A stretch of DNA of 38,412 nt from Verrucomicrobiota bacterium (GTDB lineage Bacteria > Verrucomicrobiota > Verrucomicrobiia > Chthoniobacterales > UBA10450), in assembly GCA_003218885.1 (NCBI GenBank), contig QHOV01000141.1, forward strand, positions 1 to 38,412, in the 5' to 3' direction. Under the pieces are notes generated by a model. The model ran no database searches. It saw only the letters and a list, made by a program, of their open reading frames with translations, and was not told the origin of the DNA. Both the position numbers and the translations under genes were made by a program. This document shows positions 1 through 38,412 of this stretch, piece by piece. Numbering within the stretch: the stretch's first letter is position 1; each line of letters opens with the position of its first letter.

Positions 1-235
1 AAATCGTCAGCGCAAGAAAAGGCAGCGATATGATTCCGAGACCGATTGCCGGCGTGAACCCGTGAAACGGAAAAAAGAATCCCGTGATAGTCGTCGCGAC
101 GGCGGTGATCAGAAACCATTTCGTCCAGCCATCCAATCGTTTGCCCGCGAGCATTCCAAACAGGACAGCGATGCCGGTGAAGATGGCGATCAGACTAATT
201 ACAGTGTGAATGATCGTGTAGATAAGGAGTATCAT
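1..235 (-). CDS. Partial small integral membrane protein (runs off left edge); translation MILLIYTIIHTVISLIAIFTGIAVLFGMLAGKRLDGWTKWFLITAVATTITGFFFPFHGFTPAIGLGIISLPFLALTI...
   Basis: Manual minus-strand translation open from ATG at 235 to the window edge; strongly hydrophobic; not in the ORF track because it is truncated. Confidence 0.7.
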   Translation of the reverse strand, partial: MILLIYTIIHTVISLIAIFTGIAVLFGMLAGKRLDGWTKWFLITAVATTITGFFFPFHGFTPAIGLGIISLPFLALTI

Positions 236-305
236 TTGTCGCCATTCTCCTTAGCTACGACTTGATGAATGCGAGGCTCGGATTGTTCTGCTTTCGTCAT
301 GACGT

Positions 306-1247
306 TTACTCCTTCACGCGAAGGACGATTTTTCCGTACGTGTGACCGGTTTGGCTGAGCTCGTGGGCGCGTCGCGCTTCGGAGAGTGGCAGGATTCGAT
401 TAACGATCGGCTTGAGATTGCCTGAGTCGATTACTTCGGCGATTTCCGCTAGCTCCGCGCCATTTGGATGACTGGCAACGAAGGCGGCTCGGACGCCGAG
501 CGCTTTAGCTTTGTCCGCAGATGGCGGCTCGACGAGAGACAAAAGGATGCCGCCTTCCTTCAAAACTTGCCACGAACGCTCTTGAGTTTGATCGCCGATT
601 GGATCAAGCACGATGTCGATGTTGTGTGCGATATCTTCGAAGCGCTGTCTGGTGTAGTCGATCGTTTCGTCCGCGCCGAGCTCGCGCAGCACGCTGTGAT
701 TCCTTGACGAAGCGGTGGCGATGACGTGCGCGCCCTTCCACTTCGCGAGCTGCACGGCGAAGTGGCCGACACCGCCCGCAGCCGCGTGGATGAGAACACG
801 TTGCCCGGGTTCCAGTTTCGCCGTGTCGAATAACGCTTGCCATGCAGCCAGCGCCGCTAACGGAACAGCCGCAGCGTGACCGTGATGAAGCGATTTTGGT
901 TTCAGCGCCACCTCCGATTCGCGGACAGCGATATATTCAGAATATGCGCCGTCGCGTAACGGATCGGGCAGGCTATAAACTTCGTCGCCTATTTTGAAGC
1001 GTCCTACGGCCGCGGGACCCGCGCCGACTTGCTCGACGACGCCAGACAGATCCCATCCGAGGATCAGTGGAAATGTATGCGGAAAGAAGTCCTGCAGGTG
1101 ACCTTCACGAACTTTCCAATCTATCGGATTCACTCCCGCCGCGTGGACTCGGATGAGAACTTCACCGGGTTGCGGCTTCGGTCGTGGTGCCTCTTCGTAC
1201 TGCAAGACTTCGGGCCCGCCATATTGATGAATCCGAACTGCTTTCAT
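306..1247 (-). CDS. NADP-dependent oxidoreductase, quinone oxidoreductase/zinc-type alcohol dehydrogenase-like (MDR superfamily)
   Basis: MKAVRIHQYGGPEVL N-terminus, AAAGGVGHFAVQLAK nucleotide-binding motif. Confidence 0.93.
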   Translation of the reverse strand: MKAVRIHQYGGPEVLQYEEAPRPKPQPGEVLIRVHAAGVNPIDWKVREGHLQDFFPHTFPLILGWDLSGVVEQVGAGPAAVGRFKIGDEVYSLPDPLRDGAYSEYIAVRESEVALKPKSLHHGHAAAVPLAALAAWQALFDTAKLEPGQRVLIHAAAGGVGHFAVQLAKWKGAHVIATASSRNHSVLRELGADETIDYTRQRFEDIAHNIDIVLDPIGDQTQERSWQVLKEGGILLSLVEPPSADKAKALGVRAAFVASHPNGAELAEIAEVIDSGNLKPIVNRILPLSEARRAHELSQTGHTYGKIVLRVKE

Positions 1248-1362
1248 TGTTTGTAATTTTGTGCTGACCGGAGCGTTGACCGCAAGCCGGAAGACCTAAT
1301 AGAACACGCGTCAGTGCGCAAAGTACTTAGGTGCCGATGCTTCGGATTTTGCGCGAACGGTC

Positions 1363-2199
1363 TTACGATTTGATGAACGCGAGCAAATCGGCGTTGATCG
1401 TGTCTGCCTGCGTGGTAGGCATGCCGTGCGGGAAACCCTTGTAGGTCTTCAGCGTCCCGTTCTTTAGTAGCTTGGCCGACAATGGACCGGAGTCGGCGTA
1501 GGGAACGATCTGATCGTCGTCGCCATGCATCACAAGGACCGGCACGGTGATTTTCTTCAGGTCTTCGGTGAAATCGGTCTGTGAAAAGGCGACGATGCCA
1601 TCGTAATGCGCCTTCGCGCCGCCCATCATGCCCTGGCGCCACCAATTCCAGATGATGGCTTCTGACGGCTTCGCACCAGGCCGGTTGAAACCATAGAATG
1701 GTCCCGCCGGGAGATCGTAATAGAACTTCGCGCGATTGGCGGCCAGCTGCGCCTGCAAATCATCGAACACTTCTTTGGGAAGGCCACCGGGATTTTTCTC
1801 CGTCTTCACCATCAGCGGCGGCACCGCGCTGAGCAGCGCGGCCTTCGCCACCCGGCCTTCGCCATGCCGTCCCAGATAATGCGCCACCTCGCCGCCGCCG
1901 GTGGAGTGACCAACATGCACAGCATTCTTGAGATCAAGATGCGCGGTCAGAGCCGCGAGATCGTCGGCATAATGATCCATGTCATGGCCGTCGCTCGTCT
2001 GGGTGGACCGGCCGTGGCCTCGTCGGTCGTGGGCTATGACGCGATAACCTTTGCCGAGGAAAAATAGCATCTGTGCGTCCCAATCATCGGCCGAAAGCGG
2101 CCAGCCATGACTGAAGACGATGGGCTGTCCTTTGCCCCAGTCTTTATAATAGATGTCGATGTTCGTTCCATTTTTCTTTCCGACAGTGACGTACGGCAT
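1363..2199 (-). CDS. Alpha/beta hydrolase (non-heme chloroperoxidase/esterase-like)
   Basis: [24 protein letters not shown] nucleophile elbow, [16 protein letters not shown]; start trimmed to [12 protein letters not shown]. Confidence 0.93.
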
Positions 2200-2382
2200 G
2201 ATGAATTCCTTTCGATTTAGGTTGCGCTGGAAATGGCCGCCCAATGCAGATCAGCCCTGCCTGACCATCGCGCTTCCAAGGGCGCGCGTCACGTTACGTT
2301 TTCACGAACTTGTGGAGCACTGAAATAATCTCGACAAGCAGCCCCAGAGGACCGAATCGAAGGCAAGCGTTCGAGCAATCCT

Positions 2383-3303
2383 ATGAAACGAAGCGTTTAT
2401 CTTTTTTTAGATCGCGCGGCGATCTGGCTGGTCTGCACATTGAGTTTGTTCGCCAATTCGAGTTACGCAGCTCCAGCGGAAATTGTATCGCGGATGGGAA
2501 ACGTCGATGGCGTGCAGATTCATTATCTTACCGCTGGTCACGGTCCGCCGGTTCTGCTTTTTCACGGCTACGCTGAAACATCGCGGATGTGGCGGCCGAT
2601 CATCCCGTTGCTTGCGGAGAAGTTTACCGTGATCGCGCCGGATTTGCCCGGCATCGGCGAGTCTTCGATTCCTGCCGACAAGATCGACATGATCAGTTCG
2701 GCGAGACAAATCCATGATCTCGTTCGCTCACTCAAAATCGACAAGGCGCGCGTCGTGGGTCACGACATTGGCCTGATGGTCGCCTACGCTTACGCGACGC
2801 AATTTCCGGCGGAAACCGAGAAGCTCGTTGTCATGGACGCGTTTCTTCCCGGTGTCGAAGGATGGGAACCGATCTACAACAGTCCAAATGTTTGGCATTT
2901 TCGGTTCAACGGCGAATACCCCGAAAAATTGGTAAAAGGACGGGAGCGCACTTATTTCGAATATTTCTGGAACGTTTTCGCGGCCGATAAGGCGCATTCG
3001 ATTCCGGAAGCGGATCGAAAAGCGTACACCGAAGCGTATGCCAAGCCGGGACGGATGCGCGCAGGCTGGGCCTATTTCGCGTCGTGGCCGCAACTCGCGA
3101 AAGATTTCGCTCAGCTTTCGCAAACGAAATTAACTATCCCGGTGCTGTCGATTGGCGGCGACAGGTCGCTTGGGAACGAGCTTGCTGCTCAAATGAAGCT
3201 CGTCGCAACGGATGTTACAGTCGTCGTGCTAAAGGATACCGGCCATTGGGTGCTCGAGGAAAAGCCAAAGGAAACAACCGACGCGCTCGTGAAATTTCTC
3301 TGA
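2383..3303 (+). CDS. Secreted alpha/beta hydrolase (epoxide hydrolase/haloalkane dehalogenase-like)
   Basis: Signal peptide then LLFHGYAETSRMW, VGHDIGLMVAY nucleophile elbow, GHWVLEEKP. Confidence 0.9.
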   Translation: MKRSVYLFLDRAAIWLVCTLSLFANSSYAAPAEIVSRMGNVDGVQIHYLTAGHGPPVLLFHGYAETSRMWRPIIPLLAEKFTVIAPDLPGIGESSIPADKIDMISSARQIHDLVRSLKIDKARVVGHDIGLMVAYAYATQFPAETEKLVVMDAFLPGVEGWEPIYNSPNVWHFRFNGEYPEKLVKGRERTYFEYFWNVFAADKAHSIPEADRKAYTEAYAKPGRMRAGWAYFASWPQLAKDFAQLSQTKLTIPVLSIGGDRSLGNELAAQMKLVATDVTVVVLKDTGHWVLEEKPKETTDALVKFL

Positions 3304-3388
3304 AACTTTCGAGTCACCCACGCCAAAAGCTTCGGCGCACTTACTGGTTTCTGGACGCCCGATCTAATTCCGGCGAGGCTCGTTCGCG

Positions 3389-4978
3389 ATGGCAATCGTA
3401 GTAGGCAAGACCGAATTGATCCTGATTTGTCTGGTCGCCGTCGCTTTGCTGGCGCTCGTTGCTCGAAAAATTAGGGTCCCGTATCCGATCCTACTCACCT
3501 GCGGTGGCGTGCTCCTCGCTCTGGTTCCCGGTCTTCCCGCGATTCAGCTCGAGCCTCAGCTCGTCTTTAATTTGTTTCTTCCGCCTCTGCTCTATCCCGC
3601 GGCCGTGTTCACGTCCTGGCGAGATTTCCGGATGAACCTTCGGCCAATTCTGACTCTGGCAATCGTGTTGGTCCTGTTAACGATGACGGCGACTGCTTTT
3701 GTGTTCCATGGCTTGACGGGATTGCCTTTGGCGGTTGCGTTTGTGTTCGGCGCCATCATCTCACCACCGGATGCGGTGGCAGCACTGTCGGTGACGCAGG
3801 GTTTGCGTGTGCCGCGCAGGATTATTGTGATCCTGGAAGGGGAGAGCCTGGTAAACGACGCCACTGCTTTCATTTCCTTTCGTTTCGCTGTGGCTGCTGT
3901 TATGACCGGTGCCTTTTCGCTAGGCCAGGCAAGCTTGCAATTTCTTTTCGTGGCGACTGGCGGTGTGTGCGTTGGCCTTGCAGTCGGCTGGCTCGCGACG
4001 CAGGTGCAGAAGCGTTTGGATGATCCGCCTGTTCAAACGATGTTCTCGCTGCTCACGCCCTATCTCGCTTATTTCAGCGGCGAAGCGATCCACGTCTCCG
4101 GGATTTTGGCGGTCGTGATCGCCGGCATTTATTACGGCTGGCGAGCTCCTCGTATTTTGAGCGCGCGCATGAGACTGCAAGCGCTGCCGGTTTGGGAAAT
4201 GGTCGTGTTCATTCTTAACGGAGTGCTTTTCATGCTCATCGGGCTGCAATTGCCGCAGGTCGTCCATTCGCTTGCACCAGGTTCGGCGACTCAGGTCGCG
4301 AAACTCGCGCTATTGGTCGTTTTAGTAATGGTGCTGGTTCGTTTTGCTTGGATATTTGGGACAAGTTATTTGCCGCGGCTTGTAGGCGGCAAGTCCCATC
4401 GTAAAAGTCGCATCCCCTGGCAGCAGACAGCGTTAATCGCATGGACCGGAATGCGCGGCGCCGATTCACTCGCAGGCGCGCTGGCGATCCCGTTCGTGTT
4501 GCCCAATGGCCAGGCATTTCCCGGACGCGACCTGATACTTTTGCTGACGTTCTGCGTGATTTTTGCAACGCTTGTTCTACAAGGACTCACTCTTGCACCG
4601 CTGGTTCGCTGGTTGGGAGTCGTGGACGATCACGTCACTGAAAAAGAAGAGAGACTCGCTCGTTTGAAAGCGAACGAAGCAGCCCTGGAGCGGCTCGAAG
4701 AGCTGGAGACGTCCAGTCGGGCCAGACGTCAGACTGTCGAACGTCTCCGTTCAGAATACGACGATCGTATTCGACAACTACAAATTGAAGATCCAGACGG
4801 AGAAAGCGTCAGCCGATTGTACTCACCTGACTTTGAAGAATTAGCCCGCGAGATGTTGCAAACAGAACGCGATACTGTCATCGCACTCCGCAACGAAGAG
4901 GCGATCAACGATCAGGCATTGCGCCGGATCCAACGCGACATTGATCTGGCCGAAGCGCGGCTTCGTCGGCCAGCTTAA
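3389..4978 (+). CDS. CPA1-type Na+/H+ antiporter
   Basis: Multi-TM, FGAIISPPDAVAAL and EGESLVNDATA motifs, cytosolic coiled C-terminus. Confidence 0.93.
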   Translation: MAIVVGKTELILICLVAVALLALVARKIRVPYPILLTCGGVLLALVPGLPAIQLEPQLVFNLFLPPLLYPAAVFTSWRDFRMNLRPILTLAIVLVLLTMTATAFVFHGLTGLPLAVAFVFGAIISPPDAVAALSVTQGLRVPRRIIVILEGESLVNDATAFISFRFAVAAVMTGAFSLGQASLQFLFVATGGVCVGLAVGWLATQVQKRLDDPPVQTMFSLLTPYLAYFSGEAIHVSGILAVVIAGIYYGWRAPRILSARMRLQALPVWEMVVFILNGVLFMLIGLQLPQVVHSLAPGSATQVAKLALLVVLVMVLVRFAWIFGTSYLPRLVGGKSHRKSRIPWQQTALIAWTGMRGADSLAGALAIPFVLPNGQAFPGRDLILLLTFCVIFATLVLQGLTLAPLVRWLGVVDDHVTEKEERLARLKANEAALERLEELETSSRARRQTVERLRSEYDDRIRQLQIEDPDGESVSRLYSPDFEELAREMLQTERDTVIALRNEEAINDQALRRIQRDIDLAEARLRRPA

Positions 4979-5151
4979 AATTGGCGGCGCGGATCGCACT
5001 CTGTATCGAAAAGAACTGCTCAGTTTCGCGGCGGTTGCGACGTGATGGACGCCACCGTCGAAGATCGGTGACAGTTTTCAACCTGATTGCGCCGGACGAA
5101 CAAAGCCCGCTCGATGAAGTCCTCGGTGTGCGGATCACCGCTTGACCGCGC

Positions 5152-6852
5152 TTAGTTAAAAGTACCGAGGGCGTCGTGCACGCCGGCGATGGACATACCG
5201 CCTTCGCCCACGGCAGCGGCGCAACGTTTCACCGATCCAGAGCGCACGTCGCCGGCGGCGAAAATTCCGGGGAGACTGGTTTCGAGTGGGCCGGGTTGGT
5301 GTTTGTTCGTCTTCCATGCCGGGGCGCCGGCGACGTTGATCCCCGTTTTGATGAATCCTTTGGCGTCGCGTTCGATTTCTGGTGGTAACCAGTCGGTGCA
5401 AGGTCTGGCGCCAATCATGGAAAAAACGGCCGGTGTTCGAACGGCTCGGCGTTCGCCAGTCTTCGTATTTTCCAGTTCGATTTGTTCGAGCTTTTTTTCG
5501 CCGGACATTTTGCGGATTTCGGTGTTGCAGAGAATCTCGATGTTCGCGCACCCTTCGACCCGACGCGAAAGGTAGCTCGACATTTTGCTCTCGATGTTTT
5601 TTCCCCTAACGACTAATAACACTTTGGCCGCGCCCTCGGAAAGAAACATCGCCGCCTGGCCGGCTGAGTTACCGCTGCCGGCGACAACAACAGTTTCGTT
5701 GCGACAAAGCTGACCTTCCAGGGCGGTGGCAGCGTAATAAACGCCGACACCTTCGAATTGTTCGCGGCCCTCGGCATCGAGCCGACGATAATTCGCGCCA
5801 GTCGCAATCAGAAGAGCTTTTGCGCGAAGCACGGCAGAGCAACCTTCCGTCTCGAGACACACGCGATATTCGTCATCGGGGTTGTATTGCAGCGAAAGGG
5901 CCTCGGCTGGTGTGGAAAATTTCGCGCCGAATCGGTAGGCCTGAAGCTGCGCGAGCCAGGTTAATTCGCTACCACCAATGCCGGTCGGGAATCCAAAGAA
6001 GTTTTCAATGAGTGAAGAGGAACCGGCTTGTCCGCCCGGAGCATAACTTTCCAAAACGACCGTCTTCAATCCCTCCGAGGCGGCATACACCGCTGCGGCT
6101 AGGCCTGCCGGTCCGGCACCAACAATGGTCAGGTCGGACAGAATTTCGGTTTCATTTTCGTCCGCGAGTGATCGCAGCAAGCCGGCTTCCCGTGCGACTT
6201 CGCGCAACGACGGCTTGCGCAGTCGACCACCGGCCGGAGTGATCAGGACCGGCAAATCGCGACTCGTTAGGTGAAAACGTTTGCCCAGCGTCTGTCCCTG
6301 TTCGCTCTCAAATTCCACGAGCCGGTGCGGGATGCGATTCTTGTCGAGGAAATCATCGAGCTGATGTCCATCGCGCGCATCGCGGCTGGCCAGAACACGC
6401 ATTCCCGCGAATTCGCGATCGCGGCGAAGCCTTCGGCGTCGCATGATCAATGCATCGACGATTGTCTTGCTCACGGCGGGAATCTCCGCGAGCGCGCGCC
6501 GGAGTTCGGCCGCCGGAATGTGGAGAATCTCGGCCTCGTCCGATGTGACTCTCGAGGAACCGAGGATTGATGTGCCCTGAAGCATCGATACGTCCCCGAT
6601 GAAATCGCGCTCGTGCGCGGTAGCGAGGTTATATTCGGTGCCATCGCGCGTCTCGAAGGCCTCGAATTCACCGCGCAAAACAATCGCTAATCCGAGATCG
6701 CGCTGCCCGGCTTTAAAAAGCATGTCGCCGCGTTTCATCACCCGGCGCTCGCCCAAAGGTTCAAGGAGCGATAGCTGGTGATCGTTCAGTTTCGGAAACG
6801 CGATGCTTTCGGTATCGCGATAAAATTGTTCGTCCTTTTCTTCGTCAGTCAT
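5152..6852 (-). CDS. Cyclic-nucleotide-binding domain + thioredoxin-like + thioredoxin reductase-like FAD-dependent oxidoreductase
   Basis: CNBD-like N-terminus (LFKAGQRDLGLAIVLRGEFEAFE), GAGPAGLAAAVYAASEGL, GSGNSAGQAA, GIFAAGDVRSGSVKR; start trimmed to MTDEEKDEQFYRD. Confidence 0.9.
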   Translation of the reverse strand: MTDEEKDEQFYRDTESIAFPKLNDHQLSLLEPLGERRVMKRGDMLFKAGQRDLGLAIVLRGEFEAFETRDGTEYNLATAHERDFIGDVSMLQGTSILGSSRVTSDEAEILHIPAAELRRALAEIPAVSKTIVDALIMRRRRLRRDREFAGMRVLASRDARDGHQLDDFLDKNRIPHRLVEFESEQGQTLGKRFHLTSRDLPVLITPAGGRLRKPSLREVAREAGLLRSLADENETEILSDLTIVGAGPAGLAAAVYAASEGLKTVVLESYAPGGQAGSSSLIENFFGFPTGIGGSELTWLAQLQAYRFGAKFSTPAEALSLQYNPDDEYRVCLETEGCSAVLRAKALLIATGANYRRLDAEGREQFEGVGVYYAATALEGQLCRNETVVVAGSGNSAGQAAMFLSEGAAKVLLVVRGKNIESKMSSYLSRRVEGCANIEILCNTEIRKMSGEKKLEQIELENTKTGERRAVRTPAVFSMIGARPCTDWLPPEIERDAKGFIKTGINVAGAPAWKTNKHQPGPLETSLPGIFAAGDVRSGSVKRCAAAVGEGGMSIAGVHDALGTFN

Positions 6853-6919
6853 GAAATCGGAAGCTCGTGGTGCTCGGAACGAATTCCGAAGCGCGCAGCC
6901 CGGATTTTTCCGAGCAGCC

Positions 6920-6998
6920 TGTAGCAACGGCCCTGTGGGCCGTCTTCGCAGTGCCAGGAGCAGCACAAAGATGGACCGGGCACAGCCCGTTGGCTACA
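6920..6998. repeat. Dispersed palindromic REP/MITE-like element with imperfect terminal inverted repeats (TGTAGCAACGGCCC...GGGCTGTGCCCGTTGGCTACA type)
   Basis: Left arm tgtagcaacggccctgtgggccgtcttcg vs reverse complement of right arm tgtagccaacgggctgtgcccggtccatct; intergenic. Confidence 0.7.
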
Positions 6999-7018
6999 GA
7001 ATCTATGAAATCGCTTGG

Positions 7019-7555
7019 TCAATTCGCCCGGCGCGTTGTCTCGAAAAGGAACCAAGCTCGTCGCTCTGTTTCATCGATCCAAACTTCGATCAGACTCGTC
7101 GTGGCGACGTCGCGGTGTTCCTCACACACGTTGTGGGCCTCGCGCAGGCGCGCAACCAGGGTTTTGTTGTCCTCTGCTAATTCGGCGAGCATGTCCAATG
7201 GCTCAACGTACTCGGCATCGTTATCGAGCACGCGCTGAGTACGCGCGATCTGGCCGATCGATCTCAGCGTGATTCCGCCAAGCTTTCGGACGCGCTCAGC
7301 GATTGGATCTGTCATCGCAAAAAGCTGGTCGGCCTGCTCGTCGAGGAGCAAATGGTAATCGCGGAAATGCGGCCCGCTCATGTGCCAGTGGAAATTTTTC
7401 GTCTTCACGTAGAGCGCGAACACATCGGCGAGAATGGCATTCATCGTGCCGCTTATGTCTTTGGTGGCCGCAACCGACAGATCAGTTCGCGTCGCGAGTG
7501 GTGCGTCGCGTCTCTGCGTGAGCTCCAATCTTTTCTTCGAATTAGGTTTGTTCAT
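7019..7555 (-). CDS. dps: Dps family DNA starvation/stationary phase protection protein (ferritin-like)
   Basis: NFHWHMSGPHFRDYHLLLDEQADQLFAMTDPIAERVRKLGG signature. Confidence 0.95.
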   Translation of the reverse strand: MNKPNSKKRLELTQRRDAPLATRTDLSVAATKDISGTMNAILADVFALYVKTKNFHWHMSGPHFRDYHLLLDEQADQLFAMTDPIAERVRKLGGITLRSIGQIARTQRVLDNDAEYVEPLDMLAELAEDNKTLVARLREAHNVCEEHRDVATTSLIEVWIDETERRAWFLFETTRRAN

Positions 7556-7610
7556 TGTTGTAGCTCTATTGTTGTCTGATCATTCTTGAGTTCAGGCGTT
7601 GGTTTGCGTG

Positions 7611-8648
7611 TTAGTAACTCGCGCCTTGTGGCAACCCCATTGTCGCGGCCGTGTCCGTGTCGAGGTAACCAGTCATGCGCAAGCCGTGGCTGCGTTGATA
7701 ACTCCTGAGCGCCTGGTGCATTTCAGGGCCGAGCGCTCCGTTGCTTTCGCCGTGATAATAGCCTTCTCGCGCGAGTCGCTCCTGTGCTGCGACAACCGTC
7801 GAGTAGTTTGAGTAAGACTGATCGCTGTAGCCGTTCGGATCGTAGTACGCGTCGGTTTGGTAAACACTGGAGTCGTAGTAATCCTGAGATTGATCGGGAT
7901 AGCCGGTTTGATCGTAATACATCTGGCTTTGGTAATAGCCGGAATCGTAGTAGCCCGGTTGAGAATCGTAGGAATTGAGAGAGTCGTAGCCGTAGTACGG
8001 GGAGCCGTAGGCGTAGTAATCTGGGTAGTACCCCCAATATGGCCACCACGGATCGAATCCGATATTGAAGATCACCCACGATCCGTTGATGAAGCAGCAC
8101 CGGTGGCCATTCCACCAATGGTCGCTATGATGGTCCCAATCGCGATGCCAATCTCCGGAACGCTGCGCGAACACCTGTTTTTGCCAGTCACCACGAAGAT
8201 GATTGTTGCCACTCCGGAAGTGACTTCCGGTATTTCGCTGGTTCCACACGCTTGTGACAGCTGGATTTCTGTAATTCGCAAACCGCTGGAAACGTTTACT
8301 TTGATTAGGTTGTCTGATCGTTGCCGCAGTGAATGGACCCGAGCGGGTAAACGTTACCCGATTTGGAGAAATCGAAGGCTGGCGAAACCCAGTCGGCCGG
8401 TACGAACGCATTCCAAATGACGAATAGCGGCGGCCCGGATAAATCATCCTGCCGCCGAAGCTGCGCGTCGGCATGGAGTGCATCGATGAAAAGCCGCCGG
8501 CACGCGCCGGAGCGTGAGCAGCCGGAGCGGCGTGCGGAACTGCACCACCGCGAAAACCTCCGCCACCGCCGTGGTAGGCTCCTGGATTTGCTTGAGCAAT
8601 CATCGCCGCACTCGCCAGAACTGCGCCGCATAAAAATTCCGTCTTCAT
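7611..8648 (-). CDS. Secreted Gly/Tyr-rich protein with C-terminal peptidoglycan-binding (PG_binding_1-like) domain
   Basis: Signal peptide; Tyr-rich repeats; C-terminal VVAAQERLAREGYYHGESNGALGPEMHQALRSYQRSHGLRMTG. Confidence 0.85.
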   Translation of the reverse strand: MKTEFLCGAVLASAAMIAQANPGAYHGGGGGFRGGAVPHAAPAAHAPARAGGFSSMHSMPTRSFGGRMIYPGRRYSSFGMRSYRPTGFRQPSISPNRVTFTRSGPFTAATIRQPNQSKRFQRFANYRNPAVTSVWNQRNTGSHFRSGNNHLRGDWQKQVFAQRSGDWHRDWDHHSDHWWNGHRCCFINGSWVIFNIGFDPWWPYWGYYPDYYAYGSPYYGYDSLNSYDSQPGYYDSGYYQSQMYYDQTGYPDQSQDYYDSSVYQTDAYYDPNGYSDQSYSNYSTVVAAQERLAREGYYHGESNGALGPEMHQALRSYQRSHGLRMTGYLDTDTAATMGLPQGASY

Positions 8649-8690
8649 GATTTCAGCGTCCTTTCGTTTTGCTGGATCTTGCTATCCATA

Positions 8691-9446
8691 TTAACGCAAA
8701 CCGCCCGCGATTACTAGCGTTTCGCCGGTGATCCACGCCGAGTTGTCTGAAGCGAAGAACACCGCAGCCGGCGCGATGTCTTCCGTTTGTCCGACGCGGC
8801 CGAGCGGCGTCTGTGATTCAAACATTTTCCGCATTTCGCCTTCGGTGTAACCGCCGGCGATCGCTCCCTCTGTGATCACCATGCCGGGATTGATGGAGTT
8901 GACGCGGATCTTGCGAGGCCCAAGCTCCTTCGCAAGCGTACGCGTAATCGCGTCCACTGCGGCTTTGGTCGCGTTGTAAACCACGGCAGTTGGTGGAGTC
9001 AGAGAACTGGCGAGCGAACCGATGTTGATGATGCTGCCGCCGGCGGAATTGAAATGCTTGAGCGCTTCTTGCGTGACGAGAAGCATCCCGAGAACGTTGG
9101 TATCAAACATTCTGTGAAACTGTTTCTCGGAGACTTCTTCGAGGGGCACGAATTCGTAAACCCCGGCGTTATTAACCAGGATGTCGATCTTGCCGAAGGC
9201 TTTCTCCGCTTCAGCGAAGAGCCGCTCGATTTCTGCCTTCTTCGCGACGTTGCCCTGGATCGCGATTGCTTTTCCGCCGTGCTTACTAATTTCGTCCACC
9301 ACGCGATCTGCGTCTTGCTTTGCAGAAGCGTAGTTAACGGCGACGGACGCCCCTTCCGCCGCGAACTCTTTCGCGATGCCCGCGCCAATCCCCTTCGACG
9401 CTCCCGTTATTACCGCAACTTTTCCATTTAATTTTCCATTTTTCAT
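8691..9446 (-). CDS. SDR family oxidoreductase (3-oxoacyl-ACP reductase-like)
   Basis: VAVITGASKGIGAGIAKEF, LVNNAGVYE, YNATKAAVDAITR. Confidence 0.95.
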   Translation of the reverse strand: MKNGKLNGKVAVITGASKGIGAGIAKEFAAEGASVAVNYASAKQDADRVVDEISKHGGKAIAIQGNVAKKAEIERLFAEAEKAFGKIDILVNNAGVYEFVPLEEVSEKQFHRMFDTNVLGMLLVTQEALKHFNSAGGSIINIGSLASSLTPPTAVVYNATKAAVDAITRTLAKELGPRKIRVNSINPGMVITEGAIAGGYTEGEMRKMFESQTPLGRVGQTEDIAPAAVFFASDNSAWITGETLVIAGGLR

Positions 9447-9466
9447 TTGTGTTCCTTTGATTTCTT

Positions 9467-10231
9467 TTACCAGGGAAGTCGTTGGCCAAGATGGAAGAAC
9501 CCGCCGCTCGGACCGTCATCGGGCAGCGTGGCAAGTTGCGCGCTCGTCTTTCCGCCCTCGCTAGGTTCCATCGGCGCGTTTGGGCCGCCCATCTCGGTTT
9601 TCACCCAGCCGGGATGCGCGGAGTTCACTTTGATTTTGTTGTCACGCAATTCGTAGGCGAGATGCACCGTGAAAGAATTTAGCGCAGCTTTCGATGCGTC
9701 GTAAGCGAAAGTCTTGAACGCGTAAATCGGCGAGTTCGGATCGGAATGCAACGTGAGAGAACTCAGGATGCTGGAAACATTCACGATTCGGCCTGCCGGA
9801 GCTTTGCGTATGAGCGGCAACAGTTTTTGCGTGAGTGCGACAGGCGCAAAGAAGTTCGTCTCGAATGTTTCGCGCAACATCTCAGTCGATACCGCGGTAA
9901 CGGGGTTTGGTCCTGTACCAGTTGGGGAAATTTGGCTCTCTTTCAAAACCCCCGCGTTGTTAACCAGAATATCCAGCCGCCCGTACTTTTTTGCGAAGTA
10001 ATCGTAAGCCTTCTGATGATCCTGCGATTTGGTAACATCAAAGCCCAGAGTTTCCGCGGTAATGCCTTCGTCACGAAGCTTCACAGCTGCGGCTTCGCCT
10101 TTTTCCGGATCGCGTGATCCAAGAACGACAACGATGCCTTGCTTGCCGAGCTCGCGTGCGGTCTCCAAACCGAGACCGCGATTAGCGCCAGTAATGAATG
10201 CAACTTTTCCGTTTGGTTTTCCGTTTTCCAT
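9467..10231 (-). CDS. SDR family oxidoreductase
   Basis: VAFITGANRGLGLETARELG, LVNNAGVL, YDASKAALNSF. Confidence 0.95.
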   Translation of the reverse strand: MENGKPNGKVAFITGANRGLGLETARELGKQGIVVVLGSRDPEKGEAAAVKLRDEGITAETLGFDVTKSQDHQKAYDYFAKKYGRLDILVNNAGVLKESQISPTGTGPNPVTAVSTEMLRETFETNFFAPVALTQKLLPLIRKAPAGRIVNVSSILSSLTLHSDPNSPIYAFKTFAYDASKAALNSFTVHLAYELRDNKIKVNSAHPGWVKTEMGGPNAPMEPSEGGKTSAQLATLPDDGPSGGFFHLGQRLPW

Positions 10232-10292
10232 TAACATTTCCCTTTGATTAGTTGTGTTTGAGAGATTTCATGGTGACGAAGCGCTGTTCTCG

Positions 10293-10634
10293 CTAGCTAG
10301 CCGTTGGCGCTAATCCAAGCGATTGAAGCGTCGTCGCCGTGAGTGTCCCTGTGACGCTCAAGTCGTGGTCTTCTTGATAACGCGCGAGAGCGGCCTCGGT
10401 TTCGTCTCCCTCAACTCCGTCGACCGCGCCGCGATAGTAACCAAGTTTCGCAAGCTGTGATTGAACTGCGCTTACGGTCGAACTATTTCCGTACTGATCC
10501 GAACCAACATAGGTGAAGCCGCCGACGCGGCCGCCACCAAAACCGCCTCCGCCACCGTGAGGGCCTGCCCACGCTGGCTGACTAAGACTGACAAGAGCGC
10601 TGCTTACTAAAGTGAGTAATTTAATCTTTTTCAT
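10293..10634 (-). CDS. Secreted small peptidoglycan-binding domain protein
   Basis: Signal peptide MKKIKLLTLVSSALVSLSQPAWA; VSAVQSQLAKLGYYRGAVDGVEGDETEAALARYQEDHDLSVTG. Confidence 0.85.
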   Translation of the reverse strand: MKKIKLLTLVSSALVSLSQPAWAGPHGGGGGFGGGRVGGFTYVGSDQYGNSSTVSAVQSQLAKLGYYRGAVDGVEGDETEAALARYQEDHDLSVTGTLTATTLQSLGLAPTAS

Positions 10635-10903
10635 AGCATCAAATCTCGTAGCCGTCCGCTTCGCAGCCATTGCGCGTCCGCAGGATTGTAGGGTCCTACC
10701 GAAGAGTCGCTCCGGGCTCTCTCCTTCGGGAGAGGAACGCGTAGCATAGCGATCTTGGCTGTGGGGCCGGCGAGCGTCTCGCCTGCCGCATGAGTGGTGT
10801 CAGAGTCATCTACAGTCAGCGAATGGGCTGTTCGCAAGCGCCAGCGTGCGTTTTTTTTTGTATTCGTACTCAGCATTTTCTCCTCGTTTTCGTGGTCCGT
10901 TGG

Positions 10904-11107
10904 TTAAGCGACCGATTGATCCTTGTTTGGCGAAGAGAGTCCGAGCAACTCAGCAAGGCGCGATTCGTAAGATTCACACGTCGGACAATCACCATTCGCC
11001 TCAACCCATTCTGGATGTTCGACGCGCAACGCGTCGTGTATCTGTCGTTGAAGTTGAGCGTAAGAGCGGATCTCCTCCGTCGGTTTCGGAAGAGCCTTTG
11101 TTTCCAT
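10904..11107 (-). CDS. Hypothetical small protein (METKALPKPTEEIRSYAQLQRQIHDALRVEHPEWVEANGDCPTCESYESRLAELLGLSSPNKDQSVA)
   Basis: Protein-like composition with a CPTC motif; no family recognised; start uncertain. Confidence 0.55.
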   Translation of the reverse strand: METKALPKPTEEIRSYAQLQRQIHDALRVEHPEWVEANGDCPTCESYESRLAELLGLSSPNKDQSVA

Positions 11108-11331
11108 GACCTGAAACGTCGGCGGCGATTGAAACGCCGCCATTTCGCGTATGCAGGATTTTCCAGTGACACTTCGGAGGTGATTCGTGATCCCTCTTTC
11201 GAGGTAGCAAATCAATCGAACGAAAGAAGCCGACTAAAAACGAAAGCGCGAGGCAGCTACAGAGCCGCTAAGGCGGCGCGCAGTCGCATTCACAGCGGTA
11301 AAGCATAAAACGGGACGGTCGCGCCACTCTA

Positions 11332-11793
11332 TTATGCAGGCGATTTCTTAGCGGATCGTAGCCTGATGTTGATCTCGGAGGCGAGCGTGCGGTGGACGGG
11401 GCATTTGCCGGCAATCTCCGTCAGCTTCGCGTGCTGTTCGGAGGTCAAAGGGCCGGTGAGTTCGAGTTCAACATCGATTCTGTCCACCATGCCATCCTTG
11501 GTTTCGCATTCCTCGCAATCTCTTGCGTGAATACGCGAGTGCCAGAGCGAAACTGCGATGTTCTCGAGAGGAAATTGTTTCCGGCGCGCGTAAAGACCAA
11601 CGGTCATGGAAGTGCAAACGCCAAGGCTTGCCAGCAAATAATCGTAAGGATCGGGCCCGGCATCGCCGCCGCCTGCGCTCACCGGTTCGTCAGCGACAAG
11701 GCGATGCTTACCCGCAATGATTTCCTGTTTAAAGCTGTCGGCGCCGCCGCGCACGACGATTTTAGGCGTTTTATTATCGTTCTGTTCGGCCAT
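11332..11793 (-). CDS. OsmC family protein
   Basis: GGGDAGPDPYDYLLASLGVCTSMTVGLYARRK and GKCPVHRTL motifs; start trimmed to MAEQNDNK. Confidence 0.93.
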   Translation of the reverse strand: MAEQNDNKTPKIVVRGGADSFKQEIIAGKHRLVADEPVSAGGGDAGPDPYDYLLASLGVCTSMTVGLYARRKQFPLENIAVSLWHSRIHARDCEECETKDGMVDRIDVELELTGPLTSEQHAKLTEIAGKCPVHRTLASEINIRLRSAKKSPA

Positions 11794-11801
11794 AATCGGG
11801 A

Positions 11802-12176
11802 TCACGCGCGCAGGATACCTGCGAACGCGTCGCGGTATCGCCACACGAGAAACAATTCGAGAACGGTGACAACGATTGCTGGCGCCAGTCCCTCGGGCGC
11901 CAGCAAAATGTGGAATAGCCAAATGTTTACTATGATTGCGCCCAGAATCGTCAGGCCCAGCGGGACAAAGCGGCCGATCAACAAAAGCAAGCCGCCGATG
12001 ACCTGGAGCGCGCCGATTACGTAAATGTGACCACTGGCAACAAACGCATGCAAATATTCACCGGCCAGACCTTGCGGCGGTGGAGGCATCGGGATGAAAT
12101 GCAGGAACGCGTTCGAACCGAAGACAACGAAGATTAGTCCGAGCAGAACGCGGGCAATAATGGTAGCGATTTTCAT
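11802..12176 (-). CDS. DoxX family membrane protein
   Basis: MKIATIIARVLLGLIFVVFGSNAFLHF..., four hydrophobic segments, IGGLLLLIGRFVPLGL. Confidence 0.85.
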   Translation of the reverse strand: MKIATIIARVLLGLIFVVFGSNAFLHFIPMPPPPQGLAGEYLHAFVASGHIYVIGALQVIGGLLLLIGRFVPLGLTILGAIIVNIWLFHILLAPEGLAPAIVVTVLELFLVWRYRDAFAGILRA

Positions 12177-12248
12177 TCGCGCACAGTGGCCTGATTGGCT
12201 AGAAATTCCAATCCCAATCTTGCTGGAGCAGACTGCGGACGAGAGCAA

Positions 12249-13091
12249 TCATGATTTTCGCCTAAACAGTTCGTTCAAATCGGCGGAAGGAGCGTTATTG
12301 GCCAGAAGGTTGAATGTGCCGTTTGTTTTCATGTCTTGCGCGGCGCGGAGGAATGCGCCCCACGCAGCGAGGGCAAGACCGGAGCCGACGGAGATGCGGC
12401 GCACACCGAGATCAGCTAGTTGGGAAAATGAAAGCTGATGATTGAATCCGGAGACGAGAACGTTGACAGGTCTCGGCGCGACTGTCTTTACGATTTGTGC
12501 AATGTCATCCGGATTCCTAACACCCGGCGCGTAGAGGCAATCGGCGCCGGCTTCGGCGTAGGCATTGAGTCGGTCGAGAGCGGTGTGCAATGGATTGGGA
12601 TCCCCGATGAGCCACGCTTCGCAACGGCCCGTTAGCACGACGTCAGTTTTCGAAGCGTCAATCGCAGCGCGTGCCGCGCGAATCCGTTCGACTGCGAGAT
12701 TTCTCTCATAGAGCGGCGCATCGGCGTGTCCCGTACTGTCTTCGATCGACAGACCAGCAATTCCTGTTGCGAGACAAAGACGCACGTTTTCCGCGACGTC
12801 TTCGGGTTCGTCGGCGTAGCCAGCTTGGAAGTCTGCGTTCACCGGCAATGCGGTAGCTGCCACAATTTCGCGGATGTGCGCGAGCATTTCGTCACGCGGA
12901 ACCGCACCATCAGGTTTCCCGCGTGAAAAAGCGAAGCCTGCCGAGGTCGTAGCTAGCGCTTTGAATCCAAGGCGCTCCAAGTAGATCGCTGTTCCGATAT
13001 CCCAGGGGTTTGGAAGCACGAAGCATCCGGACTCGTGCATCGCGCGAAATTGTGCAGCTTCTGAGGCATTCTGAATTGATGTCATCGCCAA
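12249..13091 (-). CDS. Isocitrate lyase/phosphoenolpyruvate mutase family protein
   Basis: FVLPNPWDIGTAIYLERLGFKALATTSAGFAFSRG, NADFQAGYA, SIEDSTG, GRCEAWL. Confidence 0.95.
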   Translation of the reverse strand: MAMTSIQNASEAAQFRAMHESGCFVLPNPWDIGTAIYLERLGFKALATTSAGFAFSRGKPDGAVPRDEMLAHIREIVAATALPVNADFQAGYADEPEDVAENVRLCLATGIAGLSIEDSTGHADAPLYERNLAVERIRAARAAIDASKTDVVLTGRCEAWLIGDPNPLHTALDRLNAYAEAGADCLYAPGVRNPDDIAQIVKTVAPRPVNVLVSGFNHQLSFSQLADLGVRRISVGSGLALAAWGAFLRAAQDMKTNGTFNLLANNAPSADLNELFRRKS

Positions 13092-13124
13092 AGTTACTCT
13101 GCTCTGACCACAGCGCGATGTTTC

Positions 13125-13290
13125 AGCTTTGCATTTAGCGCCAAAGGCGCTGCGTCATCCGAAGCCTGGGGCATCGCCCCAGGGTTTCTGGAATTCGTTC
13201 GAAAAGTGAAGCGCGCCTTCAGCGCTGGCGCTTTTCCTGGGGTGGCGTGAATCCTGGGACGCTGTTCCAGGCTGATGTTGAATTGCGCGT
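13125..13290. repeat. Cluster of palindromic units (AGCGCCAAAGGCGCT; CCTGGGGCATCGCCCCAGG; CAGCGCTGGCGCT; CCTGGGACGCTGTTCCAGG)
   Basis: Several short inverted repeats within about 160 bp of intergenic DNA. Confidence 0.7.
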
Positions 13291-13349
13291 CTTTGGCGCC
13301 TGAAGAACTTCGCAACAGAGATACGCGAGACGTGAGTGAAGCGCTTTAA

Positions 13350-13822
13350 CTATTTTGGTCTCTCTCGCGCGGCTTTCCAAATCTGTCGCAGCGGACCTTG
13401 AGCGCCGTAGATCGGATCATTGTCTGGAATTGGCAGAGCCGCGATTCTCTGATCGGCTTTGGGCCGCTCGCTGGGCAAACCCCGAAGCAAATCCCATTCG
13501 CGTCCATCCGGGTACGCCCCGACAACGCCAAAGTCGTCGCGGGCGCCAATGTTCTGGTGCGCCACAAATAAACTCCAAGCACCTCGTGCGTCGTGCTGTG
13601 GTAATGCGTAAAGGGATAAACACCGTTTCGCCACGAGTTGGTCCAGTTGTTCTCGGCAAAGGATTGTTCAATAACGGATGCGCCATCTTCCGCTTCCGTT
13701 GAGAATGCCTGCCGATACAATAGCAAAGGCAGGTCGCTATTTGGGAAAACGCCGTCGTCTTTAAATTTGAACTGTTCGGGTTCAACCAATTCCTGCTGTT
13801 TAACGGTGGGATGGGCTTGCAT
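13350..13822 (-). pseudogene. Cupin-domain protein (COG4297/YjlB-like) disrupted by internal deletion plus frameshift
   Basis: One frame gives FKFKDDGVFPNSDLPLLLYRQAF...NNWTNSWRNGVYPFTHYHSTTHEVLGVYLW; a second frame gives VAHQNIGARDDFGVVGAYPDGREWDLLRG...PDNDPIYGAQGPLRQIWKA. Confidence 0.8.
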
Positions 13823-13933
13823 ATGTAATGCAATATCGAACCGGTCGTGTTGGTCAAATATTCTCATCAGCCAGGTCGCGTATTGCCTTTCCGAATATCG
13901 AGCGTATGGCAACGCAATACCGCTGAAGCTGCC

Positions 13934-15202
13934 ATGCAAGAACCAACAGGCGTGTCTCAATTGGTCGAGCATCTCTTCCGTCATGAGGCGGGAAAAATGG
14001 TGGCGACGCTGACTCGAATTTTCGGGATCGAGCGCTGGAACCTGGCGGAAGATGTGGTGCAGGAAGCGCTCTCGCGCGCGTTGCAGACATGGCCATATCG
14101 CGGGATTCCAGAAAATCCATCCGCCTGGATCATGCGCGCGTCGCGCAATCTCGCGCTCGATGTGATCCGGCGTGAAAAGAGTTTCCGCGCAAAAGAAGCC
14201 GAGATCGCGCGCTTGATCGAGCTCGACGGATCTGCATCCGACGCCGCAATTTTTTCCGAACACGAAATCGCCGACGATCGATTGCGGATGATGTTCGTGT
14301 GCTGTCATCCAGTCATTCCGCGGGAGGCGCAGGTGGCACTGGCATTGAAAACACTCTGCGGCTTCAGCGTGGCGGAAATCAGTCATGCATTCCTGACGAC
14401 CGAAGTGGCGATTGCCAAGCGATTGACGCGCGCGAAACAAAAAATCCAGGAAGCGCAGGTTCCATTCGAGATTCCTGTCGGCGATGAGTTGACGCGGCGG
14501 CTCGATAGCGTTCTGCAATCGCTCTACCTGCTCTTCAACGAAGGTTACAAAGCCTCCACCGGCGAAAACCTCATCCGCGAAGAACTCTGTCAGGAAGCAA
14601 TCCGCCTCACGGAATTACTGGCACAACGTCGCGCCGGGAATAAGCCCAAGACGCATGCCTTGCTCGCATTGATGCTGTTGAATGCCGCGCGGATTCCCAC
14701 TCGGCAAGATGACGAGGGTAACCTGCTTCGACTTGAAGAACAGGATAGGACACGCTGGGATCAGGCGATGATCGCGCGCGGTATGTCTCACCTGCACCAG
14801 TCCGCTGCAGGTGAGGCGCTCAGCGAATATCATCTTCAAGCGGGTATCGCTGCCTGTCACGCAACGGCAACTAATTATTCAGAGACGGATTGGTCCAAGA
14901 TTCTTTCGTTATACGATCGATTGAGAGAGTTGGATGATTCGCCTGTGGTCGCGCTTAATCGCGCAGTAGCCGTCGCAAATGTTAGCGGTCCGAAAGCAGG
15001 ATTGGAAGCAGTGCGCGCCATACGTGAGCGCGAAAGATTAGGTTCGTATTACTTATTGTATTCAGTGATCGGCGAGCTCGAGATGAGGTTGAACAACCGT
15101 GAAACCGCTGCGCAAGAGTTCCGCAAGGCGTTTGAACTGGCCGAGACGAAATCGGAGCGAGCTTTTCTTTTAAAACGATTGCAGCGCTGCCTGGACAGCT
15201 AG
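13934..15202 (+). CDS. ECF-type RNA polymerase sigma factor, ECF42-like (DUF6596/TPR-type C-terminal extension)
   Basis: VVQEALSRALQTWPYRGIPENPSAWIMRASRNLALDVIRREK; FEIPVGDELTRRLDSVLQSLYLLFNEGYKAS; PVVALNRAVAVANVSGPKAGLEAV. Confidence 0.93.
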   Translation: MQEPTGVSQLVEHLFRHEAGKMVATLTRIFGIERWNLAEDVVQEALSRALQTWPYRGIPENPSAWIMRASRNLALDVIRREKSFRAKEAEIARLIELDGSASDAAIFSEHEIADDRLRMMFVCCHPVIPREAQVALALKTLCGFSVAEISHAFLTTEVAIAKRLTRAKQKIQEAQVPFEIPVGDELTRRLDSVLQSLYLLFNEGYKASTGENLIREELCQEAIRLTELLAQRRAGNKPKTHALLALMLLNAARIPTRQDDEGNLLRLEEQDRTRWDQAMIARGMSHLHQSAAGEALSEYHLQAGIAACHATATNYSETDWSKILSLYDRLRELDDSPVVALNRAVAVANVSGPKAGLEAVRAIRERERLGSYYLLYSVIGELEMRLNNRETAAQEFRKAFELAETKSERAFLLKRLQRCLDS

Positions 15203-15223
15203 CCTAGTCAATCAGAAAAATTC

Positions 15224-15253
15224 TGTCCTAAGTCGGCGCGCTCGTTCGTCGTA
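15224..15253 (+). promoter_or_regulatory. Candidate ECF sigma promoter: TGTCC-N18-CGTCGTA
   Basis: TGTCCTAAgtcggcgcgctcgttCGTCGTA, 43 nt upstream of the VOC gene; near-identical element at 15689. Confidence 0.7.
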
Positions 15254-15296
15254 TCTCTGACAGAACTAAAAATCACACATCAACAGAAAGGCAAAT

Positions 15297-15686
15297 ATGA
15301 GCAAGTCAGAGAAGAAACACGCAGCAAGCATCGTTTGGTTTGAAATCCCGGCGGACAACCCGGAACGCGCCAAGGCGTTTTATGGCAATTTGTTTGGCTG
15401 GAAGATCAATCCATTTCCCGGCGGAGGCGACTACTGGCATATCGACACCGGCGGCGCAGATGACACTCCGGATGGTGCACTGAAGAGGCGTCAGCGTCCG
15501 CAAGAACCAATCATCAACTACGTCAGCGTGGATTCGGTAGATAAGTACGCCGATAAAACCGCGAAACTTGGCGGCAAAATCTGCATGGCGAAAACGGCCG
15601 TGCCGCAGATGGGCTACTTCGCCATTTGCCAGGATACTGAGGGCAACGCGTTCGGGATTTGGGAGAGCGACGAAAATGCAAAATAA
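15297..15686 (+). CDS. VOC family (glyoxalase/bleomycin resistance-like) protein
   Basis: IVWFEIPADNPERAKAFYGNLFGWKI...GYFAICQDTEGNAFGIWE. Confidence 0.93.
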   Translation: MSKSEKKHAASIVWFEIPADNPERAKAFYGNLFGWKINPFPGGGDYWHIDTGGADDTPDGALKRRQRPQEPIINYVSVDSVDKYADKTAKLGGKICMAKTAVPQMGYFAICQDTEGNAFGIWESDENAK

Positions 15687-15688
15687 TT

Positions 15689-15718
15689 TGTCCTAAACTC
15701 GCCCGCTTGTTCGTCGTA
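15689..15718 (+). promoter_or_regulatory. Candidate ECF sigma promoter: TGTCC-N18-CGTCGTA (second copy)
   Basis: TGTCCTAAactcgcccgcttgttCGTCGTA, 52 nt upstream of the DGPF/YciI gene; same 18-nt spacing as 15224. Confidence 0.7.
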
Positions 15719-15770
15719 GTTTTGAAAGCGAGAAAAACAATCAACCATCAACGATCAACTAAAGACTAAT

Positions 15771-16172
15771 ATGAACACACAAAATCAAAATGGATACATG
15801 CTGCTGTTTCGCGGAAATGACTGGCACAAAAGTCTTTCGCCGGAAGAAACACAGAAAGTGACGGATCAATGGATGGCCTGGTTCCGCCGGCTGACCGAAC
15901 AAGGCAAAGCCATCGCCGGCAACCCGCTTGAACGCGAAGGCAAAATCGTCTCGGGCAAAAACCGTGTTGTGTCGGATGGTCCATTCGCAGAATCAAAGGA
16001 AGCGATCGCCGGCTACTTTCTGCTCGACGTCGCCAGTCTCGATGAAGCGGTGGCGATCGCGCAGGAATGCCCAGGCTTGCCGTACGGCGTACGCATCGAG
16101 GTCAGGCCCGTCGCGGGCGAATGTCCGCTGGCGAGCGAGCTCAAGCGCGAAGCGGAGTTTGCCACCGTCTGA
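15771..16172 (+). CDS. YciI/DGPF-domain (YCII-related) protein
   Basis: YMLLFRGNDW...VVSDGPFAESKEAIAGYFLLDVASLDEAVAIAQECPG. Confidence 0.93.
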   Translation: MNTQNQNGYMLLFRGNDWHKSLSPEETQKVTDQWMAWFRRLTEQGKAIAGNPLEREGKIVSGKNRVVSDGPFAESKEAIAGYFLLDVASLDEAVAIAQECPGLPYGVRIEVRPVAGECPLASELKREAEFATV

Positions 16173-16259
16173 GTAAAGCGGAGATCCCGTCACCTGCCGT
16201 GGATAAATTCGCCCTTAAAAGGCAAGCGAAGTCATTCACCAAATCAGAAAGGATCAAAT

Positions 16260-16631
16260 ATGCCACGCGTTGTTCACTTCGAAATTTACACGGAGAATCC
16301 TGAAGTCGTCCGCCCGTTCTACGAGGACGTTTTCGGCTGGAAGTTCCAAAAGTTTGGTGGCCCGCTTGATTACTGGCTTATCACGACCGGTGACGACAAG
16401 CAGCCGGGGATCAACGGCGGCCTCGCCCAGCCTCGGGAAGGCCAGAGTCCCGGCACGTTGAACACAATTGGGGTTTCATCGCTTGATCAATCGGTAAAAA
16501 AGATTGAGCAAGCTGGTGGCCGAATCTGCGTGCCAAGGATGGCAATCCCTGAAGTCGGCTGGCTCGCTTACGCAGAGGATCCGGCCGGTAACGTGTTCGG
16601 AATCATAGAGCCGGATACAAACGCAAAATAA
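16260..16631 (+). CDS. VOC family (glyoxalase-like) protein, paralogue of 15297..15686
   Basis: VVHFEIYTENPEVVRPFYEDVFGWKFQKF...WLAYAEDPAGNVFGIIEPDTNAK. Confidence 0.93.
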   Translation: MPRVVHFEIYTENPEVVRPFYEDVFGWKFQKFGGPLDYWLITTGDDKQPGINGGLAQPREGQSPGTLNTIGVSSLDQSVKKIEQAGGRICVPRMAIPEVGWLAYAEDPAGNVFGIIEPDTNAK

Positions 16632-16681
16632 TCGGACGACCACGTCAGCAACACACGACCACAACGAAAGGAGAAGAAGTC

Positions 16682-17128
16682 ATGTCAGTAAACACCATCC
16701 GACTACACCGAGTGCTCCGAGCAATGCCGGAGAAAATTTACCGCGCGTTTCTGGACCCCGACGCAATGGGCAAATGGCTACCGCCAAACGGATTCACCTG
16801 CAAGGTTCATCAGATGGACGCGAAAGTTGGCGGCAACTACAGAATGTCGTTCACGAATTTTACGACTGGCAAGAGCCATTCCTTCGGCGGAACCTATGTC
16901 GAACTGACACCGCACAAACGCATTCGCTACACCGACAAATTTGACGATCCAAATTTGCCCGGCGAAATGCAGACGACGATCACGCTGAAAAAAGTTTCGT
17001 GCGGAACGGAACTAAACGTCGTGCAGGAAGGCGTACCCGCGGTCATTCCTGCTGAAGCGTGTTATCTCGGCTGGCAGGAATCGCTGACGCTATTGGCGAA
17101 ACTCGTCGAAGCGGAGATTCCAGATTAA
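16682..17128 (+). CDS. SRPBCC family protein (AHSA1/START-like)
   Basis: RVLRAMPEKIYRAFLDPDAMGKWLPPNGFTC...GGTYVELTPHKRIRYTDKFD. Confidence 0.92.
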   Translation: MSVNTIRLHRVLRAMPEKIYRAFLDPDAMGKWLPPNGFTCKVHQMDAKVGGNYRMSFTNFTTGKSHSFGGTYVELTPHKRIRYTDKFDDPNLPGEMQTTITLKKVSCGTELNVVQEGVPAVIPAEACYLGWQESLTLLAKLVEAEIPD

Positions 17129-17134
17129 GCGCGG

Positions 17135-17233
17135 CACGCAAAGGATTCCGAAAAGTCCGAGCGAGTCACTGAAGCGATGCTTAAAATGAAGAAGATCGAC
17201 ATCAAAACCTTGAAGGAGGCCTATAAGAGCTGA
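17135..17233 (+). pseudogene. 3' remnant of a PhnB/3-demethylubiquinone methyltransferase-like VOC gene (…AKDSEKSERVTEAMLKMKKIDIKTLKEAYKS*)
   Basis: In-frame 32-codon translation matching the remembered C-terminal pattern xxSxRVxxAMLxMxKIDIxxLxxAY; no N-terminal part present. Confidence 0.65.
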
Positions 17234-17328
17234 TGGCTTATTAACAGGCGAAACCACACACAAGTGTCAGAGATTAGTTTTTCTTTCATTCGGATGATTC
17301 GTGTGTTTCGTGGGTAAACGTCCAAATT

Positions 17329-18429
17329 ATGAGCAAAATAAGAGTCTTAGTTGGCACAAGGAAGGGCGCGTTCATTCTCACGTCGGATGGCGCGCGTAAA
17401 CGATGGAAGGTGAGGGGACCGCATTTTGCGGGCTGGGAGATTTATCACATGAAAGATTCGCCTGTTGACCCGGATCGAATCTACGCCTCGCAAACCAGCG
17501 GTTGGTTTGGGCAGATCATTCAGCGCTCGGACGACGCCGGCAAAACCTGGAAGACACCCGGCAGCAGTCCGGAAGAACTGAAAAGTCCGGACGGCATGAC
17601 CAAAGGGGAAAGCAACAAGTTCGTCTACGACACTTCGCCTGAAACAGGGAAACCGCTGACGACGCACCAATGGTACGATGGCACACAGCATCCTTGGGAA
17701 TTCAAGCGCGTCTGGCATTTGGAACCGTCGCTCCACGATTCCGATCACGTTTATGCAGGCGTGGAAGATGCCGCGTTGTTCGAATCAAAGGACGGCGGGA
17801 AATCGTGGCATGAACTCGCGGGGCTGCGCGGCAGCGATACCGGTCCGAAATGGCAGCCGGGGGCAGGCGGAATGTGTTTGCACACGATTCTCCTCGATCC
17901 CGGTAATCCGAATCGAATTTCCATCGCGATATCCGCTGCCGGCACGTTTCGTACAGATGACGGCGGCAAAACCTGGAAACCAATTAATTACGGCCTGCAT
18001 TCACAATTTCTTCCGGATCCTACAGCGGAAGTTGGCCATTGCGTGCACCGGATCGCGTTCCATCCGTCGCGCCCGAACACGTTGTTCATGCAAAAACATT
18101 GGGACGTGATGCGCAGCGACAACGCGGGTGATTCGTGGCAGGAGGTCAGCGGAAATTTGCCAACCGATTTCGGATTTCCGATCGACGTGCACGCGCACGA
18201 GCCGGAAACGATTTACGTCGTGCCGATCAAGAGCGACTCCGAACATTATCCACCGGATGGAAACGTGCTGCGCGACGCGATGTCAGTCGATTCGCTCGAG
18301 CCGTGCGGCATTTACTTCGGAACAACAGGCGGCCAGGTTTATGCATCGGCCGATGCAGGCGACAATTGGAAGCCGATTGTGCGCGATCTCCCAGCCGTTT
18401 TGTCCGTTGAAGTCCAAACGCTGCGTTGA
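17329..18429 (+). CDS. BNR/WD40/YVTN-like beta-propeller (sialidase-fold 'exo-alpha-sialidase' annotated) protein
   Basis: Repeated Sx[22 protein letters not shown] Asp-box motifs. Confidence 0.9.
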
Positions 18430-18440
18430 AGAGTACGCAT

Positions 18441-19220
18441 ATGAGGAACTCGCGAATTGCGACGTTCTTTCTCATCGCGTACGGGATCAGCTGGACAGCT
18501 TGGATCATACTTTTCGCACAACGCTTCTCTCCTCTCATGGGGCCTGGACGCTGGTTGTATTTGACGGCTGTGCTCGCACCACACGGGGCGGCGCTCATAA
18601 GCACAACGGTGGAAGGTGGACGCGCTGGAGTGCGAGCATTTTACAGCCGGGTCATGCGGCCATTACCATTTCGATCGGCAATTGTCACGATCTGCGTGCC
18701 ACCCATTATGTATCTGATGCGTGATGCAATTTTCGTCGTTCTCCGTTTGTCCCATGGCGCATTCTTTCACAGCCCACCACGAACTGTGACGGCGCTCGTA
18801 TTCGGGCAGCTAGCAGTGGTTTTAGGTGAGGAACCGGGATGGCGTGGTTTCGCGCTTCCGCGACTGATCGCACGCTTTGGGCCAATCATAGGAACGCTCA
18901 TCCTGGGCATCGCGTGGGCGCTTTGGCATCTTCCCCTCTTCGTGATCGTGGGAACGCCACAGCATGGGACTAGCTTTCTAGCTTTTGCTCTCCTGCTGAT
19001 GGCGTGGTCAATGGTGATCACACTAATCATGATGCAGGCCCGGGGCAGCGTAATTTCGGCGATGCTCTTCCACGCATCCGTCAACTTGTGTGCATTCACG
19101 ATGTGGGAGCCCGATACGCAGCTATTCGCGCTGGGTCCGTGGATCGTAACAGCTGGTATCGCCGCCTGGCTGATAGAGTCGAAGTTGAGCCGCGGGTCTT
19201 TGACCGGTGGCACGCCTTGA
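18441..19220 (+). CDS. CPBP family intramembrane metalloprotease (Abi-like)
   Basis: Multi-TM; EEPGWRGFALPRL motif; LGIAWALWHLPLF motif. Confidence 0.92.
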   Translation: MRNSRIATFFLIAYGISWTAWIILFAQRFSPLMGPGRWLYLTAVLAPHGAALISTTVEGGRAGVRAFYSRVMRPLPFRSAIVTICVPPIMYLMRDAIFVVLRLSHGAFFHSPPRTVTALVFGQLAVVLGEEPGWRGFALPRLIARFGPIIGTLILGIAWALWHLPLFVIVGTPQHGTSFLAFALLLMAWSMVITLIMMQARGSVISAMLFHASVNLCAFTMWEPDTQLFALGPWIVTAGIAAWLIESKLSRGSLTGGTP

Positions 19221-19234
19221 GCCATTTATGAGAC

Positions 19235-19540
19235 ATGGTTAATGTGATCCGCATTGTTCTCCCGCCCCATCTGCGCACGCTCGCGCATGTCGACGGCGAA
19301 ACGGAACTCGAGATTAAGACTCCTGTGACTCAGCGTTCGGTGCTCGACGCACTCGAAGCGAAATATCCGATGCTGCGCGGAACGATACGTGATCACGTCA
19401 CGCTACTGCGGCGGCCAATGGTTCGATTTTTTGCTTGTGGCGAGGATTTGTCGCACGATTCACCAGACACTCCATTGCCGGACGCGATTGCCAGCGGCTC
19501 CGAACCGTTTCTCATCATTGGAGCCATAGCTGGCGGTTAA
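19235..19540 (+). CDS. MoaD/ThiS-like beta-grasp protein with C-terminal GG
   Basis: Small ubiquitin-like-sized protein ending ...[10 protein letters not shown]. Confidence 0.8.
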
Positions 19541-19543
19541 GGC

Positions 19544-19573
19544 TAGGGACGGCGCGCTGCGCCGCGCCCCTAC
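19544..19573. repeat. REP-like palindrome (TAGGGaCGGCGCGctGCGCCGcgCCCCTA)
   Basis: Inverted repeat directly after the stop of 19235..19540. Confidence 0.65.
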
Positions 19574-19716
19574 CAACCGCAGAAATATCGGCTGAACAAT
19601 TCTCAAATCGAAAAAGGCGACAATTCGCCGCACTTCGAATCGTTCAACGCGATTGCGCGGCACTAAACCGCGTCTGGATCATCATCAGCTGATTGCACAG
19701 CGACGACGGACTCGAT

Positions 19717-20883
19717 ATGCTCGCGCTCATGTCCGTAACGACGCGACAAAGTCGGCGAGGGAAAAGCGCCCCGGATTCGGGAAGCACGATTAAGGGCGAA
19801 TTTGCGCTTGCAATCGCTTTGGGAACAGCGGCGATTTTCTTTTCAACTGGACGTCAATTGACTGAAATCAGTGCGAACCCAGCCGCGCTAATCGGTGTCT
19901 TCCTTTGGCTCTTTGCTGTTATTCTTTGGGCGGCCGTTTGTGTGGCGCGCCACGCTGACTGTCTCGCCATCAAATTGGGTGAACCCTACGGGACTTTAAT
20001 CCTGACGCTGTCTGCAATCAGTATCGAGGTGGTCATGATATCCACCGCGATGCTGCATGGCGCAAATAATCCGGAACTCGGGCGTGATTCGATTTTCGCT
20101 GTAGTCATGATCGCTCTCACTGGGTTTGTTGGCCTGTCCCTGCTGCTGGGGGGGCTGCGTCATCGTGAGCAGTATTACAATCTCCAAGGTGTGAACTCCT
20201 ATATCAATGTCATCATGACACTGGCAGTGCTCGGCTTGGTCTTGCCGAACTTCACGACTACGACGAAGGGGCCGACATTTTCCACGGGGCAGGAAGTTTT
20301 TCTGATCGTGATGTCGCTATTGCTTTACGCGATTTTTTTGCTCATTCAGACGATGCGGCACCGCGGCTATTTTCTGGAGTCAAAGGAGGCAGTGGTGGTG
20401 CAGAGTTCAGCCCATGGCTCGCTGCACGTGCGTTCGACAGCTTTTCATACGGTCATGCTGCTGCTTTATCTGATCAGCGTGATTTTGCTGGCGGAAAAGT
20501 TCGCTATCCCGTTGGACAACAGCATCGAGCATTTTGGCATGCCTCAGGAGTTTGGTGGCGCAATGATCGCTGCCCTGGTGCTTACACCAGAGGGAATAGG
20601 CGCCATCGAAGCGACTTGGCGCAATCAGTTCCAGCGTTCGATAAATATCCTGCTCGGTTCCGTCCTTGCGACGATTGGACTCACAATTCCTGCAGTGCTG
20701 ACGATTAGCATTATCACCAACCGACCGGTCACACTCGGCGTGCAGGGCGGCAACCTTCCGCTGCTGCTGTTAACGCTGGCTGTGTGCGTGGTTACGTTTA
20801 CCAGCAGAAAGACAAATGTTTTGCAGGGTTGCGTTCATTTGTTGCTATTCGCCGTGTTCGTACTGCTGATTTTTGCGCCGTGA
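19717..20883 (+). CDS. Calcium/proton (ionic) transporter, ChaA/y4hA-like
   Basis: EPYGTLILTLSAISIEVVMISTAML and ALVLTPEGIGAIEATWRNQFQRSINILLGS CaCA-type motifs. Confidence 0.9.
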   Translation: MLALMSVTTRQSRRGKSAPDSGSTIKGEFALAIALGTAAIFFSTGRQLTEISANPAALIGVFLWLFAVILWAAVCVARHADCLAIKLGEPYGTLILTLSAISIEVVMISTAMLHGANNPELGRDSIFAVVMIALTGFVGLSLLLGGLRHREQYYNLQGVNSYINVIMTLAVLGLVLPNFTTTTKGPTFSTGQEVFLIVMSLLLYAIFLLIQTMRHRGYFLESKEAVVVQSSAHGSLHVRSTAFHTVMLLLYLISVILLAEKFAIPLDNSIEHFGMPQEFGGAMIAALVLTPEGIGAIEATWRNQFQRSINILLGSVLATIGLTIPAVLTISIITNRPVTLGVQGGNLPLLLLTLAVCVVTFTSRKTNVLQGCVHLLLFAVFVLLIFAP

Positions 20884-20898
20884 ATATTCACGCGCATC

Positions 20899-21360
20899 CT
20901 ACGCTTCTCTATGCATCACGACGGCGTGCGGCTTTTCTTCGGTGACTTTGAATCCGAACCGCTCGTAGAGGCGCAGCACGGGTTTACCGGCAACGAAGCT
21001 CAGAGAGATGGTTGACTGCTCCGGATTGGCGCGGACCAACTGCGTAAGCATGGCCGTACCGATGCCATGCCTGCGATGCTCCGGTTTTACGGCAAAAGCG
21101 AGCTCTGGTGCCGAGTGAGTCTTGTCGATCGGTCGCCGCAGCCAAACTGCGCCTAGCAGCGAGCCATCTTTTTTGTCATGCGCGACAAACCCCGTGTCTC
21201 CGGTACGGCCCCAGCCTTCAACGTAACGTGAGAACTCTGGCCGGTGCACGATGTCGCGTGAAGGCCGCTCCTTTTTGCCGAGCGAAGACAGGCCCTGATA
21301 CAACATTTCCCAGAGAATGGGTTCGTCTTTAGCCGCTAAGGGACGAATTACGTAATCCAT
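20899..21360 (-). CDS. GNAT family N-acetyltransferase
   Basis: MDYVIRPLAAKDEP..., AFAVKPEHRRHGIGTAMLTQLV, LRLYERFGFKV. Confidence 0.93.
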   Translation of the reverse strand: MDYVIRPLAAKDEPILWEMLYQGLSSLGKKERPSRDIVHRPEFSRYVEGWGRTGDTGFVAHDKKDGSLLGAVWLRRPIDKTHSAPELAFAVKPEHRRHGIGTAMLTQLVRANPEQSTISLSFVAGKPVLRLYERFGFKVTEEKPHAVVMHREA

Positions 21361-21470
21361 AGCAATGGGTATCGCATCGCTATGGTCGCCGATTACTGGC
21401 GAATTACCAGTGCCACCTCGAGGGGTAACAATCGCGTGGTAATCTCGCCGCAATCGGCGACGATCACTTC

Positions 21471-22286
21471 ATGGCCACGGATCGTGATTACATTCTGGGG
21501 ACGCACGAGGAAGAAATTTCCAGACTCGGCCTCCAACACGATGTGTGGCGTCCGGTTGTGCTGGATTGCTGGAAACGGGCTGGCATCACCGCTGGCAAAC
21601 GCGTTCTCGATGTCGGAGCAGGTCCCGGGTACGCCACCGTCGATCTTGCGAACATCGTTGGGCCAACCGGTGGAGTCGTTGCGGTTGAACGATCGCGCAA
21701 TTTCGTAAATGCGCTCCGCGAAATGATTCGCGGGAATTCGCTTACCAATGTTCGGATTCACGAGATCGATTTGATGACTGACGATTTGCCCGCAGGTGAT
21801 TACAATTTCGCCTGGTGCCGTTGGGTGGTCTCGTTCATTAACGATCCTCCCGTGCTCATTCAAAAACTTGGCCGCGTCATGCCAAAGGGAAGTTTGTCCA
21901 TCTTCCACGAGTACGGTCATTACGAGACCTGGCGCTTCTTTCCGCGACTGCCGATGCAAGAGCGTTTCCGCGAACACGTGATCGCGACCTGGCGCGAGTC
22001 CGGCGGCGAGCCCGACGGCGCGGCCCCGTTGCCAGAGCTGCTTTCACGCAACGGTTTTATGATGCGCTCAGCCCGGCCACATGTCTTTTGCCTGCGGCCA
22101 GACGATTACATGTGGCAATGGCCTGCCACCTTCATCGAAACCTATCTTCCCCGTCTCATCCAGATGGGACGAATCGATCGTGAATTCGCCGACAAAGTTC
22201 GCGCCGATCTCGCGAGCGCGGAAAGGAATCGCAATTCGTTCATGCTGACGCCGCTGGTGCTCGAAATTATTGCTGAGAAGCTGTAG
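21471..22286 (+). CDS. Class I SAM-dependent methyltransferase
   Basis: KRVLDVGAGPGYATVDLANIVGPTGGVVAVERS. Confidence 0.93.
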   Translation: MATDRDYILGTHEEEISRLGLQHDVWRPVVLDCWKRAGITAGKRVLDVGAGPGYATVDLANIVGPTGGVVAVERSRNFVNALREMIRGNSLTNVRIHEIDLMTDDLPAGDYNFAWCRWVVSFINDPPVLIQKLGRVMPKGSLSIFHEYGHYETWRFFPRLPMQERFREHVIATWRESGGEPDGAAPLPELLSRNGFMMRSARPHVFCLRPDDYMWQWPATFIETYLPRLIQMGRIDREFADKVRADLASAERNRNSFMLTPLVLEIIAEKL

Positions 22287-22884
22287 CCGGGCCCACCTGC
22301 CTAGTGCCGGCGAGCCCGAGACGTTCCGCGTCTGATTTTAGCGCGGTGATGACTTCAGTGATGACGGTGTCAAGCGGCATGCCGAGCTTCTCCGCGGCCC
22401 GGACGATGTCGTCGCGGTTCACGGCGCGAGCGAAGGCCTTGTCTTTCATCTTCTTTTTCACCGCCCGAACATCGACCTCGTGAATACTTTTTGTGGGACG
22501 AACGAGCGCAACAGCGACGATGAAGCTGCTTAGTTCATCGACCGCGTAGAGCGTTTTCTCCAGTGCTGTCTCGCACGAGACGTTTGCGTAATCCGCATGC
22601 GACAGGATCGCGCGGCAAATTTCTTCGCTCCAACCGTTCTCGCGCAACCATGCTACGCCCACGAACGGATGACCTTCAGTTGGGCTGTGCTCCGGATTCG
22701 GGTGACGCTCATAATCCATGTCGTGCAACAAACCGACTGCCTCCCAAAGATCGGCGTCTTCACCGCGCAATTGCGCGAAATACTTCATCGAATCTGCCAC
22801 CGCGTAACAATGTTTTCGGAGGCTCTCGGATTGGACCCAATCGTGCAGAATATTTAGTGCACGCGCGCCGAGCGTTTCGTTCAT
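22267..22884 (-). CDS. HD domain-containing phosphohydrolase-like protein
   Basis: HCYAVADSMKYFAQ...LLHDMDYERHPNPEHSPTEGHPF...ILSHADY. Confidence 0.9.
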   Translation of the reverse strand: MNETLGARALNILHDWVQSESLRKHCYAVADSMKYFAQLRGEDADLWEAVGLLHDMDYERHPNPEHSPTEGHPFVGVAWLRENGWSEEICRAILSHADYANVSCETALEKTLYAVDELSSFIVAVALVRPTKSIHEVDVRAVKKKMKDKAFARAVNRDDIVRAAEKLGMPLDTVITEVITALKSDAERLGLAGTRQVGPATASQQ

Positions 22885-22894
22885 CCCCCAAACT

Positions 22895-24091
22895 TTAATG
22901 AATAGAGACGTTGTCGCCTGGTTTTATTTTTGTCGCCAGACGGACGACGTCCCAATTTGCCAGACGAATGCAACCGTGGCTCGCAGCGCGGCCAATCGAA
23001 CTGGGGTCGTTGGTGCCGTGGATGCCGATGCCTTTTTTGTTGAGCGCGATCCACATCACGCCCACCGGATTACGAGGCCCCGGCGGAAGCAAATGAAAAT
23101 TGCCGCTTCGCCTCCCGTGTTGGAGCATTTCCTTGTCGTAACGGAACGTGGGCATCTTCGTGATGCGGCTCACTTTCCATTCGCCAACGGGCGAAGCCGT
23201 ATGCGCGGAGCCGATCGTCACTGGGTATGCAGCGATCAGCTTCTCGCCTTGAAATACCCCGAGCATGTTTGTCTTGCTGTCGATCTTGATGACGATCGGC
23301 GCTGACGCGGCTTCGTCTTTCTTCATCTGTCTGTTCTCGTCTGCGTTTTCACTTTGTGCTTCGGGCTGATATTCAACATCGTTCACAGGCTGTGCGTTGC
23401 GTTCGCTTCGTTCGCTGCCGGGCTTAATCCCCTTCACTGAAGCGAGGTCAAATGCTCCGACATTTGGAACCATGAGCTGATCGCCGGGTTTGATCGTTTT
23501 CATTTTGCTGGGATTAAGTCGCTCCAGCAAATGAACGTCGCTGTGGAACTTCTCGGCGATGGCGTCGGCTGCATCGCGGTAAGGAAGAAATTTTAATTTG
23601 GCCTGCGCGGCAACGCTGCTGGGCAATGGACCCACGCTCGCCAGATCAGCATCCGTAACAGTATAGGGAACCAACACCGGGCCTATGCTGTCGAGATCAA
23701 GGCCGGTAACGTCGGGCGTGACATTCGATTTGATCTTCCCCTGTTGTGGAGGGACTTGCGGTTGTTCGCCGCGCGATTGCCGATAGAGCGCAAGCGCTTT
23801 CCAGGTGAACTCGTTATAGGTTCCATCGAGCTTACCGGGACTGAAGTTGGCCCGATCAAGAAAGATCTGGAGACGAGCGGCTGCTTCAATGTTCGCCTTA
23901 TTCGGAGTTTGCGTGCGTGGCTTTTTTCGCGCTGTCGCTGGGAGAATGCCACTCAATATCAAGATAGCGATTATCGCAAAACGAAACAGAACCCTCACAC
24001 GATGTGATCGCCGACCAAGAATTGCGCAGTTGTTCGGGAAATGACGAGAGCCTTGGGCCCCCTCGCGGTTGTTTGATTCCAGCGCGAACAT
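22895..24091 (-). CDS. L,D-transpeptidase (YkuD) with LysM-like and N-terminal peptidoglycan-binding-like region; start codon uncertain (likely further downstream)
   Basis: IGIHGTNDPSSIGRAASHGCIRLANWDVVRLA catalytic motif; LERLNPSKMKTIKPGDQLMVPN. Confidence 0.9.
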   Translation of the reverse strand: MFALESNNREGAQGSRHFPNNCAILGRRSHRVRVLFRFAIIAILILSGILPATARKKPRTQTPNKANIEAAARLQIFLDRANFSPGKLDGTYNEFTWKALALYRQSRGEQPQVPPQQGKIKSNVTPDVTGLDLDSIGPVLVPYTVTDADLASVGPLPSSVAAQAKLKFLPYRDAADAIAEKFHSDVHLLERLNPSKMKTIKPGDQLMVPNVGAFDLASVKGIKPGSERSERNAQPVNDVEYQPEAQSENADENRQMKKDEAASAPIVIKIDSKTNMLGVFQGEKLIAAYPVTIGSAHTASPVGEWKVSRITKMPTFRYDKEMLQHGRRSGNFHLLPPGPRNPVGVMWIALNKKGIGIHGTNDPSSIGRAASHGCIRLANWDVVRLATKIKPGDNVSIH

Positions 24092-24173
24092 TTCCCGAAA
24101 ACAAACGCGCCTTCACTGTCCCGCCGTTTGAGGCAGAACAGTAAGGCGCGATGGAGACAAACGAGACTAGATC

Positions 24174-24506
24174 TTAATCCTCATCGAGGATCACACGATC
24201 AACCATCATGTCAGGCGCTGTGCCGACGTAATGGACGCGGACGGGAACTCCCACTTTGACCCTTGTTTTCACCGTAGTCTCATCCAACACTCTGCCGCTC
24301 CGGGTCACATATGTGACGTTCTTGCCGAAGCGATAGCGCACCGGACCGCTAGTTTCCTTGAGAACGATCGCACTCCCGGGCGTGTACTCCGTGATCGTCC
24401 CGTTGCCTTCGGTTGTGGTCGTCGTTGTGGTGGTTTCCTGCGAAACTTGTCCCCACGCAAACGTCGCCACACATGCCAAGGCAATGCTCAGAAGCACTTT
24501 CTTCAT
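24174..24506 (-). CDS. Secreted hypothetical protein (signal peptide, Thr-rich linker)
   Basis: MKKVLLSIALACVATFAWGQVSQETTTTTTTTEGNGTI... Confidence 0.75.
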   Translation of the reverse strand: MKKVLLSIALACVATFAWGQVSQETTTTTTTTEGNGTITEYTPGSAIVLKETSGPVRYRFGKNVTYVTRSGRVLDETTVKTRVKVGVPVRVHYVGTAPDMMVDRVILDED

Positions 24507-24643
24507 GATTTTCCCTTTCTTGTTTTAGTTCCTATGGCAATAAAGCTCCCTCTTCCGGTTAATTTTGGGCCGGGCGGAAGAGCTTACCGCCATATTGGAT
24601 TCGGATTCGGCCGGCACGCTGGACGTCTGGAAATTTGCCCCAT

Positions 24644-24697
24644 TGTAGGGCAGGCGCTCCGCCTGCCAACCTCGGCAGCCGAGGCAGTTGCCCTACA
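24644..24697. repeat. REP-like element TGTAGGGCAGGCGCTCCGCCTGCC...GGCAGTTGCCCTACA
   Basis: Terminal inverted repeats; first 24 nt are the exact reverse complement of 26072..26095. Confidence 0.8.
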
Positions 24698-24738
24698 AAG
24701 TATCATCTGCGACATGCGTGTCATCCGTGGTTATTCTA

Positions 24739-25443
24739 ATGTTTGTGAAATTCTGGATCGGCACCTCGGGTTTTCAATATGCGGAGTGGAAAGGAAATTT
24801 TTATCCCGAAGATTTGCAGGCTGCGCAGATGCTGCCGTTTTACGCCGAACGATTTTCCACGACGGAAATCAATTACACTTTTCACCGGATCCCGGCGCCA
24901 AAAACGATCGAGAATTGGAAAGCACTAACGCCCGAAAATTTTCGGTTCGCACTGAAAGCACCGCAGAAAATCACGCACTGGTCGAAACTCCGCGATTGCG
25001 CGGACACGCTCGAATACTTTTTGAAGGTTGCAGGCGGGCTCGGCGAGCGACTCGGCCCGGTTTTGTTTCAATTGCCGCCGACTTTCAAAAAAGATGCGGC
25101 TGTGTTGAATTCATTTCTTCGCGAACTGCCGGACATGCGCGCCGCGTTCGAGTTTCGCCACGAATCATGGTTCGACGACGAAATTTTCGATCTGCTCAGG
25201 TCGCGCAACATCGCCTTGTGCATCGCCGACACCGACGCGGTGAGGACGCCGAAGAAAATCACCGCCGATTACGGTTATCTCCGATTACGCCGCGAAGACT
25301 ACACCAACAACGATATTGACCGCTGGGCCGATTTCGTCCGCGAACAAGAAGCAATGTGGAAAGATGCGTTCATTTATTTCAAACACGAGGAGAGCGGGAT
25401 CGGTCCCAAGCTCGCCAAGCAAATGGCGGAATTGCTTGGGTAA
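24739..25443 (+). CDS. DUF72 domain-containing protein
   Basis: FWIGTSGFQYAEWKGNFYPEDLQAAQMLPFYAERFSTTEINYTFHRIP. Confidence 0.93.
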   Translation: MFVKFWIGTSGFQYAEWKGNFYPEDLQAAQMLPFYAERFSTTEINYTFHRIPAPKTIENWKALTPENFRFALKAPQKITHWSKLRDCADTLEYFLKVAGGLGERLGPVLFQLPPTFKKDAAVLNSFLRELPDMRAAFEFRHESWFDDEIFDLLRSRNIALCIADTDAVRTPKKITADYGYLRLRREDYTNNDIDRWADFVREQEAMWKDAFIYFKHEESGIGPKLAKQMAELLG

Positions 25444-25453
25444 TGCTCGAAGG

Positions 25454-25597
25454 CTAGCGCCCGATCAGGATAAAAATTCCTGCCAGCAGCGCCAACACGC
25501 CAGTGATGATGCCGATCCCGAGTCCGGTGAGAGTGAGGATTCCCACCGCAATAAGATAAATCGCCAGCAGAAGCATTCCGATGTTTTTCGTAATCAT
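25454..25597 (-). CDS. Small hydrophobic membrane protein, 47 aa (MITKNIGMLLLAIYLIAVGILTLTGLGIGIITGVLALLAGIFILIGR)
   Basis: Manual codon-by-codon translation; two TM-like segments; too short for the supplied ORF track. Confidence 0.7.
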   Translation of the reverse strand: MITKNIGMLLLAIYLIAVGILTLTGLGIGIITGVLALLAGIFILIGR

Positions 25598-25718
25598 GCC
25601 GCGAGTATCGGCAATTCCGCATCGGTTTGACAATCCTGAACATCCTCGGTCAGGCGAGATTCCCGGCGGCGGCGCTTTGGATGGCGAAGATCGGTCCTCT
25701 CAATGTGATGAGGACTTG

Positions 25719-26012
25719 CTATCTGCCGGCCACGCGAACTACGACGGCGGAAATGTCTTTCGCATCGACGAATGCGTCGAAATATTCGGCGCCCGTCAGA
25801 TTCGAAAGGTGGACGATATTGTCGGTAACTTGCGCGACTTTGCCTCCGAGTTTTTCTCCAGATCGCAGGTGTAGCTCCACACCCTTGCCGACGGCGCCCT
25901 GAAGGATGCCGAGGACGGTCGCATTGGGTTGCAGGCTGACTTTGTCTTGAGCGAGCAAACTGGAACAGGTCATCGCCGCAATGATGAATCCAAGAAGAGA
26001 ATAACGTTTCAT
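25719..26012 (-). CDS. Secreted hypothetical protein
   Basis: Signal peptide MKRYSLLGFIIAAMTCSSLLAQ; soluble beta-rich remainder. Confidence 0.75.
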   Translation of the reverse strand: MKRYSLLGFIIAAMTCSSLLAQDKVSLQPNATVLGILQGAVGKGVELHLRSGEKLGGKVAQVTDNIVHLSNLTGAEYFDAFVDAKDISAVVVRVAGR

Positions 26013-26071
26013 GATCAGTGTTCTGCATGATCGCCGCGCGATTTGCGAGCAGATAATCCTGATTTTGAATT

Positions 26072-26095
26072 GGCAGGCGGAGCGCCTGCCCTACA
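26072..26095. repeat. REP-like palindrome GGCAGGCGGAGCGCCTGCCCTACA
   Basis: Exact 24-nt inverted copy of 24644..24667. Confidence 0.8.
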
Positions 26096-26102
26096 ATTGT
26101 GT

Positions 26103-26801
26103 GTGAGCTCGATTGCGGAAAACCTCGAACGCGTGCGCAAACGGATCGCGCACGCTGCAGCGAAAGCTGGCCGCACTATCGATGAAATCGAGTTAGTCGC
26201 GATCACGAAGACGCATCCGGCCGAGAAAGTGCGCGAGGCGATTGAGGCTGGGCAGACGTTGTTTGGCGAAAGTCGCGTACAGGAAGCACGCGCGAAAATT
26301 CCGGAACTGCCGTCGAACGCGCGTTGGCATTTCGTCGGGCATCTTCAGAAAAACAAAATCCGCCACGCGCTTCCGCTGTTCGAACTTTTTCACAGTATTG
26401 ATTCGCTTGCATTGGCACAAGAGATGAACCGGATCGCAGCGGATGAAGGAATGCATCCGCGAGTTTTGCTCGAGGTCAATGTGGCGGGTGAGGGGAGTAA
26501 ATTCGGGTTCTCGCCCGATAAGTTGCGCAAACAAATGGAAGAGTTGCTCGCGCTGCAACGATTGTCGATTTTGGGGCTTATGACTATCCCGCCGCTGGCC
26601 GATGAGGCAGAAGCGTCACGAAAATACTTTGTCCAGCTACGCGAGCTGCGTGAGCGCCTTCAAACGGAATTTCATGTCGATCTCCCCCAGCTTTCGATGG
26701 GTATGACGCAGGACTTTCCGATTGCGGTTGAGGAAGGTGCGACGCTGGTGCGCGTCGGCACGGCGATCTTTGGCGAGCGGACGCGCCCAAAACGTGAATG
26801 A
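26103..26801 (+). CDS. yggS: YggS/PLPBP family pyridoxal phosphate homeostasis protein (GTG start inferred)
   Basis: IAENLERVRKRIAHAAAKAGR, WHFVGHLQKNKIRHAL, SIDSLALA, LSMGMTQDFPIAVEEGATLVRVGTAIFGER. Confidence 0.95.
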   Translation: MSSIAENLERVRKRIAHAAAKAGRTIDEIELVAITKTHPAEKVREAIEAGQTLFGESRVQEARAKIPELPSNARWHFVGHLQKNKIRHALPLFELFHSIDSLALAQEMNRIAADEGMHPRVLLEVNVAGEGSKFGFSPDKLRKQMEELLALQRLSILGLMTIPPLADEAEASRKYFVQLRELRERLQTEFHVDLPQLSMGMTQDFPIAVEEGATLVRVGTAIFGERTRPKRE

Positions 26802-26807
26802 GACATC

Positions 26808-27116
26808 GTGCGTTTGGAGCCTACCAATATTCAACAAATCGGAGACGAGCTTGCGATCGCTTGGAACGATGGCACCGAATCGTTTTTCAAACTTGAAATG
26901 TTGCGTCGCGCCTGTCCTTGCGCGGCGTGCGGTGGCGAACCGGATGTGCTGGGCAACGTTTCGGGGCCAGACGTCACTTACACCGACCAAAGCTTTCAGC
27001 TTGTCGGCTTCGATTTGGTTGGCGGCTATGCCTTGCAGCCGCGTTGGGAGGATGGACATCGCTCGGGCATTTATAGCTTTACTTACCTCCGGCGCTTGGC
27101 GCAGGCTGCTGACTGA
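26808..27116 (+). CDS. DUF971 domain-containing protein
   Basis: LAIAWNDGTESFFKLEMLRRACPCAACGGE; SGIYSFTYLR. Confidence 0.92.
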   Translation: MRLEPTNIQQIGDELAIAWNDGTESFFKLEMLRRACPCAACGGEPDVLGNVSGPDVTYTDQSFQLVGFDLVGGYALQPRWEDGHRSGIYSFTYLRRLAQAAD

Positions 27117-27145
27117 AAGACGGGCGATAAGCTTGGAATTGATCC

Positions 27146-27310
27146 ATGAGTTTGCTGACGAAAATCACGATCGTTTTGCTCTGCTTTTCGTTGTGTGGAG
27201 CGGGCACTTTCATTGCTTCGAGCGCGCGCCAAGAAGATCAGCCGCAAAAAGCGAACGTCATTCCGGTGAAAAATCGTGGATTCATCGGGCGCGTATGGAT
27301 TGTGACCTGA
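27146..27310 (+). CDS. Putative small secreted/membrane-anchored protein, 54 aa (MSLLTKITIVLLCFSLCGAGTFIASSARQEDQPQKANVIPVKNRGFIGRVWIVT)
   Basis: Manual translation with a signal-peptide-like N-terminus; below ORF-track length cut-off. Confidence 0.5.
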   Translation: MSLLTKITIVLLCFSLCGAGTFIASSARQEDQPQKANVIPVKNRGFIGRVWIVT

Positions 27311-27322
27311 ATCGAGATCGAA

Positions 27323-27377
27323 GGTAGGGCGTTCACCCGAACCGCCCGCCGGGCGATTGAGGTCAATCGCCCCTACC
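27323..27377. repeat. REP-like element GGTAGGGCG...CGCCCCTACC
   Basis: Inverted GTAGGG/CCCTAC ends with GGGCGATTGAggTCAATCGCCC inner arms; overlaps the 3' end of manA. Confidence 0.7.
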
Positions 27378-28325
27378 AGGAATTGTCACGCGCAGAAAGG
27401 ATGTCCTTGCCTCGAGTGGTTTCAGTTGGCGATCCTGCAACTGAGCTGGGATCAGAAAAAATTCTCCTGCGCCGAGATCACCATCGCCGCAGCGAAGCTT
27501 TCCACTCAGACAGCAAACGATTGCAAATTGCCCAAGCGGCGCGATCTCGCGCGGCTGAGCAAGATTCCACTTTTGGATTTCAAACAGTTGGTGCCTGAGG
27601 AGTAATTCGCCTTTCGGTTCGATCAATTTCGGTGCCACATCGTCGAAGTCGATGCATTGAAGTGCTTGCGCGACATGCAACTCTCTCGGCTTGGCGGTCG
27701 CGGGAACGACACGATTCCAATCAAACACGCGATACGTGGTGTCGCTATTCTGCTGGATTTCGATCAGCAAATTGCCGGCCCCCACAGCGTGTAACCGTCC
27801 TGCCGGAAGGAACACGGAATCTCCCGGCTTGACGACAAGTTTATGAACGTGATGAGCCGCTGTTCCCTCCCGTAACGCCTTTTCGAACTGATCGCGTGTG
27901 ATCGGCTCACGAAATCCCAGAAAAAGCTCGGCACCCGAATCGGCAGCGGCCACGTACCAGAATTCAGTTTTTGGCTCGCCTCCTAAAATGCTGGCGACTT
28001 TTTCCGGCGGATGCACTTGCAACGAAAGCTTTTCGCGCGCATCCAGAAGTTTGATCAGCAGCGGGAAACGAGGGGCTTCTGCCACGTTGCCGAAAATTGA
28101 TTGTCGATCTTGAGTCCAAAGGTCATGCAGCGTTTTGCCCTTCAGCGGTCCGTTGGCGACAATGCTTTGAGCTTCCGGACGGTCAACGATTTCCCATGAT
28201 TCGCCGATTTTAACGTTCGGCGGCAATTTCTTGCCGAATTCAGTTTCGATCCGGCGCGCGCCCCAGATTCGCTCCATGAAAATCGGTCGAAAGGTGAGGG
28301 GAGTTGTGAGATCGAGGTCAGACAT
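27363..28325 (-). CDS. manA: Class I mannose-6-phosphate isomerase
   Basis: PLTFRPIFMERIWGARRIETEFGKKLP, PLLIKLLDAREKLSLQVHPPE, KTEFWYV, VFLPAGRLHAVGAGNLLIEIQQNSDTTYRVFDW; start trimmed past repeat-encoded extension. Confidence 0.95.
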   Translation of the reverse strand: MSDLDLTTPLTFRPIFMERIWGARRIETEFGKKLPPNVKIGESWEIVDRPEAQSIVANGPLKGKTLHDLWTQDRQSIFGNVAEAPRFPLLIKLLDAREKLSLQVHPPEKVASILGGEPKTEFWYVAAADSGAELFLGFREPITRDQFEKALREGTAAHHVHKLVVKPGDSVFLPAGRLHAVGAGNLLIEIQQNSDTTYRVFDWNRVVPATAKPRELHVAQALQCIDFDDVAPKLIEPKGELLLRHQLFEIQKWNLAQPREIAPLGQFAIVCCLSGKLRCGDGDLGAGEFFLIPAQLQDRQLKPLEARTSFLRVTIPGRGD

Positions 28326-28327
28326 GC

Positions 28328-28445
28328 GCAGCAAACGTTCAACGCTGAGCGTCCAACGCTCAATTGAAAAGGAGATATCTCGCATTTGTTGTCTCCCATT
28401 GGACGTTCGACATTCAATGTTGGATGTTCGGCGTTTGCTTCCGTT
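28328..28445. repeat. Inverted pair of heptad-like arrays (AACGTTCAACGCTGAGCGTCCAACGCTC ... GGACGTTCGACATTCAATGTTGGATGTTCGGCGTTTG)
   Basis: Degenerate 7-9 nt AACGYYC units on both sides, opposite orientation. Confidence 0.75.
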
Positions 28446-28475
28446 AACCCCTGATCTCCGGCCCATGACCCGCGA

Positions 28476-28961
28476 ATGAAATCATTCCTCAAATATTGGC
28501 TGCCATTACTGATTTGGCTCGGTGTGATTTTTCTCGGCTCGACCAGTCTCATGTCCGCCGAGCACACATCACGATTGATTGTTCCGATGTTGCTCTGGTT
28601 GAAGCCAGGCCTGTCGCCGAAAACAATCTGGATCATCCTCGTCATTATGCGCAAATGTGCGCATGTGAGCGAATACGCGATTCTGGCCCTTCTCTTGTGG
28701 CGTGCACTTCGCAGCGGTCCAACTCTGCGCACGAAATTGCCGACGTTGTTTAGCGCAGTCCTGCTAGCTTGCGCAGTTTTTGCCGCGAGCGACGAATTTC
28801 ATCAATCATTCGTTAAGTCGCGTACTCCCTCAGTTGGCGACGTCCTGTTGGATGTTGTGGGAGCACTTTTCGGACTGTTGATCTGCGCGAGTTTCGCACG
28901 CCGCTATCCTAAAAAGGCCAGAAGCACCATCCAGGGCCAGTTTGTTGATACGCGGTTATGA
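28476..28961 (+). CDS. VanZ family protein
   Basis: MRKCAHVSEYAILALLLWRAL ... ASDEFHQSFVKSRTPSVGDVLLDVVGALFGL. Confidence 0.93.
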   Translation: MKSFLKYWLPLLIWLGVIFLGSTSLMSAEHTSRLIVPMLLWLKPGLSPKTIWIILVIMRKCAHVSEYAILALLLWRALRSGPTLRTKLPTLFSAVLLACAVFAASDEFHQSFVKSRTPSVGDVLLDVVGALFGLLICASFARRYPKKARSTIQGQFVDTRL

Positions 28962-29021
28962 CTTCGGAGATCGCGACCGCCCGTTGTTGCGACAGTTTAA
29001 AACTGAATGAATTGATCACCT

Positions 29022-30746
29022 GTGAATGCTGTATCGCAGTTGAAAGGCGAAGTGTATAAGCGTTCTGAGGTTGAACCGCGCAACTCGTGGGCGCTCGCGA
29101 AAACTCGCTCAGCCCTGGCTGCTGTTGTGGTGTGTTTCGCCGCCTGTTTAGGCGCGGTGGGAGCCGGCACGGCTGCAGGGCAGAGTTCAGGTGTGCCTGC
29201 CATCACAGCAAAGCCGCAGCACGTGACCGTCATCGATGGGCGCGACACCACGGAGATCCATTGGGACACAGGGAACGGATCGATGGGTTTTGTCTTCGTA
29301 ACAGGGCCTGAACGAAAACCGGTTCTCTTTGCTACGGGCGCAAAAGGAACCCAAAAGGTTCCGTGGATTCGGTCCGGTAAATATGTATTCGAGCTCTATA
29401 GCGACCAGGACAGGCGGACGTTGCTCGCCAGCGTAGTTGTTTTTGCAAGCGCGGAAACCGAAGCCGCTTCACAAGGCATGTTATGGCGAAGCAGAGCCCG
29501 CTGGCTGCTAGTCCTGGTGCTTTTTGTAATCGTATATTTCGCAGTTTATCTCAGCTCGACAGGGACCCTGCGCACGACGTTTCCAACCGAGCCAACAACG
29601 TCGCCTCGCCCGCTACATGTCAGACGAAACCTTCTGCTGGGAATAGCCGCGTTCATTTGTCTCGACGGCATCATCTTTCATAGCGGCTTGTACGTCTCGA
29701 TCCTAGCCCCAGATTCCTATGCGGGGCGATTAGCGGTAATTACACGGGCCGAAAAGCAGCGGGTCCCTTCGGGTCTCAAAGAAGTGCTGGTTCTGGGAGA
29801 TTCGAGAATGGCGGAGGGGTTTTCTACCACGGTGGCTGATGAGCTTGGTTCGGCCGCCGGGTTCAAGTTTGTAAATCTCACCGAACCAGCCTCAACTGTT
29901 AACAGTTGGTACTACATGCTTCGAGAAGTCGATCCGGCAGCGCGACGCTACTCGGCAATCGTGGTTCCTTACGGCATTGGCTATGAGCCAAGTACCGCCG
30001 ATCCTCTAAGAATTTCAATGGCGGCTCCGCTCCTCCGTTATGGAGACTGTTTCAATTTTGCCTCGGCTTTTCAGCGATGGTCTGGTCGGTTCAGAGCATT
30101 TACCGCGTGCATCCTGCGAGGTTCAGCATACCAAAGCGATGTTACTGATCTGCTTGAACATCCAATTGTGCGTATAAGAAGCGTTCAACGAGAGGCTGAG
30201 AGACTGCACTCCCGCGCCGTCTATAAAGGCCGGGACTACGATCTTGTGGGCACCTCTTATGATCCCACGACAGGACAGGTAACTTTCGCACCGAAGTTAA
30301 CTGAAGCTCAGAGAGCGGCTGTTCGGAAGAGCTTGATACAGCCGTCTCAATCGGACATGGAATACTCCCTTAAACTACAACGCGATTGGATTCCACGAAT
30401 CCTGAATCGTTATTCGAAGAGTTCCACCGCAATTGTGCTTACGCCTGTTCCTCGCGGTCCGTTTGTCGATCTTCCTGTATTTTCCATGGCGTACCATTCT
30501 GTTCTTCCGAGCGTCATAACCCAGAGAACGACTTTTTCGGTGCCGGAACAAACGTTCGAGTTTCTTGAGAAACCCGAATATTACTTTGACGCATTTCACC
30601 TCAACGCGAAAGGCCGGCAAAGATTCACAGAAACACTGGTGTCGGAATTAGTTGGGCGCCTTCGATCAGCTGATTCCAAACCACACTTCAACTCCGGGTT
30701 TCAACTAGCTGCGGACCGACCGCTCGAAAGCAATGAGGCAAACTAG
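29022..30746 (+). CDS. Ig-like/TM/SGNH-type protein, putative polysaccharide O-acyl transfer partner of the adjacent MBOAT
   Basis: Ig-like HVTVIDGRDTTEIHWDTGNGSMGFVFV; TM segments; VLVLGDSRMAEGFS (GDS block); FDAFHLNAKGRQRFTE (D-x-x-H). Confidence 0.75.
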   Translation: MNAVSQLKGEVYKRSEVEPRNSWALAKTRSALAAVVVCFAACLGAVGAGTAAGQSSGVPAITAKPQHVTVIDGRDTTEIHWDTGNGSMGFVFVTGPERKPVLFATGAKGTQKVPWIRSGKYVFELYSDQDRRTLLASVVVFASAETEAASQGMLWRSRARWLLVLVLFVIVYFAVYLSSTGTLRTTFPTEPTTSPRPLHVRRNLLLGIAAFICLDGIIFHSGLYVSILAPDSYAGRLAVITRAEKQRVPSGLKEVLVLGDSRMAEGFSTTVADELGSAAGFKFVNLTEPASTVNSWYYMLREVDPAARRYSAIVVPYGIGYEPSTADPLRISMAAPLLRYGDCFNFASAFQRWSGRFRAFTACILRGSAYQSDVTDLLEHPIVRIRSVQREAERLHSRAVYKGRDYDLVGTSYDPTTGQVTFAPKLTEAQRAAVRKSLIQPSQSDMEYSLKLQRDWIPRILNRYSKSSTAIVLTPVPRGPFVDLPVFSMAYHSVLPSVITQRTTFSVPEQTFEFLEKPEYYFDAFHLNAKGRQRFTETLVSELVGRLRSADSKPHFNSGFQLAADRPLESNEAN

Positions 30747-30765
30747 CTTTTGAGCTAACTATTCG

Positions 30766-32175
30766 ATGTTATTTAATAGCTTCCAGTACTGGCTCTTTTT
30801 TTTGATCGTGGCTTTGCTGTTCTACAGCATCCCATTTCGCGCCGGGAAAGTGCTACTCCTTTGTGCAAGCTATGTGTTTTACATGTGGTGGGACCCACGA
30901 TTCATCGTGCTTATCTTGACCTCCACGGTAGTTGACTATTTCCTGGGTATTTGGCTGGAAGTCACAAGCGGACGGCGTAAGAAACTTTTGCTGGCCGTTA
31001 GCCTCGTCGTTAACCTTGGTATTCTAGGTTTCTTTAAGTATTACGACTTCTTTGCCGGTTCTATAGCTGCTTTGCTGCACATCTCGCCTTCGTCGGTTGT
31101 GTTACAAGTTGTTCTCCCTGTTGGGGTCAGCTTCTACACGTTCGCCAGCCTTTCTTACACGTTTGATGTCTATTGGGGAAAAATGAAGGCCGTCAGAAAT
31201 CTGATCGACTACGCGCTGTTCATTGCATTTTTCCCTCATCTTATTGCAGGTCCGATCATTCGCGCACGTCAATTTATTTCCCAAATCCCACGCTGGCGGC
31301 GGCCGGCAGCAATCGTTGTCCAGAGCGGTATCATCCTTGTTCTGTCCGGGCTTTTGAAGAAGATGGTGTTTGCCGATCGCTTTGCCGTCGTCTCCGACGC
31401 GTACTTTAAAGATCCACTGGCACATCCGGGCTGGCTGGCAGCGTGGTCAGGCTGTCTTGCTTTCTTCATGCAGGTGTTCTTCGATTTCTCCGGTTATACC
31501 GACATCGCCCGCGGTTGCGCTAAGCTACTGGGCTTTGAGTTTCCACTTAATTTTGCGCGGCCGTTCTTGTCCAGGAATCCGCCAGACCTGTGGCAAAGAT
31601 GGCATATAACTCTTTCCACATGGGTGCGGGATTATTTGTTTATGCCATTTAGCCTGGGGAGGAAGGGTCGATTCGTGTTATACCGGAACATGCTGGTCGT
31701 AATGATCCTCGTGGGCCTGTGGCACGGAGCGAACTGGACATTTGTAGTCTGGGGTGCATATCACGGTCTTCTGTTAATCGGCTACCGTCTTTTCGATCGA
31801 GCAACAGTGGGCACAGCGATCGACAGAGTGATGAAAAAGCGCTATTTCGTGCCATTCAGCGTTGGATTAATGTTTGCGGCCTTTGTGCTAAGCGCGGCTT
31901 TCTTCCGTCCGAAGACTCTCCAAACCAGCGGGTATGTGTTAAGCGCGCTTTTCGGTTTCCAGCACCTAACCGGCGAATTCCTAATGACGACAGGGACGAT
32001 TGTGCTCCTTTTTACTTCGCTATTTCTGGCAGCCGCGCAGGAACGCAACCAGTTTATTGATCGCCTGGCTCTCCAACCACCGCGTGTTCAAATCCCGGCA
32101 TACGTTCTCGCGTTTCTGGTGCTCGAACTTTTCCCGGCAACCGGTCCCGTGCCCTTTGTTTATTTCCAGTTTTAA
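30766..32175 (+). CDS. MBOAT family O-acyltransferase (AlgI-like)
   Basis: MLFNSFQYWLFFLIVALLFY, YVFYMWWDPRF, LPVGVSFYTFASLSYTFDVY, ILVGLWHGANWTFVVWGAYHGLLL. Confidence 0.95.
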   Translation: MLFNSFQYWLFFLIVALLFYSIPFRAGKVLLLCASYVFYMWWDPRFIVLILTSTVVDYFLGIWLEVTSGRRKKLLLAVSLVVNLGILGFFKYYDFFAGSIAALLHISPSSVVLQVVLPVGVSFYTFASLSYTFDVYWGKMKAVRNLIDYALFIAFFPHLIAGPIIRARQFISQIPRWRRPAAIVVQSGIILVLSGLLKKMVFADRFAVVSDAYFKDPLAHPGWLAAWSGCLAFFMQVFFDFSGYTDIARGCAKLLGFEFPLNFARPFLSRNPPDLWQRWHITLSTWVRDYLFMPFSLGRKGRFVLYRNMLVVMILVGLWHGANWTFVVWGAYHGLLLIGYRLFDRATVGTAIDRVMKKRYFVPFSVGLMFAAFVLSAAFFRPKTLQTSGYVLSALFGFQHLTGEFLMTTGTIVLLFTSLFLAAAQERNQFIDRLALQPPRVQIPAYVLAFLVLELFPATGPVPFVYFQF

Positions 32176-32211
32176 GGAGCGGTCCTCGGATTCGAAATGC
32201 GGAAATCAAAG

Positions 32212-32285
32212 TGGGCCTGACTGGGCTCGAACCAGTGACCCTGCGCTTATCAAGCGCATGCTCTAACCAACTGAGCTACAGGCCC
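32212..32285 (-). tRNA. tRNA-Ile (anticodon GAT), CCA not encoded
   Basis: Reverse complement GGGCCTGTAGCTCAGTTGGTTAGAGCATGCGCTTGATAAGCGCAGGGTCACTGGTTCGAGCCCAGTCAGGCCCA folds as cloverleaf. Confidence 0.95.
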
Positions 32286-32289
32286 GGGT

Positions 32290-32312
32290 CGGCGGCAGAG
32301 CCGCCGGTTTTT
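32290..32312 (+). terminator. Candidate rho-independent terminator: CGGCGGC-AGA-GCCGCCG-GTTTTT
   Basis: Perfect 7-bp stem, 3-nt loop, T5 tract; plus strand, downstream of MBOAT and antisense to the tRNA transcript. Confidence 0.55.
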
Positions 32313-32409
32313 AGATTTACGATTGTCGATTTTCGAGTTGGAAGGAGTCGCGCGCAAGCGTCGATTTTCAAAAATCTGAAATCGGCAATCTGAAATCGGA
32401 AATTTCAAG
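32313..32409. repeat. Heptad-like array (GATTTACGATTGTCGATTTTCGA ... AATCTGAAATCGGCAATCTGAAATCGGAAATTT) between the two tRNAs
   Basis: Degenerate units in opposite orientation on either side of the spacer. Confidence 0.7.
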
Positions 32410-32482
32410 TGGAGGCAAGGGGATTCGAACCCCTGACTTCCAGCTTGCAAAGCTGGCGCTCTACCAACTGAGCTATGCCCCC
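32410..32482 (-). tRNA. tRNA-Ala (anticodon TGC), CCA not encoded
   Basis: Reverse complement GGGGGCATAGCTCAGTTGGTAGAGCGCCAGCTTTGCAAGCTGGAAGTCAGGGGTTCGAATCCCCTTGCCTCCA. Confidence 0.95.
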
Positions 32483-32588
32483 AGGCAATCGGAGATTGTA
32501 GATTGCAAAATTGCAGATTGCAAAGATCGGCGGTCGTAGACCGCCGCTAACAGTCTTCTTTTCCAGAACTGATTTGGCAGAACCCGAA

Positions 32589-32625
32589 ATGCCGGATCAC
32601 GATCTCGCGAGTCGCGATCCGGCAT
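32589..32625. repeat. Palindromic element ATGCCGGATCacgatctcgcgagtcgcGATCCGGCAT
   Basis: 10-bp perfect stem; homologous to 37992..38030. Confidence 0.75.
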
Positions 32626-32651
32626 CCACGTTCTGTCAATCCGTCCTTTCG

Positions 32652-33875
32652 TTATTGCCCGCTAAAAGGTACCGCCAAATATGCCGTTAACACGCCCGTA
32701 ATTGGGTCGACAGCTCTACCTGTAATCTCTCCCTTATTATTTATGTCTTTAGCAAGTGCGAGAACGGCAGAATAGCCGCCTTTGAGATCGTTGAGGTCTG
32801 TGGGTGTATTGCCGTGGTCCCAAATGACGGCACGACAATCAACAAAGTCTGCGTCGCATGAAACACCGACCACCTGGCGGGTTTCGTTAATACCGTAGGC
32901 CTCACTGTCTACGTGTTTTGGTGTACGGTTTGGCAAAGGTTTTAGTTGTCGGATACCATCTTCCCTGGTCCACATAAAAGCGTGTACGATGTCGCCTTCA
33001 ACAAACGCGGGGTCGCCATCAAACCCGACAACATCACCGCGTTGATTGATTGCTGTCGGCGTATTCCACCACGGGGCTGGCGCATTTGGATAAATATCGG
33101 TCGCGGTGCCATTTTCCCAAAGCACAGCATGCTTGGCCGTATGTCTTCCAACGGCCTGATCGCAGATACCGGAAATGCCCACGATTTGACCATTATCATT
33201 GATCGCCGTCGCAGCTCCTGAGCTGTCGCCGGGGATTAGTGGCAGGTCTTGGATCTGATCCGGAGGTCCCAGAGTCCACACGGCTGGACGAAACTGGAGT
33301 ACTTGTGGCGAGACGCACGCCCCATCATGAACACCATTCTCCGCCCACCCGACCACCTGACCCAAGTTGTTGGCTCCGGTTGCAAAGCCGTTATTGCCGC
33401 CCGGAAATGGGGGAAGTCCCCTCATCTGGTTGTTTTGCCAAACGAACCCGAGATTGATATAGCCGACGTTGTTAGGCGTACTGTAGAAAGCCGCGCTACT
33501 CCACGCCTCTCCGAGAGGCTCAGGATCGGCGGTCTGAGAAATACCCACGATGATTCCCGCGGTGTTTTTCACGTTCCACGTGACACTGCTGTTTGGTCCA
33601 CCGAGTGTGAAGAGGTCGGTCAGCGAACTGTTTCGCCATAGCGCAGCGTGCCGGTTCCTATTCGGCAGTCTGGAATAGCCTGCCACCCAACTCTGGTCAT
33701 TAATACTATTTCCCCCGTTACTCGTTCCGCCAAGCCCGGGGAGGTTTGACACCTGGTATTGTGTTCTCGCCTTCGTCTGCGCTGGTCTCTGTGCGAGCGC
33801 CGGCGCTAGAACCGCTCCGCAGCAGACGCCAGCCAGCACGATGAAGAGAACTTTGGTTTTGAATTGTGTTGTCAT
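32652..33875 (-). CDS. HAF-repeat extracellular protein
   Basis: Signal peptide; repeated [A]INxxGxVVG...A[V/F]xW units (AINDNGQIVGISG, AINQRGDVVGFDG, GINETRQVVGVSC). Confidence 0.9.
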   Translation of the reverse strand: MTTQFKTKVLFIVLAGVCCGAVLAPALAQRPAQTKARTQYQVSNLPGLGGTSNGGNSINDQSWVAGYSRLPNRNRHAALWRNSSLTDLFTLGGPNSSVTWNVKNTAGIIVGISQTADPEPLGEAWSSAAFYSTPNNVGYINLGFVWQNNQMRGLPPFPGGNNGFATGANNLGQVVGWAENGVHDGACVSPQVLQFRPAVWTLGPPDQIQDLPLIPGDSSGAATAINDNGQIVGISGICDQAVGRHTAKHAVLWENGTATDIYPNAPAPWWNTPTAINQRGDVVGFDGDPAFVEGDIVHAFMWTREDGIRQLKPLPNRTPKHVDSEAYGINETRQVVGVSCDADFVDCRAVIWDHGNTPTDLNDLKGGYSAVLALAKDINNKGEITGRAVDPITGVLTAYLAVPFSGQ

Positions 33876-34095
33876 GTTTGTCTCCTTTGTTGAATTTTCA
33901 TGACGACACTTTAGGAACTGCTCAGGTGTCACTGCCATAGCCACTTCGCAGGTTTCGTACAAGCCACTTCGCTTGTAAGTCAGTAGCGAATCCCGCGACG
34001 AGAATTAGCGGCTCTTCGCAGGATCAGATGGCAGAGGAATTGACCGGCGGCGCGGTTAAGCGCGCCTCCCAAGGGTGGCAGTTTGCCCAAATTGC

Positions 34096-35577
34096 TTACT
34101 TCAATTTCGAATTGAGTGTCGCGGCGAACTTACTAAGACCTTCGCGAATTTGCGCACGCGACCATGCGGCGAACCCGAAAGTGAGTGCGAGCTCCGCCTC
34201 GGCTTTCATGTAGCAGGACGACAATGGCGACGGCCTGATGCCGATCTCTGTGCAAACGCGTGTAATCAACGGCATCTGTTCTTTCTGCCGCACCCACGCG
34301 ACGAAGTGCAGTCCAGCTTCCGGAACTTCCAGAATGAAGTACTTGCCTAACAAATTGTTGAATTGTTCGATAAAGAATTCTCTTCGGTCCGAATATACTT
34401 TTCGCATCCGTTTTATGTGACTTAGGAAAAATCCCTCGGTCAAAAATCGAGCCAGCGTCGCCTGATCAATCGCGGGTGAATGTTGATCCATTACAGCCCG
34501 AATCTTGATCATTGGTTCGACCAATTGCTCTGGCGCCAGGATGTAACCCAGCCGCAAAGATGGGTAGAGGATCTTGCTCATTGTGCCTGAATAGATGACA
34601 CGACCAACGTTATCGAGGCCCTGCAAACATGGGAGCGGCGGACCGGTATAACGAAATTCCGAGTTGTGATCGTCCTCGAAAATGTAAGCGTCGCAGACAC
34701 GCGCAAAATCGATCAAGGCCGTTCTTCGCGCGAGACTCATCGTCATGCCGAGCGGAAATTGATGGGAAGGGGTCACGTAAATGATTTTGGGCGAGCGTTG
34801 TTTCAATGGCCGCGCGATTGTGATTCCTTCCCGGTCAACCGGTCTTGGAACGACGGTTGCCCCAGCGAAGCCAAAAGTTCGGCGAGCTTGGTAGAATCCT
34901 GGATCTTCGATCCACGCAACCTCACCCTGATTTACGAGGGCCATCGCGCTGATCATCATTGCCTGCTGCGTTCCGGCGGTAATGATGATTTGGTCTGGAT
35001 GACAGCGCGCACCTCTATGATCACACAAATAATTTGCGAGCGCCTTGCGCAGGTCGGGGTCGCCACGGCTTGAAGCATACTGGAGCAGATGCGCGCCCTT
35101 TTTTGCGAGGACCTGTGCCCTGAGTCGTTCCCATATTTCAATCGGAAATTCGTCAAGCGCTGCGACAGCAGGGACGAATGTCACACCGGGTGGCCCGGCA
35201 ATTCCAAAATCGAATTGTTTTCCAACCCGCTGATCCGGAATATTTCTTACACGATCAGACAGGCGAGCCCGGCGTTCGACGTGTGGTGCTGCTTTTGCTG
35301 TCCGCGCACTTAGGAAGGTTTCGGGCAACGGCTCGGCGACGAATGTACCCGATCCAATTTTTGATTGAAGATAGCCTTCGGCATGAAGCCTCGAGAAAGC
35401 GAGGTTTACAGTGAATCGCGATATCCCCAGATCGCTGGCCAGCGTGCGCGAGGAAGGAAGCCGGGACGAGTCGTTGTTGAAGGTTCCTGAAATTAATTCA
35501 TCGCGAATCTGCCGATAAAGCTGTTGATGAAGCGGCTCGGTCGCAGCGTGATTCAGCCGAACCATTTCAAAAGCCAT
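34096..35577 (-). CDS. MocR/PdxR-type GntR-aminotransferase fusion transcriptional regulator
   Basis: N-terminal wHTH (LHQQLYRQIRDELISGTF...LPSSRTLASDLGISRFTVNLAFSRL) plus PLP aminotransferase fold (IEDPGFYQARRTF, FEDDHNSEFRY, SGTMSKILYPSLRLGYILAP). Confidence 0.95.
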   Translation of the reverse strand: MAFEMVRLNHAATEPLHQQLYRQIRDELISGTFNNDSSRLPSSRTLASDLGISRFTVNLAFSRLHAEGYLQSKIGSGTFVAEPLPETFLSARTAKAAPHVERRARLSDRVRNIPDQRVGKQFDFGIAGPPGVTFVPAVAALDEFPIEIWERLRAQVLAKKGAHLLQYASSRGDPDLRKALANYLCDHRGARCHPDQIIITAGTQQAMMISAMALVNQGEVAWIEDPGFYQARRTFGFAGATVVPRPVDREGITIARPLKQRSPKIIYVTPSHQFPLGMTMSLARRTALIDFARVCDAYIFEDDHNSEFRYTGPPLPCLQGLDNVGRVIYSGTMSKILYPSLRLGYILAPEQLVEPMIKIRAVMDQHSPAIDQATLARFLTEGFFLSHIKRMRKVYSDRREFFIEQFNNLLGKYFILEVPEAGLHFVAWVRQKEQMPLITRVCTEIGIRPSPLSSCYMKAEAELALTFGFAAWSRAQIREGLSKFAATLNSKLK

Positions 35578-35683
35578 GATTGAATGGCGGCGCCGCTTCT
35601 TCTGACTTGAGTTTCTATTTGTAACTCGTTTCACGATTCGGATTGTAATCACCGAGACTGCCGGTCGCCGCAAGCCGCCGACG

Positions 35684-35716
35684 AAGTGGTCTGGCCATTT
35701 CACTTTAAGTGGTCTG
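35684..35716. promoter_or_regulatory. Candidate MocR operator: direct repeat AAGTGGTCTG x2, 23 bp apart
   Basis: Exact 10-nt copies at 35684-35693 and 35707-35716 in the MocR/DUF5069 divergent intergenic region. Confidence 0.6.
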
Positions 35717-35753
35717 TTGACACTTTGCCACTCGGTCAGAAGCTTTCCTTGCA

Positions 35754-36200
35754 ATGCAAACTCAGACTCCATGTAGCGATTACGTCGAGACGAAAGGTCT
35801 CATTTATTTTGCGCGAATGCTGGACAAGATTCGGATGAAGGCAACGGGCAAATTGCCGCCCGGATATTTTACTGGCGTAGAAGATCCGACGCATTTCGAT
35901 GCCCGCTGCACGAGATTTCTCGCAGTAAATTACGATGAGCTTGTTGAGCAAACGCTGCGAGGCGGATCGGATGAGGAAATCCTCGAATGGTGTTTCGCGC
36001 GTGGCCGCCGGCCCAGCGAAGAGGAAATTTCTGTCTGGAATGCCTTTCTTAGGAAGCGTGGCTGGCGAGACGAGGCGAGCGCGGAACTAACCGAGTCGAA
36101 GAAGGAAGCGGGTTTTGGCGATCGTGACGACATTCAAACGTGGGTGGACCTGCACGACGCCGAGGAAGGAAGAACACCCCGAGCGCTTTTCTCTCGCTAA
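35754..36200 (+). CDS. DUF5069 domain-containing protein
   Basis: GLIYFARMLDKIRMKATGKLP...ARCTRFLAVNYDELVEQTLRGGSDEEILEWCFARGRRP. Confidence 0.88.
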   Translation: MQTQTPCSDYVETKGLIYFARMLDKIRMKATGKLPPGYFTGVEDPTHFDARCTRFLAVNYDELVEQTLRGGSDEEILEWCFARGRRPSEEEISVWNAFLRKRGWRDEASAELTESKKEAGFGDRDDIQTWVDLHDAEEGRTPRALFSR

Positions 36201-36265
36201 GTTTCAGGCGTTCGGCGGAGCCGAGCCGCAGTTCTCTTTTTTATTAAACTGGCAACTGGCGTCTC

Positions 36266-37744
36266 TCAAAGACCAGCATCCAGCGGATAATAATGGAGCA
36301 CATCGTCCCTCCAACCGCCCTGTCCCTTGCCGATGTGGTTAAAGCTGTTTACGAGCTCAATGCGATTAATCCATTTGGCCATTTTGTAACCCAGTTGATT
36401 TTCTGCACGCAATCGCAGCGGCGCTCCGTGAGGAACCGGTAGCAGCCGGCCATTCATTTCATACGCCAGAATGGTCTGGGACTGCACGGCGAGTTCCAAG
36501 GCGATTACTTCATAGTAATAACCGTGACCTGGTCTCTCCCATTTCTCGTCCAAAGTGTGGAAAACGAGAAACCGCGCGTTCGGCTGCGGCCGGCATAAAT
36601 GTAAAATAGAAGACACCGGGACGCCTGCCCACTGCGCGAAGTAGCTCCAGCCTTGGATGCAGCAGTGTAGCGTCGTCTGTGTCTGGCGCCGCATCTGATA
36701 CAGATCGTTGAGGGAAAGACTTAAATTTTTTCCTATCAGACCGCTTACTTCGAGCCGCCAATCTGTGAAGTTAGCCGCGGCTAGTCGTTCATACATTTCG
36801 TTGTGAGGCGGTTTTCCATTGATGCGCGCATACACAGAAACACGTCGATACTTTTGCCGGGAATCCCAATGATGAAAAAGAAGCCGTCGGAAAGGATCAA
36901 CACCGATTTCCAGCAAGCGCTTTGCTTGCGACGGAGAGACTAACGAATACCACGTTCCCCAAAAATGGAAGACGATCACGGCAGCAATGGCCAGCAGCCC
37001 GATAATCGTGGCGAGTGCATGAGATGCGGCTTCCTTCCCGAGAACAATTTTCGCCATCTCACGCTCGAACCCATGTGCGATCATCAGGCTGATGTGAACG
37101 ATGATGAAACCGGTGAAGACAATCAGGCCGATGAAGTGGAAACTGCGCGCCGCTTGTCGGCCGCCTAAGATTCCGGAAAACCAAGGGAACCGCGCACCCA
37201 GCGCCGGCGACATCATGATTCCAGTGATAATTTGAAACGGCGACAGAATGAAAATAATGAAACAGTAGGTGAGCTGCTGAATCGCATTGAACGGGTTTCC
37301 CTCGGGAGGCAGTCGAAAATGGAAGTAGGCCACGACAGCCTGCCACGCCGCGGGGAAGATGTCCCATGAGGTTGGCACAAGGCGTCGCCACTGAGGTGTC
37401 GCGAACAGCAGGATGACGTAGATCAAACCAGCCAGTAGCCAGCCGGTCACCGCCCAGAAATGCCAGTGACGACCCAGGCCGAGGTTGTTCTCTCCGGGCA
37501 ACGCGGTCCATCGCGGCATCGACTGGATTTCATCCTCTGACGTCCAGAGCTTGTCCTTAGGAATTCGTTTCTTCGATAGATGCAACCATTCGCTTCCCGG
37601 CAAGGCATCGTCGCGCCAATAAAACTTTGGATGTGCGCCGATGATCTCGATTCCGCTGCGAATGAGCAACGTGATGAAGAGAAAGTTAAAGAAGTGAGTC
37701 AATCGCACCCACAATGGGAATCCGAGTTGAAGCGTGTCGTCCAT
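36266..37744 (-). CDS. Fusion of cytochrome b561-like membrane domain with sulfite oxidase-type molybdopterin-binding domain
   Basis: N-terminal multi-TM with conserved His; C-terminal TLHCCIQGWSYFAQWAGVPVSSIL, YAYEMNG-type LAYEMNGRLLPVPHGAPLRLRAENQLGYKMAKWI. Confidence 0.9.
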   Translation of the reverse strand: MDDTLQLGFPLWVRLTHFFNFLFITLLIRSGIEIIGAHPKFYWRDDALPGSEWLHLSKKRIPKDKLWTSEDEIQSMPRWTALPGENNLGLGRHWHFWAVTGWLLAGLIYVILLFATPQWRRLVPTSWDIFPAAWQAVVAYFHFRLPPEGNPFNAIQQLTYCFIIFILSPFQIITGIMMSPALGARFPWFSGILGGRQAARSFHFIGLIVFTGFIIVHISLMIAHGFEREMAKIVLGKEAASHALATIIGLLAIAAVIVFHFWGTWYSLVSPSQAKRLLEIGVDPFRRLLFHHWDSRQKYRRVSVYARINGKPPHNEMYERLAAANFTDWRLEVSGLIGKNLSLSLNDLYQMRRQTQTTLHCCIQGWSYFAQWAGVPVSSILHLCRPQPNARFLVFHTLDEKWERPGHGYYYEVIALELAVQSQTILAYEMNGRLLPVPHGAPLRLRAENQLGYKMAKWINRIELVNSFNHIGKGQGGWRDDVLHYYPLDAGL

Positions 37745-37983
37745 AACGCGAACCGTCGGCCTGTGATTCTGTCAAAGGTTAGTGCGTCAGTCGTTATCTA
37801 TCGCACGTGCTTTCGATAGCGGATGGCGTTTGTCAGGGGTAGGGTGCGTGTCTCGCCGAAAGCCTCTTCTGAGCGGACGTCTTGTCCGGGACGATTCGGC
37901 GTCGCTCCGCGAGGACGAAGAGCGGGCGCGGCCGCCACAGCGCTACTGGAATCCGAGACTTCTGTGCAATCTGCGGGCAGTAG

Positions 37984-38030
37984 AAAAACAAAATGCCGGA
38001 TGTCGATCTCGCGATTCGTCATCCGGCATT
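37984..38030 (-). terminator. Candidate rho-independent terminator downstream of 16S: AATGCCGGATG-17 nt-CATCCGGCATT then TTGTTTTT on minus strand
   Basis: Perfect 11-bp inverted repeat 37992-38002/38020-38030; minus-strand 3' flank TTTTGTTTTT. Confidence 0.7.
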
Positions 38031-38169
38031 GCAGTCGATGTGCAGCAAAGACTGAATTGTGCGTTACCGTCGTTTTCTTTGAGCTCTGGTTTCTTTCGAT
38101 TCCAAAGTCTTCACGGCATGTCCAAGCACTATCAATTGATTAGCTCTTGGATTTAGCCGTCGACCTACA

Positions 38170-38215
38170 CTTCAGAAAATTCGAAATCCGAATATCGAAA
38201 TTCGAAACTCTGAAG
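38170..38215. repeat. Short AT-rich array (AATTCGAAATCCGAATATCGAAATTCGAAA) bounded by CTTCAGA/TCTGAAG inverted repeat
   Basis: Read directly; lies just downstream of the 16S 3' end. Confidence 0.65.
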
Positions 38216-38220
38216 AGTTA

Positions 38221-38412
<192 letters not shown>

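Follow-up and report, generated by a model that had tools for sequence, protein, structure and literature searches.

An ECF42 sigma factor with two putative promoters and a probable local regulon in a Verrucomicrobiota bacterium

Introduction

What does an ECF42 sigma factor control, and what sets its activity, when no anti-sigma gene is found among its neighbours? The question is raised by a gene in a draft genome of a soil bacterium of the Verrucomicrobiota (2.3 Mb, 82% complete), from which one stretch of 38,412 nucleotides, here called the window, was analysed. An earlier note had described a sigma factor followed on the same strand by VOC, DGPF (YciI), VOC and SRPBCC genes at 13934–17233. 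All five are indeed present on the + strand with the domains claimed, each with a significant Pfam match, that of the second VOC protein being the weaker one (Glyoxalase, E = 6e-5, above its cut-off). The start at 13934 also fits the Met-Gln-Glu start of relatives, but the interval ends on the stop codon of a VOC gene relic, the SRPBCC gene itself ending at 17128. Two promoter sites within the interval had been overlooked, as had further genes, up to 19540, that probably belong to the set. It is these putative promoters, P1 and P2, and the probable regulon of this ECF42 system that are identified as new here.

Results and discussion

The features of the locus are as follows.

13934–15202, + strand: ECF42 sigma factor, 422 aa, with sigma-2 (residues 16–82), sigma-4 (120–171), DUF6596 (189–291) and a TPR-like helical tail (about 298–421); Pfam, AlphaFold, profile match, tree
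15224–15253, + strand: P1, putative ECF42-type promoter, TGTCCTAAGTCGGCGCGCTCGTTCGTCGTA; 46 nt from CGTC to the VOC1 start
15297–15686, + strand: VOC family protein 1 (VOC1); Pfam Ble-like_N and Glyoxalase; PDB relative Rv0577, 3oxh
15689–15718, + strand: P2, putative ECF42-type promoter, TGTCCTAAACTCGCCCGCTTGTTCGTCGTA; begins just past the VOC1 stop, 55 nt from CGTC to the YciI start
15771–16172, + strand: YciI/DGPF protein with an exact VVSDGPFAESKE motif, found in relatives too; Pfam YCII; PDB relative PA1349, 1s7i
16260–16631, + strand: VOC family protein 2 (VOC2); Pfam Glyoxalase
16682–17128, + strand: SRPBCC/AHSA1 protein; Pfam AHSA1 (E = 9e-32); PDB relative 1z94 (E = 1.5e-62)
17135–17233, + strand: relic of a PhnB-like VOC gene (3-dmu-9_3-mt family, by Pfam), about the last 30 codons only; tblastn
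17329–18429, + strand: BNR/Asp-box repeat protein; Pfam; probably in the regulon, judging from relatives
18426–19220, + strand: CPBP (Rce1-like) membrane protease; Pfam; 4-nt overlap with the BNR gene
19235–19540, + strand: ThiS/MoaD-like small protein with C-terminal Gly-Gly; weak Pfam ThiS match (E = 0.097)

The sigma factor

Pfam gives the domain order sigma-2, sigma-4, DUF6596 and TPR-like tail, with no sigma-3. At 24.2 bits the sigma-4 match falls slightly short of the Pfam threshold (25.7 bits), but it sits in the right place and is backed by profile matches to ECF structures. The C-terminal extension (residues 175–422) consists of DUF6596 and helix pairs according to Pfam and the AlphaFold model, in agreement with the approximately 200 residues of TPR-like helices that are a feature of ECF42. 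Built from 59 relatives, the model has high confidence (pLDDT 88, pTM 0.86). When it was submitted to Foldseek, TPR proteins topped the list, with no hit under E = 0.001; the sigma family profile aligns with a designed TPR protein over residues 312–404 (E = 2e-4). A SnoaL-like C-terminal domain, the ECF41 feature, had no Pfam match in the sigma factor, and the tail is nearly all-helical.

A tree was built from the region spanning sigma-2 to sigma-4, using as outgroup nine other ECFs of the source genome and Sinorhizobium meliloti RpoE9 (ECF41). All DUF6596 sigma factors, the window's among them, form one clade (support 99/97) with the ten outgroup ECFs outside; the clade includes plasmid-borne sigma factors (Pseudomonas, Rhizobium, Streptomyces, Rhodococcus and others) that lie beside YciI genes, the experimentally studied ECF42 proteins being absent from the tree. 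The nearest sigma factor, from an uncultured Verrucomicrobium (L034), is 97% identical, and a Candidatus Udaeobacter genome (L063) carries an 82% relative. No match to an anti-sigma family was found by Pfam among the neighbouring proteins scanned, as the earlier note had anticipated. The window's sigma factor is the sole DUF6596 protein of the source draft genome, although a second ECF42 or further sites are possibly missing, since the draft is 82% complete. The testable ECF42 features (domain order, helical extension, YciI neighbour, no anti-sigma, DUF6596 grouping and promoter type) are all seen in the predicted protein and its surroundings. Domains, tree, neighbourhood and promoter type all speak for the ECF42 group named in the earlier note and for an origin in the Verrucomicrobia.

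Where sigma-4 begins, the window's protein has the peptide FVCCHP (residues 121–126; 14294–14311), which is typical of the DUF6596 group and lacking in the ten other ECFs. Its cysteines were considered as a redox switch and rejected. Their invariance in one alignment (A1) was discounted because MMFVCCHP was among the peptides used to gather those loci, and in sequences gathered without MMFVCCHP either cysteine is replaceable; we therefore treat FVCCHP as a group signature only. We also note that the frame of a Streptomyces plasmid ECF42 sigma factor (L165:3929-5959) runs on into a SAM-like domain of the phage-integrase type, which may reflect a fusion or faulty annotation.

Promoters P1 and P2

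P1 and P2 are nearly identical and both have the form TGTC-N19-CGTC. Here, as in many relatives, the −35 element of P2 follows the stop codon of VOC1 by 2–3 nt. Three versions of the pattern each found two sites in the source draft genome, both at this locus. A scan of the window allowing three mismatches gave 52 hits against 36 expected, and only P1 and P2 occur at 0 or 1 mismatch. Degenerate promoters before the sigma, VOC2, SRPBCC or BNR genes of the window were considered, none of them credible. The elements and their 19-nt spacing equal those of the RpoE10-linked sequences of S. meliloti (SMb20475, SMc01149 and SMc01151; PMC6180224, Table 1). We infer that the sigma factor uses P1 and P2, which likely mark the downstream genes as its targets.

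The motif was surveyed in 80 loci gathered with the sigma protein. Sense matches to TGTC-N-CGTC peak sharply at spacer 19, with 59 matches (close relatives included, so not all independent) vs 1–15 at other spacers and 4 antisense. A smaller set, obtained by whole-protein search with the window left out, has the same spacer-19 peak (11 vs 0–4). Each of 20 related whole genomes has 1–3 matches to the extended motif, the reversed control giving 0. ECF42 loci from several phyla carry the motif; it is not universal among DUF6596 sigma factors, since 36 of the 80 loci, Aquimarina included, have no exact site near sigma, the contig ending in some of them. In one of seven plasmid-borne ECF42 loci (Mesorhizobium, L168), a TGTC-N19-CGTC site immediately precedes the VOC-YciI-sigma genes.

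The site is followed in most cases by a YciI or VOC gene; BNR, SRPBCC, DUF899, DoxX, PhnB-like VOC and one ABC transporter ATPase gene are also found there. YciI lies within 2.5 kb of sigma in 57 of the 67 survey loci that have YciI or full flanks. ECF42-type sites were also seen on other contigs of related genomes (L147, L150, L151, L152, L156, L157), preceding VOC, AhpD-like (by eye), DUF899, DoxX, ABC transporter ATPase and SRPBCC genes; these are either distant regulon members or effects of contig breaks.

Two layouts

The loci fall into two arrangements. Most Udaeobacter-like loci (L034, L035, L037, L038, L039, L041, L063 and L067 among them) start with sigma, followed by P1-VOC1 and P2-YciI; there, as in the window, sigma has no ECF42 site before it. 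A second group (L045, L049, L050, L052, L056, L065 and L068) has the site before YciI and sigma after it, an order shared by Acidobacteriota (L100, L110) and most motif-bearing Bacteroidota (L070–L091). With a site upstream of YciI and sigma, the sigma factor of those loci would activate itself. In the window both promoters are 3′ of the sigma gene and none is before it; the gene is thus probably expressed independently. The window's Udaeobacter-like clade probably lacks sigma self-activation, which would make this an unusual, apparently non-self-activating layout of a known type of system.

Extent of the regulon

In tblastn the relic at 17135–17233 matches longer copies of the gene in related clusters, with identities of up to 77% and E-values as low as 1e-13. 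As it directly adjoins the SRPBCC stop, most of this PhnB-like VOC gene has been deleted. When SMb20475, an RpoE10 target gene of S. meliloti, was read, its product proved to belong to the same PhnB-like VOC family as the relic.

Beyond the SRPBCC gene, the BNR, CPBP and ThiS-like genes continue on the same strand, with no ECF42 site of their own in the window. BNR and ThiS-like genes recur near sigma in relatives. The ECF42 motif stands directly before BNR at two loci (45 nt in L051, 96 nt in L153), with a weaker case in L060. Given these promoters directly before BNR, the regulon probably reaches 19540, so that the BNR-CPBP-ThiS block would probably belong to it; read-through from SRPBCC to BNR over 200 nt is assumed. 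The CPBP gene adjoins BNR also in L148, and 17 of 17 relatives of the ThiS-like protein end in GAxAGG. We note that the BNR-repeat and ThiS-like Gly-Gly genes are a recurrent pair in Verrucomicrobiota, split here by the CPBP protease gene (17329–19540). Our more tentative suggestion, which we hold to be somewhat doubtful, is that the ECF42 regulon in Verrucomicrobiota took in the BNR-repeat protein and the ThiS-like Gly-Gly carrier, adding a sulfur-transfer or conjugation step to the response, and that the Udaeobacter clade lost the usual sigma self-activation to leave an open-loop circuit.

Next to the sigma gene, the other strand carries PEP mutase-like, DoxX and OsmC genes (11332–13091, − strand), with no ECF42 site before them in the window; of the relatives read, about nine or ten also have PEP mutase- and DoxX-like genes. 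A cupin gene (13350–14035, − strand), intact in L034 (254 aa), has lost about 85 nt of the cupin core and carries a frame shift; it is probably a pseudogene, an assembly error also being possible. Further away is a tRNA-Ile and tRNA-Ala pair (32211–32482, − strand), an arrangement frequent in rRNA operons.

Comparison with known systems

RpoE10 of S. meliloti, an ECF42 sigma factor, likewise has a YciI neighbour, a long TPR tail and TGTC-N19-CGTC promoters (PMC6180224), and its targets likewise encode glyoxalase-like and hydrophobic-ligand-binding proteins. On RpoE10 overexpression SMb20475 and SMc01149 rose, whereas SMc01151 did not (PMC6180224). YciI precedes sigma in that system; in the window it follows sigma and has a putative promoter of its own, and the likely outputs adjoin sigma, followed by the BNR-CPBP-ThiS block. 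Sven_0747, Sven_4377 and Sven_7131 of Streptomyces venezuelae and ECF-10 of Pseudomonas putida, all ECF42, share the group, the TPR extension and a YciI-type neighbour, the likeness being drawn from their description in PMC8999054. ECF41 (SigJ, RpoE9) and ECF56 (SigG1) are likewise ECF sigma factors with a C-terminal regulatory extension; theirs is SnoaL-like, in contrast to the DUF6596/TPR extension of the window's protein, and RpoE9 falls outside the DUF6596 clade.

Proposed mechanism

We assign a probability of about 0.85 to the reading that this is an ECF42 sigma factor with a local regulon, in which sigma, set by its TPR-like extension and probably a protein partner, drives P1 and P2. The leading candidate for that partner is YciI. 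Sigma would guide RNA polymerase to P1 (VOC1) and to P2 (YciI-VOC2-SRPBCC), and the P2 transcript would probably run on into BNR-CPBP-ThiS. The products may serve a small-scale response in the cytoplasm to small molecules that are reactive or toxic; the regulon content (VOC, SRPBCC, YciI, DUF899, DoxX), judged by family names, suggests the handling of such compounds. Published work finds the ECF42 extension essential for activity, with its proximal part contacting sigma-4, and expects a protein partner, perhaps YciI (PMC8999054, PMC9023288). Our data agree with this view; sensing by the TPR tail, which the earlier note favoured, and sensing by YciI are both candidate roles. Sigma-YciI fusions were sought as support for direct interaction, and none was present in the loci read.

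The extension might instead bind a small-molecule signal itself, with no protein partner and with YciI a mere output enzyme. Such an arrangement would suit a large, well conserved and confidently folded extension and the position of YciI under P2, where an output would sit. We nevertheless think it unlikely, if worth keeping in mind: the TPR-like fold is usually of a protein-binding type, and where enough sequence is available YciI usually neighbours sigma, on one side or the other.

More improbable still is a constitutively active sigma factor controlled solely through the amount made. A conserved extension, essential according to published work, would be hard to explain in that case, even though no anti-sigma gene was found among the neighbours scanned, overexpression alone raised RpoE10 targets in S. 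meliloti, and the absence of an ECF42 site before sigma in the Udaeobacter-like clade means that outside input could set its level. That the TGTC-N19-CGTC pair is a set of repeat copies from local duplication and not promoters is hardly credible, for while the resemblance between the two copies extends over 57 nt (70%) and VOC1 is related to VOC2, different species share mainly the −35 and −10 elements and the distance between them, orientation is fixed, start codons mostly follow 30–55 nt after the site, and VOC2 lacks the element.

Conclusions

The system described here offers a readable promoter code for the widespread, little understood ECF42 group in Verrucomicrobiota, Bacteroidota and Acidobacteriota. 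With it, the ECF42 regulons of uncultured soil bacteria could be listed from sequence. The two layouts, which differ in whether sigma belongs to its own promoter unit, together with the recurrent YciI, would allow a direct test of the effect of YciI on sigma. Candidatus Udaeobacter is a dominant soil bacterium reported to be multidrug resistant (PMC7343977), and its only detected ECF42 is a sensible candidate for a stress-response regulator.

Follow-up and report, generated by a model that had tools for sequence, protein, structure and literature searches.

Two near-identical 30-nt elements on the + strand of the window (the whole 38,412-nt stretch of verrucomicrobial DNA analysed here), at positions 15224–15253 and 15689–15718, are very probably −35/−10 promoters for RNA polymerase bound to an ECF42-type sigma factor whose gene lies just upstream, and would provide the genes VOC1 and DGPF with transcripts of their own. 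This reading, which draws on sequence comparison, sustains the original prediction of an ECF-like −35/−10 pair and of individually transcribed VOC and DGPF genes as sigma targets; it is supported by the co-occurrence of the motif with a DUF6596 sigma gene, by conservation before orthologs despite diverged spacers, by a spacing shared across phyla and by the architecture of Sinorhizobium meliloti ECF42 promoters whose start sites have been mapped.

Each element combines a −35 box, TGTCCTAA (15224–15231 and 15689–15696), with a −10 region, TTCGTCGTA, that includes CGTCGTA (15247–15253 and 15712–15718). Depending on the boxes chosen, the spacer measures 18 nt (TGTCC/CGTCGTA), 15 nt (TGTCCTAA/CGTCGTA) or 19 nt (TGTC/CGTC). 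The first element starts 22 nt past the stop codon of the sigma gene and is predicted to drive VOC1 (15297–15686, +), whose KbpA-like product has a glyoxalase/bleomycin-resistance-like fold; the second starts 3 nt past the VOC1 stop codon and is predicted to drive the gene of a YCII/DGPF-domain protein (15771–16172, +; Pfam YCII, 51.6 bits). The ATG of VOC1 is separated from the end of CGTCGTA by 43 nt and that of DGPF by 52 nt, exactly as described originally; the two boxes and the common 18-nt spacer likewise agree with that description. The pattern TGTCC-N18-CGTCGTA matches the window at these two places and has no match in 100 dinucleotide-preserving shuffles of it.

The sigma gene (13934–15202, +) encodes 422 residues from an ATG at ~13934 that was picked by alignment with relatives, comprising sigma regions 2 and 4, a DUF6596 domain and a TPR-like tail. 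Region 2 is recognized by Pfam (Sigma70_r2, 39.9 bits against a cut-off of 24) and region 4 marginally so (r4_2, 24.2 bits, slightly under the cut-off of 25.7), and residues 8–172 give profile matches to solved ECF sigmas. The C-terminal extension, ~200 residues long and TPR-rich as in the ECF42 group, scores 128 bits for DUF6596, and its tail has a profile match to a designed TPR protein (E 6e-5). The other hallmarks of ECF42 are found as well: a YCII/DGPF gene lies nearby, no anti-sigma gene adjoins (by Pfam, the neighbours are PEP mutase-like, VOC, YCII, VOC, AHSA1 and BNR) and the target promoters have the TGTC-N19-CGTC layout, with CT instead of GG or GA at bases 5–6. By contrast, the sigma has no match to SnoaL, the C-terminal domain that marks ECF41, and carries DUF6596 instead. 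It is the one DUF6596 protein found in the genome, and its nearest relatives among named records come from Verrucomicrobia MAGs. Between the PEP mutase-like gene and the sigma gene, the − strand at 13346–13936 looks like a frameshifted gene remnant; by eye it resembles a YjlB-like cupin, with no supporting Pfam or NCBIfam match.

In the genome as a whole (a soil verrucomicrobial MAG of 2.3 Mb, ~82% complete), TGTCC-N17..19-CGTCGTA occurs three times: as the two window elements and as one N17 match on another contig (C152), which has none of the other conserved bases and probably arose by chance. Allowing one mismatch yielded no additional site with the extended features genome-wide. The motif does not occur at the background frequency that the original prediction had named as incompatible with it. 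The limit of two copies in this genome also speaks against the elements being dispersed repeats or a recent duplication devoid of regulatory role; the spacers of the two window copies are indeed alike, as such an origin would have it, but in relatives the spacers diverge while boxes and spacing persist before unrelated gene families. This explanation is extremely unlikely and already contradicted by existing evidence.

The link between motif and sigma gene extends well beyond this genome. Across 35 congeneric genomes TGTC-N17-TTCGTCGTA has 43 sites, against one for a reversed-pattern control, and every one of the 43 carries a C at position 5 although the pattern left that base free. Motif and DUF6596 sigma are both present in 24 of these genomes, both absent from 9 and discordant in 2, one in each direction (Fisher p = 1.4e-6). 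The two exceptions are likely explained by a contig edge and by a sequence variant: in G206 the site occupies 3908–3937 of a contig of 3942 bases, which stops 5 nt past it, where the sigma gene is expected, and in G082 CGTC is replaced by CGTT (L133). At the level of the order, the broad pattern TGTCC-N17..19-CGTCGTA returned mostly chance-like matches and was sharpened by adding TT before CGTCGTA. The resulting strict form, TGTCC-N16-TTCGTCGTA, occurs in 32 of 197 genomes, all 32 of which have the sigma; put differently, it is present in 32/51 sigma-bearing and 0/146 sigma-less genomes (p = 7e-24), and variants account for some of the 19 sigma-bearing genomes that lack it. Both p values are too small, the genomes being related, yet the direction of the association is unambiguous.

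Such an association is a correlation, and the elements might be ECF-type promoters read mainly by another ECF sigma of the same cell, a concern sharpened by the fact that ECF41 promoters, judging from the RpoE9 sequence, share the TGTC-N19-CGTC layout. That the neighbouring sigma is not the main reader is nonetheless unlikely: all 32 motif-bearing genomes of the order have a DUF6596 sigma, the sites cluster beside its gene, and the present genome has a single such sigma.

The elements are also conserved in front of orthologous genes. Among VOC1 orthologs sharing 60% identity or more, 17/26 have the strict motif in front of them and 24/26 a relaxed pattern; for DGPF homologs the corresponding figures are 16/32 and 21/32. 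Both sets of figures are inflated by the retrieval of part of the loci via the motif itself. Elsewhere in the order, the element precedes YCII, VOC, PhnB-like, AHSA1, BNR, DUF899, GFA, DoxX-like and RibD_C-type genes, which are ECF42-type families. In one relative (L113), two closely spaced elements, the first apparently broken or fused, stand before YCII-like reading frames and a third before a DUF899-like gene.

Three further genes follow DGPF on the + strand, namely VOC2 (16260–16631), an AHSA1/SRPBCC gene (16682–17128) and a BNR-repeat gene (17329–18429). The original observation that the sigma, VOC2 and SRPBCC genes lack an equivalent element is accurate for the window, and among relatives it extends to the sigma gene (0/31) and VOC2 (0/10); for SRPBCC it breaks down, as 2 of 7 orthologs (L097 and L098, both from another family of the order) have one. 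An ortholog of the BNR gene (L101) is likewise preceded by an element, and the whole cluster may therefore belong to the regulon even though neither SRPBCC nor BNR is preceded by one in the window. No terminator-like site was found on the + strand between DGPF and VOC2/SRPBCC. Farther downstream, the window contains two tRNA genes (32410–32482 and 32212–32285, both −) and, at the contig edge, the 3′ end of a 16S rRNA gene (38229–38412, −).

The spacing of the boxes is shared with distant bacteria. Upstream of target-family genes in the window and in 80 named loci drawn from many phyla, TGTC-N19-CGTC occurs 28 times, whereas the other spacings from 13 to 26 occur at most 3 times each; this count replaced one over whole loci, which was too noisy outside Verrucomicrobia. 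The promoters of S. meliloti RpoE10, an ECF42 sigma, have the same form (TGTCGGATCGGTTGCGGCTGGTGCGTC and TGTCGGCAGGCGGCATCCTCCTTCGTC, i.e. TGTC-N19-CGTC) and precede operons encoding glyoxalase-like proteins (PMC6180224). Exact across phyla and matched in S. meliloti, the layout is thus that of the ECF42 group. The start of SMc01149, mapped by two methods, lies 12 nt past the C of CGTC (PMC6180224). This offset coincides with a conserved purine of the present sites, so that transcription is predicted to start at G15259 and, on the same basis, at G15724, both on the + strand. In 67 aligned sites this position, number 36, is a purine in 94% of cases; additional preferences are A at position 8 (91%) and T at position 19 (81%). 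One ECF42 motif of S. meliloti overlaps the mapped start and is not induced, so a site may carry the motif and still be inactive.

A pair of boxes with constant spacing might also be a bipartite operator for a DNA-binding regulator, or the elements could belong to an RNA leader. The boxes, however, are neither palindromic nor direct repeats, and the fixed 19-nt spacing together with the start-site purine fits promoters; an RNA element was rejected for want of any Rfam match at the sites, and a scan beside the elements for sigma-70-like promoters gave 2 matches against 2.9 expected, which is not above chance. An operator or leader identity is accordingly very unlikely.

If the elements are sigma-dependent promoters, region 4 of the sigma would read TGTCC(T/C/A)(A/G)A and region 2 would open the DNA at TTCGTCGTA, with transcription beginning at the purine 12 nt past the C of CGTC (~15259 and ~15724). 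VOC1 and DGPF would each start a separate transcript, from which VOC2 would probably, and SRPBCC possibly, be transcribed by read-through. The TPR-like tail of the sigma presumably gates the activity of the protein, as has been proposed for ECF42 (PMC8999054). Autoregulation through this type of promoter was considered and rejected on account of the sigma upstream regions of relatives described above; as the sigma gene lacks the element, no positive loop is expected here. It would probably be made from a separate promoter, for which TTGCCT-N16-TATGGC (13883–13910, +), distinct from the ECF-type elements and kept upstream of the sigma gene in several congeners, may be a tentative candidate. In another genus of the family, a YCII gene and an element lie upstream of the sigma gene (L130, L140, L104), so that, unlike in the window, read-through could there place the sigma gene under its own control.

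Comparison with characterized systems makes this a well-supported new case of the known ECF42 kind, with a clade-specific −35 (TGTCC, not TGTCGA). RpoE10 of S. meliloti shares with it a TPR-rich tail, an adjoining YCII gene, the TGTC-N19-CGTC layout, glyoxalase-like targets, a very small regulon and no evident autoregulation; RpoE10, too, seems not to activate its own gene (PMC6180224). Its −35 is, however, TGTCGG rather than TGTCC(T/C/A)(A/G)A, and its YCII gene precedes the sigma gene and is co-transcribed with it, whereas in the window VOC1 and YCII follow the sigma gene with one promoter each. The ECF42 sigmas of Streptomyces venezuelae (Sven_0747 and others) and ECF-10 of Pseudomonas putida, compared via a review, have in common with the present one a TPR-rich C-terminal extension, a YCII-domain neighbour and no anti-sigma (as reviewed in PMC8999054), but loci of those phyla that fall in the Q clade discussed below have TGTCGA where TGTCC is found here. 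ECF41 sigmas (SigJ; RpoE9 of S. meliloti) resemble it in their fused C-terminal extension and, by the RpoE9 sequence, in the TGTC-N19-CGTC spacing; they differ in having a SnoaL_2 extension and a TGTCACA −35, as opposed to DUF6596/TPR and TGTCC. For soil Verrucomicrobia, a group difficult to culture, the window provides a very small, concrete and testable regulon of an ECF42-type sigma, together with a motif precise enough to annotate ECF42-type regulons in MAGs.

The −35 varies with the lineage. It starts with TGTCC in Verrucomicrobia and at several loci of Bacteroidota and Planctomycetota; proteobacterial, actinomycete, chloroflexal and other loci have TGTCGA instead, frequently paired with a CGAC −10. 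Two Q-type sigmas in the window's own order (L026, L015) are also accompanied by TGTCGA-type YCII promoters. Residue 162, in the sigma4 helix-turn-helix and a Lys in the sigma of the window, pairs with −35 base 5 as K/C in 19 cases, Q/G in 20, A/G in one and K/G in one (L160), whose promoter assignment is doubtful; the pairing is not independent evidence, since the tree contains two changes and one independent pair, roughly a single deep split. Columns 155, 232 and 329 of the sigma separate the K and Q groups as well, and no clear promoter was found at the locus of L217, a K-bearing actinomycete within the Q clade. We offer as a hypothesis, somewhat short of probable, that ECF42 uses two promoter codes, in which Lys162 sigmas (Verrucomicrobia, Bacteroidota and some Planctomycetota) would read TGTCC and Gln sigmas TGTCGA, with one residue setting −35 specificity and two orthogonal systems able to share a cell. 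If true, this link between a single residue of the recognition helix and base 5 of the −35 would give a simple handle on promoter specificity and on orthogonal sigma parts. Genome G077 has both a Q-type DUF6596 sigma (L026), its YCII gene preceded by a TGTCGATT/CGACTAT promoter, and TGTCC-type sites elsewhere (L098, L123, L124); two ECF42 systems may operate in parallel within this cell.
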